DNA of 64,000 bases, from assembly GCF_026343125.1 (NCBI RefSeq), contig NZ_JAPEMB010000001.1, positions 7,507,501 to 7,571,500 of the forward strand. Reading direction: 5' to 3'. The notes beneath the pieces were generated by a model. The model saw only the letters and a list, made by a program, of their open reading frames with translations, was not told the origin of the DNA and ran no database searches. Position numbers and translations under genes: made by a program. Positions 1 to 64,000 of this stretch are shown piece by piece; the stretch's first letter is position 1, and the number at the start of each line of letters is the position of its first letter. This DNA comes from Streptomyces sp. NBC_00094. Lineage in GTDB: Bacteria; Actinomycetota; Actinomycetes; Streptomycetales; Streptomycetaceae.

Positions 1-1617
1 GCCGCTCACGTCGTAGCCGGTCTTCGGGTTCGCGGCGCGCCGGATCTCCTCGAAGACCTCCTCGGCACTGTCATAGGCGAACGCCTTCTCGTACCCCATC
101 GCCTGGGCCACACGGGCGATGATCCGCCAGTCGGCGAGGGCCTCGCCGGGCGGGTCGGCCGCCGGACGGGCGAGGGTGAGGGTCCGCTCGCTGTTGATCA
201 GCACGCCCTCGGTCTCGGTCCACAGCGCGGCGGGCAGCACCACGTCGGCGTACGCGTTGGTCTCGGTGGCCGCGAACGCGTCCTGCGTGATGACGAGTTC
301 GGCGGCCCGCAGCCCGGCGACGACGGTGGAGCGGTTGGCGACGGAGGCGACCGGGTTGGTGCAGATGATCCAGCACGCCTTGACCTCGCCCTCCGCCATC
401 CGCCGGAAGAGGTCGACCGTGCCGGTCCCGGAGCCGTCCTCGCGGAGCGTGTCGGGCGGGAGCTCCCAGAGCTCCTCGGTGAAGGCCCGGTCCTCGGCGA
501 CCAGGACCGAGCGCTGCCCGGGGAGGCCGGGGCCCATGTAGCCCATCTCGCGTCCGCCCATGGCGTTGGGCTGGCCGGTCAGGGAGAAGGGGCCCGAGCC
601 GGGGCGGCAGATCGCCCCGGTGGCCAGGTGCAGGTTGATCAGGGCGTTGGTGTTCCAGGTGCCGTGCGTGGACTGGTTGAGGCCCATGGTCCAGCAGCTG
701 GTCCACTCCGCCGCCGTGCCGATCCACTCGGCGGCGGTACGGATGTCCTGCTCGGGTATGCCGGTGAGGTCGGCGACGGCGGCGGGCGGGTAGTCGGCGA
801 GGAACGGGGTCATCGCCTCCCAGCCCTCGGTGTGCGCGGCGACGAAGGCGGTGTCGGTGTGGCCGTTCTCGTGGAGCAGGTGCAGCAGGCCGTTGAGGAG
901 CGCCAGGTCCGTACCGGGTCTGATCTGCAGGAAGAGGTCGGCCTTGTCGGCGGTGGCGGTGCGCCGGGGGTCGACGACGATCAGCTTCGCCCCGGCCTTG
1001 ACCCGGTCCATCATGCGGAGGAAGAGGATGGGGTGGCAGTCGGCCATGTTGGAGCCGATGACGAGGAAGACGTCGGCCTTCTCGAAGTCGTCGTAGGAGC
1101 CGGGCGGCCCGTCCGCGCCGAGGGAGAGCTTGTAGCCGGTGCCGGCGCTCGCCATGCAGAGCCGGGAGTTCGACTCGATCTGGTTCGTACCGATGAAGCC
1201 CTTGGTGAGCTTGTTGGCGAGGTACTGCGCCTCCAGGCTCATCTGGCCGGAGACGTAGAGCGCGACGGCGTCGGGCCCGTGCTCGTCGACGACGGCCCGC
1301 AGCCGGCGGGCCGTCTCGGCGATGGCGAGATCGGTGCCGGTGGGGACGGGGGCGGCGGACCGGTCCTCCCTGACGAGGGCGGTGGTCAGGCGGCCGGGTG
1401 CGGCGAGCATGTCGGCGGTGGTGGCGCCCTTGGTGCAGAGCCGGCCGCGGTTGGCGGGGTGCTCCTTGTCGCCCGACGCCTTGAGGACCGTACGGCGGCC
1501 GTCGGCCCCCAGGCCGATGTCGAGGAGCATGCCGCAGCCCACACCGCAGTACGAGCAGACGGTCCTCACCGGGGAGGCGCCGTCGGCCCGGGGGTCCTGC
1601 GTGTCGTGTGGGGTCAC
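1..1617 (-). CDS. nasA: Assimilatory nitrate reductase catalytic subunit (molybdopterin oxidoreductase), 3' end outside window
   Basis: Reduces nitrate to nitrite in the cytoplasm for nitrogen assimilation, using Mo-bis-MGD and one [4Fe-4S] cluster. Translation from the GTG at 1617 gives 539 codons with no stop before the window edge, so the C-terminus lies outside; family members are usually 700 or more residues. The cluster ligands are visible near the N-terminus as C21-x2-C24-x3-C28 and C61 (in RGRLCTKG). Typical molybdopterin-oxidoreductase stretches follow: FIGTNQIESNSRLCMASA, VFLVIGSNMADCHP, and NQSTHGTWNTNALINLHLATG. A purine-rich AGAGAGG stretch precedes the GTG. No NirBD or nitrate transporter gene lies in view. 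A periplasmic or respiratory enzyme is less likely because there is no Tat leader. Confidence 0.93.
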   Translation of the reverse strand, partial: MTPHDTQDPRADGASPVRTVCSYCGVGCGMLLDIGLGADGRRTVLKASGDKEHPANRGRLCTKGATTADMLAAPGRLTTALVREDRSAAPVPTGTDLAIAETARRLRAVVDEHGPDAVALYVSGQMSLEAQYLANKLTKGFIGTNQIESNSRLCMASAGTGYKLSLGADGPPGSYDDFEKADVFLVIGSNMADCHPILFLRMMDRVKAGAKLIVVDPRRTATADKADLFLQIRPGTDLALLNGLLHLLHENGHTDTAFVAAHTEGWEAMTPFLADYPPAAVADLTGIPEQDIRTAAEWIGTAAEWTSCWTMGLNQSTHGTWNTNALINLHLATGAICRPGSGPFSLTGQPNAMGGREMGYMGPGLPGQRSVLVAEDRAFTEELWELPPDTLREDGSGTGTVDLFRRMAEGEVKACWIICTNPVASVANRSTVVAGLRAAELVITQDAFAATETNAYADVVLPAALWTETEGVLINSERTLTLARPAADPPGEALADWRIIARVAQAMGYEKAFAYDSAEEVFEEIRRAANPKTGYDVSG

Positions 1618-1980
1618 GGGGCGCCTCTCTGTGGAACCGTTCGAGCCCCGACCGTACGGAATGCCCGTTACGCCTGTGTCAACCGAGCCGATCATGGTCC
1701 GTAACACCGGTCACACAGCGGCGCGGGGAGCGGTGTGAGGACCCCGGGCGCCCGAGTCCTTCCCGGGCCCGTCCCCGGTCCCTTCCGGGTTCCTCCCCGG
1801 CGCCTTCCGGGTCCCTCCCGGTCCCTCCCGCGCCGTCGCTGGCGGGGCGGCACCGCCCGTGGGACGATTTTCGTAGGAAGCGACAACGAGTCCGCGTCGG
1901 GGCTCGGATTCCTCGGATGGGTCGGATGTCCCGGATTCCCCGGCTCCCGGCGAGCTCTCCCGTCGGACGAAGAGGGCATC
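1618..1980. other. Divergent intergenic region between nitrate reductase and SRPBCC gene
   Basis: 363 bp without a convincing gene. Around 1677-1682 the minus strand reads TTGACA, a candidate -35 for the nitrate reductase gene, but the hexamer 17 bases downstream is a poor -10. GTTAC (1668) and GTAAC (1701) half-sites lie in inverted orientation nearby. GlnR recognises GTnAC-type half-sites upstream of nitrogen genes in Streptomyces, but the spacing here does not match the full GlnR consensus. The segment 1740-1840 is a C-rich imperfect repeat of CCTTCCGGGT and CCCTCCCGGT units. Confidence 0.4.
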
Positions 1981-2433
1981 ATGCCTGCCATCAAGGAATC
2001 CATCGACATCTCCCGCAGCCCCGCGGAGGTCTTCTCCTACGTGACCGACCCGACCCATCTGCCCGAGTGGCAGGAGAGCGCGGTCTCGGTCCGCAAGCTG
2101 AACGACGCTCCCCTCGCGATCGGCTCGAAGGTCGCCGTCACGCGGCGGCTCGGGCGCCGGGAGTTCACTTCGACGATGCAGGTCATCGAGCTGGAGCCGC
2201 CGAGGCACTGGCACGTGCACGGCATCGACGGACCCGTACGCGGGGACGTCCAGGGCACCATCGAACCGCTGGACGACGGCGCCAGGTCGCGCCTGACGCT
2301 CTCCCTCGACTTCGAAGGGCACGGCATCGGCAAGGCCCTCGTCCCGCTCGTCGTCCGCCCGCACGTACGGAAGGAGATGCCGAGGGACGAGCGGACCCTC
2401 AAGGGCATCCTGGAGAGCCGCGCCGCCACCTGA
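1981..2433 (+). CDS. SRPBCC family protein (polyketide cyclase/dehydrase-like)
   Basis: A 150-residue cytoplasmic protein with a START-like helix-grip fold, which binds hydrophobic ligands in a deep cavity. It begins with the family's usual first strand and helix, IDISRSPAEVFSYVTDPTHLPEWQ. A central GTIEPLDDGARSRLTLSLDFEG strand pair and a C-terminal helix rich in Lys and Arg follow. The ATG at 1981 is chosen because everything upstream in frame is Pro/Arg-rich and low in complexity. The gene stands alone, divergent from nitrate reductase. The fold gives no substrate, and no partner gene suggests one. Confidence 0.8.
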   Translation: MPAIKESIDISRSPAEVFSYVTDPTHLPEWQESAVSVRKLNDAPLAIGSKVAVTRRLGRREFTSTMQVIELEPPRHWHVHGIDGPVRGDVQGTIEPLDDGARSRLTLSLDFEGHGIGKALVPLVVRPHVRKEMPRDERTLKGILESRAAT

Positions 2434-2578
2434 GCAGACGTCACCTGACCGGCCGCCATCCGAACCAGGCGCCACCTGATCCGCCGCCACCTGTTCCGGC
2501 GACCCGGTACTCCCGGCCATCGGGTGGGCCGTGAAGGCCTGTTGGTCCACCGAGTCCGGCCTCGCCTGTGGTACTGCC

Positions 2579-2608
2579 TTACGGATACATCATCATGTTT
2601 TTCCGTAA
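2579..2608. promoter_or_regulatory. Inverted repeat upstream of the BCCT transporter
   Basis: TTACGGA (2579-2585) and TCCGTAA (2602-2608) form a perfect 7-bp inverted repeat with a 16-base AT-rich spacer. It ends about 20 bases before the chosen GTG start. The location fits an operator or promoter-proximal protein site. No regulator gene is adjacent, so the binding protein is unknown. Confidence 0.35.
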
Positions 2609-2628
2609 TGCCGTGAAAGGTGCCATCT

Positions 2629-4362
2629 GTGTCACAGGGAGACAAGAGGCCGGACGGCCGCCGAACGGGTGCCGAACGGGGAGGTCGGGGCGGGCTGCCG
2701 GTGACGGCGGACCTCCCCGGCCGCCCCGACCACCACCATCACGCCCGCACCGACCGGATCGTGTTCGGTGTCACCGCCGCCCTCACCCTGGCCTTCGTCG
2801 TCTGGGGAGCCACGGCCACGGACAGTCTGGAGAGCGTCTCCAGCTCGCTGCTCGACGGACTGATCCGCAACGGCGGCTGGGCGTTCATGCTGGCCGCGTC
2901 CGGCTTCGTCGTCTTCGCGCTGTGGCTCGCCATCAGCCGCTACGGCCGGATCACCCTCGGTCAGGAGGGCGAGCGCCCCGAGTTCCGGACCGTGTCGTGG
3001 GTCGCGATGATGTTCAGCGCGGGCATGGGCATCGGCCTGATGTTCTACGGCGTGAGCGAGCCGCTCGCCCACTACGGCACCCCGCCGCCCGGCACCCACC
3101 CCGTCGACTCGGCGGAGCGGATGCAGACCGCGATGGCCACCACGCTCTTCCACTGGACGCTCCACCCGTGGGCGATCTACGCCGTCGTCGGACTCGCGAT
3201 CGCGTACTCCACCTTCCGCCGCAGGCGCCGCCAGACCATCAGCGCCGTCTTCGTCCCGCTGATGGGCGAACGGCGGGCGTACGGAGGGCCCGGCCGTTTC
3301 ATCGACATCCTGGCCATCTTCGCCACCCTCTTCGGCTCCGCCGCCTCGCTCGGCCTCGGTGCGCTCCAGATCGGCAGCGGCATCGAGGAGCTGGGCTGGA
3401 TGGAGAAGGCCGGCACCGGGCTGCTCGTCGGCATCATCGCCGTCCTCACCGTGGCCTTCGTCTTCTCCGCCGTCTCCGGCGTGGAGAAGGGCATCCAGTG
3501 GCTCTCCAACATCAACATGGTGCTCGCGGCGCTGCTCGTCGTCTTCGTCTTCGTGGCCGGTCCCACGATCATCGTGCTCGACCTGCTGCCCACCTCCGTC
3601 GCCGCCTACATCGACCAGCTGCCGCAGCTGGCCGGCCGCACCGAGGCGACCAGCGGGGCGAACATCCACGACTGGCTGGGCAGCTGGACCGTCTTCTACT
3701 GGGCCTGGTGGATCTCCTGGACGCCCTTCGTCGGCATGTTCATCGCCCGCATCAGCCGGGGCCGGACCATCCGCCAGTTCGTCGGCGGGGTCATCCTGGT
3801 GCCCAGCACCGTCAGCCTCGTCTGGTTCGCCGTCTTCGGCGGCACGGCCATGAAGCTCGCCGAGCAGGGCGAACTGGCGGGGGAGACCACGCCCGAGGGG
3901 CAGCTCTTCGGTGTGCTCCAGGAGTTCCCGATGGCCGGCGCGATGAGCCTGCTGGTGATGATCCTCGTCGGGATCTTCTTCGTGTCGGGCGCGGACGCCG
4001 CCTCGATCGTCATGGGCACGCTCTCCCAGCGCGGTGCCTTCGAACCCACCCGCCCCGTGGTGGTCTTCTGGGGCGTGGTCACCGGAGCGGTCGCGGCCGT
4101 CATGCTCCTCATCGGGGACGGCCAGGGCGACGCGCTGGCCGGCCTCCAGAACCTCACCATCCTGGTGGCGGCACCGTTCGTCCTCGTCATGATCGGCATG
4201 TGTGTGGCGCTCATGCGGGACCTGCGCGAGGACCCGCTCATCGTCCGGGGCGAGATGGGGGAGGAGGCCGTCGAGCTCGCCGTGATCGCGGGCCACGAGC
4301 AGTACGACGGCGACTTCGAACTGAGGATCGGCCCCGGTACGTCGGACCCGGGCGGACCCTGA
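2629..4362 (+). CDS. BCCT family betaine/choline/carnitine transporter
   Basis: A 577-residue inner-membrane secondary transporter that imports trimethylammonium osmolytes (glycine betaine, choline, carnitine) or related solutes, usually with Na+ or H+. About 12 hydrophobic segments are present. The family hallmarks are clear: MFSAGMGIGLMFYGVSEPL in TM3 and WAWWISWTPFVGMFIARISRG in TM8. The acidic N-terminal tail is short; the C-terminal tail (about 50 residues, EDPLIVRGEMGEEAVELAVIAGHEQYD) may sense osmotic state as in BetP, which is inference. GTG 2629 is preferred over GTG 2620 because GAAAGG ends nine bases upstream of it. It faces the DUF6328-like gene across a short hairpin. Confidence 0.92.
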   Translation: MSQGDKRPDGRRTGAERGGRGGLPVTADLPGRPDHHHHARTDRIVFGVTAALTLAFVVWGATATDSLESVSSSLLDGLIRNGGWAFMLAASGFVVFALWLAISRYGRITLGQEGERPEFRTVSWVAMMFSAGMGIGLMFYGVSEPLAHYGTPPPGTHPVDSAERMQTAMATTLFHWTLHPWAIYAVVGLAIAYSTFRRRRRQTISAVFVPLMGERRAYGGPGRFIDILAIFATLFGSAASLGLGALQIGSGIEELGWMEKAGTGLLVGIIAVLTVAFVFSAVSGVEKGIQWLSNINMVLAALLVVFVFVAGPTIIVLDLLPTSVAAYIDQLPQLAGRTEATSGANIHDWLGSWTVFYWAWWISWTPFVGMFIARISRGRTIRQFVGGVILVPSTVSLVWFAVFGGTAMKLAEQGELAGETTPEGQLFGVLQEFPMAGAMSLLVMILVGIFFVSGADAASIVMGTLSQRGAFEPTRPVVVFWGVVTGAVAAVMLLIGDGQGDALAGLQNLTILVAAPFVLVMIGMCVALMRDLREDPLIVRGEMGEEAVELAVIAGHEQYDGDFELRIGPGTSDPGGP

Positions 4363-4392
4363 CCGGCGGGCGGACCCTGACCGGCAGGCGGG

Positions 4393-4411
4393 GCGCCCGG
4401 CGGTCGGGCGC
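4393..4411. terminator. Hairpin between convergent genes
   Basis: GCGCCCG (4393-4399) and CGGGCGC (4405-4411) form a perfect 7-bp stem with a 5-base loop, sitting exactly between the BCCT gene and the minus-strand gene whose stop begins at 4412. Just upstream, a 17-base GGCGGACCCTGACCGGC direct repeat spans the BCCT stop codon. Confidence 0.45.
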
Positions 4412-4909
4412 TCAGTCGCCGCTGGTGTAGCGGAGGCGCACCCAGAGGGGCAGGGCGAACCAGCAGAGCAGGTACCAGACGAGGACCCCGGCGACGAGCC
4501 ATGGCACGTACGAGTCGTCCATGGCCACGCGCAGGACCAGGAGCAGCGCCGAGGTGAGGGTCGCCAGGAGGAGCAGGATGCCCGTGAAGGTGAGCCGGGA
4601 GGCCCAGATCACGGCCCGGGGTTTGATCCGCCGCCCCGACACGATCCGGTGGAGGGCCACCGGGCCGATGAGCGCGCCGGTCGCGAGCGAGCCGAGGACG
4701 ACCGTGACGACGTAGATCGTCTTGTCGGTCTGGCTCAGCCTCTGGAAGTGCGGGGTGAAGACCACGGTGAGGAGGAAGCCGAGAAGGATCTGGACGCCGG
4801 TCTGGACGACGCGGATCTCCTGGATGACCTCCTGCCAGCGCCGGTCGGCCCGCTCCGCCTCCGTCTCGTCCCGGCCGTCGTCGCGGCCCTTCCTCTGATC
4901 GGTGTCCAT
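4412..4909 (-). CDS. Small four-TM membrane protein (DUF6328-like)
   Basis: A 165-residue protein with a charged N-terminal third (about residues 1-35, rich in Asp, Glu, Arg) followed by four hydrophobic helices: VQTGVQILLGFLLTVVF, TIYVVTVVLGSLATGALIG, LTFTGILLLLATLTSALLLV and WLVAGVLVWYLLCWFALP. It resembles the actinobacterial family I know as DUF6328, whose function is not established. The ATG at 4909 lies 20 bases after the xylH stop on the same strand, so it could be the last cistron of the xylose transporter operon; whether it takes part in transport is unknown. Confidence 0.75.
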   Translation of the reverse strand: MDTDQRKGRDDGRDETEAERADRRWQEVIQEIRVVQTGVQILLGFLLTVVFTPHFQRLSQTDKTIYVVTVVLGSLATGALIGPVALHRIVSGRRIKPRAVIWASRLTFTGILLLLATLTSALLLVLRVAMDDSYVPWLVAGVLVWYLLCWFALPLWVRLRYTSGD

Positions 4910-4929
4910 GATGGGCCGGCCCTCCGGGG

Positions 4930-6249
4930 TCAGGCCCGCCCCGCGGCCTTCTGGCTCCTGCGGGACAGGGAGTCGACGACCACCGCGGCCAGCAGCACCG
5001 AACCGGTGATCATGAACTGGACGGCGTTGCTGACGCCCATGATGTTCATGCCGGACTGGATGGACCCGATCACCAGCGCGCCCAGCAGGGCGGACCACAC
5101 CGAGCCGCGCCCGCCGAACAGGCTGGTCCCGCCGATGACCGCCGCGGCGATGACGTTCATCAGCAGGTTGCCGCCGCCGGAGGTCTGGCTCGCGGACTGG
5201 ATCTGCCCCGCCAGGAAGATGCCGCCGACGGCGGCCATGGTCCCGGAGATCGAGAACACGGACATCCGGACGAACGGCACGCTGATGCCGGCCCGGCGCG
5301 CGCCCTCGATGTTGCCGCCCACCGCGAAGATCCGCCGCCCGTACGTCGTACGCCGCAGGACGAAGTCCAGGATCACCAGCAGGATCAGGAAGACCAGCAG
5401 CGCCAGGGGGAGCCCTTGGTACTGGTTGAGGATGTACGCGGTGACGAACGCGATCGCGGCGAGCACGGCCGTACGCAGGACGATCTCGGCGATCGGCCGG
5501 GAGGGCACCCGAGCCGCCCGTCGGCGCCGCGCGTCCAGGAGCTGGGCCGCCAGGAACAACCCGACCCCCACCGCCGCGGTCAGATAGGCGGCGGCGGGGC
5601 TGTGGTAGATCGTCGAGTAGAGCTTGGAGACGACGCTCTCGCTGGGGATGTTGACCGTGCCGCTGGTGCCGAGCACCTGGAGCATCAGTCCGTTCCAGGC
5701 GAGGTTTCCGGCCAGCGTGACGACGAAGGCCGGGACGCCGACCTCGGCGAAGAAGAACCCCTGGATGAGCCCCACGGCCGCGCCGCCCACGATGGCGATC
5801 AGCAGCGCGAGCCACTCGTTCATGCCGTTCAGGACGTTGAGCACGGCGAAGATCGCGGCACACAGGCCGCTCACCGAGCCGACGGAGAGGTCGATCTCGC
5901 CGAGCAGCAGGACGAAGACGATGCCGACGGCGATCATGCCGGTGCCGACGATCTGCTGGCTGAGGTCGGACAGGTTCTGGGCCGAGAGGAACGTGCTGTC
6001 GAGACTGCCGAAGACCGTCCAGATGATGATCACGGCCAGAATGACGGGCAGGGACCCCAGCTCACCGCTGCGGAGCTTGCGCCGGAACTCCCCGACGTAC
6101 CCCTTGATCCCCTCCTCGCGGACCAGCAGCCGGGTGTCCACGGCCGGCAGGGCGCCCTTCGCGGGTCCCTGGGTGCCGACGTCGTCGGGGCCGGGGGCTC
6201 CGGCACCGGCGCCTCCGGGGCCGTCGGTGCGGTCTCGGTCGGGGCTCAT
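4930..6249 (-). CDS. xylH: Xylose-type ABC transporter permease
   Basis: A 439-residue membrane subunit of a CUT2-class (ribose/xylose) sugar importer, forming the channel for sugar delivered by XylF. Ten or more hydrophobic segments are visible. LLLGEIDLSVGSVSGL is the diagnostic CUT2 permease motif, and GLQGFF-type and GGTSLFGGRGSVWSALLGALVIG stretches are also typical. The N-terminal 45 residues are Gly/Pro/Asp-rich and cytoplasmic. The ATG at 6249 overlaps the stop of the ATPase gene by four bases (ATGA), showing translational coupling. Confidence 0.9.
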   Translation of the reverse strand: MSPDRDRTDGPGGAGAGAPGPDDVGTQGPAKGALPAVDTRLLVREEGIKGYVGEFRRKLRSGELGSLPVILAVIIIWTVFGSLDSTFLSAQNLSDLSQQIVGTGMIAVGIVFVLLLGEIDLSVGSVSGLCAAIFAVLNVLNGMNEWLALLIAIVGGAAVGLIQGFFFAEVGVPAFVVTLAGNLAWNGLMLQVLGTSGTVNIPSESVVSKLYSTIYHSPAAAYLTAAVGVGLFLAAQLLDARRRRAARVPSRPIAEIVLRTAVLAAIAFVTAYILNQYQGLPLALLVFLILLVILDFVLRRTTYGRRIFAVGGNIEGARRAGISVPFVRMSVFSISGTMAAVGGIFLAGQIQSASQTSGGGNLLMNVIAAAVIGGTSLFGGRGSVWSALLGALVIGSIQSGMNIMGVSNAVQFMITGSVLLAAVVVDSLSRRSQKAAGRA

Positions 6250-7025
6250 CGCTCCTCCTCCCGCTTCCGGGCCTGGCGGCGGGTGACGGCGCTGTCGGTG
6301 GCTCCGGTGATGGCGGAGATGATCTCCTCGGTGGTCGTGGACCGCTTGTCGAAGAAACCGTTGTTCCGGCCGAGCCGCATCACGGCGATCCGGTCCGCGA
6401 CCGCCATCACGTCCACCATGTTGTGGCTGATCAGGATGGTCCCGAGGCCGCGCTCGCGGAGCCGCTCCACGAGGTCGAGGACCTCCGCGGTCTGCTCCAC
6501 GCCCAGCGCGGCCGTGGGCTCGTCCAGGATGACGACCTTCGGCTCGCCGATCAGCGACCGGGCGATCGCCACCGTCTGCCGCTGCCCGCCGGAGAGGGAG
6601 GCGACGGGGATGCGGACGCTCGGGATGCGGATGGACAGGGTGTCCAGCAGTTCGCGCGAGCGCTGGTCCATACGGACCTCGTCGAGCACGCCGAACCGGC
6701 GCAGCTCGCGGCCGAGGAAGAGGTTGGCGACGACGTCGAGGTTGTCGCACAGTGCCAGGTCCTGGTAGACGGTGGCGATGCCGAGGTTCTGGGCGTCATG
6801 GGGCCGGTTGATCGAGACCGGGCGGCCCTCCCACTCGATGACGCCCTCGTCGGGCGGGTTCACCCCGGCGATCGCCTTCACGGCGGTGGACTTGCCGGCG
6901 CCGTTGTCGCCGACGAGGGCGACGACCTCACCGGAGTGGACTTCCAGGTCGAACCCCTTCAGCGCCTGGACCGCACCGAACCGTTTGGAGATCCCCCGCA
7001 GTGTGAGCACGGCTGATTCCGGCAA
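6246..7025 (-). CDS. xylG: Xylose-type ABC transporter ATP-binding protein (single ABC domain)
   Basis: A 259-residue ATPase that powers sugar import through the adjacent permease. The Walker A GDNGAGKST lies at residues 39-47; the signature LSGGQRQ and Walker B VVILDEPTAALG follow. It carries one ABC domain of about 260 residues, whereas E. coli XylG and RbsA carry two in tandem, so it should act as a homodimer; short versions are common in Actinobacteria. The start is TTG at 7025, with GGAGGAGG about ten bases upstream. An in-frame GTG five codons later is the alternative. Confidence 0.9.
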   Translation of the reverse strand: MPESAVLTLRGISKRFGAVQALKGFDLEVHSGEVVALVGDNGAGKSTAVKAIAGVNPPDEGVIEWEGRPVSINRPHDAQNLGIATVYQDLALCDNLDVVANLFLGRELRRFGVLDEVRMDQRSRELLDTLSIRIPSVRIPVASLSGGQRQTVAIARSLIGEPKVVILDEPTAALGVEQTAEVLDLVERLRERGLGTILISHNMVDVMAVADRIAVMRLGRNNGFFDKRSTTTEEIISAITGATDSAVTRRQARKREEER

Positions 7026-7106
7026 AGAAACCGCCTCCTCCGCTCGCCCGCTCGCACGGGCCGCTCCGCCCCGTCGGGATGCAACGCCTCGCGACTGCCG
7101 GAGGCG

Positions 7107-8198
7107 CTACTGGAGACCGGCCTCCTTGCAGGCCGCGGCGTAGGTCGGGGTGCAGATCTCCTCGACCGTGTACAGGCCGTCCTTGACGACGGTGTCCTTG
7201 ATGTTGCTCTTGTCGACGACGACCGGGGTCAGCAGGTTGGCCGGGACCTTCTGGCCGCTTCCGCTGGTGACGGTCGTGGGGGTCAGCGAGTCCGGGAGTT
7301 CCTTGCCCTCGGCGAGGTCGACGGCCATCGTGGCGGCGATGTCGGCCTCCGGCTTGTACGGCTTCTCGACCGTGATGGTCTGGGTGCCGATGAGGATCCG
7401 CTGGATCGCGTCGAGCTGGGCGTCCTGACCGGTCAGCGGCACGTTGATGCCCGCTGCCTTGAGGGCGGTGGCGATGCCCGCGGCCAGTCCGTCGTTGGCC
7501 GAGTAGACGCCGACGATGTTGTCCTTGCCGAGGGCGCTGATGGCGCCGGACATCTGCTGGTTGGCGTTGTTCGGGTCCCAGTTCGGTGTGTCGTACTCCT
7601 TGCCGATCTTCACCTTGCCGTCGAGGACGGAGTGCGCACCGGCCTTGAACTCGGCCGCGTTCGGGTCGGTCGGCGACCCGTTGTGCATGACGATCTCGCC
7701 CGTCCCGGCCTTGTCGCCGAGCGCGTCGAGGAGTGCCTTGCCCTGGAGCTCGCCCACCTTGCGGTTGTCGTACGAGACGTAGGCGTCGACGGGACCCTGT
7801 GCCAGGCGGTCGTACGCCACGACCTTGACGCCCGCGTCACGGGCCTTCTGCACGGAGGACTGGATCGACTTGGCGTCCACGGCGTCCAGGATCAGCACCT
7901 TGTCGCCCTTGGCGAGCGCCGTGTTGACCTGCTGTTGCTGGGTGGTCGCGCTCTCGGCGGCGTTGTAGTAGTCGATCTGCGCATCGGGCGCCAGTTCCTT
8001 GATCTTGGCCTCGATGTAGGGGCGGTCGAACTTCTCGTACCGCGTGGTCTTGCTCTCCGGCAGCAGCAGGCCGATCTTCACGTCGCCCTGCGCCGCGCTC
8101 CCCGCGGCCGGCTGGGCCGCCCCACTCACGGACACCGCCCCCAGGGCAAGCGCCGCGGCTCCGGCGAGGGCTATCGCACTCCGCAATGTACGGGTCAT
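7107..8198 (-). CDS. xylF: Xylose-type sugar ABC transporter substrate-binding protein
   Basis: A 363-residue extracytoplasmic receptor that binds a pentose-like sugar and delivers it to XylH/XylG. A Sec leader (MTRTLRSAIALAGAAALALG) precedes a type-I periplasmic binding fold starting at VKIGLLLPESKTTRYEKFDRPYI. Family stretches include ILDAVDAKSIQ, VKVVAYDRLAQG and YSANDGLAAGIATAL. There is no lipobox cysteine after the leader, unusual for a Gram-positive binding protein that must stay tethered. The ATG at 8198 has GAGAGGAG upstream. It is first in the xylF-xylG-xylH order, with an 81-base gap before xylG. Confidence 0.9.
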   Translation of the reverse strand: MTRTLRSAIALAGAAALALGAVSVSGAAQPAAGSAAQGDVKIGLLLPESKTTRYEKFDRPYIEAKIKELAPDAQIDYYNAAESATTQQQQVNTALAKGDKVLILDAVDAKSIQSSVQKARDAGVKVVAYDRLAQGPVDAYVSYDNRKVGELQGKALLDALGDKAGTGEIVMHNGSPTDPNAAEFKAGAHSVLDGKVKIGKEYDTPNWDPNNANQQMSGAISALGKDNIVGVYSANDGLAAGIATALKAAGINVPLTGQDAQLDAIQRILIGTQTITVEKPYKPEADIAATMAVDLAEGKELPDSLTPTTVTSGSGQKVPANLLTPVVVDKSNIKDTVVKDGLYTVEEICTPTYAAACKEAGLQ

Positions 8199-8261
8199 GG
8201 AAGGCTCCTCTCGTACGTCCCCTCCCACGCCCAACCGGTGAGCGCGGGGATCGAGGATGCA

Positions 8262-8292
8262 CTTTTGGCCTATATATCGACATTAGCGTCAA
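8262..8292 (-). promoter_or_regulatory. AT-rich promoter/operator region of the xylose transporter operon
   Basis: The minus strand holds TTGACG (8292-8287) and then the AT-rich stretch AATGTCGATATATAGG, about 75 bases ahead of the xylF start. This is the only AT-rich patch in the divergent region. The spacing between the TTGACG and TATATA elements is too short for a standard sigma pair, so this may be an operator rather than a clean promoter. No xylose regulator is encoded nearby. Confidence 0.3.
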
Positions 8293-8390
8293 GCGGGGGA
8301 CCGGCAAGCGGGTGAACCGACCGGCCGGTAACCTGGCCGCCGAGTGTCCGGCTCCCGTGCGAAGCGCGATTCAGCAGAAAGAGGTCGACG

Positions 8391-9890
8391 ATGACCAACC
8401 TGGCCCTCAACCTGGTCCGTACCGCGGCGGAACAGCCGGACGGTGTCGTGATCCAGCTGGACGACCAGGCGCTGGACTACCGGTCCCTCGACGACCGCAG
8501 CGCCCGCGTCGCGGCCTGGCTGGCCGCCCAGGGGGTCGGGCCGGGCGACCGGGTCGCGATCCTGCTGCCGAACATCCCCCACTTCGCGGTCGCCTACTAC
8601 GGCGTCCTGCGCGCCGGCGCCGTCGCGGTGCCGATGAACCCGCTGCTCAAGTCCGGCGAGATCGGGTACGGCGCCGGCGACTGCGAGGCCCGGCTGATCC
8701 TGGCCTGGGGCGCCGCGATGGCCGAGGCCGGGGCAGCGGCGGCGGAGCTGGGCATCGCGTGCGTCGACGTGACCGACCCGGCGTTCGGCGCCGCGCTGGC
8801 CGCCGTCGAGCCGGTCCACGAGGTCGTGGACCGGGACGTCGACGACCTGGCGGTACTGCTCTACACCTCCGGCACCACCGGCCGCCCCAAGGGGGCCAGG
8901 CTCACCCACGGGAACCTGGGCTCCAACACCGCCGCGGTGGCCCGCGTCCTCGGCCTGTCGGCGGCGGACACGGTCTTCGGCGGACTGCCCTTCTTCCACG
9001 TCTTCGGTCAGACCTGCGGCCTGAACGCGGCGGTCCTCACCGGCGCCCGGATCACCCTGCTGCCGCGCTTCGACGCCGCGAAGGCGCTGGAGATCCTCTC
9101 CCGGGACGGCGTCACGGTGATGGAGGGCGTGCCCACCATGTTCCTGGGCCTGCTCGCCGCCGCCGACGCGGCCGGGGCGACCGGACTGGCGGACGGCGCC
9201 GGTCTGCGGCTGTGCGTGACCGGCGGCTCGGCGATGCCGGTGGAGGTGCTGCACCGCTTCGAGGCCGTGTTCGGCTGCGCCGTCGTCGAGGGCTACGGCC
9301 TGTCCGAGACCTCCCCGGTCGTCACGTTCGGCTCGCTCGACGGTCCGCGCAAGCCCGGCTCGATCGGCACCCCCATCGAGGGCGTGCAGGTCCGGCTGAT
9401 CGACGACGAGGGCAAGGACGTCCAGGACGGCGCCATCGGCGAGATCGCCGTGCAGGGACCCAACGTCATGCCCGGCTACTGGAACCGCCCCGAGGCCGAC
9501 GCGGCCGCCTTCACCGAGGGCTGGTTCCGCACCGGCGACCTCGCGCGGCGCGACGAGGACGGCTTCTACTTCATCGTGGACCGCAAGAAGGACATGGTGA
9601 TCCGCGGCGGCTACAACGTCTACCCGCGCGAGATCGAGGAGGTCCTCTACGAGCACCCGGCCGTGGCCGAGGCCGCCGTGGTCGGCGTCCCGCACGAGGT
9701 GCACGGCGAGGAGGTCGCGGCCGTCGTCACCCTGCGGCCCGGCGCCGAGGCCACGGCGGACGAACTCCGCGAGTTCGTGAAGGCCCGCGTGGCACCGTAC
9801 AAGTACCCGCGGATCGTCCAGCTGGTGCCGGGCCTGCCCAAGGGACCCACGGGCAAGATCCTCAAGCGCGAGATCGCGATCGAGGACTGA
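8391..9890 (+). CDS. Long-chain fatty-acid-type CoA ligase (AMP-binding enzyme)
   Basis: A 499-residue ANL-superfamily enzyme that activates a carboxylic acid as acyl-AMP and then transfers it to CoA. The P-loop LLYTSGTTGRPKGA is near residue 160, the adenine-binding VVEGYGLSETSP near 300, the hinge GWFRTGDLARRDEDGFYFIVDRKKDMVIRGG near 380-410, and the catalytic lysine in GPTGKILKRE near the C-terminus. The ATG at 8391 follows AGAAAGAGG. The gene stands alone, divergent from xylF and convergent with the next gene across a hairpin. The exact chain length or an aromatic substrate cannot be told from sequence. A ligase feeding the nearby pca pathway is conceivable but unsupported. Confidence 0.88.
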   Translation: MTNLALNLVRTAAEQPDGVVIQLDDQALDYRSLDDRSARVAAWLAAQGVGPGDRVAILLPNIPHFAVAYYGVLRAGAVAVPMNPLLKSGEIGYGAGDCEARLILAWGAAMAEAGAAAAELGIACVDVTDPAFGAALAAVEPVHEVVDRDVDDLAVLLYTSGTTGRPKGARLTHGNLGSNTAAVARVLGLSAADTVFGGLPFFHVFGQTCGLNAAVLTGARITLLPRFDAAKALEILSRDGVTVMEGVPTMFLGLLAAADAAGATGLADGAGLRLCVTGGSAMPVEVLHRFEAVFGCAVVEGYGLSETSPVVTFGSLDGPRKPGSIGTPIEGVQVRLIDDEGKDVQDGAIGEIAVQGPNVMPGYWNRPEADAAAFTEGWFRTGDLARRDEDGFYFIVDRKKDMVIRGGYNVYPREIEEVLYEHPAVAEAAVVGVPHEVHGEEVAAVVTLRPGAEATADELREFVKARVAPYKYPRIVQLVPGLPKGPTGKILKREIAIED

Positions 9891-9906
9891 CACCGGCGCA
9901 CGGGCA

Positions 9907-9947
9907 CCGGGCGGTGAGGGCGCGGCGACGACGCCCTCCTCGCCCGG
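9907..9947. terminator. Bidirectional terminator hairpin
   Basis: CCGGGCG (9907-9913) pairs with CGCCCGG (9941-9947), and inside it AGGGCG pairs with CGCCCT, giving a 13-bp interrupted stem between two convergent genes. Confidence 0.55.
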
Positions 9948-9950
9948 AGC

Positions 9951-10529
9951 TCACCGGCTGCCGCCGAGCCAGCCCCGCAGCAGCCGGCTGACCGCGGGCA
10001 TCGCCGCGTACGTCATCAGGACGTTGAAGACGCACGCGATGACGGCGCTGCTGAGCACCAGGGGCAGCTCGGTGAGACGGGGCGTCAGGAAGTAGCCGCC
10101 CAGCAGGGAGATGGGATAGATGGCCAGCGTCGCGCTGATCGCCATCTTCCACCGGGGAGGCGCGGGCCGCGTCGAGCCCGGCTTGGCGAACCAGGTCTCC
10201 ATCCCGGTCAGCCGGCGGCGCGCGACCTCGGTGTGGTGGTGGCCCCGGCAGTCGGCGAACCACGCGGCCCGCTCCGGGGACTCCTGCCAGGCCTGACACG
10301 CGGCCGCGTCCCGGAAGCGATGGACCAGGAACCAGGGGGCGTCGCCCCCGGAGGAGCGGAAGAACCCGTAGCCCAGGTGGCCGGGGAAACGGGCGGCGCT
10401 CTCCAGGATGCCCTTCGCCCACCGCTCGAAAGCGGCCTCGTGACCGGGCTCGACCCTCCGCGCTATCAGCAGGGTCACCTCGCCGGAGTCGGCGGGGACG
10501 TGCGTGTGCTCAAGGCTCACCGCGGTCAT
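9951..10529 (-). CDS. Antibiotic-biosynthesis-monooxygenase-fold membrane protein
   Basis: A 192-residue protein with two parts. The first about 105 residues form an ABM ferredoxin-like domain (VTLLIARRVEPGHEAAFERWAKGILESAARFPGHLGYGFFR), usually a dimeric cofactor-free oxygenase or an isomerase-like scaffold. The last about 65 residues are two transmembrane helices (ISATLAIYPISLLGGYFLTP and LPLVLSSAVIACVFNVLMTY). This ABM-plus-TM architecture is common in bacteria and has no settled function. The ATG at 10529 follows GAGGAGA at a good distance. Confidence 0.8.
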   Translation of the reverse strand: MTAVSLEHTHVPADSGEVTLLIARRVEPGHEAAFERWAKGILESAARFPGHLGYGFFRSSGGDAPWFLVHRFRDAAACQAWQESPERAAWFADCRGHHHTEVARRRLTGMETWFAKPGSTRPAPPRWKMAISATLAIYPISLLGGYFLTPRLTELPLVLSSAVIACVFNVLMTYAAMPAVSRLLRGWLGGSR

Positions 10530-10627
10530 CGTTCTCCTCATGATCACAGCGCGCCCGCGCACACTCTACGCGGCGACTCCGGCGACTCCGGGGGCAGCGG
10601 GACCGCGGGTTCCCGCCGCCCGGGTCG

Positions 10628-10879
10628 TCACCAGCCGAAGCGGCGGTCGACCACGGCCGCGAACTCGTCGAACGTCAGGACCCTGTCGCCGTTCTGGTCG
10701 GCCGCGTCGAACAGGGCCGCCGACTCGTCGTCGCCTCCCACCCCCCAGACGGGGATGACCCCCTGGGCGGCGAGCGTCGGCCCCTTGGAACGGAGGGCGC
10801 TGATGACCTCGGCACGGGTGAGGGTGCCGTCGTGGTCGAGGTCGAGCGCGTCGAAGAGTATGCGGGCCTTGTCGCTCAT
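10628..10879 (-). CDS. Small EF-hand calcium-binding protein
   Basis: An 83-residue acidic protein with two EF-hand loops: DLDHDGTLTRAE near residues 12-23 and DQNGDRVLTFDE near residues 65-76. Both have Asp/Asn/Asp at positions 1, 3 and 5 and a Glu at position 12, so both should bind Ca2+. It resembles the calerythrin/CabD class of Streptomyces calcium-binding proteins. No signal peptide is present, so it is cytoplasmic. The ATG at 10879 has AGGA upstream. Confidence 0.85.
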   Translation of the reverse strand: MSDKARILFDALDLDHDGTLTRAEVISALRSKGPTLAAQGVIPVWGVGGDDESAALFDAADQNGDRVLTFDEFAAVVDRRFGW

Positions 10880-10983
10880 CGCGTGTCCTGATTCCTGGTG
10901 CCGTGGCAGTGGGTGTCTTCGTACGGTGGGACGCGGGGCCCGCGCACCTGGTTGCCCCGCGCCCTGCGATACGGTGGCCTTCC

Positions 10984-11619
10984 ATGGCAACAAGTACCGC
11001 GCTGTGGTCCTTCGCCCTCGTCGTAGGGCTTCTCACCCTCACTCCCGGTCTCGACACGGCCGTCATCCTCCGCACCGCCGCCCTCGGCCGGCGCACCCGT
11101 GCGTGGGGGGTCGTCCTCGGCATCCAGACCGGCACCCTCGTCTGGGGCACCCTCACCTCCCTCGGCGTCACCGCCCTCCTCGCAGCCTCCCACCTTGCGT
11201 ACGAGATCCTGCGCTGGGCCGGTGCGGCGTACCTGCTGTGGATGGCGGTCCGCATGATCCACGACACCTTCCGGGGACGGGGCACGACCCCCGAGGGGGT
11301 GGAGCTCGGCGCCGCCGCCGACACGCTGTCCGGCGGCTGGCGCCAGGGAACCCTCACCAACCTCCTCAACCCCAAGGTGGGCGTCTTCTACGTCGCCGTC
11401 CTGCCCCAGTTCATCCCGGCCGACGCGCCCCACCTCGCCGCCGGCCTGTTGCTGACGAGCGTCCACATCACCTTCGGCGTGATCTGGTCCACGGTCCTCA
11501 TCGTCTGCGCCACCGCGATGGGCAGCCGGCTGCGCGAGCCCCGCTCCCGCCGCGTCCTCGACCGGATCACCGGCACGGTCATCGGTGCCTTCGCCGTCCG
11601 CCTGGCGGTCAGCGACTGA
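10984..11619 (+). CDS. LysE family translocator (amino-acid or metabolite exporter)
   Basis: A 211-residue membrane protein of the LysE/RhtB superfamily, which exports amino acids and related metabolites by proton exchange. The N-terminal motif TPGLDTAVILRTAALGRRTRAWGVVLGIQTG is diagnostic. About six hydrophobic segments follow, with GTLTNLLNPKVGVFYVAVLPQF near the middle, the second family signature. The start is ATG 10984. It is divergent from the EF-hand gene and convergent with the IclR gene. The substrate cannot be inferred. Confidence 0.88.
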   Translation: MATSTALWSFALVVGLLTLTPGLDTAVILRTAALGRRTRAWGVVLGIQTGTLVWGTLTSLGVTALLAASHLAYEILRWAGAAYLLWMAVRMIHDTFRGRGTTPEGVELGAAADTLSGGWRQGTLTNLLNPKVGVFYVAVLPQFIPADAPHLAAGLLLTSVHITFGVIWSTVLIVCATAMGSRLREPRSRRVLDRITGTVIGAFAVRLAVSD

Positions 11620-11650
11620 GTCATCGGCCCCTGGAGGGTGAGGCGTTCGG

Positions 11651-11686
11651 CACGGTTCAGGACACGGTTCAGGACATGCTTCAGGA
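11651..11686. repeat. 12-bp tandem repeat (3 copies) over the IclR stop codon
   Basis: CACGGTTCAGGA is repeated head to tail three times (third copy CATGCTTCAGGA). The last unit contains the stop codon of the minus-strand IclR gene, so the array lies at the boundary of two convergent genes. Confidence 0.7.
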
Positions 11687-13477
11687 CACGCGCACGGGTG
11701 ACCAGCGGCTCACCGCGGCGAGGTCGGCGCTGATCCCGGCAGCCGTCGCCAGGAGGTGGGGGAGGAGCGTCTCCAGGCTCTCCTCCGCCGAGCGGCGCCC
11801 CGCGTGGAGCGCCACGTTCACGGCGGCGACCACCCGTCCGCCGCCGTCCGTGACCGGCGCCGCGAGCGAGCGCAGGCCCTCCTCCAGCTCCTGCTCCACC
11901 CACCCGTACCCGCGCCGCGTCGTGTCGGCCACGGCCTCGGCGAGCGCCTCGGGCGTCGTCACGGTGTGCGGCGTGAGCGCTTCGGGTGTCACCCCGGCGA
12001 AGACCGCCGCGCGTTCGCCCTCGGGCAGGGCGGCGAGCAGGACCCGGCCCATCGAGGTGGCGTAGGCGGGCAGGCGGGTACCCACCCTGATGTCGATGTG
12101 CATGATCCGGGAGCTCGCCACCCGGGCGACGTAGCGGATGTCCTGCCCGTCGAGCACCGCGAGGGACGCCGACTCGTGGACCCGGAGCACCAGGTCGGCC
12201 AGGTGCGGGGTGGCGATCTCGACGAGCGTGAGCCCCGAGACACGGGCATGGCCGAGCTCCAGGACGCGGGGGAGTACGCGGAAGCCGTCCTCGTCCTCCC
12301 GTACGTACCCGAGGTGGCGCAGGGTGATGAGCGACCGCCGTGCGGTGGCGCGGGGGAGTCCGGTCAGCCGGGCGAGCTCCGCGAGCCGGACCGGGCCGCG
12401 GACCGCCCCGAACGCGCACAGCACGTCCAGGCCCCGCGCGAGCGACTGCAGGAACCCGGCGCCCAACTCCTCCTTGAGCGCCGCCACGCCCGGACCGGTG
12501 GGCTCCGCCGTGACCTGGGCCGTCGTCGTCTCCACCGCCTCCACCGTCTTCGCGGCCGCGGGTGCCGCGAGGGCCGCCTCCATGGCGGCGACGGCCGCGC
12601 GGAGCGGCGGCAGCGCGAACCCGGCCAGGGAGCCGATGTCGTGACGGCTCGTGTGGCTGACCACGCTGACCGCGCAGACGACGGCGCCCGCCGGGTCGTG
12701 GACCGGCAGGGCGACGGCGATCAGGCCCGACTCGATGAGCTGGTCGTCCGCAGCCCACCCGTCCTCACGGCCCCGGCGCGTCCGTTCGCGGAAGTCGGCC
12801 TCCACGGCCTCCACGGCCTCCACGGCCTCCACGGCCTCCACGGCCTCCACGGCCTCCATGGCTTCCGATGGCGATGCGGATGCCGATGCCGAGAGAGATG
12901 CCGAAGGCGAGGACGTCCGCGGCGGTACCGAGGGGAAGCCGGTGTCCAGCGGGTCCTTCAGGTGCCGTGCCCGCCAGGCCTCCCACTCCGTGTCGCCCCA
13001 GTCCGCGGCGAACAGCGCGCCGGGCGCGCAGCGTTCGGCCGGCAGGACGTCCCCGGCGCGGAACGAGATCGCCATGGCCCGCCGTCGCGCGGCCTGCGCC
13101 ACGAAGCGGACGCCGTCCCCGTCCGGGACCGCCACGGACACGGACTCGTCCAGCTCGTCGGCGAGCGCGACGGCGTGCGGACCGACGGCCTCGGGCAGCC
13201 CGGTCGAGGACAGGTAGGCGTTGCCCAGTTCCGCCGCGCGCGGGGCGAGCAGCAGGTCGCGCTCCTCGGCGCGTACGTACCCGAGACGCACGAGCGTCGT
13301 GGCGACCCGGTCGACCGTCGACCGCGCGAGCCCCGTGGTCCTGGCCAGGTCTCCGGGGCGGTGGCGGCCGCCATGTCCGGTGGCCATGGCGCGGAGTACG
13401 GCGAGTCCACGCTCCAGCGGCCCGACGAGCTCCTCGGGGGGCGCGCCCGGCTCGGTCTCATCGGTGCGCTGCGCCAT
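11681..13477 (-). CDS. Double-length IclR family regulator (two IclR units), probable regulator of the pca operon
   Basis: A 598-residue protein, about twice the normal IclR length of 250-270. Unit 1 has an N-terminal winged helix (PLERGLAVLRAMATGHGGRHRPGDLARTTG) and an effector domain to about residue 300. Unit 2 repeats this, with a second winged helix near residue 355 (LARGLDVLCAFGAVRGPVRLAELARLTG) and a second effector domain ending in VVAAVNVALHAGRRSAEE. Unit 1's effector domain is interrupted near residues 190-228 by Ser/Ala-rich sequence and a (VEA)6 repeat. The gene is divergent from pcaI with palindromes between them. IclR-type PcaR/PcaU proteins control pca genes in other bacteria, so the same role is inferred here. 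Confidence 0.87.
   Translation of the reverse strand: MAQRTDETEPGAPPEELVGPLERGLAVLRAMATGHGGRHRPGDLARTTGLARSTVDRVATTLVRLGYVRAEERDLLLAPRAAELGNAYLSSTGLPEAVGPHAVALADELDESVSVAVPDGDGVRFVAQAARRRAMAISFRAGDVLPAERCAPGALFAADWGDTEWEAWRARHLKDPLDTGFPSVPPRTSSPSASLSASASASPSEAMEAVEAVEAVEAVEAVEAVEADFRERTRRGREDGWAADDQLIESGLIAVALPVHDPAGAVVCAVSVVSHTSRHDIGSLAGFALPPLRAAVAAMEAALAAPAAAKTVEAVETTTAQVTAEPTGPGVAALKEELGAGFLQSLARGLDVLCAFGAVRGPVRLAELARLTGLPRATARRSLITLRHLGYVREDEDGFRVLPRVLELGHARVSGLTLVEIATPHLADLVLRVHESASLAVLDGQDIRYVARVASSRIMHIDIRVGTRLPAYATSMGRVLLAALPEGERAAVFAGVTPEALTPHTVTTPEALAEAVADTTRRGYGWVEQELEEGLRSLAAPVTDGGGRVVAAVNVALHAGRRSAEESLETLLPHLLATAAGISADLAAVSRWSPVRVS
12798..12860. repeat. 9-bp VNTR inside the IclR gene
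   Basis: GCCTCCACG is repeated six times without error, followed by a seventh copy with one change. On the coding strand it encodes MEA-(VEA)6. The unit is a multiple of three, so copy-number change would lengthen the linker without shifting the frame. Confidence 0.9.
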
Positions 13478-13551
13478 CGTCTGGCCTCCTCCGGCTGGTC
13501 GCGGACCGCGGTCGCGGGTCGATCACGATGCGGAAACCGTACCCGGCGCCG

Positions 13552-13580
13552 TTGACACGGCCCGAAGCGCGGCGGACACT
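13552..13580 (+). promoter_or_regulatory. Candidate promoter of the pca operon
   Basis: TTGACA (13552-13557) is followed after 17 bases by GACACT (13575-13580), a moderate -10. Transcription would begin at the edge of the GTTC..GAAC palindromes. Confidence 0.4.
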
Positions 13581-13588
13581 CACCCCGC

Positions 13589-13621
13589 GTTCATTGATGA
13601 ACATAAGTTCACCAGGCGAAC
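13589..13621. promoter_or_regulatory. Paired palindromic operator in the iclR-pcaI divergent region
   Basis: GTTCATTGATGAAC (13589-13602) is a 14-bp palindrome. Four bases later GTTCACCAGGCGAAC (13607-13621) repeats the GTTC..GAAC ends with seven bases between. The two sites are 18 bp apart start to start and lie just downstream of the candidate pca promoter, where a bound repressor would block transcription. Confidence 0.6.
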
Positions 13622-13658
13622 ACATGCGCCGTCAATCCTCAGCGAAACGGGTCGGGAC

Positions 13659-14417
13659 ATGGACAAAGTGGTGACATCCGCCGCCGAAGCGGTGGCGGAC
13701 ATAGGAGACGGCGCCTCGCTCGCCGTCGGTGGCTTCGGCCTGAGCGGGGTGCCGGACGTACTGATCCGGGCCCTCCACGCCCAGGGCGCCGGCCGGCTGA
13801 GCGTCGTGTCGAACAACTGCGGCGTCGACGGCGGAGGCCTCGGCATCCTGCTCGCCGACGGCCGCATCGTCCGCGTGACGGGCTCCTACATCGGCGACAA
13901 CAAGGAGTTCGCCCGCCGCTACCTCGGCGGCGAACTGGAGCTGGAGCTCACCCCGCAGGGCACCCTCGCCGAACGGCTCCGGGCCGGAGGCTGCGGCATC
14001 CCCGCCTTCTTCACCCCGGCCGGCGTCGGCACCCAGGCCGCCGACGGCGGACTGCCCTGGCGGTACGCCCCCGACGGCAGCGTGCTGGTCGCGTCCCCGC
14101 CCAAGGAGGTCCGTACGTACGACGGCCGTCCCCACGTCCTCGAACACGGCATCACCACGGACTTCGCCCTGGTCCGCGCCGCCCGCGGCGACCGCCACGG
14201 CAATCTCGTCTTCCGCCGCTCCGCCCGGAACTTCAACCCGCTCGCCGCCATGGCGGGGCGCGTCACGATCGCCGAGGTCGAGGAGCTCGTGGAGCCGGGC
14301 GAGCTCGACCCCGACGCGATCCACCTGCCCGGCGTGTTCGTGCAGCGGGTCGTGGCACTGACCCCCGAAGAGGCCGCCGCCAAGGGCATCGAGCGAAGGA
14401 CGGTACGCACGCGATGA
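13659..14417 (+). CDS. pcaI: 3-oxoadipate (3-oxoacid) CoA-transferase subunit A
   Basis: The alpha subunit (252 residues) of the enzyme that moves CoA from succinyl-CoA to 3-oxoadipate, the penultimate step of the beta-ketoadipate pathway. The class I CoA-transferase alpha motifs [17 protein letters not shown] and [36 protein letters not shown] are present. The C-terminus has the usual [33 protein letters not shown]. The ATG at 13659 is the first gene after the operator region. Its stop overlaps the next start (ATGA), as expected for two subunits made in equal amounts. Confidence 0.94.
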
Positions 14418-15145
14418 GCTGGACCAGGGACGAGATGGCGGCCCGCGCCGCCCGTGAGTTGACCGACGGTTCGTACGTCAACCTCGGGATCGGACTGCCG
14501 ACCCGGGTGCCGGGCTTCCTCCCCGAGGACGTCGACGTCGTCCTCCAGTCGGAGAACGGCCTCCTCGGCGTCGGACCGTATCCGTACGAGGACGAGGTCG
14601 ACCCCGACCTGATCAACGCCGGCAAGGAGACCGTCACGGTCCTTCCGGGCTCCGCCTTCTTCGACTCCGCGCTCTCCTTCGGCATGATCCGCGGCGGCCA
14701 CATCGACACGGCGATCCTCGGCGCCATGCAGGTCTCCGCCGGCGGCGACCTCGCCAACTGGGCCGTACCCGGCCGCATGGTCAAGGGCATGGGCGGCGCG
14801 ATGGACCTCGTCCACGGCGTCCGGCGGGTCGTCGTCCTCACCGAGCACACCGCCAAGGACGGCTCGCCGAAGATCGTGGACACCTGCACGCTGCCGCTCA
14901 CCGGCCGCGCCTGCGTCCACCGGATCATCACCGACCTCGGCGTCCTCGACGTCACCGAGGACGGCCTCGTCCTCGTGGAGACCGCGCCCGGCGTGAGCGT
15001 GGACGAGCTCACGCGCCGGACCGGCGCCCCCGTCTCCGTACCCCCGGCCCTGAGCGCGGCCGCCACTCCTGCCGACCCCGCTGCCGACCCCGCGGCCGTC
15101 ACTCCGGCCCTCACCGCGGCCGTCACCGTGGAGGAGACCCCGTGA
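14414..15145 (+). CDS. pcaJ: 3-oxoadipate (3-oxoacid) CoA-transferase subunit B
   Basis: The beta subunit (243 residues) that carries the catalytic glutamate. It is seen in the motif [14 protein letters not shown] near residue 50, where the Glu forms the glutamyl-CoA intermediate. Further family blocks are [18 protein letters not shown] and [23 protein letters not shown]. An Ala/Pro/Thr-rich tail of about 30 residues ends the protein. It overlaps pcaI by four bases at its start and pcaF by four bases at its end (GTGA). Confidence 0.94.
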
Positions 15146-16323
15146 CCAAGGACGTCTACATCGTCGACGCCGTACGGACCCCGGTCGGCCGTTACGGCGG
15201 CGCGCTCGCGGGCGTCCGCCCGGACGACCTCGCCGCCCATGTCCTGCGCGCCCTGCTCGACCGTACGCCCGCGCTCGACCCCGCCCGGATCGACGACGTG
15301 TTCCTCGGCAACGCCAACGGCGCGGGCGAGGAGAACAGGGACGTCGCCAGGATGGCCGCGCTGCTCGCCGGAGTCCCGGTGACCGTCCCCGGCGTCACCG
15401 TGAACCGCCTCTGCGGCTCCGGAATGGAGGCCGTGATCCAGGCGTACCGCGCCGTCGCCGTCGGCGACGCCTCGGTCGTCCTCGCCGGTGGCGTCGAGTC
15501 GATGAGCCGCGCCCCCTGGGTGCTGCCCAAGCCCGACCGCGCCTACCCCGCCGGCCACCAGGAACTCCACTCCACCACCCTCGGCTGGCGCATGGTCAAC
15601 CCGCGCATGCCCGCCGAGTGGACCGTGTCCCTCGGCGAGGGCGCCGAACTCGTCGCCGAGAAGCACGCCATCGGCCGCGAGGCACAGGACGCCTACGCCC
15701 TCGCCAGCCACGCCAAGGCCGCCGAGGCCTGGGCGACCGGAGCCTTCGACGCCGAGGTCGTCCCCGTCGCCGGCACCGGCCTCGACCGTGACGAGTCCGT
15801 CCGCGCGGACACCTCCCCCGCGGCCCTCGCCCGCCTCAAGCCGGTCTTCCGCGAGGACGGCACCGTCACCGCCGGCAACGCCTCCCCCCTCAACGACGGA
15901 GCCTCCGCCCTCCTGATCACCGACGAGGCCGGCCTGCGTGCCACCGGTCGCGAACCCCTGGCCCGGATCACCGCCTCGGCCGTCAGCGGCATCGAGCCGC
16001 AGTACTTCGGCCTCGGCCCCGTCGAGGCAGCGCGGCGCGCGCTGACCCGCGCGGACCGCACCTTCGCCGACCTCGCCGTCCTGGAGCTCAACGAGGCCTT
16101 CGCCGCGCAGGCCCTCGGCTGCCTCGCCGAGTGGCCGGAGCTCGACCCCGCCGTCGTCAACCCGCACGGCGGAGCCATCGCGCTCGGACACCCCCTCGGC
16201 TCCTCGGGGTCCCGGCTCGCCGGAACCGTGGCCCACCAGCTCGCCGCCCTCGGCTCCGGCACCGGCCTCGCCACGCTCTGCATCGGCGTCGGCCAGGGAC
16301 TCGCCCTCGTACTGGAAAGGTGA
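15142..16323 (+). CDS. pcaF: 3-oxoadipyl-CoA thiolase (acetyl-CoA acetyltransferase family)
   Basis: A 393-residue thiolase that cleaves 3-oxoadipyl-CoA into succinyl-CoA and acetyl-CoA, the last step of the pathway. The acyl-accepting cysteine lies in [18 protein letters not shown] near residue 92. The other two signatures are [20 protein letters not shown] (catalytic His) and [15 protein letters not shown] (base Cys). The start is GTG at 15142 within the pcaJ stop. Sequence alone does not separate 3-oxoadipyl-CoA thiolases from acetoacetyl-CoA thiolases; the operon settles it. Confidence 0.93.
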
Positions 16324-16332
16324 CAGGACGTC

Positions 16333-17085
16333 ATGACACTGACGCAGCAGGACATCTCGCGCGAGATCGAAGGCGAGCGGAAGGACTACCTCGCCGCCGG
16401 AGAGACACGCCACCACCCCGCCCGGGACTACGCCCCCTACCGCAGCAGCGCACTGCGCCACCCCCTCCACCCGCCGGTCACCGTCCACGACCCCGAGGCC
16501 GTCGAGCTCTCCGGACCGGTCTTCGGCGTCACCGACGTCACCGAGACCGACGCCGACCTGACCCTGGCCCACGCGGGGGAGCCGCTCGGCGAGCGGATCA
16601 CCGTCACCGGCCGCGTCCTCGACCGCGCCGGCCGCCCCGTACGGGGCCAGCTCGTCGAGCTGTGGCAGGCCAACGCCGCCGGGCGGTACGCCCACCTCCG
16701 CGACCAGCACCCCGCGCCGCTCGACCCGAACTTCACCGGCTTCGGCCGCTGCCTCACGGACGACCGGGGCGCGTACACGTTCACCACGATCAAGCCCGGG
16801 GCCTACCCCTGGCGCAACCACGACAACGCGTGGCGCCCCGCGCACATCCACTTCTCGCTCTTCGGCACCGCGTTCACCCAGCGGCTCGTCACCCAGATGT
16901 ACTTCCCCGGCGACCCGCTCTTCGCGTACGACCCGATCCTCCAGTCCGTCACCGACGACGCCGCGCGCGAGCGGCTCGTCGCCGCCTACGACCACGACCT
17001 GTCCACCCCCGAGCGGTCGCTCGGCTACCGCTGGGACATCGTCCTCGACGGCCCCGCCGCGACCTGGATCGAGGAAGGCCGATGA
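16333..17085 (+). CDS. pcaH: Protocatechuate 3,4-dioxygenase beta subunit
   Basis: The Fe(III)-binding subunit (250 residues) of the intradiol dioxygenase that opens protocatechuate to 3-carboxy-cis,cis-muconate. The signature VLDRAGRPVRGQLVELWQANAAGRYAH holds the first iron-ligand Tyr, and YPWRNHDNAWRPAHIHFSLFG holds the second Tyr region and both His ligands. The N-terminal DYAPYRSSALRHP block is specific to PcaH. The ATG at 16333 follows pcaF by nine bases. Its stop overlaps the pcaG ATG (ATGA). Confidence 0.95.
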   Translation: MTLTQQDISREIEGERKDYLAAGETRHHPARDYAPYRSSALRHPLHPPVTVHDPEAVELSGPVFGVTDVTETDADLTLAHAGEPLGERITVTGRVLDRAGRPVRGQLVELWQANAAGRYAHLRDQHPAPLDPNFTGFGRCLTDDRGAYTFTTIKPGAYPWRNHDNAWRPAHIHFSLFGTAFTQRLVTQMYFPGDPLFAYDPILQSVTDDAARERLVAAYDHDLSTPERSLGYRWDIVLDGPAATWIEEGR

Positions 17086-17657
17086 GCCGCGAACCCCTGC
17101 CCCTCCTCCCCACGCCCTCGCAGACCGTGGGCCCCTTCTACGGGTACGCCCTGCCCTTCCCCGGCGGCCCCGACATCGCGCCGGCCGGGCACCCCGACGC
17201 CCTCACCGTCCACGGGTACGTCCACGACGGCGACGGCGCCCCGATCCCCGACGCGATCCTGGAGATCTGGCAGCCCGGCCCGGACGGCGACCGCTCCGGT
17301 GCCCCCGGCTCCCTGCGGCGCGACCCCGTCACCGGCGGCTACCTGGGTCGCGACGGCGTCACGTTCACCGGCTTCGGCCGGATCGCCACGGACGCCGACG
17401 GCCACTGGGCGGTGCGGACCCTGCGGCCCGGGGGTGTCCCGTACCTCTCCGTCTGCGTCTTCGCCCGCGGGCTGCTCCACCACCTCTACACCCGGATCTA
17501 CCTGCCGGGCCCGGCGACCGACGCCGACCCGTTGCTCGCGGGGCTCGCGTCCGACCGGCGCGCGACCCTCCTCGCCACGGAGGAGAGGCCGGGCGTCCAC
17601 CGCTTCGACGTCCGCCTCCAGGGGCCCGGAGAGACGGTGTTCCTTGACTTCCGCTGA
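17082..17657 (+). CDS. pcaG: Protocatechuate 3,4-dioxygenase alpha subunit
   Basis: A 191-residue partner subunit of PcaH in the (alpha-beta-Fe) protomer. It starts with the typical TPSQTVGPFYGYALPF and carries IPDAILEIWQPGPDGDR, the degenerate copy of the intradiol signature. The WRPAHIHF-type His pair of PcaH is absent, as expected, because alpha subunits do not bind iron. Its end overlaps the likely TTG start of pcaB by 14 bases. Confidence 0.94.
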   Translation: MSREPLPLLPTPSQTVGPFYGYALPFPGGPDIAPAGHPDALTVHGYVHDGDGAPIPDAILEIWQPGPDGDRSGAPGSLRRDPVTGGYLGRDGVTFTGFGRIATDADGHWAVRTLRPGGVPYLSVCVFARGLLHHLYTRIYLPGPATDADPLLAGLASDRRATLLATEERPGVHRFDVRLQGPGETVFLDFR

Positions 17658-19047
17658 GACCGTGGGGGGTGAGGCGTACGACACCGAGGCGTACGACACC
17701 GGGCTCCTCGCCCCCGTCAGCGCGGGCACCGCGGCCGAACGCGCCACCGGCGACCGGGCCTTCCTCCAGGCCATGCTCGACGCCGAGGCTGCCCTGACCA
17801 GGGCGCAGGCCGCCCTCGGTCACGCCCCGGAGCGGGCGGCCGAGGCCGTGACCGAGGCGGCCCGTGCCGACCGGTTCGACACGCGCGACCTCGCGCTGCG
17901 CGCCCGCGCGGGCGGCAACCCGGTCATCCCGCTCGTCGCCGCCCTCGCCGCCGCCGTCCCGGAGGACGACGCCCCGTACGTCCACCGGGGCGCGACGAGC
18001 CAGGACGTCCTGGACACCGCCACGATGCTCGTCGCGACCCGTACCGTCCCGCTGATCACCGCCGAACTGCACCGGGCCGCTGCGGCGTTCGGGCGGCTCG
18101 CCGCCGCCCACCGGGACACCCCCATGGCCGGCCGCACCCTCGGACAGCACGCCGTGCCCACCACCTTCGGGCTCAAGGCGGCCGGCTGGCGCCACCTCCT
18201 CCTCGACGCGGCCGACCGGCTCGCCGCGCTACGCCTCCCCGCCCAACTGGGCGGCGCGGCAGGTACGTTGGCGGCCTTCGAGTACCTGGCCGAGGCGCCC
18301 GGCAGCGGCCCGGCGCTGACCGAGCGGTACGCGGCCGAGCTCGGGCTCGCCGCGCCGCTCCTGCCCTGGCACACCCTCCGCACCCCGGTCGCGGACCTCG
18401 CGACGGCGCTCGCGTTCGCCACCGCGGCCCTCGGCAAGCCCGCCGCGGACGTCCTCCAGCTCGCCCGCACCGAGACCGCGGAACTCGCCGAGGGCAGCGG
18501 CGGCGGCTCCTCCGCCATGCCCCACAAGAGCAACCCCGTCCGCGCCACCCTCGTCGCCGCGGCCGCCCGCCGGGCCCCCGCGCTCGCCGCCGTACTCCTC
18601 GGCTCGCTCGCCGCCGAGGACGAGCGGCCCGCCGGCGCCTGGCACGCCGAATGGCAGCCGCTGCGCGAGCTGCTCCGGCTGGCCGGAGCGGCCGCCCACC
18701 ACACCGCCGAACTCGCCGAAGGGCTCCGCGTCCGCCCCGACCGGATGCTGGAGAACCTGCACCGCACCCGCGGTCTCGTGGCGAGCGAACGCCTCGCCGC
18801 CGCCCTGGCGGGAGTCCTCGGCCGGGCCCAGGCCCGCGCCCTCCTCGACCGGGTGTCCCGACGGGCGGCGGAGGAGGACACGGAGCTCGTGGAGCTGCTC
18901 CTCGCCGCCCCCGAGCCGGCCGGCCGGATCACCCCCGAGCGGCTCCGCGCCCTCGCCGACCCGGCCGGCGCCACCGGCGCCGCCGCCCAGCTCGTCGACC
19001 ACGCCCTGCGGAGGCAGCCCTCCGCCGACCCGGAAGGCCGCTCATGA
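17644..19047 (+). CDS. pcaB: 3-carboxy-cis,cis-muconate cycloisomerase
   Basis: Converts 3-carboxy-cis,cis-muconate to 4-carboxymuconolactone. A 467-residue member of the fumarase/aspartase superfamily, with the signature GSSAMPHKSNPVRATLVAAAARR near residues 288-305 and the HRGATSQDVLDTATMLVATR block near 118. TTG 17644 is chosen because GGAGAG lies about ten bases upstream and the protein then begins LTSAETVGG, overlapping pcaG. GTG 17662 is a possible shorter start without a clear ribosome binding site. Its stop overlaps the next ATG (ATGA). Confidence 0.92.
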   Translation: MTSAETVGGEAYDTEAYDTGLLAPVSAGTAAERATGDRAFLQAMLDAEAALTRAQAALGHAPERAAEAVTEAARADRFDTRDLALRARAGGNPVIPLVAALAAAVPEDDAPYVHRGATSQDVLDTATMLVATRTVPLITAELHRAAAAFGRLAAAHRDTPMAGRTLGQHAVPTTFGLKAAGWRHLLLDAADRLAALRLPAQLGGAAGTLAAFEYLAEAPGSGPALTERYAAELGLAAPLLPWHTLRTPVADLATALAFATAALGKPAADVLQLARTETAELAEGSGGGSSAMPHKSNPVRATLVAAAARRAPALAAVLLGSLAAEDERPAGAWHAEWQPLRELLRLAGAAAHHTAELAEGLRVRPDRMLENLHRTRGLVASERLAAALAGVLGRAQARALLDRVSRRAAEEDTELVELLLAAPEPAGRITPERLRALADPAGATGAAAQLVDHALRRQPSADPEGRS

Positions 19048-20213
19048 CCGGCGCTCTCCACCACCGGACCGACGGCCCCGCCGACGCGCCCGTCCTGATC
19101 CTCGGCCCGTCCCTCGGCACCTCGCTCGCCGTCTGGGACGCGCAGGTCCCCGCCCTCGCCCGCCGCCACCGGGTGATCCGCTTCGACCTGCCCGGCCACG
19201 GCGACACCCCCACCGGGACGCTCGGCGACGCGGCGCCCGGCGCCACCGCCATGGCCGACCTAGCGGGACTCGTCCTCGACCTCGCCGACGAGCTCGGCGT
19301 CGGGCAGTTCGGCTACGCCGGCATCTCCCTCGGCGGAGCCATCGGCGCCCACCTCGCCGTCCACCACCCCGAGCGGGTCACGAGCCTCGCCCTCGTCTGC
19401 TCCTCGGCGCGCTTCGGCGAGCCCGCCGGCTGGCGGGACCGGGCCGCCCTCGTCCGCGAGAAGGGCACGGACGCCGTCGCGCCGGCGGCCCTCGGACGCT
19501 GGTTCACCCCCGACTTCGCCGGTACGCACACCGCCGACCGACTCGTGGACGACCTGTGCGCCGCCGACGCCGCCGGATACGCGGCCTGCTGCGACGCCCT
19601 CGCCACGTACGACCTCCGCGGCGCACTGTCCCGGATCGCCGCGCCCACGCTGGTCATCGCCGGGCGCGCCGACACGGCCACACCCCCCGCCCACGCCCGC
19701 GAGCTCGCCGACGGCATCCCGGACGCGAGCCTGCTCGAACTCGCCGGCGCCGCCCACCTCGCCCCCGCCGAACGGCCCGAAGCGGTCCTCACCGCGCTCC
19801 TCGGCCACTTCGGCACCCCCGACTCCGACGACAACCGGTACGCCGAGGGGATGGCGGTCCGGCGGGCCGTCCTCGGCGACGCCCACGTCGACCGGGCCGT
19901 CGCCCGCACCACCGACTTCACCGCCGACTTCCAGGACTACATCACCCGCTGCGCCTGGGGTGAGATCTGGACCCGCCCCGGCCTCGACCGGCGCACCCGG
20001 AGCTTCCTCACCCTCACCGCCCTGATCGCCCACGGGCACCAGGAGGAGCTGGCGATGCACGTGCGGGCGGCGATCCGCAACGGGCTCAGCCCCGAGGACA
20101 TCAAGGAGGTGCTGCTGCACTCCGCCGTCTACTGCGGGGTGCCCGCGGCCAACTCCGCCTTCGCCACCGCGCAGAGCGTCCTCGCCGAGGACGGCATCCC
20201 GCTCGCCCTCTGA
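19044..20213 (+). CDS. pcaL: Bifunctional 3-oxoadipate enol-lactonase / 4-carboxymuconolactone decarboxylase
   Basis: A 389-residue fusion of two consecutive activities. Residues 1 to about 260 form an alpha/beta hydrolase (PcaD) with the nucleophile elbow GISLGG, an early PSLGTSLAVWD oxyanion region and GAAHLAPAERP near the catalytic His. Residues about 265-389 are a carboxymuconolactone decarboxylase (PcaC) with RRAVLGDAHVDRA, GEIWTRPGLDRRTRSFLTL and HGHQEELAMHVRAA. The C-to-D fusion is known as PcaL in Rhodococcus and Streptomyces. The ATG at 19044 overlaps the pcaB stop. Confidence 0.95.
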   Translation: MTGALHHRTDGPADAPVLILGPSLGTSLAVWDAQVPALARRHRVIRFDLPGHGDTPTGTLGDAAPGATAMADLAGLVLDLADELGVGQFGYAGISLGGAIGAHLAVHHPERVTSLALVCSSARFGEPAGWRDRAALVREKGTDAVAPAALGRWFTPDFAGTHTADRLVDDLCAADAAGYAACCDALATYDLRGALSRIAAPTLVIAGRADTATPPAHARELADGIPDASLLELAGAAHLAPAERPEAVLTALLGHFGTPDSDDNRYAEGMAVRRAVLGDAHVDRAVARTTDFTADFQDYITRCAWGEIWTRPGLDRRTRSFLTLTALIAHGHQEELAMHVRAAIRNGLSPEDIKEVLLHSAVYCGVPAANSAFATAQSVLAEDGIPLAL

Positions 20214-20259
20214 TCCCGTCGCCCCCCTTCCCACTCCACCACGCTCACGGAGACCACCC

Positions 20260-21438
20260 ATGCCCCGCACCACCGTCGGCATCATCGGAGCCGGACCGGC
20301 CGGACTCCTCCTCTCGCACCTGCTGCACCGGCAGGGCATCGACAACGTCGTCCTCGAACTCCGCGACCAGGCGTACGTCGAGCGGCGCCAGCGCGCCGGG
20401 ATCCTGGAACAGGACACCGTCGACGTCCTGCGCGCCTCCGGCGCCGGCGCCCGCATGGACCGGCAGGGCCTGGAGCACCACGGCATCGAGCTCCGCTTCG
20501 ACCGGCGCTCCCACCGCGTCGACTTCCCGTCCCTCACCGGCGGACGGTCGGTCATGGTCTACGCGCAGACCGAGGTGGTCAAGGACCTCATCGCCCTGCG
20601 CAAAGAGGCCGGCGGCACGATCCTCTTCGAGGCGGAGGCCCTCTCCGTCGACGGCATCGACACCGACCGGCCCACCGTCCGCTACCGCCACGAGGGCGCC
20701 GAGCACACCCTCGACTGCGACTACGTCGTCGCCTGCGACGGCTTCCACGGCATAGGGCGCCGCTCCCTGCCCGAGGACGTCGTCCGCGTCACCGAGCGCA
20801 CCTACCCCTTCTCCTGGCTCGGCATCCTCGCCGACGTCGAACCCTCCTGCGACGAGCTGATCTACGCCCACCACGAGCGCGGCTTCGCCCTGCACAGCAT
20901 GCGCTCGCCGCAGGTCAGCCGGCTCTACCTCCAGGTCGACCCGGACGACTCCACGGACAACTGGCCGGACGAGCGGATCTGGGACGAGCTGGAGACCCGC
21001 TTCGCCGTCGACGGCGACTGGCAGCTCAAGCGCGGCCCCATCACCGAGAAGAGCATCACCCCGATGCGCAGCTTCGTCGCCGAGCCGCTGCGCCAGGGAC
21101 GACTCTTCCTCGCGGGCGACGCGGCCCACATCGTCCCGCCCACCGGTGCCAAGGGCCTCAACCTCGCCGTCGCCGACGTCACCCTGCTCGCCAAGGCCCT
21201 CACCCGCCACCACGCCGAGCGGGACGAGACGCTGCTCGACGCCTACTCGGAGACGGCGCTGCGCCGCATCTGGCGCGCCGAGCACTTCTCGTACACGATG
21301 ACGACCCTCCTCCACAGCAGCCCGGACGAGACCGCGTTCGACCGCGGGCTGCGCCTCTCCCATCTGCGCTACCTCGCGAACTCCGGCGCGGCCTCGGCCT
21401 CGCTCGCGGAGAACTACGTCGGCTTCAGCGACAACTGA
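20260..21438 (+). CDS. pobA: 4-hydroxybenzoate 3-monooxygenase
   Basis: A 392-residue FAD hydroxylase that makes protocatechuate from 4-hydroxybenzoate with NAD(P)H and O2, feeding the pca operon just upstream. The class A flavoprotein motifs are in order: [13 protein letters not shown] (GxGxxG, residues 9-14), CDGFHGIGRRSLP (DG fold motif, near 160) and GRLFLAGDAAHIVPPTGAKGLNLAVADV (GD motif, near 285). An SD-like GGAGA precedes the ATG at 20260, 46 bases after pcaL, so it can be co-transcribed. A perfect 18-bp hairpin ends the operon. Confidence 0.95.
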   Translation: MPRTTVGIIGAGPAGLLLSHLLHRQGIDNVVLELRDQAYVERRQRAGILEQDTVDVLRASGAGARMDRQGLEHHGIELRFDRRSHRVDFPSLTGGRSVMVYAQTEVVKDLIALRKEAGGTILFEAEALSVDGIDTDRPTVRYRHEGAEHTLDCDYVVACDGFHGIGRRSLPEDVVRVTERTYPFSWLGILADVEPSCDELIYAHHERGFALHSMRSPQVSRLYLQVDPDDSTDNWPDERIWDELETRFAVDGDWQLKRGPITEKSITPMRSFVAEPLRQGRLFLAGDAAHIVPPTGAKGLNLAVADVTLLAKALTRHHAERDETLLDAYSETALRRIWRAEHFSYTMTTLLHSSPDETAFDRGLRLSHLRYLANSGAASASLAENYVGFSDN

Positions 21439-21453
21439 CACCTGCCGGGGAGA

Positions 21454-21494
21454 CCGGAGAGGGGGCCGTCCGGGAGGGACGGCCCCCTCTCCGG
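21454..21494 (+). terminator. Strong terminator after pobA
   Basis: CCGGAGAGGGGGCCGTCC (21454-21471) and its perfect reverse complement (21477-21494) form an 18-bp stem with a 5-base GGGAG loop, 16 bases after the pobA stop. No U-tract follows, which is normal in Streptomyces. Confidence 0.85.
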
Positions 21495-21495
21495 C

Positions 21496-21657
21496 CTGCC
21501 GGTGGCCGTGCCGACGACGCCCCTGCCGGTGGCCGTGCCGACGACGCCCCTGCCGGTGGCCGGGCCGTCGACACCCCTGGTGGTGGCCGGGCCGACGGCA
21601 CCGCTAGTGGTGGCCGGGCTGTCGACACTCCTGCCGATCGCCGGGCCGTCGACCCGG
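21496..21657. repeat. 27-bp tandem repeat array, six copies
   Basis: Units begin at 21496, 21523, 21550, 21577, 21604 and 21631, each exactly 27 bases apart. Copies 1 and 2 are nearly identical (CTGCCGGTGGCCGTGCCGAC then GACGCCC); later copies drift (CTGGTGG, CTAGTGG, CTGCCGATCG). The array lies between the pobA terminator and the next gene. There are no spacers, so it is not a CRISPR. Confidence 0.85.
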
Positions 21658-21760
21658 GGCTTATGTCAACACCCTTGACCTTGATGTCGTCGGAAGGTTC
21701 TCATGGCGGCACCTCGGAGGCCCGCACCTCACCTCCGCGAATACCAAGGAGCCCTCCGCC

Positions 21761-23155
21761 ATGGACCCCCTCGCCTCGCTCCGGGACGCCGCCCCGACCC
21801 CGTTCTGGCTCGACAGTCCCGAGAAGCCGCAGCCCACCCCCGCGCTCGTCGGCGCGACCACCTGTGACCTCCTCGTGGTCGGCGGTGGCTACACCGGCCT
21901 CTGGACCGCCCTCGTCGCCAAGGAACGGGACCCCTCGCTCGACGTGGTCCTCGTCGAGGCCGACGAGGCGGGCGGCGCCGCCTCCGGACGCAACGGCGGA
22001 TTCGTCGAGGCCAGCCTCACCCACGGCCTGCACAACGGCCTCTCCCGATGGCCCGAGGAGATCGGGCTCCTGGAACGACTGGGCCGGGAGAACCTCCAGG
22101 AGATGGAGGACACCCTCGTACGCCACGGCATCGACTGCGACTGGGAACGTACGGGCTCCATCACCGTGGCCACCGAGGCCTACCAGGTCGCGGACCTCCA
22201 GGAGGGGGCCGAGGCCGTCGCCCACCACGGCGGCAAGGCCGACTTCCTCGACGCCGACGCCGTACGCGCCGAGATCGACTCGCCGACCTTCCTCGCCGGC
22301 CTGTGGGACAAGGACGGGGTGGCGATGGTCAACCCGGCCCGTCTCGCCTGGGGCCTCAAGCGGGTCTGCCTCAAGCTCGGCGTCCGCGTCCACGAGCACA
22401 CCCCCGCCCTGTCGCTCGACGAGCAGGGGCACACGATGGCCGTCCGCACCCCCTACGGGCGGATCACCGCCCACAAGGTCGCCCTCGCCACCAACGCGTA
22501 CCCGTCACTGCTGCGCCGCCACCGCCCGTACACCGTCCCCGTCTACGACTACGCGCTCATGACGGAGCCGCTGAACGAGGAGCAGCTCGCCGCCGTCGGC
22601 TGGCGGAACCGGCAGGGCTTCGCGGACATGAACAACCAGTTCCACTACGTCCGGCTCTCCGCCGACAACCGCATCCTGTGGGGCGGTTACGACGCGATCT
22701 ACCACTACAACGGGCGCGTGCGCCCCGAGCACGACCAGCGGCACGAGACCTTCGCGACGCTCGCCCGTCACTTCTTCACGACCTTCCCCCAGCTGGACGG
22801 GGTGCGCTTCAGTCACACGTGGGGCGGAGCCATCGACATGAGCACCCGGTTCTGCGTCTTCTTCGACACCAGCCACCGGGGCAAGGTCGCCTACGCCGCC
22901 GGCTTCACCGGGCTCGGCGTGGGAGCGACCCGCTTCGGCGCGGAGGTCATGCTCGACCTCCTCGACGGCGCCCGCACCGAACGCACCTCGCTCGAACTGG
23001 TCCGCCGCAAGCCGCTGCCGTTCCCGCCCGAGCCGATCCGCTCGGTGGGCGTCGGCATCACCAAGTGGTCGATGGCCCGCGCGGACCTCAACGAGGGCCG
23101 CCGCAATCTCTGGCTGCGGACGCTCGACCGCTTCGGCCTCGGCTTCGACAGCTGA
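21761..23155 (+). CDS. FAD-dependent oxidoreductase (DAO family, gamma-glutamylputrescine-oxidase-like)
   Basis: A 464-residue flavoprotein of the D-amino-acid oxidase/PuuB class, which oxidises a C-N bond of an amine or amino acid. The dinucleotide-binding motif LLVVGGGYTGLWTALVAKERDPSLDVVLVE is near residues 37-65, followed by GGAASGRNGGFVEASLTHG. A C-terminal AAGFTGLGVGATRFGAEVMLDLL closes the FAD site. The ATG at 21761 follows AAGGAG. It is convergent with the AraC gene, across a hairpin and 29-bp repeats. Beyond the enzyme class, the amine substrate is not visible; the neighbouring amidase, transporter and second amine oxidase suggest amine or amide catabolism. Confidence 0.85.
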   Translation: MDPLASLRDAAPTPFWLDSPEKPQPTPALVGATTCDLLVVGGGYTGLWTALVAKERDPSLDVVLVEADEAGGAASGRNGGFVEASLTHGLHNGLSRWPEEIGLLERLGRENLQEMEDTLVRHGIDCDWERTGSITVATEAYQVADLQEGAEAVAHHGGKADFLDADAVRAEIDSPTFLAGLWDKDGVAMVNPARLAWGLKRVCLKLGVRVHEHTPALSLDEQGHTMAVRTPYGRITAHKVALATNAYPSLLRRHRPYTVPVYDYALMTEPLNEEQLAAVGWRNRQGFADMNNQFHYVRLSADNRILWGGYDAIYHYNGRVRPEHDQRHETFATLARHFFTTFPQLDGVRFSHTWGGAIDMSTRFCVFFDTSHRGKVAYAAGFTGLGVGATRFGAEVMLDLLDGARTERTSLELVRRKPLPFPPEPIRSVGVGITKWSMARADLNEGRRNLWLRTLDRFGLGFDS

Positions 23156-23170
23156 ACCTCTGACGCCGTA

Positions 23171-23196
23171 CGGGCCCCGGGTGTGCCCGGGGCCCG
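23171..23196 (+). terminator. Terminator after the FAD oxidoreductase
   Basis: CGGGCCCCGGG and CCCGGGGCCCG form a perfect 11-bp stem with a TGTG loop, 15 bases after the stop codon. Confidence 0.75.
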
Positions 23197-23235
23197 CATC
23201 GCCATGCCCTGACCCGGTACGTACGGGGAGGGCCA

Positions 23236-23322
23236 GGGCGGGCGCCGCCGCGGACCTCAGGCCCGGGCGGGCGCCGCCGCGGACCTCGGGCCCGGGCGGG
23301 CGCCGCCCAGGAACTCAAGCCC
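23236..23322. repeat. 29-bp tandem repeat, three copies
   Basis: Units beginning GGGCGGGCGCCGCC start at 23236, 23265 and 23294, exactly 29 bases apart. The third diverges (CCAGGAACTCAAG) and runs over the stop codon of the AraC gene at 23315. The first two units differ at one position. Confidence 0.8.
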
Positions 23323-24268
23323 CGGCGCGCGCCCGCTCCCGTACCGCGCGCGGCGACAGGCCGAACTCCGCCCGGAACACCCGGCTGAAGTGGCTCGCCT
23401 CGCCCAGCCCCGTGCGGGCCGCCAGGACGTACGCGGGCAGGTGGGCGAGCGCCGGATCCACCAGGTCGCGGCGGATCCGCTCCAGGCGCCGGCGCCGCAC
23501 ATGATCGCCCACCGTCACCCCCGACTCCCGGAACAGCGCGTGCAGATGGCGTACGGAGATGTGGTGCGCCGCCGCGATCGACCCGGGTGACAGCTCCTCC
23601 GCGAGACACTCGTCGATGTACGCGAGGATCCGGTCCAGGACCCCCGAGGCCGCCGGGCCGGACGCCGACTCCGAGCCGCCCGCCTCGCGCAGCAGCGTCC
23701 GCAGGATCGCCGACACGTGCTCGCCCATCTCCCGGCGCGCCAGCGGGCCGAAGCCGTGCGCCCGCTCGGCCAGTTCGCCGACCATCGCCGCGAGCACCCG
23801 CCCGCTCGGCGAGCGCGGCAGCGCGGCGTTGGCGGTCAACGCGCCGGCCGCCGTCGCCAGCTGCCCCGTCGACCCGGTGTCCAGGGACAGGACGAAGTAC
23901 CGGTGACCGGACTCGAGTTCCAGCCGGAAGGGGCGCGCGCCCGTATAGAGGACGAAGTCCCCGGGCGAGAGCTCCGCCCGCCGCCCGTCCTGCTCCAGCT
24001 CGCCCCGCCCCGACACCAGCAGGCCGAGCAGATGGCCGGGCCGGGGCGCCTCGGGTGAGGGCCGGGGCATCACCCGGATCGCCTGGTCCCCGCTGATGTC
24101 GCAGCCGCTCAGCGCACCGAACCGGCTCGGCCGCATCTCCGCGGCGTACCCCTCGTCGCCCGTACGCGCCCGGACCAGCACCGTGTCCGAGGCCCCCGAC
24201 AGATCCGCCGAAGCGGTGTCGAGATAGCCGAACACCAGGTTGCCGTCGTCGCGTCGCTCCACCGGCAC
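23315..24268 (-). CDS. AraC family transcriptional regulator
   Basis: A 317-residue regulator. Residues 1 to about 190 are an AraC-binding-like (cupin) effector domain (GHLLGLLVSGRGELEQDGRRAELSPGDFVLY). Residues about 215-317 carry the paired helix-turn-helix: LSPGSIAAAHHISVRHLHALFRE and a second helix pair in YVLAARTGLGEASHFSRVFRAEFGLSPRAVRERA. The start is GTG 24268, set by GGGAGGAG six bases upstream. It is transcribed away from the ABC transporter operon, so that operon is the probable target, usually by activation. Confidence 0.9.
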   Translation of the reverse strand: MPVERRDDGNLVFGYLDTASADLSGASDTVLVRARTGDEGYAAEMRPSRFGALSGCDISGDQAIRVMPRPSPEAPRPGHLLGLLVSGRGELEQDGRRAELSPGDFVLYTGARPFRLELESGHRYFVLSLDTGSTGQLATAAGALTANAALPRSPSGRVLAAMVGELAERAHGFGPLARREMGEHVSAILRTLLREAGGSESASGPAASGVLDRILAYIDECLAEELSPGSIAAAHHISVRHLHALFRESGVTVGDHVRRRRLERIRRDLVDPALAHLPAYVLAARTGLGEASHFSRVFRAEFGLSPRAVRERARAGA

Positions 24269-24430
24269 GTCGTACTCCTCCCATCCCGCCCGCACCGGAC
24301 GCACCCTTCGCGCCGTCCGGTCCGCGCACTGCGGGCACAGAACTCTGCGCTGCCGGACCAGTGCCCACCACGGGATTGCCAGATGCTCGCAGAGTCCCCG
24401 CTGCACCCGGAAGCACACAGGCGGTAACAG

Positions 24431-25306
24431 ATGGATGTACTTCTGGCCATCGTTGGCCAGTTCGGCCTCTACGGCCTGCTCACGGTCGGCATCGCGGTGA
24501 TCTTCGCGGCGACCCGGGTCGTCAACCTCGCCCAGGGAGACCTGGCCATGGTCGGCGCCTACGTCGCCGCGACCGCGACAACCGCCCCCTTCGGCGTCCG
24601 CACCCTGCTCGCCCTCGCCGTCGGCGCACCGCTGCTCCTGATCATCGAGCGGCTGCTGCTGCGCCGGCCCGGCTCCGACGGGCTGGCCGCGATGCTGGTC
24701 ACCTGGGGCCTGGGCATGGCCCTGCGACAGGGCGCGGAACTCCTCTACACCGGGACCTCCCGCACCGTCGCCGTCCCCGTGGACGGCACGCTCGATGTCC
24801 TCGGCACGCCCTACCCGGCCTACCGGCTGGTCTGCGCGCTCACCGCGATCACCGTCATCGGTCTCGTCCTGCTCGCCGCCCACCGCACCGACTGGGGCCT
24901 GCGGTTGCGCGCCGTGGCCGACAACCCGGCCATGGCGGCGCTGCTCGGCACCGACCCGCGCCGGATGCGCGCCACCGCCTTCACGATCGGCGGCCTGCTC
25001 GCCGTCCTCGCCGGTGCCCTCTACAGCCCCGTCCTCGCCGTGAACCCCAGCATGGGGTTCGGCCTGCTGGTTCCCGTCTTCTTCGGCCTGCTGCTCAGCC
25101 GCCCCGGCGCCCTCGCCACCGCCGCCGGTGCCGCGCTGCTGATCTCCGCGCTGTCGGTCCTGCTGCGTACGTGGCTCTCCGACACCCTCGCCGAAGCCCT
25201 CTTCTACGCCGTCGTCGTCGCGATCGCCGCACTGCGCTCGCGCCCCTGGATCGGAAGGTTCTCCGCATGGTTCCGTCGTACCCCCGCGCCCGCGACCGCC
25301 GCGTGA
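24431..25306 (+). CDS. Branched-chain-amino-acid-type ABC transporter permease (LivH-like)
   Basis: A 291-residue HAAT-family inner-membrane permease. It has about eight hydrophobic segments and the LivH hallmarks AATRVVNLAQGDLAMVGAYVAATAT and WGLRLRAVADNPAMAALLGTDPRRMRATAFTIGGLLAVLAGALYSP. The ATG at 24431 begins the operon, opposite the AraC gene. Its stop overlaps the binding-protein reading frame. HAAT systems import branched-chain amino acids, urea or short amides. The amidase downstream points to an amide-like or peptide-like substrate, which is inference. Confidence 0.88.
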   Translation: MDVLLAIVGQFGLYGLLTVGIAVIFAATRVVNLAQGDLAMVGAYVAATATTAPFGVRTLLALAVGAPLLLIIERLLLRRPGSDGLAAMLVTWGLGMALRQGAELLYTGTSRTVAVPVDGTLDVLGTPYPAYRLVCALTAITVIGLVLLAAHRTDWGLRLRAVADNPAMAALLGTDPRRMRATAFTIGGLLAVLAGALYSPVLAVNPSMGFGLLVPVFFGLLLSRPGALATAAGAALLISALSVLLRTWLSDTLAEALFYAVVVAIAALRSRPWIGRFSAWFRRTPAPATAA

Positions 25307-26508
25307 CGCCCGCAGCCCGCACCACCGCCCTCACGCTGGCGGCCACCCTCGCCGTCACCCTCACCGGCTGCCAGGGCGCGGCGCTCTCCGACGACGACGG
25401 CCCGGCCGCCGCCGGCGGACCGGTGAGGATCGGCGTGGTCGTCCCGCTCACCGGACCCGTCTCCCAGGTCGGCACCGCCCTGCGCAACGGCCTCGAACTG
25501 GCCGTCAAGAAGGTCAACGCCGAAGGCGGCGTCCACGGCCGCCCCGTGGAGTACGTCGTGGTGGACGACGCCGGGGACCCGGCCAACTCCACCCAGCTCG
25601 CCCGCCGCCTGGTCCGTCAGGACAAGGTGACCATGCTGTTCGGCACCATCACCGGCGACACCGCCGAAGCGGTCGGCAGGGTCGCCGACGAGGCCCACGT
25701 GCCCTTCGGCACCGCCATCCTCGGCGACACCGAGCACTGCTTCGCGTACCAGTGGGGCTTCGGCGAGTCGACCCGGCAGATGCTGACCCCGACCGTCCCC
25801 GGGCTCGTCGCGAAGTACGGCAAGAAGGTCGCCCTCGTCGGCTCCGACTACAACTACCCGCGCTTCTACGCCGGTGTCGCCAAGGAACTGGTGAAGCAGG
25901 CGGGCGGCACGGTGGTCGCCGAGGAGTACAGCCCCCTCGGCCAGACCGACTGGCAGCCCGTCATCGGCCGCCTCAAGTCCGCCGGACCCGACTCCGTCCT
26001 GTCCATGGTCGTCGGCGCGGACGCGGTCACCTTCAGCAAGCAGGCGCAGCAGTTCGGCCTCCTCACCCCGGAGCTCGGCTACGAGGGCGCCCCCCTCGAC
26101 GCCGACTTCCAGCCGGCACTGGGCGCGCTCGTGGCGGGCCGCACGCACACCGTCCGCTGGAGCGACCAGGTGGACGACGCCGAGAGCCGCGCCTTCGCGA
26201 AGGACTACCGGGACGCCCACCAGTGGAAGGCCCCGATCCCCGAGGTCGCCGGAAACGCCTACTTCGGCGTCAAGTTCTTCCTGGCCGCCGCGGAGAAGGC
26301 CGGCTCCGGCGACCCCCAGGCCGTCAACAAGGCGATCGGCGGACTGACCCTGGACAGCCCGCTCGGCAAGGGCACCCGCTTCGAGCCGTCCAACCACGTG
26401 TTCCAGGCCGACATGAGGGAGGTCACCATCGGCCGCGACGGCGCCTACACCGTCACCCGCACCCACCCGATGGTCGCCGACACGACCCCGAAGAAGGGCT
26501 GCGCGTGA
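25267..26508 (+). CDS. Substrate-binding lipoprotein of the HAAT-type ABC transporter
   Basis: A 413-residue extracytoplasmic receptor of the Leu/Ile/Val-binding type. A positively charged leader ends at the lipobox LTGC (Cys35), so it is membrane-anchored. The mature domain begins VRIGVVVPLTGPVSQVGTALRNGLELAVKKVNAEGGVHGRPVEYVVVDDAGDP, characteristic of the family, and continues with VALVGSDYNYPRFYAG. The ATG at 25267 is chosen because GGAAGG lies eight bases upstream. GTG 25303, overlapping the permease stop, is the alternative and would shorten the leader by 12 residues. Confidence 0.88.
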   Translation: MVPSYPRARDRRVTPAARTTALTLAATLAVTLTGCQGAALSDDDGPAAAGGPVRIGVVVPLTGPVSQVGTALRNGLELAVKKVNAEGGVHGRPVEYVVVDDAGDPANSTQLARRLVRQDKVTMLFGTITGDTAEAVGRVADEAHVPFGTAILGDTEHCFAYQWGFGESTRQMLTPTVPGLVAKYGKKVALVGSDYNYPRFYAGVAKELVKQAGGTVVAEEYSPLGQTDWQPVIGRLKSAGPDSVLSMVVGADAVTFSKQAQQFGLLTPELGYEGAPLDADFQPALGALVAGRTHTVRWSDQVDDAESRAFAKDYRDAHQWKAPIPEVAGNAYFGVKFFLAAAEKAGSGDPQAVNKAIGGLTLDSPLGKGTRFEPSNHVFQADMREVTIGRDGAYTVTRTHPMVADTTPKKGCA

Positions 26509-28292
26509 CCGTCCCCGCCGCCTCGGACGCTCCCGTGGCACCCGGGGCTCCCCAGGCCCCCGGGGCCGCCGTCCCCGCAGCCACGGCCCCGCCCGCCGGC
26601 GGTCTCCGCCGGGCGCTGCGCATCGCCCTCCCCACGGTCACGGGCGTGGCCCTGCTCGCCGCGCCCTTCGGCCTCGACGCCTTCGCCGTCGCCACCCTCA
26701 CCCTGGGTCTCTGCTACGGCCTGTTCGCCTACGGCCTCGACCTGAGCTGGGGCAGGGCCGGACTCCTGAGCGTCGGACACGCCGCGTTCTTCGGCCTCGG
26801 CGCCTACGCCGTCGCTCTCGGCCAGGAGCACGGCCTCCCCTGGACGCTGACGGTGGGCGCGGCCGTCGTCGCCGCCGTGGCGATCGCCCTGCCCGTCGTC
26901 CGCATCGGACTGGCCGCCCCGGTCCCCGACGCGCCGCTGATCCTCCTCACCATCGGCGTCGGACTGCTCCTGCAGCGCGCCGCCACCACCCTGACCCCCG
27001 TCACCGGCGGAACGAACGGCCTGTCCGTCTCCGGGCCCGACGTGGTGACCTCCTACTACGTCACCCTCGCCGCCGTCGCGGCCGTGGTCGCGGTCTGCGG
27101 AGTACTGGTCGTCCGGGGCCGCTTCGGCGCCCGCCTGGTCGCCGCGGCCCGCAACCCCGACCGGGCCGCCCAGAGCGGCATCGACGGCATTCGGGTGCGG
27201 TCCACCGCCTTCGCCGTGAGCGCGGCCGTCGCCGCCCTCGCCGGAGCGCTGTACGCCCCCGTGGCGGGGCTCGTGTCGCCGACGGTGTTCGGTCTCGGCC
27301 TGTCGACGTCCGTGCTGATCTGGCTGGCCCTCGGCGGACGCGAGTCCACCGTGGGGCCGTTCGTCGGAGCCGTCGCCGTCACCGTGGGCCAGCAGTTCCT
27401 CGGCTCGACCTGGCAGGGCTGGTACGTGCTCGCCCTCGCCGCCCTGTTCCTCCTGGTCGTCCAGGTGGCCCCGGCCGGACTGACCGCCGCCCCTCGCCGC
27501 TGGCTGGCCGGACCGGGACCCGCCGTACGGCTCCCGGCCATGGCCCGCCGCGCCCCGCGCCGTAAGGCCGAGGAGGTCCCCCGAGGAGAGGACGACTCCG
27601 TTCCGCTCGCCGTGACCGGCGTCCGGAAGGCCTTCGGCCCCGTCGAGGTGCTCGCCGGAGTGGACCTCACCGTCGAGGCCGGCCGCTGCGTCTGCCTCAT
27701 CGGACCCAACGGCGCCGGGAAGAGCACCTTCCTGAACGTCGTCGCCGGACAGCTCGCCCCGGACGCCGGCACCCTGCGCCTCTTCGGCACCGACGCGACC
27801 GGCCTGCCGGTCCACCGCCGGGTCGGACTCGGCGTCGGCCGGATGTTCCAGATCCCCAGCGTCATCGCGGAACTCTCCCCGGCCGACAACCTCCGACTCG
27901 CCCGCGTCGAGGCGTCCGAACCCACCGATCCACCCGCCGAGTTCCGCGACCTCGTCGACGACGAACTCCGGCCGGCCGGCACCCTGCCGCTCGCCGACCG
28001 CCGCCGTCTGGAGCTGGCGATGGTGCTCGCCGCCGCACCCCGGCTGCTGCTCCTCGACGAACCGGCCGCCGGACTCGGTCCCGACGACGCCCGCCGCCTC
28101 ACCCGCGAACTCCGCGAGGTCAACCGGCGCACCGGCTGCGCCCTGCTCGTGGTCGAGCACGACATGGACATCGTGCGGGAACTCGCCGACGAGGTCGTGG
28201 TCCTGGCCGAGGGCCGGGTCCTCGCCCGCGGCCCGCTCGACGCGGTGGCCGCCGACCCGGCCGTCCGCGCCGCCTACCTGGGAGTGCGCTGA
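26505..28292 (+). CDS. Fused HAAT permease and ATP-binding protein (LivM-LivG fusion)
   Basis: A 595-residue single chain. Residues about 40-345 are a LivM-type permease (LSWGRAGLLSVGHAAFFGLGAYAVALG, then ALAGALYAPVAGLVSPTVFGLGLSTSVLIWLALGG). Residues about 360-595 are a LivG-type ATPase with Walker A GPNGAGKST at 400-408 and Walker B LLLLDEP with D518/E519. The expected LSYGDQRRLE signature is degenerate here: it reads LPLADRRRLE (494-503), lacking the Ser and Gly. The GTG start overlaps the previous stop (GTGA). Such fusions are known in other bacteria. Confidence 0.9.
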   Translation: MTVPAASDAPVAPGAPQAPGAAVPAATAPPAGGLRRALRIALPTVTGVALLAAPFGLDAFAVATLTLGLCYGLFAYGLDLSWGRAGLLSVGHAAFFGLGAYAVALGQEHGLPWTLTVGAAVVAAVAIALPVVRIGLAAPVPDAPLILLTIGVGLLLQRAATTLTPVTGGTNGLSVSGPDVVTSYYVTLAAVAAVVAVCGVLVVRGRFGARLVAAARNPDRAAQSGIDGIRVRSTAFAVSAAVAALAGALYAPVAGLVSPTVFGLGLSTSVLIWLALGGRESTVGPFVGAVAVTVGQQFLGSTWQGWYVLALAALFLLVVQVAPAGLTAAPRRWLAGPGPAVRLPAMARRAPRRKAEEVPRGEDDSVPLAVTGVRKAFGPVEVLAGVDLTVEAGRCVCLIGPNGAGKSTFLNVVAGQLAPDAGTLRLFGTDATGLPVHRRVGLGVGRMFQIPSVIAELSPADNLRLARVEASEPTDPPAEFRDLVDDELRPAGTLPLADRRRLELAMVLAAAPRLLLLDEPAAGLGPDDARRLTRELREVNRRTGCALLVVEHDMDIVRELADEVVVLAEGRVLARGPLDAVAADPAVRAAYLGVR

Positions 28293-28975
28293 TGCTCGAA
28301 CTGACGGGCCTCGCCGGCGGATACGGTCAGGCCGCCGTCGTCCGGCCGACCGACCTGACCGTGCGCGGCGGCGAGATCACCGCCCTCATCGGCCGCAACG
28401 GCGCCGGCAAGACGACCCTGCTGCGGACCGTCTTCGGTCTCGCCGACCGGCACGCCGGCGCCGTCGCCCTCGACGGCCGGACCCTGCCCCCGGGCCGACC
28501 CGAGCTCCTGGCCCGGGCCGGAGCCACGCTGATGCCCGAGGACCGGGGCGTCTTCCCCGCGCTCTCGGTCGCCGAGAACCTCCGCCTCGCCCGCCGCCGC
28601 GACGTCGTCCCCGCCGTCGACCCGTACACCGTCTTCCCGCTGCTCACGGACCGCGCCCGGCAGCAGGCCGGGACGCTCTCCGGCGGGCAGAAGCAGCAAC
28701 TGGGCATCGCCCGCGCCATGCTGGCGGGCCGGACCCTGATCGCGGTCGACGAACTGACCCAGGGCCTCCAGCCCTCGGTGGTCGCCGACGTCCTGGAGGC
28801 CCTCGGCGCGATCGCCGCCGCCGGGGTGGCCGTCCTCCTCGTCGACCAGCACGCCGGCGCACTCCTCGACCACAGCCGGCACGTCGTGGTGATGGAGGCC
28901 GGACGCGTCGTCCTCGACGCGCCGAACGAACCCGGTCTGCGCGACCGCCTCGACGACATCCTCGCGGTCCGCTGA
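28292..28975 (+). CDS. HAAT-type ABC transporter ATP-binding protein (LivF-like)
   Basis: A 227-residue second ATPase of the importer. It has Walker A GRNGAGKTT, the strict signature LSGGQKQQLGIARAML and the LivF-specific DELTQGLQPSVV in the Walker B region. It pairs with the ATPase half of the fused protein. Because its partner has an unusual signature loop, this subunit's intact signature may make the catalytically competent site, which is inference. The ATG overlaps the previous stop by one base (TGATG). A 32-base gap leads to the amidase. Confidence 0.92.
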   Translation: MLELTGLAGGYGQAAVVRPTDLTVRGGEITALIGRNGAGKTTLLRTVFGLADRHAGAVALDGRTLPPGRPELLARAGATLMPEDRGVFPALSVAENLRLARRRDVVPAVDPYTVFPLLTDRARQQAGTLSGGQKQQLGIARAMLAGRTLIAVDELTQGLQPSVVADVLEALGAIAAAGVAVLLVDQHAGALLDHSRHVVVMEAGRVVLDAPNEPGLRDRLDDILAVR

Positions 28976-29007
28976 CCGCCCCCTCCCTTCCCCTGGAGCC
29001 GTTCACC

Positions 29008-30420
29008 ATGGACCCGTTCGCCTCAGCCACCGACCTCGCGGCGGCGATCCGCCGGCGCGACCTCAGCCCCGTCGAGGTCGCCGAGACCTACCTCCGGCGG
29101 ATCGCGGAGCACGACGGCGAACTCGCCGCCTTCACCTGGCTCGACGAGGACGCCGTCCTCGCCGCCGCCCGCCGCGCCGAACAGGCCGTCGTCGACGGCG
29201 GCCCCCTCGCGCCCTTCCACGGAGTGCCCGTCCCCGTGAAGGAGTTGACCCAGGTCGAGGGCCAGCCCGCGACCTACGGCTCGTACGGGGTCGACGACCG
29301 CCCCCGTACCCTCACCGAGCCGGTGATCAGCCGACTGCTCGACGCCGGGTTCCTCCTCATGGGCCGCACCAACTCACCCGAGATGGGCCTCCTGTCGACC
29401 ACCGACAACAGCCGCTTCGGCAGCACCCGCAACCCCTGGAGCCACGAGCACTCCTCCGGCGGCTCCAGCGGTGGCGCCGCCGCGGCCGTCGCCGCCGGCC
29501 TCGCGCCCGTCGCCCACGCCAACGACGGCGGCGGCTCGATCCGTATGCCGTCCTCCTCCTGCGGCCTGCTCGGCCTGAAGCCCAGCCGTGGCCGCGTCCC
29601 CCAGCAGGTGCCGGGCTGGGAGCACGCCACCGTCGAGGGCGCCATCACCCGTACGACCCGGGACGCCGCCGCGCTGCTCGACGCGATGTCCGTACCCGAC
29701 CGGCTCGCCATGTACCAGGCACCCGCCCCCGAGCGCCCCTACCTCGACGAGGCCGGCCGCGACGGCGGACGCCTCAGGATCGGCCTCCTCACCGAGGCGC
29801 CCACCGGGCTCCCCGTCGACCCGCAGTGCGTCGAGGCGGTCGAGCACACCGCCCGGCTGCTCGTCTCCCTCGGCCACGACGTCGCCCCCGCCTCCCCCCG
29901 CTTCTTCAGCGAGAAGGCGATCGTCGGCTACGCGCAGACCGTCCTGGACGCAGCGCTCTGGGCCGCCCCCTACCAACAGCCGGAACTCGCGGAACCGCAC
30001 CTTCGGTTCCGGATGGACCGGGCCGCCGGCCGGCATTCGGGCGAGTACACCCGGGCCGCGACCCTGCTCGCCGAGGAGGCCCGCGCGGTCCGCGCGCAGT
30101 GGGGCCAGGAGTTCGACCTCCTGCTCACTCCCACCATGGCCTGCCTGCCGCCGCCGGTGGACGCCCTGCTCAAGGAGGCCAACGCGGACCCCGGCGGCCC
30201 GCGCACCACCGAGACGCAGATGATCTCCTTCACCTCGATCTGCAACATCACCGGGCAGCCCGCCGTCAGCCTGCCCACCTTCACGTCGGCCGAGGGACTC
30301 CCCGTCGGCAGCCAGCTGATCGCCGGGCCCTGGGACGAGGCCGCCCTCCTCCGGGTCGCCGCCGAACTGGAGGAGCTCGACCGCTGGCAGCTCCGCCGCC
30401 CCGCGCGCTACCAGGGCTGA
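29008..30420 (+). CDS. Amidase (amidase-signature family)
   Basis: A 470-residue hydrolase of amides (or carbamoyl groups) to acid and ammonia. The catalytic Ser-cisSer-Lys triad is present: Lys78 in VPVPVKELTQVEG, the HSSGGSSGGAAAAVAAGL block at about 148-165 with the cis-Ser, and the nucleophile in NDGGGSIRMPSS. Length and layout match GatA-like and aliphatic/aryl amidases. GGAG precedes the ATG at 29008. It follows the ABC transporter in the same operon, so the imported substrate is probably its amide. GatA itself is excluded because no gatB or gatC is adjacent. Confidence 0.88.
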   Translation: MDPFASATDLAAAIRRRDLSPVEVAETYLRRIAEHDGELAAFTWLDEDAVLAAARRAEQAVVDGGPLAPFHGVPVPVKELTQVEGQPATYGSYGVDDRPRTLTEPVISRLLDAGFLLMGRTNSPEMGLLSTTDNSRFGSTRNPWSHEHSSGGSSGGAAAAVAAGLAPVAHANDGGGSIRMPSSSCGLLGLKPSRGRVPQQVPGWEHATVEGAITRTTRDAAALLDAMSVPDRLAMYQAPAPERPYLDEAGRDGGRLRIGLLTEAPTGLPVDPQCVEAVEHTARLLVSLGHDVAPASPRFFSEKAIVGYAQTVLDAALWAAPYQQPELAEPHLRFRMDRAAGRHSGEYTRAATLLAEEARAVRAQWGQEFDLLLTPTMACLPPPVDALLKEANADPGGPRTTETQMISFTSICNITGQPAVSLPTFTSAEGLPVGSQLIAGPWDEAALLRVAAELEELDRWQLRRPARYQG

Positions 30421-30483
30421 TCCCCGAGCCCTCCGCGCGAGGCCCCTCCCCTCGTCGGCGGTGACACCGCGCCACCGCCGCAA

Positions 30484-30508
30484 CCGGTTCCCCTCCCCAG
30501 GGAACCGG
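30484..30508 (+). terminator. Hairpin between amidase and monoamine oxidase genes
   Basis: CCGGTTCCC and GGGAACCGG form a perfect 9-bp stem with a 7-base loop, followed by a CCCCCC-TTT run. It lies 24 bases ahead of the next ATG, so it is either a terminator for the transporter-amidase operon or a leader hairpin. Confidence 0.5.
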
Positions 30509-30531
30509 CCCCCCTTTGGAAGGAGCCGTAC

Positions 30532-32160
30532 ATGGCACGCACCGCACCGGCCCGTATGCTGCGCCGGATCGTCGCCGAACACGCCACCGCCGCCGAGATC
30601 GCCGCCGCCGGTCAGGCCGGGGCGCTCTCCCGCCGCTCCGTCCTCGGCGGACTCGCCGCCGGCGTGGGCCTGGCCGCCACCACCGGCGTCGCCACGGCCT
30701 CCACCGCCCATGCCTCCGCCGCCACCGCCACCCCGCCGGTGGTCGCGATCATCGGCGCCGGCATCGCCGGACTCTCCGCCGCCCTCCAACTGGCCGACCA
30801 CGGCATCGCCTGCGCGGTGTACGAGGCCGACACCCGGGTCGGCGGCCGGATGTACTCCAACCCCGCCGGCGCCTACTGGGCCGACGGGCAGACCTCCGAG
30901 TGGGGCGGGGAGATGATCGACACCCCGCACGTCGTGATGCAGTCGCTCGCCTCCCGCTTCGGCCTGCCCCTCGACGACCTGCGCGCCGCCGAGCCCGCCG
31001 GTTCCACCGAGGTCTACCGCTTCGACGGCGCGTACTACACCTACGCCCAGGCGAGCGCCGACTTCAAGAAGCTGAAGCCGGTCCTCCAGCAGGACGAGGC
31101 CACCTTCAACTGGCCCGTCGCCTGGAACTCCGTCAACGGCCCCGGCGCGGTGACCCTGTCGAACATGACCATCCATGAATGGATCGCGACCCGCGTCCCG
31201 GGCGGGCACAGCTCTCCGTTCGGACAGCTCCTCGACGTCGCCTACACCACCGAGTTCGGCGTGGACACCAACGCCTCGTCGGCGCTCGGCATCGTCGGCC
31301 TGCTCGCCTACCAGCCCGTCCCCAACAGCTTCGCGCTGTTCGGGGAGAGCGACACCCGCTACCGCGTCCGCGGCGGCAACCAGCGCATCCCGCAGGCCAT
31401 CGCCGCCGCCCTGCCCCCGGGGACCGTACGCCACGGCTGGCGGCTCACGAAGGTGGCGGCCGCGGCGGGCGGCCGCCAGTCGCTCACCTTCACCGTCGAC
31501 GGCTGTCCGCAGACGGTGCTCGCCGACCACACGGTGCTGGCCCTGCCGGTCGGCGTGCTCCAGCAGCTGAACCTGTCCACCGCCGGCTTCGACAGCCGCA
31601 AGCGGGCCGGCATCGCCGCGATGACGATGGGCCAGAACTGCAAGCTGTCGATGCAGTTCGACACCCGCCACTGGAACGGCTCGGGCCCGTGGGGCATCGC
31701 CTCCGGCAGCACGATGAGCGACACCGGCTACCAGACCTCCTGGGACTCCAGCAGGGCCCAGCCCGGCGGAAAGGGCATCCTCACGGTCTACTCGGGCGGC
31801 AGCCACGCGGCGGACTTCACCCCGTCCACGCCGTTCCGCACGGCGGCCGACCCGCAGATCGCCGCCTACGCCCAGCAGGCCCTCGCCCAGCTCGAACCGG
31901 TCTTCCCGGGCCTGACCGCCCACTGGACCGGCAAGGCCACGCTCGCCGCCTGGCCGCTCAACCCGAACGCGGGCGGCTCGTACTCCGCCTGGCCCCCCGG
32001 GTACGCGCACCAGTACGCGGGCTACGAGGGCGTCCGCCAGGGCAACACCCACTTCGCGGGCGAGCACACCTCCGAAGTGGCCCAGGGCTACATGGAGGGC
32101 GGCGCCGAGTCGGGCCGCCGCGCGGCCGACGAGATCCTCACGGACCTCGGCGTGCTGTAG
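30532..32160 (+). CDS. Tat-exported flavin monoamine oxidase family protein
   Basis: A 542-residue FAD enzyme that oxidises a primary or secondary amine to an aldehyde or imine with H2O2. A twin-arginine leader (LSRRSVLGGLAAGVGLAATTG, residues about 37-57) implies folded export, and the N-terminal 35 residues precede it. The FAD motif VVAIIGAGIAGLSAALQLADHGIACAVYEADTRVGGRM begins near residue 71, and the C-terminal THFAGEHTSEVAQGYMEGGAESGRRAADEIL closes the cofactor site. GGAAGGAG lies upstream of the ATG. It follows the amidase after a hairpin and may serve the same catabolic route. Confidence 0.87.
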   Translation: MARTAPARMLRRIVAEHATAAEIAAAGQAGALSRRSVLGGLAAGVGLAATTGVATASTAHASAATATPPVVAIIGAGIAGLSAALQLADHGIACAVYEADTRVGGRMYSNPAGAYWADGQTSEWGGEMIDTPHVVMQSLASRFGLPLDDLRAAEPAGSTEVYRFDGAYYTYAQASADFKKLKPVLQQDEATFNWPVAWNSVNGPGAVTLSNMTIHEWIATRVPGGHSSPFGQLLDVAYTTEFGVDTNASSALGIVGLLAYQPVPNSFALFGESDTRYRVRGGNQRIPQAIAAALPPGTVRHGWRLTKVAAAAGGRQSLTFTVDGCPQTVLADHTVLALPVGVLQQLNLSTAGFDSRKRAGIAAMTMGQNCKLSMQFDTRHWNGSGPWGIASGSTMSDTGYQTSWDSSRAQPGGKGILTVYSGGSHAADFTPSTPFRTAADPQIAAYAQQALAQLEPVFPGLTAHWTGKATLAAWPLNPNAGGSYSAWPPGYAHQYAGYEGVRQGNTHFAGEHTSEVAQGYMEGGAESGRRAADEILTDLGVL

Positions 32161-32581
32161 GCACGGCGCGCGGGCCCGCCGGAACGAATCCGGTGGGCCC
32201 CCGCGCGGGTCCGTGTACGGGTCCGTCGCCGCTCCGTCGCGGGCCCCGCCCTTGCCGTCGCGGGCACCCCCGACCGTCCCGTCGCGGGCACCCGCGCGGG
32301 CGGTCGCGGGCCCCGCACCCGCCGCGCACCTGCCCTGGCCCCGCCGGGCTCCGCCCCTGCGCCGGGGTAGAGTGGCCCGCGTGTGAGCGGTGCGCACCCG
32401 TCCTGCCGCACAGCCGGCCGGACGAGCTCCACGCCCGTCGCGCGCCGGTCCTCCCGCCCCGCATGCCGACCCGCGTGTCGCGGGGCCGTGCGCGGGGTGC
32501 CGACCCGGTTCCTCCGCGTCGTCCCGCACGCCCCGGCCTGTCGTACCGGGTGTGCCCGAGCACGACAGGTTCCCGTCTCCC
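32161..32581. other. Intergenic region upstream of SulP with terminator, GC repeats and a candidate promoter
   Basis: About 420 bp. It holds a terminator at its left end and, around 32235-32320, four imperfect copies of GTCGCGGGCMCC every 22-24 bases. TAGAGT (32368-32373) is a good -10, and ten bases later a GTG at 32383 opens an 89-codon reading frame with six Cys codons that runs past the SulP start in another frame. That frame could be a leaderless leader peptide or chance. Confidence 0.45.
32165..32208 (+). terminator. Terminator after the monoamine oxidase
   Basis: GGGCCCGCCGGA (32172-32183) pairs with TCCGGTGGGCCC (32189-32200) with one G-U wobble and an ACGAA loop. CGCGC flanks extend the stem. 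Confidence 0.7.
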
Positions 32582-34090
32582 GTGTCCTCCTCTGCCACCG
32601 CCCCGTCCCCGGTCGCGCGCCTGCGCGGCCTGAAGCCGGACTGGCTGCGTGATCCGAAGGTCTGGCGTACCGAGGTGCTCGGCGGCCTGGTGGTCGCGCT
32701 CGCGCTGATCCCCGAGGCGATCTCGTTCTCCGTCATCGCGGGAGTGGACCCGGCGATCGGCCTGTTCGCCTCCTTCACCATGGCCGTGGTGATCTCCGTC
32801 GTCGGAGGCCGGCGGGCCATGATCTCCGCGGCCACCGGCGCCGTCGCCCTCGTCATCGCGCCGCTCAACCGTGAGCACGGGCTCGGCTACCTCGTCGCCG
32901 CCGTCATCCTCGCCGGCGGCTTCCAGATCGTCCTCGGGGCGCTGGGGGTGGCGAAGCTCATGCGGTTCATCCCACGGTCGGTGATGGTCGGTTTCGTCAA
33001 CTCCCTCGCGATCCTGGTCTTCATGGGCCAGATCCGGGAGATTCGGGACGTCCCCTGGGCCGTCTACCCGCTGGTCGTGGCGGGGCTCGCGCTGATGGTG
33101 TTCTTCCCGAAGGTCACCACGGTCGTCCCGGCCCCGCTGGTCTCGATCGTCATCCTCACCGTCATCACCGTGGCGGCCGGAATCGCGGTCCCGACCGTCG
33201 GCGACAAGGGCGCCCTGCCGTCCTCGCTGCCCGTGCCCGGCCTGCCGGACGTGCCCTTCACGCTCGACACCCTGACGCTGATCGCCCCGTACGCGCTCGC
33301 GATGGCACTGGTCGGCCTGATGGAGTCGCTGATGACGGCCAAGCTGGTCGACGAGATCACCGACACCCGCTCCAGCAAGACCCGGGAATCGATCGGTCAG
33401 GGCATCGCCAACATCGTGACCGGCCTCTTCGGCGGCATGGGCGGCTGCGCCATGATCGGCCAGACGATGATCAACGTGAAGGTCTCCGGCGCCCGCACGC
33501 GCCTGTCGACCTTCCTGTCCGGCGTGTTCCTCATGGTGCTGTGCATCGTCTTCGGCCCGGTCGTCTCCGAGATCCCGATGGCCGCCCTCGTCGCCGTCAT
33601 GGTGATGGTCTGCTTCGCCACCTTCGACTGGCACTCCGTCGCCCCGAAGACCCTGCGGCGGATGCCCGCCGGGGAGATCGCCGTCATGACGATCACCGTC
33701 GTGGCCGTGGTGGCCACCCACAACCTCGCCGTCGGTGTCGTCGGCGGGTCGGTCACCGCCATGGTGATCTTCGCCCGGCGGGTCGCCCGCGTCGCCGACG
33801 TCACGGCCGTCACCGACCCCGACGGGTCCACGGCCGTCTACCGGGTCACCGGCGAGCTGTTCTTCGCCTCCGCCAACGACCTCGTCGGCCGCTTCGCGTA
33901 CGCCACCGACCCCGACAGGGTCGTCGTCGACCTGTCCTCCGCCCATGTCTGGGACGCGTCCTCCGTCGCCGCCCTCGACGCCGTCACGGCGAGGTACGCC
34001 CAGCGCGGCAAGACCGTGGAGATCACCGGCCTCAACGCCCCCAGCGCCGCGCTCCACGACCGGCTCAGCGGCGAGCTCACCCCCGGGTGA
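32582..34090 (+). CDS. SulP family inorganic anion transporter with STAS domain
   Basis: A 502-residue membrane transporter for sulfate, bicarbonate or a related anion. The N-terminal LGGLVVALALIPEAISFSVIAGVDPAIGLFASF is the SulP signature, followed by about ten more membrane segments. A C-terminal STAS domain (residues about 420-502, VYRVTGELFFASANDLVGRFAYATDPDRVVVDLSSAHVWDASSVAALD) is cytoplasmic and regulatory. GTG 32582 is preferred; GTG 32552 is an in-frame alternative with ten more residues. The adjacent L-amino-acid oxidase gene is convergent across a hairpin. The substrate anion cannot be read from the sequence. Confidence 0.88.
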   Translation: MSSSATAPSPVARLRGLKPDWLRDPKVWRTEVLGGLVVALALIPEAISFSVIAGVDPAIGLFASFTMAVVISVVGGRRAMISAATGAVALVIAPLNREHGLGYLVAAVILAGGFQIVLGALGVAKLMRFIPRSVMVGFVNSLAILVFMGQIREIRDVPWAVYPLVVAGLALMVFFPKVTTVVPAPLVSIVILTVITVAAGIAVPTVGDKGALPSSLPVPGLPDVPFTLDTLTLIAPYALAMALVGLMESLMTAKLVDEITDTRSSKTRESIGQGIANIVTGLFGGMGGCAMIGQTMINVKVSGARTRLSTFLSGVFLMVLCIVFGPVVSEIPMAALVAVMVMVCFATFDWHSVAPKTLRRMPAGEIAVMTITVVAVVATHNLAVGVVGGSVTAMVIFARRVARVADVTAVTDPDGSTAVYRVTGELFFASANDLVGRFAYATDPDRVVVDLSSAHVWDASSVAALDAVTARYAQRGKTVEITGLNAPSAALHDRLSGELTPG

Positions 34091-34124
34091 CGGCGCCGGA
34101 CCACCGACCCGGTCCGACGCCGTC
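34089..34124. terminator. Convergent terminator after SulP
   Basis: GACGGCG-C-CGGACC pairs with GGTCCG-A-CGCCGTC, a 13-bp stem with one internal mismatch, starting inside the SulP stop codon. Confidence 0.6.
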
Positions 34125-34144
34125 CCCCGTACCCGTCGGCGCCG

Positions 34145-36115
34145 TCAGCCCGTGTGGACCTTCAGCGCCGTCCGGACGGCGGATTCGAGGGCGCCCTCGA
34201 TCCAGGCGGGCTTGATGGAGGTGTGGCACCCGGCGAAGTGGAGCGGCCCCTCGGAGGTGGGGACGTCGGGGAACAGCTCCGTGTGCTGGCCCGGGAAGAG
34301 CACGGACGCCTCCCCGTACGCGTAGTGGTCACGCATCCACGACTGTGTCTTGCACTTGTTGGTGAAGAACACCTCGCAGCGGCGGCCGAAGACGGCCTGC
34401 ACTCCGGCGAGCGCCCGCAGGTACCGCTCCTCGTCGGCGAACGCGTCCCACTTGAGGGCGTCGTCGGCCCAGCTGTAGGAGGCGAGCATGACGCCGCCGT
34501 CGCTGCCCTCCATCGGGTGCGCGTGCTCGAAGTACATGAAGCGGTTGGCGTTGTCGCTGACCGTGCCGCCGCCCCGGACGTGAGAGGCCTCGGGATCGCG
34601 GCGCGCGGCCGGGCGGAAGACGGAGAAGTACTCCTTGAGGCCGTCGGGGATCGACACCCCCAGGTCCTTCACGGACCGGTGCGCGCCCAGGTAGGCGCCG
34701 TGCTCGACCGTACCCGCCCGGTACCGCTCGTAGAGCCGGTCGTCGATGGAGTTCAGCGCCTCCTTCCACTGCGCCTCGGTGAACTCCCACCAGCGACGGG
34801 AGAACTCCAGCAGCACCTTGGTCGCGGCGTCGTAGTGCAGCTCCGTGATCGCCCGGCGCTTGCCGTACCCGAGCGGAGGGTTGAAGGTCACGTGGCGCAG
34901 TCCGGAGAAGGGGACGGTGATGACGGCCTCGTCGCCCTCGAAGACCTCCGTGACCCCCTCCTCGCCTGCCTGGTGGTCCTCGGCGACGGTGTGCACCCTG
35001 ACCTTGCCGCCGAGGCGGTCGATGCGTACGGCGCGCCTGTCGAGCCGCACCTTGCCCTTCACCGGCGCGTACAGCGCGTCGGCGAGCACGCCGGTGCCGC
35101 CCTTGAGCTCCCAGAACCTGGTCCTGGGGTCGATGAGCGCGGCGGACAGGAAGCTGTGCATGAACGAGAGGTGCAGCCGCGAGGTCAGGTTCTGGATGGT
35201 GCCGATGAGGTCGATGGTCCTCGTGTCGAGTCCGGCGACCTCGGTGAGGTACCGGTACATGGACCAGTGGCCGTACTCCCGGAGGATCTCGACCCAGCCG
35301 TCGACGAGAGCCGTCCCCTCCTTGTCGCGGATGAGCCGGCGCGCCGGTTCGAGGGCGTCCGCGAGGATGGCGGCGGCGGTCCGGGTGCGGTCGGCACCGG
35401 TGACCCCGAAGGTGTCGTTGATCTTCGCGGGGTTCTTCTCGTAGTCGGCCCGGCGCATGTGGACGCCATTGACGTGGATCCAGGTGCGGTTGGCCTGCTT
35501 CGTCGGGTTCTCGACCTCGACGTCCACCAGGTAGAACTCCTGGCGTGCGAGCGCGAACTTCTCGATCAGCGCCATGAGGAGAGGGTGGCTCTCGGGCAGC
35601 CGCATGGCCCCGGCCTCGGCGTACTGCAGGGGGTCGGCGAAGGGCTGCTCGCCGTTCTCGTGGCCGCCCTTGCGGAACGTCTTGATGCGGCCGCCGACGC
35701 GGTTGCCGTTGGCCTCGATCACGACGACGTCGTGGCCGGCCCGGTTGAGCAGGTCGGCGGCGAGCAGGCCGGCCGGTCCGGCGCCGATGACGAGGACCCG
35801 CTTCGTCGCCCTGGCGCGGCCGGCGGGCAGGCCGTTCTCGATGATCTTCAGGTAGCCGGGGACGAGGGGTCGGTCCCGCTCGTCGTAGACGGCGATGGCG
35901 CGGGCGACCGTGCGGTACGACCGGGGGTCGGTGCCGGGCGGCGCGGCGGCGGGCGCTAACGCGGTCGCGGGGGCGCCGGAGGCCGCCGAGAGCCCGGCGG
36001 CGAGCGCCGAGGCGCCGGTCGCGGTGACCACGGAACGCCGTGAGGGGGTACGGGTGCTCGGAATGCCGAGGTCCGGAGGGTTGATGTCCGGAGTGGGCGT
36101 GTCGTGTGTACTCAT
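34145..36115 (-). CDS. FAD-dependent L-amino-acid oxidase, L-glutamate-oxidase-like, with a TTA codon
   Basis: A 656-residue flavoenzyme that oxidatively deaminates an L-amino acid, giving a 2-oxo acid, NH3 and H2O2. A Tat leader ([18 protein letters not shown], residues 24-42) implies export. It matches my memory of the Streptomyces L-glutamate oxidase along its length: [31 protein letters not shown] (Arg172, the alpha-carboxylate ligand), [17 protein letters not shown] (Arg313, aligned with the side-chain-carboxylate-binding Arg of that enzyme), [22 protein letters not shown] and [14 protein letters not shown] (Trp638). Codon 53 is TTA (35959-35957), so translation should depend on the bldA tRNA. 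The ATG at 36115 has only a weak ribosome binding site. Confidence 0.86.
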
Positions 36116-36191
36116 CGCGGCCCACACTCGGCGTCCCGGCGTCGCCGATCCAGCCCGTTCACACGGACGGGGACGCAAACCACTCGAACCG

Positions 36192-36560
36192 TTACTTGTC
36201 GTGCCCGGCGGCCTTGGTGAGGAGCGCGCCCATGGCGGCGAGCACGGACGGTTCGACGCGGTAGTACACCCAGGTGCCGCGCCGCTCGGAGGAGAGCAGC
36301 CCGGCCTCCCTGAGCTTCTTCAGGTGGTGGGAGACGGTCGGCTGGGAGACGCCGACGTCGGAGATGTCGCAGACGCAGGCCTCGCCGCCCTCGTGGGAGG
36401 CGACGGCGGAGAAGAGCCGGAGGCGGACCGGGTCGCCGAGCGCCTTGAACATCCTCGCGGTCCGCTCGGCCTCGTCCGCGGTGAGCGGCCGCTCCGTGAG
36501 GGGCGGACAGCAGGGGGTGACGTCGGGCTCGATCACCGACAGCGCGATGTTGTTCGACAT
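36192..36560 (-). CDS. ArsR/SmtB family metalloid-responsive repressor
   Basis: A 122-residue winged-helix repressor that leaves DNA when it binds As(III), Sb(III) or a soft metal. The recognition region is [33 protein letters not shown] (about 69-101). The arsenic-type motif [10 protein letters not shown] holds Cys62 and Cys64, matching the CVC motif of E. coli ArsR. An extra Cys17-Cys18 pair (TPCCPP) near the N-terminus could add a third thiolate. The ATG at 36560 lies inside a perfect operator. No arsB, acr3 or arsC is in the window, so the target besides itself is unknown. The amino-acid oxidase gene downstream is 76 bases away on the same strand. Confidence 0.9.
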
Positions 36561-36584
36561 GTGTCTATGTTGACACATGTCGAA
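36553..36584. promoter_or_regulatory. Operator of the ArsR repressor, overlapping its start codon
   Basis: TTCGACATGTGTC (36553-36565) and GACACATGTCGAA (36572-36584) form a perfect 13-bp inverted repeat with a 6-base spacer. The start codon is inside the left arm, so bound ArsR would cover both the promoter edge and the start. The lack of any leader between operator and ATG suggests a leaderless transcript. Confidence 0.8.
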
Positions 36585-36620
36585 CCATCGGCGGCCGGTG
36601 CTGCGGCACAGGCCGGGAAG

Positions 36621-36694
36621 GCCTCGCCCTCGCCCTCGCCCTCGTCGGTGTCGGTGCCGGTGCCGGTGCCGGTGCCGGTGCCGGTGTCCGTGTC
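36621..36694. repeat. Hexanucleotide repeats between the helR and arsR genes
   Basis: CCTCGC is repeated three times near 36622-36643. Then GGTGCC occurs five times in a row at 36653-36682, flanked by GGTGTC on both sides, so about eight hexamers run from 36647 to 36694. It lies 18 bases after the helR stop codon (minus strand). Confidence 0.85.
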
Positions 36695-36711
36695 GCCGCC
36701 GACCGCCGACG

Positions 36712-38865
36712 TCAGGAACTCGTGAGGACGACGAGCTGCCGGGTCGCCCGGGTCATGGCGACGTACCGGGCGACCGCCCCTTCGATGCCCTCCCCGAACG
36801 TCTCCGGGGCGACGAGCACGACCAGGTCGAACTCGAGCCCCTTCGACAGCTGCGGGGTCAGCGAGCGGACGCGGGACGTCGCCGGGAACGTCGGATCGCC
36901 GATGACGCACGCGATGCCGTCGGCGTGCTCGGCGAGCCAGGTGTCGAGGACCGCGTCCAGCTCCGCGACGGATCCGTGGACCACGGGAACACCGCTGCTG
37001 CGGACCGAGGTCGGCACGTTGGCGTCGGGGAGCGCGGCGCGGATCACCGGCTCGGCCTCCGCCATGACCTCCTCCGGCGTCCGGTAGTTGACACTCAGCG
37101 AGGCCACCTCGACCCGGTCGAGTCCGACCCGCTCCAGCCGCTCCCGCCACGACTCGGTGAACCCCTGCCCGGCCTGGGCGCGGTCCCCGACGATGGTGAA
37201 GCTCCGCGACGGGCAGCGCAGCAGCAGCATCTGCCACTCCGCGTCGGTCAGCTCCTGCGCCTCGTCCACGACGATGTGCGCGAACGGGCCGGCCAGCGGG
37301 TCCACGTCGGCGCCGGGCAGCGCGGACTCGTCGATCAGGCTGTCCTGCAGGTCCCGCCCGCGCAGCATCGTCACCGCGCCCTCGCCGTCGGCGTCGGCCT
37401 CGACGATGTCGCTGATGACCCCCGCCATGCGCTCGCGCTCGGCGGCGACGGAGGCGTCGTGCCGACGCCTGCGTGCCGACGCCTTCGGGTCGCCGAGCCG
37501 CTGCCGGGCGGCGTCCAGGAGCGGCAGGTCGGACACCGTCCAGGCCTGCGGGTTCGCGCGCTGCAGCATCCGGACCTCGTCCCGGCCGAGCCAGGGGGCG
37601 CACATCCGGAGATAGGCGGGGACCGACCACAGGTCTCCGACGAGATCGGTCGGTTCGAGCAGCGGCCAGGCGCCGTGCAGGGTGTCGACGAGCTCCTTGT
37701 CGTGCAGCAGCGCCTGCCGGAACTGCTCGGGCGACACGGCGTCCTCCATGCCCTCGCCCTCGTACTTGTCCCACAGGATCGTGACCAGCTCGTCCCAGAT
37801 CAGGTCCCGTGCCTCGTTGTGCGGGGTGCTCGGACCCGGCGCCTCGAACGCCTCGACCCACTCCTCGGCGCTCAGCCGGATGTCGCACCAGGGAGTGCTG
37901 ACGGTCATGCCCTCGGTGGGCGGGTCCTCGTAGAACCGGACGCCCTTCTCGATGGCCCGGACCATGTCGGCGGACGACTTCAGCCGGGCCACCTCCGGGT
38001 CCGTCTCGCTCGGTGCGCCCGCTCCCTCGGGGACGAGGTGGCGCAGGGTGCACGTCTGCACGCCCTCCTCGCCGAGGCTGGGCAGGACGTCGGCCACGTA
38101 GGCCAGGTACGGGTCGTGCGGGCCGACGAAGAGGACTCCGCCGCGACGGTGACCCAGGCGGGGGTCGGAGTAGAGGAGGTACGCGGAGCGGTGCAGCGCG
38201 ACGACGGTCTTGCCCGTACCGGGACCGCCGTCGACGACGAGCGCGCCGCGGGACCCGGCACGGATGATGGCGTCCTGGTCGGCCTGGATGGTGCCCAGGA
38301 CGTCACGCATCCGGGCCGACCGGTTGGTGCCCAGGCTGGCGATGAAGGCGGACTGGTCGTCGAGCGCGGCGTGCCCGGCGAACCCGTCCGAGGCGAAGAC
38401 CTCGTCCCAGTAGTCGCTGATCCGGCCGCGCGTCCAGCGGTACCGACGGCGGCTCGCCAGCCCCATCGGGTTGGCGTGGGTGGCGCCGAAGAACGGCTCG
38501 GCAGCGGGGGAGCGCCAGTCGACGAGCAGCCGGCGGCCCGAGCTGTCGGTGAGCCCGAGCCGTCCGACGTACAGGGGCTCGGAGCTGTCGGCGGTGACCA
38601 TGTGCCCGAGGCACAGGTCGAGACCGAAGCGGCGCAGCGCGCGCAGGCGCGCGGTCAGCCGATGGACTTCCACGTCGCGCTCCATCGCCTCGCGGCCGAT
38701 GCCGCCGGGAGCCCTGCGGACCGTGTCGAGTCGGTCGGACAGTTCGGCGATCACCTGCTCCAGGCTCTCCGCGATGTCCGCGAAGTGCTTCTCGTCGCCG
38801 GCGACGAGCGCCGGGTCGGCCTTGGCGGAGAGGCGGTCGGGAAGGTCGAACGTGCTGGTGGTCAA
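36712..38865 (-). CDS. helR: HelR-type RNA polymerase-recycling motor ATPase (UvrD-like, HelD family)
   Basis: A 717-residue superfamily 1A NTPase that strips stalled RNA polymerase from DNA; the Streptomyces HelR version also displaces rifamycins from the polymerase. The N-terminal 90 residues form the coiled arm (EKHFADIAESLEQVIAELSDRLDTVRR). Walker A GGPGTGKTVVALHR follows near residue 208. The UvrD box HIVVDEAQELTDAEWQMLLLRCP lies near 538, and the C-terminal SKGLEFDLVVLVAPE and VAMTRATRQLVVL match UvrD motifs V and VI. The start is TTG 38865, with GGGAGAA eight bases upstream. An RAE about 60 bases upstream supports HelR over plain HelD. Confidence 0.88.
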   Translation of the reverse strand: MTTSTFDLPDRLSAKADPALVAGDEKHFADIAESLEQVIAELSDRLDTVRRAPGGIGREAMERDVEVHRLTARLRALRRFGLDLCLGHMVTADSSEPLYVGRLGLTDSSGRRLLVDWRSPAAEPFFGATHANPMGLASRRRYRWTRGRISDYWDEVFASDGFAGHAALDDQSAFIASLGTNRSARMRDVLGTIQADQDAIIRAGSRGALVVDGGPGTGKTVVALHRSAYLLYSDPRLGHRRGGVLFVGPHDPYLAYVADVLPSLGEEGVQTCTLRHLVPEGAGAPSETDPEVARLKSSADMVRAIEKGVRFYEDPPTEGMTVSTPWCDIRLSAEEWVEAFEAPGPSTPHNEARDLIWDELVTILWDKYEGEGMEDAVSPEQFRQALLHDKELVDTLHGAWPLLEPTDLVGDLWSVPAYLRMCAPWLGRDEVRMLQRANPQAWTVSDLPLLDAARQRLGDPKASARRRRHDASVAAERERMAGVISDIVEADADGEGAVTMLRGRDLQDSLIDESALPGADVDPLAGPFAHIVVDEAQELTDAEWQMLLLRCPSRSFTIVGDRAQAGQGFTESWRERLERVGLDRVEVASLSVNYRTPEEVMAEAEPVIRAALPDANVPTSVRSSGVPVVHGSVAELDAVLDTWLAEHADGIACVIGDPTFPATSRVRSLTPQLSKGLEFDLVVLVAPETFGEGIEGAVARYVAMTRATRQLVVLTSS

Positions 38866-38926
38866 CTTCGTGGTTCTCCCGTTGAGGCAGGTTCCTGGGT
38901 CAGGAGGGAGATTCTGCGGGACGACC

Positions 38927-38946
38927 GGGGCCTTGCCGCAAGCCCC
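38927..38946 (-). promoter_or_regulatory. Rifamycin-associated element (RAE) in the helR promoter
   Basis: On the minus strand this reads GGGGCTTGCGGCAAGGCCCC, an imperfect palindrome that matches the 19-bp RAE I recall from rifamycin-inducible resistance genes in Streptomyces. A TTATAG hexamer, a possible -10, lies at 38960-38955, just upstream of it in the transcription direction. The helR TTG is about 60 bases downstream. Confidence 0.85.
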
Positions 38947-39034
38947 CCAGTGCGCTATAAGGTAAAAGTGGCAAGGGGTGCGTACTCCCCCTTCGATGTC
39001 TCCACCCCCTCCCGTTCGCCTCGGACGGTCGAGA

Positions 39035-40546
39035 TCAGTTTCCCGTCACCGCGCCCCTCGGGCATTCCGGCAGCACAGGCCGGTCCTTGGTGCGTACGGC
39101 CGGCAGCCAGGCCGCGGGAAGAGCGGAGCCATGCGGGAGACGGACGCGGAACCACTGCGTGGACTGCAGGTCCGCCTCGTCGACGATGGGCTGACCGTCC
39201 GTCACCCGGCAGTCGGCGGCGAGGACGTCGCCGTGCCACACCCGGGTCGGTACGACGTTGTCCGCGGTGTACGGACGCCGCGGATCGACCGCCAGGCCCA
39301 GACTGCACTGCGGATCCCGGTCGACCCGGTCCTGGCAGCCCCGCTCCGCGTTGAAGACCCGGACCGTGCCCCCCGTCGCGCCCGCGCGTCCGTACGCCAC
39401 CGTCGAGCCCTCCCGTACCGCGTCCGACCACAACGTCGCCCCGGCCGTCCCGCAGAGCGCGGCGGCGAGGAGGACGGCGCGCGCCCGGGCCCGCAGCCGT
39501 CCCGGGCCCTTCCCCGGCGCCCCTTGGCCGGCGGTGATGCGGATCAGCAGGCTCTCGGCGGTGTGCGGGGCGCGCGCCGTGTGCGTCGGGGCGAGGCAGT
39601 CGGCGGCCAGCGCGCGCCAGAACGGCGGCACCGCATGGTCCATGCGCAGCGGTGCACGCCCCTCGCCGTACTCCTGGACGGCGGCGCCCCTCGCCATGGG
39701 CGTGGCGCCGGGGAACGGCGAGGCACCGGACGCGAACACCTCGTGGATGACGATGCCCAGCGCCCAGACGTCGACGCTCGGCCTGACCTGGACGCCGAGT
39801 TCCCCGAGGGGTGCCCGCCAGCGTTCGGGCGGGAGGTAGTCCAGGGTGCCCAGCGGAGGCGCGTACCCGTGCGTCCCCGTCAGCTCGGTGGCGATGCCGA
39901 AGTCCGAGAGCTTCACGGAACCGTCCGCGCCCAGCAGGATGTTCTCCGGCTTGAGATCGGCGTGGACCCAGCCCGACCGGTGGAGATGGGCGAGCCCCTC
40001 GCAGATTCCCGCGATCAGCCGGCCCCGGTCGGCCTCCGGCACCCCCGCGTCGAGGAGCTCCCGCAGACTGCCCGCGGCCCGCTCCATGACGAGCACGATC
40101 GCGCCGTCGAGGGCGGGCCGGTCCGGTGCGGAGAGGACGAAGGACTCCAGGAGACCGATCAGCCGGGGATGTCCGGCCCGGCGCCCGAGCTCGACCTCAC
40201 GACGGGCGGAGTCCACGATCCTGCGCGCCTGGCGCGGCGCGAGTCCGGCGGTCGGCATGACCTTGAGCGCGACGTCGAGGGGGCCCGGCGAGCCTCCGGC
40301 GCGGTCGGGTCCGCCCTCGGCACGGCCGGGTCCGTCTCCGGCGCGGTCCGGGACGCCTTCGGCGAGGTCCGCCCCGTCGTCGGCGCGGCGCGCCGCGTAG
40401 ACCGTGGACCAGCCGCCGGCCCCGATCAGCTCGGTGACCACCCAGCCCGCCACCCGGTATCCGGGCGGGAGCAACTCCGTACGATCGTCGGCTTCCCGGG
40501 CGTCGTCCAGGCCACCCGCCCCGCCCACACCGTGCGGCGCGGTCAT
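39035..40546 (-). CDS. Serine/threonine protein kinase with unusual N-lobe insert
   Basis: A 503-residue membrane-anchored kinase. The catalytic domain spans about residues 25-310: GAGGWSTVYAARR glycine loop, VALKVM with the ATP-binding Lys, GWVHADLKPENILL with the catalytic Asp, DFGIA metal-binding loop and PPERWRAPLG. The catalytic loop reads HAD where most kinases have HRD. Between the glycine loop and the VALK strand is a low-complexity insert of about 35 residues built of DRAG/PGRAEGG units. One membrane helix (RARARAVLLAAALCGTAGATLWS) follows, then a secreted tail of about 130 residues with two Cys. It overlaps the FHA gene by four bases. Confidence 0.85.
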   Translation of the reverse strand: MTAPHGVGGAGGLDDAREADDRTELLPPGYRVAGWVVTELIGAGGWSTVYAARRADDGADLAEGVPDRAGDGPGRAEGGPDRAGGSPGPLDVALKVMPTAGLAPRQARRIVDSARREVELGRRAGHPRLIGLLESFVLSAPDRPALDGAIVLVMERAAGSLRELLDAGVPEADRGRLIAGICEGLAHLHRSGWVHADLKPENILLGADGSVKLSDFGIATELTGTHGYAPPLGTLDYLPPERWRAPLGELGVQVRPSVDVWALGIVIHEVFASGASPFPGATPMARGAAVQEYGEGRAPLRMDHAVPPFWRALAADCLAPTHTARAPHTAESLLIRITAGQGAPGKGPGRLRARARAVLLAAALCGTAGATLWSDAVREGSTVAYGRAGATGGTVRVFNAERGCQDRVDRDPQCSLGLAVDPRRPYTADNVVPTRVWHGDVLAADCRVTDGQPIVDEADLQSTQWFRVRLPHGSALPAAWLPAVRTKDRPVLPECPRGAVTGN

Positions 40547-41352
40547 CGCGCGGTCGGCCGCTCCCGCCCGCCCGCCCCCGTCAGGGGCGGCAGCAGCGCG
40601 AGGTGCTCCTCCCGCACGAGGCCGAACCGCAGCGCGAGCCCGACGATCTCCTCCCGCTTGCCGTTGCGGCGGTCGCCCTTCCCCGGTTCGTGGGAGCCCG
40701 GGAGGCACATGCGCAGCTTCTCCTCGGCGAGGTAGTCGATGTGCGAGCTGATCGCCCGCGCGGTCGGCGTACCGCCGGCGAGGTGTCCCGCCAGCCGCTC
40801 GACGATCTGCGGTGTCGTCGGGACCGCCACACGGGACTGGTCGCGCAGGCGGGGCTCGCAGAGCGCGACGAGGACGAGGAAGTACGTGGCCGTCTCGTCC
40901 AGGGAGTACGCGGTGACGGTACGGCTGCCCCAGGGGACGCCCATCGCGTCCGGGTCCAGATAGAGGTGGTCGGGCGCGAACACCTGGAAGGAGACGGGGA
41001 CGTCGCCACGGGTGGGCAGCACGACGCGCGCGAACTCGAAGGGGACGGGCGCCCCCACCCGGCGCGGCGGAACCCGCAGGTACTCGCCGGCTCCCTCCGG
41101 GTTCTCCACCAGATAGCTGTGGGTGGAGCTGTGGTTCGTCAGCTGCCAGTGGTCGTCGGTCACGCGGATCTCCCCGGCGAGCCGGGAGATCGCCGCGTCC
41201 GCGAGCCGGAGCTCGACCGGGGTCGTCGCGGAGCCCCGTCCGAAACGGGCCACCTCGCCGGGGCCGAGCCGCAACGTCACCGCGTCACCGCACGGTTCAC
41301 CGCCGTCGGCGCCACCGCTCCCCGGCGGCAGATGGACGACCACGCCGCTCAT
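40543..41352 (-). CDS. FHA domain protein, partner of the adjacent kinase
   Basis: A 269-residue cytoplasmic protein. Residues about 30-110 form an FHA phosphothreonine-binding fold: RFGRGSATTPVELRLADAAISRLAGEIRVTDDHWQLTNHSSTHSYLV. The central part (residues about 130-250) is unrecognised and alpha-helical, rich in Arg and Leu. The stop overlaps the kinase ATG (ATGA), so both are made together, a common arrangement in which the FHA protein is the kinase substrate or scaffold. GGGGGG four bases before the ATG at 41352 sets the start. Confidence 0.8.
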   Translation of the reverse strand: MSGVVVHLPPGSGGADGGEPCGDAVTLRLGPGEVARFGRGSATTPVELRLADAAISRLAGEIRVTDDHWQLTNHSSTHSYLVENPEGAGEYLRVPPRRVGAPVPFEFARVVLPTRGDVPVSFQVFAPDHLYLDPDAMGVPWGSRTVTAYSLDETATYFLVLVALCEPRLRDQSRVAVPTTPQIVERLAGHLAGGTPTARAISSHIDYLAEEKLRMCLPGSHEPGKGDRRNGKREEIVGLALRFGLVREEHLALLPPLTGAGGRERPTAR

Positions 41353-41809
41353 CGATCCCCCCGTCCACACGTTCCACCCGTCACCGTTGTCGGACGTGCG
41401 GAACGATACTCATCTCGTAGGGGAGTTCACCGGCGTACTTCGGCCACATCGGCGCCCGCGACGCGTGGACGCTCGGTGTCGCTCCCCGCGAGGGCGCTTC
41501 CCGGGAGCGGATCCTCAAGGATGACGTACTGGGGAGTAGGGGCGACGGCTCCGATGTCGCGGGCGGACGACACGTTCCGCGCCTCGGGCACGGTGGGCAA
41601 GGTGGGGAAGGTCACCGCATCCGGAGGGGGGTTGGGGACGGTCCGGGTGGTTCGTGGCGGGACCGGGCGTCCCGTTTCCCCCTCTCACGTGGCGAGATTC
41701 GCACCCCGCGCGCCTGAAAGCGGTACGCGCTACGCGGCACTCGACTCCTCGACTCCTCGTCCCTTCACTCCTCCGTTCCTCCACTCCTCCACTCCTCGGC
41801 CCCTCGGCC
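41353..41809. other. Intergenic region between FHA gene and GH43-like gene
   Basis: About 457 bp. At the right, 41743-41805 is a pyrimidine-rich tract of CTCCTC and CCACTCCT repeats (coding-like on neither strand). In the middle, a minus-strand frame (41615-41427) is listed separately. At the left, near 41405-41420, is an AT-rich patch (GATACTCATC) that could hold the FHA promoter. Confidence 0.5.
41427..41615 (-). CDS. Possible small hypothetical protein upstream of the FHA-kinase pair
   Basis: A 62-residue frame from a GTG at 41615 (VTFPTLPTVPEARNVSSA...) ending RVAGADVAEVRR. Its third codon positions are largely G or C, but some are not and there is no clear ribosome binding site. It lies 74 bases ahead of the FHA gene on the same strand. 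The product is Pro/Ala/Asp-rich and not recognised. It could equally be chance in GC-rich DNA. Confidence 0.2.
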   Translation of the reverse strand: MTFPTLPTVPEARNVSSARDIGAVAPTPQYVILEDPLPGSALAGSDTERPRVAGADVAEVRR

Positions 41810-43846
41810 TCAGAGGGCGGGACTGCCCGACACGACCGGCGCGATCGTGCGAGCGCCGAACGAGGCCCATGGTCGCCAGCCGCCGCTCGGCTGGGCCTGG
41901 ACCCGGGTCCGTATCCGCCCCTCGGCGGTGACGGCGAAGACGTGGTTCCGGCCGGTGGCGTCCAGCGCGACCGCCGGCGTGGCGGCCAGCCTGATGCCCG
42001 GCTCGCCGAACTCCCCACCGGCATCCCAGCTCCCGCCCGCGGCGACCTGCCAGCGGTGGCTGAGGCGGCCACCGCCCGGCGCGAGGGAGAAGGCCTCCAG
42101 TCGGCCGTCGGCGTTGGCGGTGAGCGACGGGGCGGCGGCGCTCCAGCCGAACAGGGGCCCCCACGCGTCCCAGCCGCCGCTCGCCACGGACTGCCGCCGG
42201 AGGAAGGTGCCCGCGCCGGACGGACCGATCGCGGTGACGGTGAGCCGGCCACTGCCGTCCCCGGCGACCCGCGGCGCGGCGCCGGCCGCCGTACCGAAGG
42301 GGTGCCACGCGGCGGTCCAGGCGCCGTTGGGGGCCTCCTGCCACCGGTGGCGGATCCCGGCACCGCCGGGCGAGAGGACGAACACCTCGAGACGGCCGTC
42401 CGCGTTGGCCGCGACCACCGGGGGCGCGCCCGAGGCCCCGCCGAAGCCGGGGTCCCAGGGGTCCCAGGCCGCCGAGCCGCGGGCCGTCTGCCGTCGCCGT
42501 GCGACGGAGGCGCCGCCGGGGCTCAGGGCGAAGACCTCAAGACGGCCGTCGGCGTTGCGCGCGACGGCGGGGGCGGCTCCGGCCGGGCCGCCGAACTCCT
42601 CCCAGTCGCCCCATCCGCCGTCCGGACGCTGCACCCGGTGGTGCAGGTTGACGCCGCCCGGCGCGAGCGAGAAGACCTCCAGCCTGCCGTCGGTGCCACG
42701 GCCCAGCGTGGGCACCGCACCCGCGGGCCCTCCGAAGGTCTCCCACTCCGACCAGGAGTCGGTGTACGGGTCGACCTGGACGCGCCGCAGCATCGAGCGG
42801 TCGGCGGCGTCGAGCGCGAACACCGTCAGCCGGCCGGCGACGTCGAGCCCGGCCACCGGGTTGTCCGGGCTCTGCCACGGCGGGGGAGTGTCCCGCCACT
42901 GCAGGGGGGCCACGTACAGCCCTTGCCGGAACCAGCCGGCGGCCGTGGCGTACCACGCCTCCCCGTCGGTGACCACCTCGACGGCGTGCCCGGCGACATG
43001 GCCCGCGTACCCGGAGAGCTCGAAGCGGAACGGGTCCCGCGACGCGAGGACGTCCGTGCCCTCGTAGCCGTTGCGCGGCCCGATGAACAGGTAGTACCAG
43101 CCGTCGCGTTCGACGACGAACGGCGACTCGGTGACCGAGACGGTGGTGTCCGTACTCGCGTCGGTGAAGGCGACGCCCGGCTCGCTCCAGTGCACGAGGT
43201 CGGCGGACCGCCGGTGGGCGACGACGTGGTGGCCGCCCGGGCCCGACAACTCGGTGTAGTACATGACCCATTCGCCGCCGACCCGCAGCACCATCGGGTC
43301 GCGCGCCGCGATCCCCCGGAAGAGCGGCCCGGACGGCTCGCGCGTCCAGGTGAACAGATCGGTCGACGTGGCGAGGCTGATCGCGGCGCCGTCCGCTCCG
43401 CCGCCGGCGTAGAACATCCAGAACCTGCCGCCCGCCTCGACGACGTGCGGCGCCCACAGGTGTTCCTCGCCGAAGTACGAGGGGTCGACGGTGAGCGCGT
43501 CGGCGTGGGCGGTCCACGGCCCGTGCGGGGTCGGAGCGGAGGCATGGGCGAAGGAGATCTCCGCCGCGCTGTCCGGGGCTTCGCCGCGCGGCGCGCTGTC
43601 CCCGACGATGCCGAACAGGTGCCAGCGGCCCTGGGACCTGATCAGCGTGTGGTCGTTGAGATAGCGCGGGCCGGAGAAGGTGGACGGGTCGTGGACGTAC
43701 GCGAAGGATCCCGCGCCGACCCACCGAGGAGGCGGTACGGCCTCGGCCGATGCGGCCCGCGCCTCGGCCGGAGCCGCCCCCAGGAACGGGAGCGCGGTCG
43801 CCCCGGCGGCGCCCCGCAAGAGGTTCCGCCTGCTGATCGGAAGCAT
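41810..43846 (-). CDS. Tat-exported GH43-like glycoside hydrolase with PLL-type lectin propeller
   Basis: A 678-residue secreted protein with two propellers. A Tat leader (SRRNLLRGAAGATALPFLG) starts at residue 5. Residues about 45-330 are a clan GH-J/F five-bladed fold with the three acidic positions visible: Asp in YLNDHTLIRS, Asp in GIAARDPMVLR and Glu in SVTESPFVVERDGWYYLF. Residues about 335-678 contain about seven repeats of 45-50 residues with the core DGRLEVFxLxPGG and HRxQ...W..W..FGG, the DUF346/PLL lectin type that binds sugars. It probably hydrolyses an arabino- or fructo-polysaccharide. A terminator hairpin upstream separates it from the M23 gene. Confidence 0.82.
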   Translation of the reverse strand: MLPISRRNLLRGAAGATALPFLGAAPAEARAASAEAVPPPRWVGAGSFAYVHDPSTFSGPRYLNDHTLIRSQGRWHLFGIVGDSAPRGEAPDSAAEISFAHASAPTPHGPWTAHADALTVDPSYFGEEHLWAPHVVEAGGRFWMFYAGGGADGAAISLATSTDLFTWTREPSGPLFRGIAARDPMVLRVGGEWVMYYTELSGPGGHHVVAHRRSADLVHWSEPGVAFTDASTDTTVSVTESPFVVERDGWYYLFIGPRNGYEGTDVLASRDPFRFELSGYAGHVAGHAVEVVTDGEAWYATAAGWFRQGLYVAPLQWRDTPPPWQSPDNPVAGLDVAGRLTVFALDAADRSMLRRVQVDPYTDSWSEWETFGGPAGAVPTLGRGTDGRLEVFSLAPGGVNLHHRVQRPDGGWGDWEEFGGPAGAAPAVARNADGRLEVFALSPGGASVARRRQTARGSAAWDPWDPGFGGASGAPPVVAANADGRLEVFVLSPGGAGIRHRWQEAPNGAWTAAWHPFGTAAGAAPRVAGDGSGRLTVTAIGPSGAGTFLRRQSVASGGWDAWGPLFGWSAAAPSLTANADGRLEAFSLAPGGGRLSHRWQVAAGGSWDAGGEFGEPGIRLAATPAVALDATGRNHVFAVTAEGRIRTRVQAQPSGGWRPWASFGARTIAPVVSGSPAL

Positions 43847-43864
43847 GATTCACTCCAGAAGGAC

Positions 43865-43908
43865 CGCGCGGCCGGCCGTGCCCGCTGGGGACGACGGCCG
43901 ACCGCGCG
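43865..43908 (-). terminator. Terminator between M23 peptidase and GH43-like genes
   Basis: CGCGCGGCCGGCCGT (43865-43879) and ACGGCCGACCGCGCG (43894-43908) form a 15-bp stem with one wobble. It lies 20 bases beyond the M23 stop and 19 bases before the next start on the same strand. Confidence 0.65.
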
Positions 43909-43928
43909 TCGGGTTCGGGCCGGACCGG

Positions 43929-45437
43929 TCAGTTGAGGGCGGGGCCCGCGGTGTTGTTGACCCAGCCCCAGTCGGACCAGCTGGTGAAACCGGTCTGCCA
44001 TCGGTGGAAGGTGCCGGCCGGGTTGGTGCCGAAGACCTCGATGCGGCCGTCGGCGTTGGCGGCGGCGGTGACCTCGGTGCCGCCGGTGCCGAAGCCGGCC
44101 CATTCGCCGAAGGGGGCGTTGGCACCGGTCTGCCAGGTGTGCATCGCGGTGGTGCCGTTGATGGCGAAGACCTCGACGCGCCCGTCCGGTGTGCGCTCAC
44201 TGGTGAGCTGCGAGTCCGCCGGGCCGCCGGTCGGCTCCCACGCCGACCAACTCGTCGGACCCGTCTGGTACTTGTGGAACACCCCCACCGGACCGGAGGC
44301 GAAGACCTCGAGGCGTCCGTCGGCGTTGTGGTCGGCGGTCAGGTCACGGCCGCCGCCACCGAAGGTGCCCCATGGCGACCAGCTCCCGTTCGGGGAAGTC
44401 TGGTACTGGTGCTGGAAACTGTCGCCGTTCAGGGCGAACACCTCCAGGCGGCCGTCGGGTGACTTCTCCATCTCGATACGGCCGTCGGCCGGGCCGCCGC
44501 CCGTGGGCTCCCAGTCCGACCAGCCGCCGTTCGGGGCGAGTTGGTACCGGTGGAAGAGCCCGACGGGTCCGGACGCGAAGACCTCGATGCGCCCGTCGGC
44601 GTTGACGCCGGCCGCGGTGTCGCGTCCACCGCCGCCGAAGGCCTCCCAGTTCGACCAGCCACCGGACGGGGAGAGCTGGTAGCGGTGCTGGAGGGTGCTG
44701 CCGTTGACGGCGAACACCTCGAGCCGGCCGTCGGCGTTGGGCGCGACGGCGAGTTCGGCGTTGCCGGGTCCGCCGAGGGACTCCCAGGGCGACCAGTCGC
44801 CGTTCGCCCGCTGCTGCCAGGCGTGATGGACACCGTCCGCCCCGGCGGCGAACACCTCGAGGCGTCCGTCCGCCGACCGTGCCGCCACCACCCGGCCCGA
44901 CTCCGCGGGATACACCAACGGCCGGGGACGAGGACCGCTGCCCGGGGTGCAGGGCAGGACCACGCCTCCCTCCGCGAGGTACGGCTCGGGATCGATGCCG
45001 TACGAGGCGGAGGGATCGCCCCAGATCCGCAGGTGCAGGTGCGGACCGGTCGAGTTGCCCTCGGAGCCCATCAGGGCGATCTGCTGGCCGGCCACGACGT
45101 GGTCGCCGGCGGAGACGTCCCGCCGGTACATGTGCCCGTACTCGGAGATCCTCCCGTCCGGGTGCTGGATGCGGATCCACTGGCCGTAGTCGCCGGAGTA
45201 CCCGGAGATGGTCACCTCGCCGTCGCCCACCGCGTGGATCGGCGTCCCGACGTCGGCGGCGATGTCGACGCCGTTGTGGCCGCTGTGGAAGTGCTGGGTC
45301 ACGATGCCGGTGGCCGGGCACGCCGTCGCGGAACCGGCGGTCCCGGCCGCGGCGGGGGTGGTCGCCAGCAGTGCGGGAACGAGCGCAGCCGCCGCGAGGA
45401 CACAGGTCAGTGCGCGTCTGGAGAGTCCGAGAAGCAC
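43929..45437 (-). CDS. Secreted M23 metallopeptidase with PLL-type lectin propeller
   Basis: A 502-residue exoenzyme. A Sec leader (about residues 1-31) precedes a LytM/M23 domain at about 40-155. The Zn ligands are His54 and Asp58 (HNGVD) and His136 in HLH, with His134 as catalytic base. Residues about 185-495 hold about seven PLL-type repeats (ADGRLEVFAVNGSTLQHRYQLSPSGGWSNWEAFGG), close in pattern to the GH43-like neighbour. It should cut peptide cross-bridges of peptidoglycan, docked by a carbohydrate-binding propeller. The GTG at 45437 follows GGAGGAG six bases upstream. Confidence 0.87.
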   Translation of the reverse strand: MLLGLSRRALTCVLAAAALVPALLATTPAAAGTAGSATACPATGIVTQHFHSGHNGVDIAADVGTPIHAVGDGEVTISGYSGDYGQWIRIQHPDGRISEYGHMYRRDVSAGDHVVAGQQIALMGSEGNSTGPHLHLRIWGDPSASYGIDPEPYLAEGGVVLPCTPGSGPRPRPLVYPAESGRVVAARSADGRLEVFAAGADGVHHAWQQRANGDWSPWESLGGPGNAELAVAPNADGRLEVFAVNGSTLQHRYQLSPSGGWSNWEAFGGGGRDTAAGVNADGRIEVFASGPVGLFHRYQLAPNGGWSDWEPTGGGPADGRIEMEKSPDGRLEVFALNGDSFQHQYQTSPNGSWSPWGTFGGGGRDLTADHNADGRLEVFASGPVGVFHKYQTGPTSWSAWEPTGGPADSQLTSERTPDGRVEVFAINGTTAMHTWQTGANAPFGEWAGFGTGGTEVTAAANADGRIEVFGTNPAGTFHRWQTGFTSWSDWGWVNNTAGPALN

Positions 45438-45501
45438 GAGGCTCCTCCCCTTGGTCGTCTCGGGTCGAGCGGGACGGAGGTGCAGCCGGGCGCGGGGCGT
45501 G

Positions 45502-46488
45502 TCACGCCTTGCGCAGCCGGCCGATGATGCCGTCGATGTCGCGCTGCATCATGTCGTGCCGGATGAAGTGACCGCCGGGCATCTCGTGCCACTCGTGCGG
45601 GATCCCCGCGTTGCCGAGGAGACCGCGGAACTCCCGCTGACCCGCGAGGACCTGGTTCTCGTTGACCGTGTCGAACCAGCTGATCGGATCGGGACTGGTG
45701 CCGGCGACCAGGAAGACCCGCTTGTTGCGGTAGCTCTCGATCCGCTGCACGGGGTTGTCCGCGTTCACCCGGGCCTCGTCCCAGAGCGGAGCCCCGTAGA
45801 TCGTGCCGCCGTTCAGGTCGAGGGCGGCGGCGGAGGCGTTGGCCCAGTGGGCCACCAGGCCGCCGTCCCGGCGCAGGCTGGCGGGGCCGGAGTGGGCGCT
45901 CACCGAGGCGAAGTGGCCGTAGTACTTGGCCGCGTACTTCAGCGCGCCGAACCCGCCCATGGAGAAGCCGGACACGGCACGGCCGTCGTACTCGGCGTAC
46001 GTACGGAAGTTCGCGTCGATCCACGGGATCAGCTGCGCGATGTGGAAGTGCTCCCAGTTCCGCGGGCCGACGTTGGAGCTCACGGGGTTGGAGTACCAGC
46101 CCGCGTGGCCGCCGTCGGGCATCACGACGATGATCGGCTTGCCCGCGGTCCACTGCCGGATGCCTTCACGGTCGAACATGATGAAGTCCTGGTCGCCGCC
46201 CCCGTGGAAGAGGTAGAGCACGGGGTACCGGCGTCCGCTCCACTGGTAGTCGTCCGGGAGCAGCACGTTGACGGCCGGGTTCCAGCCGATCGCGCTGGTC
46301 TGGAACCGGTAGTACTTCATGCGGGGGTCGTTCTCGCCCCACCCCACGAGGTGCAGGCCGAAGCCGTCGCCGACGGCGGCGGCGGGCGACGCGGCGGCGA
46401 GGACGCCGCCGCCGCCGACGGCCATCGCGGCCGTGAGGCCGCCCGCGGTCCTGAGGATGTTCCTGCGGGAGGGGTTCTGCGCGCTCAA
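45502..46488 (-). CDS. Tat-exported esterase (alpha/beta hydrolase, esterase-D/antigen-85 type)
   Basis: A 328-residue secreted serine esterase. The Tat leader is SRRNILRTAGGLTAAMAVGG (residues 7-26). After about residue 40 the alpha/beta-hydrolase core shows RYPVLYLFHGGGDQDF (oxyanion region), the nucleophile elbow SGFSMGGFGALKYAAKYYG (Ser176) and GGHFIRHDM near the C-terminus with the catalytic His. The start is TTG 46488, fixed by AGGAGGT six bases upstream. The M23 gene follows 64 bases downstream on the same strand, so the esterase and peptidase may be co-transcribed. Confidence 0.88.
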   Translation of the reverse strand: MSAQNPSRRNILRTAGGLTAAMAVGGGGVLAAASPAAAVGDGFGLHLVGWGENDPRMKYYRFQTSAIGWNPAVNVLLPDDYQWSGRRYPVLYLFHGGGDQDFIMFDREGIRQWTAGKPIIVVMPDGGHAGWYSNPVSSNVGPRNWEHFHIAQLIPWIDANFRTYAEYDGRAVSGFSMGGFGALKYAAKYYGHFASVSAHSGPASLRRDGGLVAHWANASAAALDLNGGTIYGAPLWDEARVNADNPVQRIESYRNKRVFLVAGTSPDPISWFDTVNENQVLAGQREFRGLLGNAGIPHEWHEMPGGHFIRHDMMQRDIDGIIGRLRKA

Positions 46489-46759
46489 CGTGACCTCCTG
46501 GTCGGGAGTGTGACGAGATGTCACGGCGCACCGGGAGAGACCCCGTCGCGCCGCTTCGGACCGTGCCGGCCCGTCGCGTCGGGTCGTACGAGCGGGCGGT
46601 CTGGAACGTAGCAACGGCACGGGGTCCGGGAGACCCCGGAAGGTTACGGACTGACAGGCGCGGGCCCGTCGGCTAGGCCCTTGTCCGGAGCCGCCGGCGA
46701 CTGCAGGATCACACTGTGATCGACAAGGGTGGGGACACGAGGGGAAGGGTCGGCGCGCC

Positions 46760-48220
46760 GTGGGGACGATGATCAAGGGAGACAACGGCTTCGTACCGTC
46801 CGTGCCGCTGCGGATCGCCGTACGGGGCGGTCTGGACGCGATGGCGCTGCTGGTCACGGAGCGCGGGACGGTCAGGGGCGACGGGGACGTGGTCTTCCAC
46901 GGCTCGCCGGTGCATCCGTCCGGTGCCGTGCGGCTGACGGAGGCCGGCGACGGCACGGCATGGCTGGAGATCGGCCTGGCCTCGGTCGAGGAGCGGATCG
47001 CGCGCGTCCTGCTGGTCGGGTCGACGGAGCGGGGCACGATGCGTGACGTCGCCGGTCTCGTGGTGGAGGCGTACGCCCCTGACGGCACGTCGGTCGCGCG
47101 GTACGAGGTGACGGACGGCGCCGGGGAGACGGCGATGGTGCTGGCCGAGCTGTACCGGCGGGCGGGCGGCTGGAAGTTCCGGGCCGTCGGCCAGGGGTAC
47201 GCGAACGGCCTCGCGGGCCTGGCCACGGACCACGGGGTGGACGTGGCGGAGCAGGGCGCGGACGGGGCGGCGCCGGTCCCGCCGGTGGCCCCGCCGATGA
47301 TCCCGCTTCCTCCGCAGGCCCCGAACGTGGCGGTTCCGCCGCACCCCGCGCCGGCCTTCGCGTCGCCACCCCCGCCGGCACCGGCCTTCGCGTCGCCGCC
47401 CCCGCCGGCACCGGCCTTCGCGTCGCCGCCCCCGCCCGCACCGGCCTTTGCGTCGCGGCACCCCGCGCCGGCCTTCGCGCCGCCGCCCCCGCCCCCGCCC
47501 GGATTCGCGGCGCCCGCGCCCCCGCCGGCCTTCGCATCGCCCGCGCCCCCGCTCCAGCCCGCGCCTCCGTCCCCGTACCCGTCTCCGCCCCCGCCCCCGG
47601 CTCCGTCTCCGCCCCCGTACGTTCCCGCGCCGGCGGGCTGGTGGTCGTACGGTCCCGTCTTCACGCCGTACACGCAGACCGGCCGGGACAACGACGTGAT
47701 CACGGTCAGCGGGCTTCCGCCGGGGCCGGTCGTCGTGCAGCTCGACGTCCAGGGCGACGGGTACACGGGTCTCACGGTGCTCAACCGGCGCAACAAGGAG
47801 CAGGACCTCCTCGTCAACAGCACCGAGGAGGACTTCCGGGGCCGGCTGCTCGCCACGGTGCCCGGGAACGGGACCCTCCGTATGAGACTGGAGGCGGACG
47901 GGCCCTGGCGTGTGGAGGTGTCGCCGCTGGCGGCGGCCCGTCGCCTGACCGAGGAGGAGGCGGAGTTCCGTGGCCCCGATGTGCTGCTGCACATGGGCGG
48001 CGTGGCCGACCTCGCCATCCACTACCGAGGCGACGACAACCTCATCGTGAACATCTACGAACTCGCCGGGCACGACGACCACACCGCGCTCCCGGAGGAC
48101 GAGAACGTGGTCAACGAGATCGGCAGGCGGCACGAGACCGTCCCGCTGCCCGAGGGGCCGCTGGTGGTGCAGGTCGAGGCGGCGGACAGCTCGTGGACGG
48201 CCCGCCTGAGACGGCTGTAG
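46760..48220 (+). CDS. TerD-domain protein with long proline-rich repeat linker
   Basis: A 486-residue cytoplasmic protein. Residues about 1-165 are a TerD-like domain (MIKGDNGFVPSVPLRIAVRGGLDAMALLVT, then GDVVFHGSP and VEAYAPDG), a Ca2+-binding stress module of the tellurite-resistance group. Residues about 180-295 are a proline-rich linker of PPPPAPAFAS repeats. The C-terminal 190 residues (VITVSGLPPGPVVVQLDVQGDG...) form two beta-rich modules I cannot name. GTG 46760 is the longer start; ATG 46769 is three codons later. Divergent from the esterase. No other ter gene is adjacent. Confidence 0.75.
   Translation: MGTMIKGDNGFVPSVPLRIAVRGGLDAMALLVTERGTVRGDGDVVFHGSPVHPSGAVRLTEAGDGTAWLEIGLASVEERIARVLLVGSTERGTMRDVAGLVVEAYAPDGTSVARYEVTDGAGETAMVLAELYRRAGGWKFRAVGQGYANGLAGLATDHGVDVAEQGADGAAPVPPVAPPMIPLPPQAPNVAVPPHPAPAFASPPPPAPAFASPPPPAPAFASPPPPAPAFASRHPAPAFAPPPPPPPGFAAPAPPPAFASPAPPLQPAPPSPYPSPPPPPAPSPPPYVPAPAGWWSYGPVFTPYTQTGRDNDVITVSGLPPGPVVVQLDVQGDGYTGLTVLNRRNKEQDLLVNSTEEDFRGRLLATVPGNGTLRMRLEADGPWRVEVSPLAAARRLTEEEAEFRGPDVLLHMGGVADLAIHYRGDDNLIVNIYELAGHDDHTALPEDENVVNEIGRRHETVPLPEGPLVVQVEAADSSWTARLRRL
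47351..47497. repeat. 30-bp tandem repeat in the TerD-protein gene
   Basis: CCGGCCTTCGCGTCGCC recurs at 47351, 47381, 47411 and 47441 (30-bp steps), then in a changed fifth copy at 47468. It encodes the PPPPAPAFAS repeats and keeps the frame whatever the copy number. Confidence 0.85.
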
Positions 48221-48297
48221 GCGGGTGCGGGCCTCCGTTCGGGCGGTGCGGAAGCGGAACGACCGTGTCCGTCGGGACGTCGTCCCGTTGTGAGGGT

Positions 48298-48591
48298 GTG
48301 ACCTCAACACGACGTATGTCCACAGTCCTCGCCGTCGCCGCCGCTTTCTCGTGCCTCGGCGCGTCCGCGGCGAACGCCGTCGCCCCGGCCGGCCCGCTCG
48401 GCCCGCCGATCAACCCGATCAGCGAGCTCGACTCCCTCGCCACGACCGGCATTCCCGAGGAGTCCCGTGAACAGTTCCCCGGGATCGCCGGTCAGCTCGG
48501 CGGGCTCAACCAGGTGCACCAACTGAACCAGCTGCACCAGCTCACCGACCAGGCCGCGCCGGTCACCGGCCTGCTGCCCGAGATCTCCTGA
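48298..48591 (+). CDS. Small secreted protein with NQLHQL repeats
   Basis: A 97-residue protein not recognised as a known family. GTG 48298, with GAGG just upstream, gives VTSTRRMSTVLAVAAAFSCLGASAANA, a Sec leader cleaved near residue 27. The mature part is about 70 residues with a Gly-Pro-rich start (PAGPLGPPINPISELDSL), an acidic middle and a short repeat GLNQVHQLNQLHQLTDQ. It lacks the paired-cysteine or rodlin repeats of surface proteins. It is convergent with no one: the TerD gene is upstream and a terminator downstream. Sec export and the small size are all that can be supported. Confidence 0.65.
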   Translation: MTSTRRMSTVLAVAAAFSCLGASAANAVAPAGPLGPPINPISELDSLATTGIPEESREQFPGIAGQLGGLNQVHQLNQLHQLTDQAAPVTGLLPEIS

Positions 48592-48604
48592 CCGACCCCT
48601 CGCA

Positions 48605-48637
48605 GGGCGGCGCGACCGGACTCCCCTCGCGCCGCCC
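48605..48637 (+). terminator. Terminator after the small secreted protein
   Basis: GGGCGGCGCGA and TCGCGCCGCCC form a perfect 11-bp stem with an 11-base loop, 14 bases after the stop codon. Confidence 0.65.
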
Positions 48638-48847
48638 CCGAACCGGTACACGGCGATCCACCCTCCCGGCGCAACCTCCCGAGCCGCCGGTGGGGCACAC
48701 GTGCAGGAGGCTCGGGGGAGTCCCGCGGCCACGGCCCGGGGCAGCCTGCCGGACGCCGCCGCCATCCGGGCAGCTCCCCACCGGGTTCTCCCGGTCCGGC
48801 GGACAAAGCGATGGCCGTCCGCCCGGCAGTCCTGACACGATCCGGGT

Positions 48848-49372
48848 GTGACCACGTTGTTCCTGATGGTCGGCCTGCCAGGGGCCGGCAAGACCACGAG
48901 GGCTCGGCAGCTCGCCGAGGAGCACGGCGCGCTGCGCCTGACGCCCGACGACTGGATGATTCCCCTGTTCGGTGAGGCGGACCCGGACGGGAAGCGCGAC
49001 GTACTGGAGGGGCGCATGCTCTGGCTCGCCCTGGAGGCGGTCAGGCTGGGCACCGACGTCGTGGTGGACTACGGCTGTTGGTCCCGGGACGAACGGTCCG
49101 CGATCCGCCGGCTGGCGGAGGCCGAGGGCGCGTGCTTCCGGATGGTCTACCTGCCGGTGGACGTCGAGACCCAACGCACCCGGATCGCCCATCGCAGGGC
49201 GACCACCCCCGAGGAGACGCTCCCGATCACCGAGGCTGACATCCTGCAAGGGCGTGCGTACTTCGAGGAGCCCGACGCGGCGGAGCTGGAAGGTTGCGGG
49301 GCCGTCGCCCCGCCCCCCGGCTGGGCGGGCTGGCGGGAGTGGGCCGCCGACCGGTGGCCGTCGTTCGCGTGA
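48848..49372 (+). CDS. P-loop ATPase / small-molecule kinase (AAA family)
   Basis: A 174-residue cytoplasmic protein of the zeta-toxin/adenylate-kinase-like P-loop group. Walker A is GLPGAGKTT (residues 9-17) directly after strand 1. LRLTPDDWMIPLFG and DVVVDYGCWSRDERSAIRRLA are typical of proteins that phosphorylate a small metabolite or nucleoside. The C-terminus (GWAGWREWAADRWP) is Trp-rich. The start is GTG 48848 with no strong ribosome binding site. No antitoxin partner is adjacent, so a toxin role is not supported. Confidence 0.78.
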   Translation: MTTLFLMVGLPGAGKTTRARQLAEEHGALRLTPDDWMIPLFGEADPDGKRDVLEGRMLWLALEAVRLGTDVVVDYGCWSRDERSAIRRLAEAEGACFRMVYLPVDVETQRTRIAHRRATTPEETLPITEADILQGRAYFEEPDAAELEGCGAVAPPPGWAGWREWAADRWPSFA

Positions 49373-49380
49373 CTGTTCCG

Positions 49381-49402
49381 GCCCGGCACGGAGTGGCCGG
49401 GC
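49381..49402. terminator. Convergent hairpin between P-loop ATPase and VOC genes
   Basis: GCCCGGC and GCCGGGC form a perfect 7-bp stem with an 8-base loop, nine bases beyond the ATPase stop and just before the VOC stop on the other strand. Confidence 0.45.
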
Positions 49403-49421
49403 TCCGGAGGCAGGGCCTCGG

Positions 49422-49898
49422 TCAGCCGGCTTCCGGCAGGGACTGCATCGCCTTGCTCGCCCGCTTCTCCATCTCCTCCTCCGAGACGTCCTCCACGTGC
49501 GTGGCCAGGCTCCAGCGGTGGCCGAAGGGGTCTTCGAGCTGGCCGGTGCGGTCTCCGTAGAACTCGTCCTTGACCGGCGACAGCTCCTTCGCGCCCCGGG
49601 CCAGGGCCTTGGCGAAGACGGCGTCGACGTCCTCCACGTAGACGTGCAGGGTGACGGGTGTGCCGCCGACCGCCTTGGGTGAGCGGAACCCCATGTCGGG
49701 GAACTCGTCCGCGAGCATCACGACCGAGTTGCCGAGGGTCAGCTCGGCGTGGCCGATCGTGCCGCCGGGCGCCGGCATCCGCATGCGTTCGACCGCGCCG
49801 AGCACCGACACGTAGAAGTCGATCGCGGCCGCGGCTCCGTCGACGCAGAGGTACGGCGTGACGCGCGGGTATCCCTCGGGAATGGGCTGGACAGCCAC
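49422..49898 (-). CDS. VOC superfamily (glyoxalase/bleomycin-resistance-fold) protein
   Basis: A 158-residue cytoplasmic protein of the PhnB-like branch of the VOC superfamily. Two paired beta-alpha-beta-beta-beta units are visible: RVTPYLCVDGAAAAIDFYVSVLGAVERMRMP and VTLHVYVEDVDAVFAKALARGAKELSPVKDEFYGDRTGQLEDPFGHRWSLATH. The last Glu/His cluster (QLEDPFGHRW) is where a metal site usually forms. GTG 49898 is set by GGTGGGAG upstream. It lies back to back with the sugar operon. No substrate is evident. Confidence 0.85.
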   Translation of the reverse strand: MAVQPIPEGYPRVTPYLCVDGAAAAIDFYVSVLGAVERMRMPAPGGTIGHAELTLGNSVVMLADEFPDMGFRSPKAVGGTPVTLHVYVEDVDAVFAKALARGAKELSPVKDEFYGDRTGQLEDPFGHRWSLATHVEDVSEEEMEKRASKAMQSLPEAG

Positions 49899-50123
49899 GG
49901 TCTCCCACCTTTCCGGAACGGTGACGGTCTCGGGCGCCGTCGCCTGTGACCATGGATAGCCCGAACCCTCGTCGGAACAGTCGACGCCGCGCGACGGCCT
50001 GCGCGGGTTCCATCGAAGGGCTGCGGTCCACACCGTCCGTACGGCGGCCCGCCGGTCGAGGCGGCGCGCGAGGCCGGCGCGGCCGGCGCGCGAGACCGTT
50101 CCGGATTGGGGCTGTCCGAAGTC

Positions 50124-50217
50124 TTGTCGGGGTGATCCGTTCTCTCTAATGTGAACCTTCAAATCCCGGGAATGCCATGCACCGGGCTTCATGAGGGGCA
50201 TATTTTGAACGATCAAA
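50124..50217 (+). promoter_or_regulatory. Promoter and palindromic operator of the galactoside-type sugar operon
   Basis: TCTAAT (50145-50150) is a good -10, and TTGTCG (50124-50129) a possible -35 with a short 15-base spacer. TTTGAACGATCAAA (50204-50217) is a 14-bp near-palindrome with a central CG, the geometry LacI-family repressors prefer, and it overlaps the likely TTG start. The region is unusually AT-rich for this window. The LacI gene is the last in the operon. Confidence 0.45.
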
Positions 50218-51458
50218 TTCATCCACGGGCACCCGAGGCCGCCGCCCCCGCGGCTCCCGGTTCGACCCCCGTCCGTGGTCCGATGCCGGGATACCTGGAC
50301 CACGCCAGGATCGGCCCGCTCTCCCGCCAGGCGGCCGACGCGATCGCCACGGCGGCCGCGCTGGCCACCCGCGCGGCCCCCGCCGACCTCGACCGGCTCT
50401 TCGCGCTGAGCGACGCCGCGCGGGCCTCGGCGGCCCGGCTCCTCGACGCCCGGCCGCACGAGATCGCGCTCTCCCCGTCCACCAGCAACGGTCTGTTCAC
50501 CGTGGCCGCCGGACTCCAGGGACCCGGCACCGTCCTGGTGCCCCGCGGCGAGTTCCCCGCCAACGTCTACCCGTGGCTCCGGTTCGCCGGCCGTGGCGGC
50601 CCGGACGTCCGTCTCCTCGACGCGGACGGGAAGCGGCACATCACTCCCGACCTGCTGCGCCGGAACCTCACCCCCGACGTCACCGCGCTCACGGTCAGCG
50701 CCGTCGACTCCCTCACCGGACACGTCGCACCGCTCGCGGCCCTCAAGGAGGTCCTCGGTCCCGACCGCCTCCTGATCGTCGACGCCATCCAGGGGCTCGG
50801 CGCCGTCCCGCTCGCGGCGGACGCCGCCGACGTCCTGGTCAGCGGCGGTCAGAAGTGGCTACGGGCAGGCTGGGGCGCCGCGCTGCTCCTGATCCGCGAC
50901 CGGTGCGCCGAGCGCGTGGCCCCCGGCCTCGGCGGCTGGGCCGGTGTCACGGAGCCCTTCGCGGCACGGCATCCGGCGCCGCCGCTGTCCGGGGCCGCCG
51001 CCCACCTCGCGACCAACCCGGACTTCCCGGCCGCCGCGGCCATCGGCGCGGCCGTCGACGCCCTCCTCGACCAGGGCGGCCCGGCCGCCGTGGGCGCCAG
51101 AATCAGGGCCACCCTCGCCGAGTTGCTCGACCGGGCGCGGCAGGCCGGCGCCGACGTCCTGCTGGACGGGCTCGGCCACCAGGAGCGCGCCGGCATCGGC
51201 ACCTTCCGGCTCCCCGGTCACGACCCCGTGACCGTTCACCGCACTCTCGAAGCGGCCGGTGTGATCACCACGCGCCGCGACGAGTGGATCCGCCTCTCTC
51301 CCCACGCCTCCACCCCGGCCCTCGCCGTGGACCTGTTCGCGGAGGCACTGCACACCCTCACCCACTCCACCCGGACCAGCGCCGACGACAGCACCAGCAG
51401 CGCAGCCACCAACCCTCGTACGCACGACACCCAGGAGCCGACATGTCCCACCAGCTGA
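50205..51458 (+). CDS. Class V aminotransferase (PLP-dependent, IscS/isopenicillin-N-epimerase type)
   Basis: A 417-residue fold type I PLP enzyme. The Schiff-base lysine is Lys217 in DVLVSGGQKWLRAGWGAALLLI, with the DAIQGLGAVPLAADAADVLVSGGQ strand before it. Class V members here act as aminotransferases, lyases, epimerases or cysteine desulfurases. The first gene of the sugar operon. TTG 50205 is preferred because GAGGGG lies six bases upstream and the candidate promoter excludes GTG 50151. An enzyme of this class is unusual ahead of a sugar transporter. A C-terminal Thr/Ser/Ala-rich tail ends just inside the next gene's start. Confidence 0.78.
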   Translation: MNDQIHPRAPEAAAPAAPGSTPVRGPMPGYLDHARIGPLSRQAADAIATAAALATRAAPADLDRLFALSDAARASAARLLDARPHEIALSPSTSNGLFTVAAGLQGPGTVLVPRGEFPANVYPWLRFAGRGGPDVRLLDADGKRHITPDLLRRNLTPDVTALTVSAVDSLTGHVAPLAALKEVLGPDRLLIVDAIQGLGAVPLAADAADVLVSGGQKWLRAGWGAALLLIRDRCAERVAPGLGGWAGVTEPFAARHPAPPLSGAAAHLATNPDFPAAAAIGAAVDALLDQGGPAAVGARIRATLAELLDRARQAGADVLLDGLGHQERAGIGTFRLPGHDPVTVHRTLEAAGVITTRRDEWIRLSPHASTPALAVDLFAEALHTLTHSTRTSADDSTSSAATNPRTHDTQEPTCPTS

Positions 51459-52786
51459 GCCGCCGACAGATCCTCCACCTCGCCACCGCCACCGCCGCCG
51501 GACTCGGCCTGACCGCCTGTGGCGGCAGCGGCAGCGGCGGTACGGGCGGTGCCGACGACGGTGCCGACGGCGACAGCGGCAAGATCACCGTCTGGAGCTG
51601 GACCACCGCGGCCGAGGCCCTGCGCGGCGTCGTCCCCTCCTTCGAGCGGGACAACCCCGGAATCACGGTCGACGTCCAGGACCTCGGCAACCCCGCCATC
51701 TGGGACAAGATCACCGTCGGCCTCGCCTCGGGAGGCAAGGGCCTCGCCGACGTCATGCACATCGGTGTCGACTACCTGCCCGGCTACATGGAGAAGTTCC
51801 CGCAGGGCCTCGCCGACCTGTCCAAGCTCGGCGCCGACCGGCACAAGGACGCCTTCGTCAACGGCCTGTGGCCGACCGTCATAGGCAAGGACAGAGCCGT
51901 CCACGCCCTCCCGTGGGAGGTGAACCCGCTCGGCCTGTTCTACCGCCACGACTACTTCGAGAAGGCCGACGTCGACCCCGCCTCGATCGCCAGCTGGGAC
52001 GACCTCATCGCCGCGGGACCGAAGATCCGCGCCGCCACCGGTGCCCAGCTCCTCGGCCTCGACAAGCCCGGCACGACCCAGGACATGGACTTCTTCCAGA
52101 ACCTGATGCAGCTTCAGGGCGCCTTCTACTTCGACGCCGAGGGCAAGGTCACCCTCGCCTCCGACGAGGCCGTCCAGGCCCTCACCGTCATCAAGCGGCT
52201 CAACGACGCCGGCCTGCTCGCCGACACCGCCGGCCAGGGCACCTGGAAGCGCCTCGTGGGCCAGGGCAAGCTCGCCACCGTCCCGTACCCCGCCTGGGCG
52301 ATCGAGTACCTGGCGACCAAGTTCCCCGCCCAGAGCGGCAAGTGGCGCGTCATCCAGCCGCCGGCCGCCGTGCCCGGGGGAGGCCGCAGCGCCATCGTCA
52401 ACTCCACCTTCCTGACCGTCTCCGCCACCAGCAAGCGCCGCAAGGCCGCCTGGCGATTCGTCGAGTACGCGCTCACCAAGCCGGCCGAGATCAACCGGAT
52501 GTTCGCCTCCGGCGGCGTCTTCCCCGCCCTCAAGGGTGCTTACGCCGACCCGAAGTTCAGCGCGCCCCACCCCTTCTACGGTGGCCAGAAGGTGCTGCGG
52601 TCCTTCGTCGACTCGCTCGAATCCGGCGCCGGCGCGACCAACTTCACCGGCGACTACAGCCGCGCCCTCAAGCTCGCCAGTGACGCCCAGAGCCAGGTGC
52701 TGATCAAGGGCGCCGACCCGGCCGAGGCACTCAAGGCCGCGGCCAAGCAGCTCGCCCAGCAGACCGGTCGGCAGCAGGCGGCCTGA
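51443..52786 (+). CDS. Carbohydrate ABC transporter substrate-binding lipoprotein
   Basis: A 447-residue extracytoplasmic sugar receptor of the CUT1 class. An SRRQ twin-Arg leader ends at the lipobox LTAC (Cys26), so it is anchored by lipid. The mature part starts KITVWSWTTAAEALRGVVPSFERDNPGITVDVQDLG and carries VHALPWEVNPLGLFYRHDYFEKADVDP, as is usual for maltose/galactoside-type binding proteins. CAGGAG lies ahead of the ATG at 51443, which overlaps the aminotransferase end by 16 bases. Confidence 0.9.
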   Translation: MSHQLSRRQILHLATATAAGLGLTACGGSGSGGTGGADDGADGDSGKITVWSWTTAAEALRGVVPSFERDNPGITVDVQDLGNPAIWDKITVGLASGGKGLADVMHIGVDYLPGYMEKFPQGLADLSKLGADRHKDAFVNGLWPTVIGKDRAVHALPWEVNPLGLFYRHDYFEKADVDPASIASWDDLIAAGPKIRAATGAQLLGLDKPGTTQDMDFFQNLMQLQGAFYFDAEGKVTLASDEAVQALTVIKRLNDAGLLADTAGQGTWKRLVGQGKLATVPYPAWAIEYLATKFPAQSGKWRVIQPPAAVPGGGRSAIVNSTFLTVSATSKRRKAAWRFVEYALTKPAEINRMFASGGVFPALKGAYADPKFSAPHPFYGGQKVLRSFVDSLESGAGATNFTGDYSRALKLASDAQSQVLIKGADPAEALKAAAKQLAQQTGRQQAA

Positions 52787-52788
52787 TC

Positions 52789-53769
52789 ATGTCCCTCGCC
52801 CCGTCCGAACGCGCTCCCGCCTCCGGGACCGCGACCGCCACCGCGACCGGCACTCCCGCCGGTCGCGGCACCCCCCGGCGCACCGACCGTGCCCGCCCGG
52901 GCCGACGCCGCCTGCTGACGCGGGAGTCCGTCCCGTACCTGCTGATCATGCCCGCCGTCCTGGGCTTCGCGATCTTCAAGGCGTACCCGATCGCCGCCTC
53001 GTTCTGGATCAGCCTCACCACCGGAAACGGCGACGCCCGGCAGTTCACCGGGCTCGCCAACTACCGGCGCCTCCTCGACGACCCGCTGTTCTGGACGGCG
53101 CTGAAGAACACCGCGCTGATCCTCGTCGTCCAGGTCCCGCTCATGCTCGGCCTCGCCCTGCTCGTCGCGCTCGGCCTCAACTCCACCAAGGTCTGGCTGC
53201 GCCCGCTCTGGCGACTCGGCGTCTTCGTGCCGTCGCTGACCGGTCTCGTCGCCGCCGGCGTGATGTTCTCCGTGATCCTCAACCGCGACGCCGGCCTGCT
53301 GAACTGGGTCCTCTCGCTCTTCGGCGTCGACCGGGTGAACTGGCTCGGCAGCACCTTCTGGGCCCGCGTCGGCGTCGTCCTCGTCATCACCTGGCACTAC
53401 ACCGGCTACAACGCGGTGATGTACCTCGCCGGCCTCCAGGGCATCCCCAAGGAGCTGTACGAGGCCGCCATGGTCGACGGCGCCGGACCGATCCGCCGGT
53501 TCGTCTCCATCACGCTGCCCCAGCTGCGGCCGATCCTCCTCCTCACCGTGGTGCTCTCCACCATCGGCACCCTGCAGCTCTTCGACGAGCCGTACGTCCT
53601 CACCGGCGGCGGCCCCGACAACGCCACCCTCACGGTCACCATGTACCTCTACAACAACGGCTTCAAGTACTTCGACTTCGGCTACGCCTCGGCCCTCGCC
53701 TACGCGCTCGCGCTGATCGTGTCCGTCCTCGGCATCCTGCAGGTCCGCCTGATGGGAGAACGCCGATGA
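52789..53769 (+). CDS. Carbohydrate ABC transporter permease (CUT1, MalF-like)
   Basis: A 326-residue membrane subunit. After a Thr/Ala/Gly-rich N-terminal tail of about 45 residues, six hydrophobic helices follow. The EAA loop reads KELYEAAMVDGAGPIRRFVSITLPQLRPILLL, the site that contacts the ATPase. The ATPase itself (MsiK-type) is not in the operon; Streptomyces CUT1 systems commonly share one elsewhere. The ATG at 52789 follows the binding-protein stop by two bases, and its stop overlaps the next ATG. Confidence 0.92.
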   Translation: MSLAPSERAPASGTATATATGTPAGRGTPRRTDRARPGRRRLLTRESVPYLLIMPAVLGFAIFKAYPIAASFWISLTTGNGDARQFTGLANYRRLLDDPLFWTALKNTALILVVQVPLMLGLALLVALGLNSTKVWLRPLWRLGVFVPSLTGLVAAGVMFSVILNRDAGLLNWVLSLFGVDRVNWLGSTFWARVGVVLVITWHYTGYNAVMYLAGLQGIPKELYEAAMVDGAGPIRRFVSITLPQLRPILLLTVVLSTIGTLQLFDEPYVLTGGGPDNATLTVTMYLYNNGFKYFDFGYASALAYALALIVSVLGILQVRLMGERR

Positions 53770-54581
53770 AGACGCGAGGCCCCCTGCTCACCCTGCTGCT
53801 CGCGGGCGCCTTCGGGCTCTGCGTCGGCCCCTTCTACTGGCTCGCCATGGCCGCCACCCAGGACGACAAGGACGTCTTCTCCTGGCCGCCGAAGCTGCTC
53901 CCCGGCGGCCACCTCATGGACAACCTCCAAGGGCTCCAGGAGTCGATCGGACTCACCCGCGTCCTCCTCAACACCATCCTGGTGGCCGGACTCCAGACCG
54001 TCGGCGCGGTCGTCGTCTCCGTCCTCGCCGGCTACGCCTTCGCCAAGTTCGACTTCCGCGGACGCAACCTGTTCTTCGTCCTGCTGCTCAGCACCCTGGT
54101 CATCCCCGACACGGTGATGCTGATCCCGATCTTCCAGATGATGATGGACCTGGGCCTGATCGACTCCTACGAGTCCGTCATCCTGCCCGGCCTGGTCACC
54201 CCGTTCGGCATCTTCCTGATGCGGCAGGCCCTGCGGTCCATGCCCGACGAACTCCTCGACGCCGCCCGCGTCGACGGCGCCGGCGAACTGCGGGTGCTGT
54301 GGAAGATCGTCATCCCGGTCAACCGGCCGATCATCGCGGCGCTCGCGCTGTTCGTCTTCCTCGGCGGCTGGAACCAGTTCGTCTGGCCGCTGATCGCGCT
54401 GCGCAGCCCCGAGATGTACACACTGCCCGTCGCCACCGCCACCCTGCAGGGCCTGTCGACGACCAACTACGCCCAGGTCCTGCTCGCCAGCGCCATCGCC
54501 GCCATCCCCGTGATGGCCCTCTTCCTCGTCCTGCAACGCCAGTTCATCTCCGGCCTGCTGGCCGGGGCCACCAAGGAGTGA
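53766..54581 (+). CDS. Carbohydrate ABC transporter permease (CUT1, MalG-like)
   Basis: The second membrane subunit, 271 residues. About six helices are present, with the EAA loop in PDELLDAARVDGAGELRVLWKIVIPVNRPIIAA. LVIPDTVMLIPIFQMMMDLGLIDSYESVILPGLVTPFGIFLMRQAL is the usual MalG/LacG region. The ATG at 53766 overlaps the MalF-like stop (ATGA). AAGGAG at its 3' end also serves as the ribosome binding site of the following glycosidase. Confidence 0.92.
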   Translation: MKTRGPLLTLLLAGAFGLCVGPFYWLAMAATQDDKDVFSWPPKLLPGGHLMDNLQGLQESIGLTRVLLNTILVAGLQTVGAVVVSVLAGYAFAKFDFRGRNLFFVLLLSTLVIPDTVMLIPIFQMMMDLGLIDSYESVILPGLVTPFGIFLMRQALRSMPDELLDAARVDGAGELRVLWKIVIPVNRPIIAALALFVFLGGWNQFVWPLIALRSPEMYTLPVATATLQGLSTTNYAQVLLASAIAAIPVMALFLVLQRQFISGLLAGATKE

Positions 54582-54586
54582 CCACC

Positions 54587-56470
54587 GTGACCACCGCACC
54601 ACCGAACGCCACTCCCGAGGACGCGGAGGGCGACACCGCTCCGCAGCCGCCCGTCCCCGCCTGGCGTCCCAACGCGGCGGCCGAGGACGTCCCCGGCACC
54701 GTCGTCCACCGGCAGCTCCCCACCGGTCTGCTCCACTCCACCGGCACCCCGCTCACCGTCCATCTCACCGGGCTCGGCGGCGACGCGTGGGAGTCCACCG
54801 TCACCCAGGTCGACCACGGGGTGGTCCTGATCGAGGTCACCGCGACGGACGCGGTCACCCTCCGCGCCGAATGGCGCGTCCCCTGCGTCGGGGCCACCGC
54901 CTACTGGACTCCGGACACCAACGCCTCCCACTGGCTGCCGCAGTCCTGGATCGTCCCCCGGACCGTGTCGCTGGCCCTGGGCGCCCCCGTCGCCAGCCTG
55001 GTCGGCACCCAGGACCGCGCCCTGTGCACCGCCGCCGCGGGCGAGACGGCCGCGCCGGTACGCGTCGGCGCCGGCGTGGTGGAGGAGAGCGGCGAGTTCG
55101 CCTTCACCGTCGAGCAGGAACTCACCCCGGACGGGGCGCCGTTGCGGCTGCGCATCGACCTCAGCGGCCGCCACTTCGCCACCACCCTGCAGGCCGTCAG
55201 CGACTGGTGGGGCGAGGGACAGCGGCATCCCGGCGTCGCCCCCGCCGCGCGGATGCCCGCGTACTCCACGTGGTACAGCCTCCACCAGAACGTCGACGCC
55301 GCCGTCGTCGAACGCCAGGCCGCCCTCTCCGCCGACCTCGGCATCGAGAGCATCATCGTCGACGACGGCTGGCAGACCGCCGACCGCACCCGCGGCTACG
55401 GCCACTGCGGCGACTGGGAGCCCAACACGGCGGCCTTCCCCGACCTCGCGGCACACGTCGCCGAGGTCCACCGGCTCGGTCTCGCCTACCTCCTCTGGTA
55501 CGCGGTGCCCTTCATCGGCCGGCACAACGACGCCTGGGACCGCTTCAAGGGCATGACCCTGCGCGAGGTGTCGCAGCTGGACGCGGCGGTGCTCGACCCC
55601 CGCCACCCCGAGGTCCGCTCCTACCTGATCGAGAAGATCTCCCGCGCCGTCGAGGAGTGGGACATGGACGGGGTGAAGCTCGACTTCATCGACCTCTTCG
55701 CCGTCGCCGACGTGCCGCCCGCGCCCGCCGGCGCGGACCACGACACCGTCCACGAAGGCGTACGCCGGCTCCTCGCGGACCTCGACGCCCGACTGCGCCG
55801 CACCCGGCCCGACGTGATCGTCGAGCACCGCCAGCCGTACGTCAGCCCCGGCCTCCGGCCGTACGCCACGATGGTCCGCACCGTCGACTGCCCGCTCAGC
55901 CTCGCCGAGAACCGCCAGCGCATCGTCGACTGCCGGCTCACCGCCGGCCCGCTCGCCGTCCACGCCGACATGATCATGTGGAACGCCGCCGAGACGCCCG
56001 AGTCCGTCGCCGTCCACCTCGTCAACGCCCTGTTCTCGGTGCCGCAGATCTCCGTCGACCTCACCACCCAGACCCCCGGACAGCTCGCCACCCTGCGCTT
56101 CTGGCTCGGTGTCTTCCGCCGGTACGCCGACGTCCTCCAGCTCGGCTCCCTGGAGCCCGCGCGCCCGGACCTCGGCTACCCCCTGGTCCGCGCCGGCGAC
56201 GGCCGCACCACCGTGGTCGCCCGCTACGCGCCGCTGCCCGTCGCCCTCCCGGACCGGGACGCATCCGCCGGTCAGGAGACCGTGCTCGTCGCCAACGCGG
56301 ACGCCGACCCCGTCGTGCTCCTGACGACCACGCGGCCGGAGCAGGCCCTCGCCCGCGTCCAGGACTGTCGTGGTGAGATCCTGTCCGAGACCGTTCTCGA
56401 CCTCGTCGCCGGGGTGAACCCGGTGACCGTGCCGACCGGTGGCCTGCTCACCTTGACCCGCGAGCACTGA
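54587..56470 (+). CDS. GH36-type alpha-galactosidase
   Basis: A 627-residue cytoplasmic retaining glycosidase (no leader) that should hydrolyse an alpha-galactoside delivered by the transporter. An N-terminal beta-sandwich (about 1-215) leads to the TIM barrel: YSTWYSLHQNVDAAVVERQAALSADLGIESIIVDDGWQTAD, GDWEPNTAAFPDLAAHVAEVHRLGLAYLLWYAVP and the nucleophile Asp366 in MDGVKLDFID. The acid-base region is VRTVDCPLSLAENRQRIVDCR. GTG 54587 is used, with AAGGAG eight bases upstream. The exact sugar could differ from raffinose or melibiose, since motifs diverge slightly from classic alpha-galactosidases. Confidence 0.82.
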   Translation: MTTAPPNATPEDAEGDTAPQPPVPAWRPNAAAEDVPGTVVHRQLPTGLLHSTGTPLTVHLTGLGGDAWESTVTQVDHGVVLIEVTATDAVTLRAEWRVPCVGATAYWTPDTNASHWLPQSWIVPRTVSLALGAPVASLVGTQDRALCTAAAGETAAPVRVGAGVVEESGEFAFTVEQELTPDGAPLRLRIDLSGRHFATTLQAVSDWWGEGQRHPGVAPAARMPAYSTWYSLHQNVDAAVVERQAALSADLGIESIIVDDGWQTADRTRGYGHCGDWEPNTAAFPDLAAHVAEVHRLGLAYLLWYAVPFIGRHNDAWDRFKGMTLREVSQLDAAVLDPRHPEVRSYLIEKISRAVEEWDMDGVKLDFIDLFAVADVPPAPAGADHDTVHEGVRRLLADLDARLRRTRPDVIVEHRQPYVSPGLRPYATMVRTVDCPLSLAENRQRIVDCRLTAGPLAVHADMIMWNAAETPESVAVHLVNALFSVPQISVDLTTQTPGQLATLRFWLGVFRRYADVLQLGSLEPARPDLGYPLVRAGDGRTTVVARYAPLPVALPDRDASAGQETVLVANADADPVVLLTTTRPEQALARVQDCRGEILSETVLDLVAGVNPVTVPTGGLLTLTREH

Positions 56471-56536
56471 CCCACGGGGGGCTGGGGGCGGCCGCCCGCC
56501 GCCCGCAGCCCGCCGACCACCGCACACAGAGGAACG

Positions 56537-57565
56537 ATGACCGCTCGACAGGTGACCATCGAGGACGTCGCACGGACGGCGGGCGTCTCCCGCCAGACCG
56601 TCTCGAACGCCCTCAACGCCCCCCACCGGCTGCGCGCCACCACCCTCGCCCGGGTCACCGCCGCCATCGACGAACTCGGTTACCAGCCCGACCAGTCCGC
56701 CCGCAGCCTGCGCACCGGCACCCGCAAGGTCATCGGCTACCCCGCGCCCGCCGACAACCCCGCCGACCCCAACCCCCTGATGGGCGGCTTCCTCCAGGCG
56801 CTGGTGAGCGCCGCCGACGCCGTCGGCCACCGCATCCTGCTCTTCCGCTGCGACCCCGAGCAGGGCGCCGGAGCGGTCGCCAAGTCCTTCAACGGCCTGA
56901 TCGCGGCCCGCCAGGTCGACGGGTTCGTCCTCTCCGACGTCATCCACGACGACCCCCGGGTCGAGGTGCTCGCCGAGGCCGGATTCCCCTTCGCCGCCTT
57001 CGGCCGCACCGCCCCCGGCCGCCCGCAGAACTGGGTCGACATCGACTCGGCCGCCGCGACCGCCGCCCTGGTCCGTCTCCTGCTCGACCAGGGCCACCGC
57101 CGGATCTGCTACGTCAACTCCGCGGCCTCCCTGCCCTGGCTCGCCGACCGCAGGGCAGGCCTGCTGCAGGCCGCGGCCGCCGCGCCCGACGGCGCCTTCG
57201 AGGTCGGCGTCCCCGACGACGACCCGGCCGCGCTCTCCCACGCCGTGCAGCGCCTGCTCGCAGGACCCGACCGGCCGACGGCCCTGGTCTGCGCGAACGA
57301 CTGGCTCGCCCTGACCGCGTACCAGGCCGTCCGCGCGGCGGGCCTCACCGTCGGCGCCGACGTGGCCGTCACCGGCTTCAACGACATGCCGCTCTGTACG
57401 GTGCTCCAGCCCGCCCTCACCAGCGTGCGCCTGCCGCTGTCCGGCATCGCCCACGCGCTCGTGGACCGGCTGATCGCCGCCGTGGAGGACCCGGCCGCCG
57501 CCCCGTCGAGCGGGCTGCTGCTTCCGGCGGAGCCGGTCGTACGGGACAGCACGCCCGGGCGGTAG
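56537..57565 (+). CDS. LacI family transcriptional repressor
   Basis: A 342-residue repressor that should control the sugar operon. The HTH is VTIEDVARTAGVSRQTVSNALNAPHRLRATTLARVTAAIDELGYQPDQSARSLRTG (residues about 5-60), and the periplasmic-binding-like effector domain follows (GFVLSDVIHDDPRVEVLAEAGFPFAAFG, then ALVCANDWLALTAYQAVRAAGLTVGADVAVTGFNDMPLC). It is the last gene of the operon, 66 bases after the glycosidase. GAGGAAC precedes the ATG. Its likely target is the TTTGAACGATCAAA site at the operon start. Confidence 0.92.
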   Translation: MTARQVTIEDVARTAGVSRQTVSNALNAPHRLRATTLARVTAAIDELGYQPDQSARSLRTGTRKVIGYPAPADNPADPNPLMGGFLQALVSAADAVGHRILLFRCDPEQGAGAVAKSFNGLIAARQVDGFVLSDVIHDDPRVEVLAEAGFPFAAFGRTAPGRPQNWVDIDSAAATAALVRLLLDQGHRRICYVNSAASLPWLADRRAGLLQAAAAAPDGAFEVGVPDDDPAALSHAVQRLLAGPDRPTALVCANDWLALTAYQAVRAAGLTVGADVAVTGFNDMPLCTVLQPALTSVRLPLSGIAHALVDRLIAAVEDPAAAPSSGLLLPAEPVVRDSTPGR

Positions 57566-57624
57566 GCGCCTGCCCCGGGGGATGGGGGAAGGTCCTCCTC
57601 GGGAACGCCCTCCTCCGGAAGGCC

Positions 57625-58416
57625 CTACTCGGGCGTGGTCCGGCCGGTGGGGACGCGGTAGAACGCGGCGGCGTTGTCCCACAGCACGGCGTCGAGGTGC
57701 TCCTCGCCGACGGTTCCGGCGACCAGGGCGAGGTCGTCGTCCGCGAACGGGCGGCGGGCACGGGTGGAGGGCAGATCGGTGCCGGCCATGAGGGCGGTGG
57801 GGTCGGTCCTCATGATCGCGGCCATGGCCTCGGCGGGATCGAGGTCGACACGGCCGAAGCCGGTGGCCTTGACCTTGACGCCCCGCTCGACCAGGGCCAG
57901 CAGCGGGGGGAGTCCGTCCCGGTGCAGGCCGAGGTGGTCGACGGCGACGGCGGGCAGCGCGGCCAGGGTGGAGGCCAGCTCGGGCAGGTCTCGGGCGTCG
58001 ACGTAGAGCTCGGCGTGCCAGCCGGCGACATCGTGGACGCGGCGGGCGAGACGGTCCAGCTGGTCGAGCGTGGCCGAGCCGCCGCGGCGCACGTTGAAGC
58101 GCACCGCGCGGACCCCCGCGGCGTCGAGACGGGTGATCTCCTCGTCCGTCACGCCGGCCGGCACCTGGGTGACGCCGACGAAGGAGGGGCCGAGCGCGGC
58201 CAGGGCGGCACACAGGTAGCCCTGGTCGAACCCCTGGAAGGAACCCGAGACCACCGCGCCGCCACGGACGCGCAGGCCGGCGACGCGCTCGCGGTACTGC
58301 GCCACCGTGAAGGCGGGCGGCAGATAGCCGTCGTTCTCGACCAGCGGGAAGCGTGGGTCGACGATGTGCAGGTGGGCGTCGAAGAGCGGACGTGGCAGAG
58401 GTACACGCTCGTTCAC
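57625..58416 (-). CDS. Amidohydrolase family protein (COG3618-type lactonase-like)
   Basis: A 263-residue TIM-barrel hydrolase of the COG3618 branch, which includes L-fuconolactonase, sulfomuconolactone hydrolase and the 2-pyrone-4,6-dicarboxylate lactonase LigI. It starts PLFDAHLHIVDPRFPL with the HxH metal motif, and the barrel has AVDHLGLHRDGLPP and ALMAGTDLPSTRARRP with the late Asp. It is convergent with the LacI gene, so it sits at the end of the sugar locus on the other strand. A sugar lactonase is plausible; a ring-cleavage lactonase from aromatic catabolism is an alternative. GAGGAG precedes the GTG at 58416. Confidence 0.8.
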   Translation of the reverse strand: MNERVPLPRPLFDAHLHIVDPRFPLVENDGYLPPAFTVAQYRERVAGLRVRGGAVVSGSFQGFDQGYLCAALAALGPSFVGVTQVPAGVTDEEITRLDAAGVRAVRFNVRRGGSATLDQLDRLARRVHDVAGWHAELYVDARDLPELASTLAALPAVAVDHLGLHRDGLPPLLALVERGVKVKATGFGRVDLDPAEAMAAIMRTDPTALMAGTDLPSTRARRPFADDDLALVAGTVGEEHLDAVLWDNAAAFYRVPTGRTTPE

Positions 58417-58503
58417 GTGGGGGACTCCTCGGTGGTCGGGGCTCCGGCCCGCCCGGTCCGTCGGTCGAGCTTCCTGAACGGAGGATTCCCGCTGACCAGC
58501 GTT

Positions 58504-58518
58504 TTGACACGAATTCGT
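58504..58518 (+). promoter_or_regulatory. TTGACA and palindrome upstream of the DUF3040 gene
   Basis: TTGACA (58504-58509) runs straight into the 10-bp palindrome ACGAATTCGT (58509-58518), about 55 bases before the DUF3040 ATG and 90 bases from the divergent amidohydrolase start. A -35 with an overlapping operator is the simplest reading; no good -10 follows at 17 bases. Confidence 0.35.
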
Positions 58519-58573
58519 ACGGAAGTCGCCGAGTGGGGGGAGACTGGGAACGGGGCACGGGAGGAGGCATCCG

Positions 58574-58918
58574 ATGGAAGAGGTCCGACTCTCGGCGCGC
58601 GAGCGGCGCGCCCTCGCGGAGATCGAGGAACAGCTGGACCGGGACGAGCCGCTCGCGGAGCGACTGCGCACGATGCGTAACGGCCCGGGTCTCTCCGCGC
58701 CGTCGCTCTCCGGAGGGCGACGGCGACTGCCCGTGCTCGGGGTCGCCGTGCTCGGCGTCATGGCTCTCGCGCTGCTCGTCCTCGCCGTGGCCACCGAGGT
58801 ACCGGCGCTGATCTGGGCCTTCGCGGCCGTGTGGGTCCTGACCCTGGTCGGCCTGCTGGGCCTGGTCGTGCGCTGGTCGCGGCGCCGGGCGCGCAACGGC
58901 CCCGCCCGGGAGCCGTGA
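58574..58918 (+). CDS. DUF3040 domain membrane protein
   Basis: A 114-residue small membrane protein of the actinobacterial DUF3040 family, whose function is unknown. The N-terminal LSARERRALAEIEEQLDRDEPLAERLRTM is the family hallmark. Two membrane helices follow (VLGVAVLGVMALALLVLAVATEVP and IWAFAAVWVLTLVGLLGLVVRW) and a short basic tail. GGAGGA lies upstream of the ATG at 58574. It precedes the kinase-MFS gene by 131 bases on the same strand. Confidence 0.88.
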   Translation: MEEVRLSARERRALAEIEEQLDRDEPLAERLRTMRNGPGLSAPSLSGGRRRLPVLGVAVLGVMALALLVLAVATEVPALIWAFAAVWVLTLVGLLGLVVRWSRRRARNGPAREP

Positions 58919-59049
58919 CCCCGATTGACCAGGGAGACGGCCGCTCCGGCTCCCCTCGCCGGAGGCTTCTTTCCGAGGCGTACGGCATCGCCCCCGCCGG
59001 TCGGCCGATACGGCCCGTGCGCGGCGGCGGAGTCAACTAAGTTACCGAC

Positions 59050-61704
59050 GTGGAACAGTTGACCTCCGAAGACCCGACCTCCCTGGGCGCCTACCGCCTC
59101 ATCGCCCGCCTGGGAGCGGGCGGCATGGGCCTCGTGTACCTGGGACGCTCCGAAGCGGGGCGTACCGTCGCCGTGAAGGTGGTGCAGGCCGAGCACGCCC
59201 AACACCCCGAGTTCCGGCGTCGGTTCGCGCGCGAAGTGGCTGCGGCCCGCCGGGTCGGCGGGGAGTGGACCGCGGCCGTACTGGACGCCGACACCGAGGC
59301 GCCGGTGCCGTGGGTCGCGACCCAGTACATTCCCGGGCCCGACCTGACCACCGTGGTCGCCGAGGACTTCGGGCCGCTGCCCGAGCACTCGGTCCGCACC
59401 CTCGCCCACCGGCTCGCGGCCGCCCTGCGGTCCGTGCACGGCGCGGGCCTGATCCACCGGGACCTGAAGCCGTCCAACGTCCTCGTGACGGTCGACGGGC
59501 CCCGTGTGATCGACTTCGGCATCGCCCGGGCCATGGACACCCTCGCCGGCGACAGCCTGCACACCCGCACCGGGATGCTGATCGGCTCCCCGGGCTTCAT
59601 GTCGCCCGAGCAGGTGCGAGGTCTCGAACTCACCCCGGCCAGCGACGTGTTCTGCCTGGGCGCGGTCCTCGTGTACGCCGCCACCGGACGTCTCCTCTTC
59701 GGCGCCACGGAGACGGGGCTGAACGCGCACCTCTTCCGGATCGCGGAGGAGGAGCCGGACCTCACCGGTGTACCGGAGTCGCTCGTCGACCTCGTCCGCG
59801 CGTGCCTGGACAAGGACCCGGCGCGGCGGCCCACCCCCGCCGAGATCGCCGACCGTACGGAGGCGGAGCGGCCGGGGGAGTGGCTGCCGGGCTCCGTGCT
59901 CGCCCAACTCGGGCGCCGTTCCGCCCAGTTGCTGGACTTCGCCCCGGATCCGCGGGTCGTGGCGGTGGATCCGAGGATCCCCTCGCAGGTCCCGCCTCAA
60001 CTCCAGCCCCAGGCCGCCGAGTCCCGGGCCGGCGCCCACAACCAGCCGTTCCCTCCCTCGCCCGCCTATGTGCCGACGACTCCGGTCGGCAGCCCCGCGG
60101 CCCCGGCGGGCTTCGGACCGGCCGACGCCGTCGGACCCGGAGCCTGGACGCCTCCCGCGTTCCCTCCCGAGGTACCGGAGCCGTCCCCGAAGCGGTGGTG
60201 GGGACTGGCGGCGGCCGTGGCGGCGCAGCTGCTCGTCGTGATCGGCGGGTCGATCACGACGGCGGCCGCACCGGTCCTCGCGGCCGACCTGCATCTCGCC
60301 GACGACGCGTTCAGGCTGATGTTCCTCGCCTACGGACTGGCCTTCGGCGGCCTGCTGCTCCTCAGTGGGCACATCACCGACCTCCTGGGCCGCAAGAGGA
60401 CGGTGCTCGTCGCACTGCTCGGCTTCGCCGTGGCCGCCGCGCTCGGCGGCTCGGCGACCGTCACCGCCGTGCTCGTCACGGCCCAGGCCCTGCAGGGCGC
60501 GTTCGCCGCGCTGCTCTCGGCGGCGGCCCTGGCGCTGGTGGCCGGCGGGTTCACCGAACCCAAGGAACGCGCCCGGGCCTTCGGGGCCTACGCCGTGCTC
60601 GTCGGCGGCGAGATGGCGATCGGCGCGTTCGCGAGCGGCTGGCTGGTCGAGTTCCTGACCTGGCGCCTGTGCCTCTACGCCCTCGTCCCGCTCGCGGGCG
60701 TCGTGGCCCTCGTGGCGAGCCGCCTGCCGAGCGACAGCGCGCCCCGTACCCCCGCGGGCGGTGACGTGCCGGGCGTGCTGCTCGGCACCGGTGGGCTGGC
60801 CGCCCTCATCTACGGCCTCGACAAGGCCACCGTGGTCGAGGGCTCCGACGGCCCCCTGCCCGGCGGCTGGTCCGACCCGCTGACCCTGGTCCTCCTCGTG
60901 GGCGGCACCACGCTGCTCGTGGCCTTCGCGTGGTGGCAGACCCGGGCGCGTACCCCGCTCGTCCCCGCGTACGTCCTCAAGGACCGTCAGCGCGTCGGCT
61001 CGCTCCTCGCCCTCGCCCTCGCCGTCACGGGCATGTTCATGCTGTTCCTGATCCTGTACCGCTACCTTCCGGGCGTCCTCGGCCTCGGGTACGGACCGGG
61101 CGCGACGGGCCTGGCTCTGCTGCCCGTGGCGGGAGCGGTCCTGATCGGCTCCACCCAGATCGCCGCGCGCCTCCAGTACCGGGTGGCCCCCCGTCTGCTG
61201 ATCGTGCCGGGCCTGGTGCTCGCGGCGGCGGGCCCCGCGCTGATGACCCGGATCGACGGCGTCACCTCGTACGCCGGCGTCGTCCTGCCCGGCACGATCC
61301 TCCTGGGCCTCGGTCTCGGACTGGCCTTCGCGCCGCTGATCGCCACCGTGACGGGGACGACGACCCCGGAGCGGCCGGGAGGGATCGCGGCGCTGGTCCT
61401 CGTCGCCCAGAGCCTGGGCGGCTGGATCGCCTCGCCGCTCCTCGGCGGCGTGCTCGCCTGGACGATCTCGGACCGGCTCGGCGAGGTGGCGGGCATGCCG
61501 GAGGAGCTGGTCGACGCGTACAGGAACGGCGCCCTGCTCGGCGGGCAGGGCCTCCCGGAGTCGATGGCCGACATGGTCGCGCAGGCGGACGCCGCGGTGC
61601 TCGGCGCCTACTCCGCCGCCCTGTGGTGGGCGGCCGGGCTGATGCTGCTCGCGAGCCTCCTGGCGGGTCTCCTGGTCACGGACCGGGCGCCCGAACGGCG
61701 CTGA
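59050..61704 (+). CDS. Serine/threonine kinase fused to a 14-TM MFS transporter
   Basis: An 884-residue single chain joining two usually separate proteins. Residues about 10-275 are a PknB-type kinase: LGAGGMGLVYLGR glycine loop, Lys43 in VAVKVVQ, IHRDLKPSNVLV with Asp138, DFGIA with Asp155, and SPGFMSPEQVRG activation segment. Residues about 276-380 are a Pro/Ala-rich linker. Residues about 381-884 are an MFS transporter of the DHA2 drug-exporter type (14 hydrophobic segments, GHITDLLGRKRTVL in the loop 2-3 motif). GTG 59050 has no strong ribosome binding site. The reading frame is continuous across the junction, so this is a true fusion in the DNA as given. Confidence 0.9.
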   Translation: MEQLTSEDPTSLGAYRLIARLGAGGMGLVYLGRSEAGRTVAVKVVQAEHAQHPEFRRRFAREVAAARRVGGEWTAAVLDADTEAPVPWVATQYIPGPDLTTVVAEDFGPLPEHSVRTLAHRLAAALRSVHGAGLIHRDLKPSNVLVTVDGPRVIDFGIARAMDTLAGDSLHTRTGMLIGSPGFMSPEQVRGLELTPASDVFCLGAVLVYAATGRLLFGATETGLNAHLFRIAEEEPDLTGVPESLVDLVRACLDKDPARRPTPAEIADRTEAERPGEWLPGSVLAQLGRRSAQLLDFAPDPRVVAVDPRIPSQVPPQLQPQAAESRAGAHNQPFPPSPAYVPTTPVGSPAAPAGFGPADAVGPGAWTPPAFPPEVPEPSPKRWWGLAAAVAAQLLVVIGGSITTAAAPVLAADLHLADDAFRLMFLAYGLAFGGLLLLSGHITDLLGRKRTVLVALLGFAVAAALGGSATVTAVLVTAQALQGAFAALLSAAALALVAGGFTEPKERARAFGAYAVLVGGEMAIGAFASGWLVEFLTWRLCLYALVPLAGVVALVASRLPSDSAPRTPAGGDVPGVLLGTGGLAALIYGLDKATVVEGSDGPLPGGWSDPLTLVLLVGGTTLLVAFAWWQTRARTPLVPAYVLKDRQRVGSLLALALAVTGMFMLFLILYRYLPGVLGLGYGPGATGLALLPVAGAVLIGSTQIAARLQYRVAPRLLIVPGLVLAAAGPALMTRIDGVTSYAGVVLPGTILLGLGLGLAFAPLIATVTGTTTPERPGGIAALVLVAQSLGGWIASPLLGGVLAWTISDRLGEVAGMPEELVDAYRNGALLGGQGLPESMADMVAQADAAVLGAYSAALWWAAGLMLLASLLAGLLVTDRAPERR

Positions 61705-61735
61705 GCGCGAGCCGCACCGGCGCCGTGGTGGCGTG

Positions 61736-61761
61736 GGGGGTCACCCGACGGGGTGGCCCCC
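61736..61761. terminator. Convergent terminator after the kinase-MFS gene
   Basis: GGGGGTCACCC pairs with GGGTGGCCCCC with one wobble and a GACG loop. The stem overlaps the stop codon of the DUF2278 gene on the other strand. Confidence 0.5.
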
Positions 61762-62412
61762 GCTGTCCGTGCGGTCGGCCTGGCTGGAGAACTTGTTGAG
61801 GAAGACGTCGTACCGGCCGTCGGGGCGCTGGGTGACCGTCGCGCCGTCCTGCCAGATCCCGTTCTCCGGCCACCACTGCGAGCCTTCCGGATCGCCCTGG
61901 TTCTGATGGACGTTGTGCATCCCGAGGTCGCCTTCGGGGTCGTCGGTGAACGGCTCGCCGAAGATGAGGACGCGCTGCCCGGGAGCCAGGACGGTCTCCA
62001 GCGCGGCGGCCGCGTCGACGTTGGAACCCGTGTGCCACGGCCGTGAGCCGAGCAGGTCGAGGAGCTCCTGCAGCCAGGACGGCGGACGGCGCCGGAACAG
62101 GACGCCGGTGCGGTCCGTGAGCTCCGGATGGCGCAGATAGTCCATCGCGCCGGAGTCGGGCGTGGAGTCCAGGTCGTGATAGCCGGGGGCGAGGGCCGCG
62201 GCCGGGCCGAGCGCTCCGGCGTCCACGGTGAAGCTCTTCCACTGCACACCCACGTTGGACTTGTGGCTGTCGACGTCGATGGCGCAGTGGTACCGCCCGG
62301 CGGGCGCGTCCACCTCCAGGTTGACGTGGAACCAGCGACCCTGGGTGTCCGGCTGGTCGCGGTAGTGGCGGTGGAGGGTTCCCGAGAGGACGCCGTAGTA
62401 GTCGAAGGGCAT
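61741..62412 (-). CDS. DUF2278 family protein (YukJ-like)
   Basis: A 223-residue soluble protein of the DUF2278/YukJ family. It starts at MPFDYYGVLSGTLHRHYRDQP, and contains the conserved YHCAIDVDSHKSNVGVQWK and QRVLIFGEPFTDDPEGDLGMHNVHQNQGDP blocks, which look like a dual-domain metal- or ligand-binding fold. Biochemical function is unknown in this family. The ATG at 62412 is chosen because the upstream reading frame is of low quality. It is convergent with the kinase-MFS gene. Confidence 0.85.
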   Translation of the reverse strand: MPFDYYGVLSGTLHRHYRDQPDTQGRWFHVNLEVDAPAGRYHCAIDVDSHKSNVGVQWKSFTVDAGALGPAAALAPGYHDLDSTPDSGAMDYLRHPELTDRTGVLFRRRPPSWLQELLDLLGSRPWHTGSNVDAAAALETVLAPGQRVLIFGEPFTDDPEGDLGMHNVHQNQGDPEGSQWWPENGIWQDGATVTQRPDGRYDVFLNKFSSQADRTDSGGHPVG

Positions 62413-62589
62413 ACCGCCAGTGAAGCACCCTCCGTCACCATCCGCATCGGGAACGTGACGTGGAGTAATCGTGCGGATGTGCGCCCGCACGCCGCTGACC
62501 ACGGGAAACGCGGGTGAACGGCACCCCGGAGGCCTGGTAGATTGATCTCTGTCGCCGCGGACATCACTCCGCGTCACGACACACACCTG

Positions 62590-62674
62590 GTCCAAGTGGC
62601 GGAATGGCAGACGCGCTAGCTTGAGGTGCTAGTGCCCTTTATCGGGCGTGGGGGTTCAAGTCCCCCCTTGGACA
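62590..62674 (+). tRNA. tRNA-Leu, anticodon GAG
   Basis: GTCCAAG (62590-62596) pairs with CTTGGAC (62667-62673) as acceptor stem. CTAGC-TTGAGGT-GCTAG forms the anticodon arm, giving anticodon GAG at 62623-62625. A long variable arm (TGCCC-TTTATC-GGGCG) marks it as class II, and GGGGGTTCAAGTCCCCC is the T arm. CCA is not encoded. Confidence 0.97.
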
Positions 62675-62684
62675 CGGGATATCC

Positions 62685-62720
62685 CTCCGCCCGGACAGGC
62701 CACGGCCTGTCCGGGCGGAG
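62685..62720. terminator. Hairpin between tRNA-Leu and P450 gene
   Basis: CTCCGCCCGGACAGGCC (62685-62701) and its perfect reverse complement (62704-62720) form a 17-bp inverted repeat, with the tip open. It ends 16 bases before the P450 stop and 10 bases after the tRNA, so it can stop transcripts from both sides. Confidence 0.75.
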
Positions 62721-62736
62721 GAGCATCCGGACCGGG

Positions 62737-63981
62737 TCAGGCCAGGAACACCGGCAGGTCGAACAGGTCGTTCTGGGTGACCACCGGCTTGTTCCGCAGC
62801 TCCTCGCGCGGCACCGCCAGCCGGAGCGCGGGGAAGCGCTCGTACAGCGCGGGCAGCGCCACCGACGCCTCCAGCCGGGACAGCGCGGCCCCCGGGCACA
62901 CGTGCGGACCGTGACCGAAGGCGATGTGCCGGTTCGACTCACGGGTCACGTCGAACTCGCCCGCCGTCGGACCGTGCTGCGCCTCGTCCCGGCCGATGGC
63001 GCCGAACGACACGATCAGACCGTCCCCCTTGGGCAGGATCCGGTCGCCGACCTCGATGTCCTCGGCCGCGAACCGGATCAGGACGTGCGAGGTGGGCGTC
63101 GACCAGCGCAGGGTCTCCTCGATCACGTCCTCCCACGACACCTCGCCCTTCAGCACGAGTGCGCGCTGCTCGGGATGGGTCTCCAGGGCGACGACCGCGT
63201 TGACGATCAGGCTGATCGTCGTCTCGTGGCCGGCGGCCACCATCAGCTGGAGGGTGTTGGTGATCTCCTCCGTGCTGAGCCGGTCGCCGCCCTCCGACGC
63301 CTCGATCAGCGCGCTGGTGAGGTCGTCGCCGGGCTGCGCGGTCCTGGCCGCCACGATCCCCGAGAAGAGGGCACCGAGGTCGGCCATCATCTGCGGCACC
63401 TCCTCGGGCGGGGTCTGCGTCGAGAAGAACTTGTCGAAGAGCGCCTTCATCCGCGGGTGGTCCGCCTGGTCGACACCCATCAGGTCGCTGACCACGTTCA
63501 TCGGCAGCGGGTACGCGAACTCCGCCTTCAGGTCCACCACCTCGTCCGCCGACCGCTCCGCGAGCCGGTCCAGGCTCTCCGTCGTGAGGGCCTCGATGCG
63601 CGAGCGCAGCCGCTCCACCCGGCGCGCGGTCAGCGCCTGCGCGACCAGCGTGCGCAGCCGCCGGTGCTCCTCGCCGTCGACGGTCAGCATGGACTTGCCG
63701 GGGTTGACCAGGCCGATCAGCGGCCAGTCCAGGGGTATCTCGCCGCGCTGCCAGGCGCCCCACACGTCGATGTCCTTGACCAGGCGCGCGTCCGTGAGCA
63801 GCTTCCGCGCCTCGGCGTGGCGGGTGACGGCCCAGACGGGCACGCCGCCGGGCAGGACGACGCGGGTCAGCGGGCCCGCCTCGCGCAGCCGGGCGCTCTC
63901 GCCGTCGAGGTCGGCGACGAAGGGGTCGAGGACGATGACGTCGGTGCCGGGCGTGGCGGTGTGGTCGTACGGGCAGCTCAT
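62737..63981 (-). CDS. Cytochrome P450 monooxygenase
   Basis: A 414-residue class I bacterial P450 that inserts oxygen using electrons from a ferredoxin and its reductase. The I-helix oxygen-binding motif is AAGHETT near residue 250, the K-helix ExxR is ETLR near 289, and the heme loop is AFGHGPHVCPGAALSRLE, with the proximal Cys near 359. It resembles the CYP107-like group, which includes polyketide- and steroid-modifying enzymes as well as housekeeping ones. No ferredoxin gene is in view. The ATG at 63981 has GGAG seven bases upstream. The substrate is unknown. Confidence 0.93.
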   Translation of the reverse strand: MSCPYDHTATPGTDVIVLDPFVADLDGESARLREAGPLTRVVLPGGVPVWAVTRHAEARKLLTDARLVKDIDVWGAWQRGEIPLDWPLIGLVNPGKSMLTVDGEEHRRLRTLVAQALTARRVERLRSRIEALTTESLDRLAERSADEVVDLKAEFAYPLPMNVVSDLMGVDQADHPRMKALFDKFFSTQTPPEEVPQMMADLGALFSGIVAARTAQPGDDLTSALIEASEGGDRLSTEEITNTLQLMVAAGHETTISLIVNAVVALETHPEQRALVLKGEVSWEDVIEETLRWSTPTSHVLIRFAAEDIEVGDRILPKGDGLIVSFGAIGRDEAQHGPTAGEFDVTRESNRHIAFGHGPHVCPGAALSRLEASVALPALYERFPALRLAVPREELRNKPVVTQNDLFDLPVFLA

Positions 63982-64000
63982 GCGGAAGCTCCAAGGGCGG

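Follow-up and report, generated by a model that had tools for sequence, protein, structure and literature searches.

A kinase-MFS fusion protein from Streptomyces as a probable receptor kinase with a retired exporter fold as its sensor

A kinase-MFS fusion gene of Streptomyces sp. NBC_00094, located at positions 59050-61704 (plus strand) of the 64,000-nucleotide stretch of DNA analyzed here (hereafter the window), probably encodes a one-chain membrane receptor kinase, in which a retired exporter fold of the DHA2/EfpA type acts as the sensor. The gene is a single uninterrupted frame of 884 residues with no internal stop (Table 1). The fusion is conserved among its homologs, the fused MFS domains form a single clade, residues associated with pumping have been lost, and the helices display a gradient of conservation from their inner to their outer ends. 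In addition, one clade of the family retains only half of the MFS domain, and a closely related kinase carries another sensor in its place. From these observations we infer that the MFS part would sense a ligand, of a class considered below, and that it would be coupled to an active kinase with substrates of its own.

Table 1. The kinase-MFS fusion gene, its parts and its upstream flank, in window coordinates
Feature	Positions	Strand	Basis or remark
Kinase-MFS fusion gene	59050..61704	+	GTG start, TGA stop, 884 aa; open frame whole in homologs
Hanks-type Ser/Thr kinase domain, residues 15-267	59092..59850	+	Pfam Pkinase 129.6 bits; catalytic K43, D138, D155
Pro/Ala-rich juxtamembrane linker, residues 280-380	59887..60189	+	residues 281-376 with pLDDT <50
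Linker motif P-A-Y-V-P-T, residues 338-343	60061..60078	+	conserved in 34 sequences
14-helix MFS (DHA2/EfpA-like) domain, residues 381-875	60190..61674	+	Pfam MFS_1 116.4 bits; AlphaFold model; Foldseek EfpA, QacA
G399, replaces helix-1 acidic residue	60244..60246	+	family alignment
L423, replaces helix-2 Trp	60316..60318	+	family alignment
Motif A kept, residues 440-448 G-H-I-T-D-L-L-G-R, cytoplasmic; fused-specific His441	60367..60393	+	family alignment
Q479, replaces motif-B Arg	60484..60486	+	family alignment
L545, replaces helix-6 Asn	60682..60684	+	family alignment
P674, replaces helix-9 Gln	61069..61071	+	family alignment
Terminator-like hairpin between upstream DUF3040 gene and fusion gene	58944..58964	+	weak: 1 found vs 0.6 expected by chance

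A sequence-only reading of this DNA had proposed a complete kinase (Lys43, Asp138, Asp155, HRD and DFG) joined in one frame to a full 14-helix MFS transporter, and both the parts and their fusion are borne out by the stop-free frame, by the domain searches and by same-frame fusions in homologs. The Pfam Pkinase model matches residues 15-267 (E 1.8e-37; 129.6 bits against a curated cut-off of 31.7), and K43, H136-R137-D138 and D155-F156-G157 are invariant in a 34-sequence family alignment. Judging from these residues, the N-terminal part appears to be an active-looking Hanks-type (PknB-like) Ser/Thr kinase. Also invariant in this alignment are two threonines where the activation loop is expected, Thr172 and Thr174, which might be phosphorylated by analogy with other Hanks kinases. 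In the window protein's AlphaFold model the kinase part is mostly of low confidence, probably because diversity is wanting in the alignment. The best NCBIfam model for residues 1-347 is that of AfsK (NF053615), which matches this part of the protein only and, at 288.8 bits, lies far below its whole-protein cut-off of 1300. Mean pairwise identity is 85.4% in the kinase, 43% in the MFS domain and 41.7% in linker residues 300-378; a kinase that is far better conserved than its MFS domain fits the expectation for receptor kinases whose sensors vary, and we count this difference (85% versus 43%) in favor of a receptor. Within the linker, the 34 sequences share a PAYxPT motif, with P342 invariant and P338, A339 and Y340 at least 90% conserved, which is possibly a contact, docking or phosphorylation site. 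In-frame GTG codons occur near the junction at residues 341, 390 and 397, and judged by eye none of them has a convincing ribosome-binding site.

The MFS part is matched by Pfam MFS_1 at residues 391-794 (E 1.8e-33; 116.4 bits, above the curated cut-off), and its AlphaFold model has 14 membrane helices, mostly with pLDDT of about 90. A Foldseek search of the PDB returned EfpA first (TM-score by target 0.88) and QacA fifth (0.89), with EfpA being the best PDB match by fold as well as by sequence. The EmrB/DHA2 model TIGR00711 matches residues 388-871 with 129.8 bits, below its cut-off of 230.2. Pfam searches at E <= 0.001 recovered Pkinase, MFS_1 and weaker kinase-like models only, and neither an SLC5 nor a histidine kinase domain. 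The earlier description of this part as a DHA2-type drug exporter thus holds for fold and ancestry, but as a statement of function it is most likely wrong, since five pump residues are replaced. Its alternative, that the MFS might be a sensor, is now better supported than the exporter reading, with sensing itself a presumed function.

The five positions, which we take to be important for pumping from the motifs of QacA, MdfA and the DHA2 exporters and from the alignment with EfpA, are occupied in the window protein by G399, L423, Q479, L545 and P674. In EfpA, the nearest pump of solved structure, all five pump residues are present at the aligned positions, with D at helix 1. We compared 39 full-length fused proteins with two sets of free-standing relatives, 29 close and 18 distant. 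The helix-1 acid (D or E) is kept in 20/39 fused proteins (Asp specifically in 14/39), in 29/29 close and 17/18 distant free relatives, i.e. in 46/47 free proteins; the helix-2 Trp in 9/39, 29/29 and 18/18; the motif-B Arg in 26/39, 29/29 and 18/18 (47/47 of the free proteins); the helix-6 Asn in 1/39, 29/29 and 14/18; and the helix-9 Gln in 20/39, 29/29 and 17/18, respectively. To the earlier question whether the junction and the Arg/Asp of the MFS are conserved, the answer divides: the fusion is conserved, but the Arg and the helix-1 acid are each missing from a part of the fused set. All five residues occur together in none of the 39 fused proteins, as against 29/29 close and 12/18 distant free relatives. 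Positions of structural importance are retained in the fused set (motif-A D444 in 38/39, G447 in 39/39 and the motif-B Gly in 39/39), and the motif-A His441 is present in 34/39 fused and 0/47 free proteins. Minimum changes on the MFS tree (acid 10, Trp 4, Arg 5, Asn 6, Gln 10) indicate that several of these losses occurred more than once.

The fused set omits broken, cut or duplicate loci (L011, L031, L085, L135, L140, L143, L151) and the near-identical L136, L141, L144, L148, L150 and L153; loci L158-L167 are outside these residue counts and are included in the same-frame fusion count and partly in the kinase tree given below. The close free set comprises L067 and 28 best-match loci (loci being available for 30 of 64 rows), with L085, which is the window, and L095, which is fused, excluded. 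The distant free set was hand-picked from the genome's own 133 MFS_1 matches as 20 with a long match span, taken as likely 14-helix proteins, and reached 18 after dropping L124 (no match to the window MFS) and L128 (24% identical, partial).

Because the five residues were chosen after inspecting the alignment, we also used 139 columns picked from the close free set alone, which are less biased and answer this concern in part. Across these columns the fused proteins are nearer to the close free set than the distant free proteins are, in identity (39.9% versus 33.3%), in conserved columns kept overall (0.61 versus 0.54) and in glycine/proline columns kept (0.81 versus 0.68), yet in polar/aromatic columns they fall slightly below them (0.52 versus 0.55). 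Ranked over the 40 columns that are conserved in the distant free set too, the largest deficits of the fused proteins are at W423, N545, S463, D399, V587, Q674, G529 and R479. We count for a receptor both that none of the 39 fused proteins has all five pump residues, the window protein having none, and that proteins this near to the close free set nevertheless fail at the pump positions. The alignment therefore makes the MFS of the window protein most likely not a pump, its pumping residues having been lost. Two other charged residues in or near its membrane region, R422 and E521, could couple in an unusual way, and some other fused members may still transport, since 14/39 keep the helix-1 Asp and 26/39 the motif-B Arg.

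Conservation is also distributed unevenly across the membrane. With helix thirds defined on the AlphaFold model of the window protein, the fused proteins score 0.67 for conservation in the inner (cytoplasmic) thirds of their helices and 0.50 in the outer thirds (p 4e-10). Because shared descent and mutual dependence link the positions, p-values serve here as a guide only. A free set of equal mean identity (43.6%) has no such gradient (inner 0.60, outer 0.61). The gradient persists when the clade of the window protein is left out, when a random 18 sequences are taken and on a separate alignment. With thresholds of 70% for the fused and 75% for the close free set, seven residues are fused-specific and six of them, including His441, lie in the inner third. 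Such a gradient, unseen in the free relatives, is expected of a domain whose inner face communicates with the kinase while its outer cavity varies with the ligand, and we count it for a receptor.

The proposed mechanism is as follows. The N-terminal cytoplasmic kinase would be the output, and the MFS domain at the C-terminus, a descendant of a DHA2/EfpA-type exporter, would have given up proton-coupled pumping to sense ligands at the membrane. Its ligand would be a small molecule, perhaps an antibiotic or a lipid-like compound of a type that these pumps bind, which would enter the outward-facing cavity and shift the MFS domain between its inward and outward states. The conserved cytoplasmic face, namely motif A with His441 and the loop between helices 4 and 5, would then relay this shift together with the linker to the kinase, which might respond by changed dimerization or autophosphorylation.

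A natural truncation bears on this mechanism. Five loci (L017, L022, L024, L025 and L032) encode proteins of 636-672 aa that keep the kinase and end after about nine helices, and these form one clade on the kinase tree (support 86). No C-terminal MFS half was found within 1,500 bases downstream of any of the five, the downstream matches in L022 and L025 merely overlapping the end of the frame itself. A frameshift, which explains short forms at L031, L143 and L165, is not seen in these loci. Of the four half-MFS genomes searched (L017, L022, L024, L025), three have no other clade member at E <= 1e-125. The half-MFS proteins keep the helix-1 Asp (5/5) and motif-B Arg (5/5) and show no gradient (inner 0.78, outer 0.74, p 0.21; five sequences), and the structure model, with a mean pLDDT of 49, is too low in confidence to use; these points we count against a receptor. 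Since D and R are kept and the gradient is absent, the argument from these forms is one of architecture and not of residues. Half a transporter seems to be enough for this kinase family, and a whole clade that has kept its kinase on a half-MFS we count in favor of a receptor.

The main alternative is that the MFS still transports, by an unusual coupling, and that the kinase reports or gates the flux, i.e. a transceptor or a phospho-gated exporter. The intact fold, the retention of motif A and the many other members with a helix-1 acid and a motif-B Arg would all suit it, as would the precedent of CbrA, at once a histidine transporter and a kinase (PMC7096432). However, we hold it to be unlikely for a protein without any of the five pump residues, in a family with a sub-clade that lacks the C-terminal MFS half and yet retains the kinase. 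Alternatively, the MFS could be a mere membrane anchor or dimerization scaffold, drifting in sequence, through which the kinase senses nothing. Both the fast divergence of the MFS, compared with the kinase, and the halving of this domain in one clade would fit such a role, but scaffold glycines, motif A and the cytoplasmic thirds are conserved in a pattern absent from free relatives, and fused-specific residues such as His441 are widely kept, which makes it quite improbable. A receptor kinase with a former exporter as its sensor is, in our assessment, the better account of the window protein.

The fusion itself is well conserved. Among the matches listed, a same-frame MFS (match at E <= 1e-5) follows the kinase in 61 of the 65 rows whose kinases share at least 80% identity with that of the window protein and in 0 of the 77 rows at 60-75%; of the two rows listed at 75-80%, L167 has the MFS and L038 lacks it. 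Homologs are thus single-frame fusions and not two adjacent genes. The rows comprise the best 80 loci of 555 relatives from a species-genome scan and later loci, all frames being read, and they are partly dependent: two of them (L085, L135) are the window sequence, L140 duplicates L032, and a further six are near-copies, in a copy check that covered the rows other than L158-L167. The four exceptions are broken or interrupted copies: in L143 and L165 the MFS continues in a different frame, L011 has an in-frame stop, and L151 leaves the family after the first MFS helix, its sequence ending 416 bases further; L031 is counted among the 61, yet its frame breaks inside the MFS. Such broken copies (L011, L031, L143, L151, L165) might suggest an assembly artefact or a chance read-through of two genes, but the homologs with a same-frame MFS and the single, fully supported clade of fused MFS domains refute this reading, to which we give next to no credence.

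Some members of Streptomyces and some near relatives carry the fusion. Of 81 genomes in a genus sample, 18 had a match at E <= 1e-125, 17 of these with kinase identity above 80%; a family sample of 150 genomes gave 11 matches in 4 of 17 genera, and a class sample of 118 genomes gave no match outside the genus at E <= 1e-105. Named fusion records among the matches listed are from Streptomyces, Streptacidiphilus and Kitasatospora; L032 is titled Microtetraspora, a name that we take to be wrong because its C-terminal sequence is identical to that of L140, which comes from a same-genus genome. In a quick tree of 91 MFS domains, 47 of them free-standing, the fused domains form one clade (44/44, support 100). 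In the kinase tree, a branch supported at 98 holds 45 fusion proteins of full length, 5 with a half-MFS, two broken copies and L038. The latter (L038:5001-7049) is placed among the fusion kinases with weak support on a long branch, and its kinase is 77% identical to that of the window, with a C-terminal OpuAC glycine-betaine-binding domain replacing the MFS. With L038 included, the kinase tree points to a one-kinase plan with exchangeable sensors that also includes a transporter fold, and the OpuAC domain counts for a receptor. In its own right, L038 is a possible osmolyte-sensing kinase.

Recent kinase swapping was considered for loci with kinase-only matches of 79-87% identity (L027-L030, L032, L034, L035, L037) and rejected, as their frames continue into divergent MFS domains. 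Some genomes contain paralogous kinase-MFS pairs with similar kinases and divergent MFS domains (L008/L018, L006/L019 and L025/L011, in the last of which L011 has the in-frame stop noted above). We consider it about an even chance that an EfpA-like pump, after a single fusion to a Ser/Thr kinase, ceased to pump and is now a fast-diversifying small-molecule receptor of Streptomycetaceae, with a half-fold sub-clade. If so, the copies would differ in the antibiotics or signals that they sense while acting on near-identical kinases, and the half-fold sub-clade would indicate that signaling needs neither transport nor a complete carrier.

The genome (8.19 Mb, two contigs) has 48 Pkinase and 133 MFS_1 matches. 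A comparison of 33 loci, with flanks of up to 5 kb, and the window (E <= 1e-25, >100 bits) found no neighbor gene family, besides the fusion gene and its shadow frames, in more than 5 of the 34 regions, which we likewise count for a receptor. A sigma-70 scan, a model ill-suited to Streptomyces, found no promoter for the fusion gene. Downstream of it lie a gene for a DUF2278 protein (window 61741-62595, minus strand), a tRNA gene about 0.9 kb away (62590-62674, plus strand) and a cytochrome P450 gene (62737-63981, minus strand), whose best NCBIfam model, pentalenolactone synthase, is far below its cut-off. Elsewhere in the window, a second Pkinase match (39692-40273, minus strand) lies inside a 749-codon open frame.

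Among known systems, the nearest precedent is CbrA of Pseudomonas, an SLC5-STAC histidine kinase transceptor. It likewise has a transporter domain and a kinase in one chain, but differs from the window protein in its SLC5 transporter, two-component histidine kinase, STAC linker and reverse domain order. CbrA is reported to transport histidine, with neither its transport nor its kinase activities significantly affected by histidine (PMC7096432), which we count against a receptor; its transporter part appears to modulate autokinase activity (PMC7096432; PMC13022988), and a preprint terms it a 'rare' transceptor (PMC13022988). By name alone, the same kind of fusion is described by TCDB 2.A.1.34, the Sensor Kinase-MFS Fusion (SK-MFS) family, given in a 2013 survey with one member, apparently in the S. 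coelicolor column, and substrate 'unknown' (PMC3924187); the available text of that survey has no analysis of its pump residues. Open-access titles and the starts of abstracts, a scope in which subscription literature mostly falls outside, yielded no paper with a Ser/Thr kinase-MFS fusion as its topic, and a prior description may exist in the subscription literature.

AfsK and other Streptomyces receptor kinases resemble the window protein in residues 1-347, for which AfsK is the best NCBIfam match, but AfsK is reported to carry PQQ repeats (PMC1262709) where the window protein has the MFS. PMC1262709, a survey of bacterial kinase architectures, mentions kinases with periplasmic binding domains, and its text does not contain the word 'facilitator'. 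The DHA2-type exporters EfpA, QacA and EmrB resemble the membrane domain of the window protein in fold and sequence; the window protein differs from them by the replacement of the five pump residues and by its attached kinase. The yeast glucose sensors Snf3 and Rgt2 are similar in having a transporter-like receptor domain with a signaling extension (PMC6071613, PMC10876965), but they are eukaryotic and glucose-transporter-like, and their signal passes through a cytoplasmic tail, not a kinase domain. Few transporter-based receptors are joined to a kinase, and a Hanks-type kinase with an MFS fold that has apparently lost pumping would, if correct, add one more, through which Streptomyces could sense pump-bound compounds and answer by Ser/Thr phosphorylation. 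Its natural variants, with a full MFS, a half-MFS or a related kinase with another sensor, make the coupling testable. The case also cautions that a protein with an MFS exporter domain may be a receptor.
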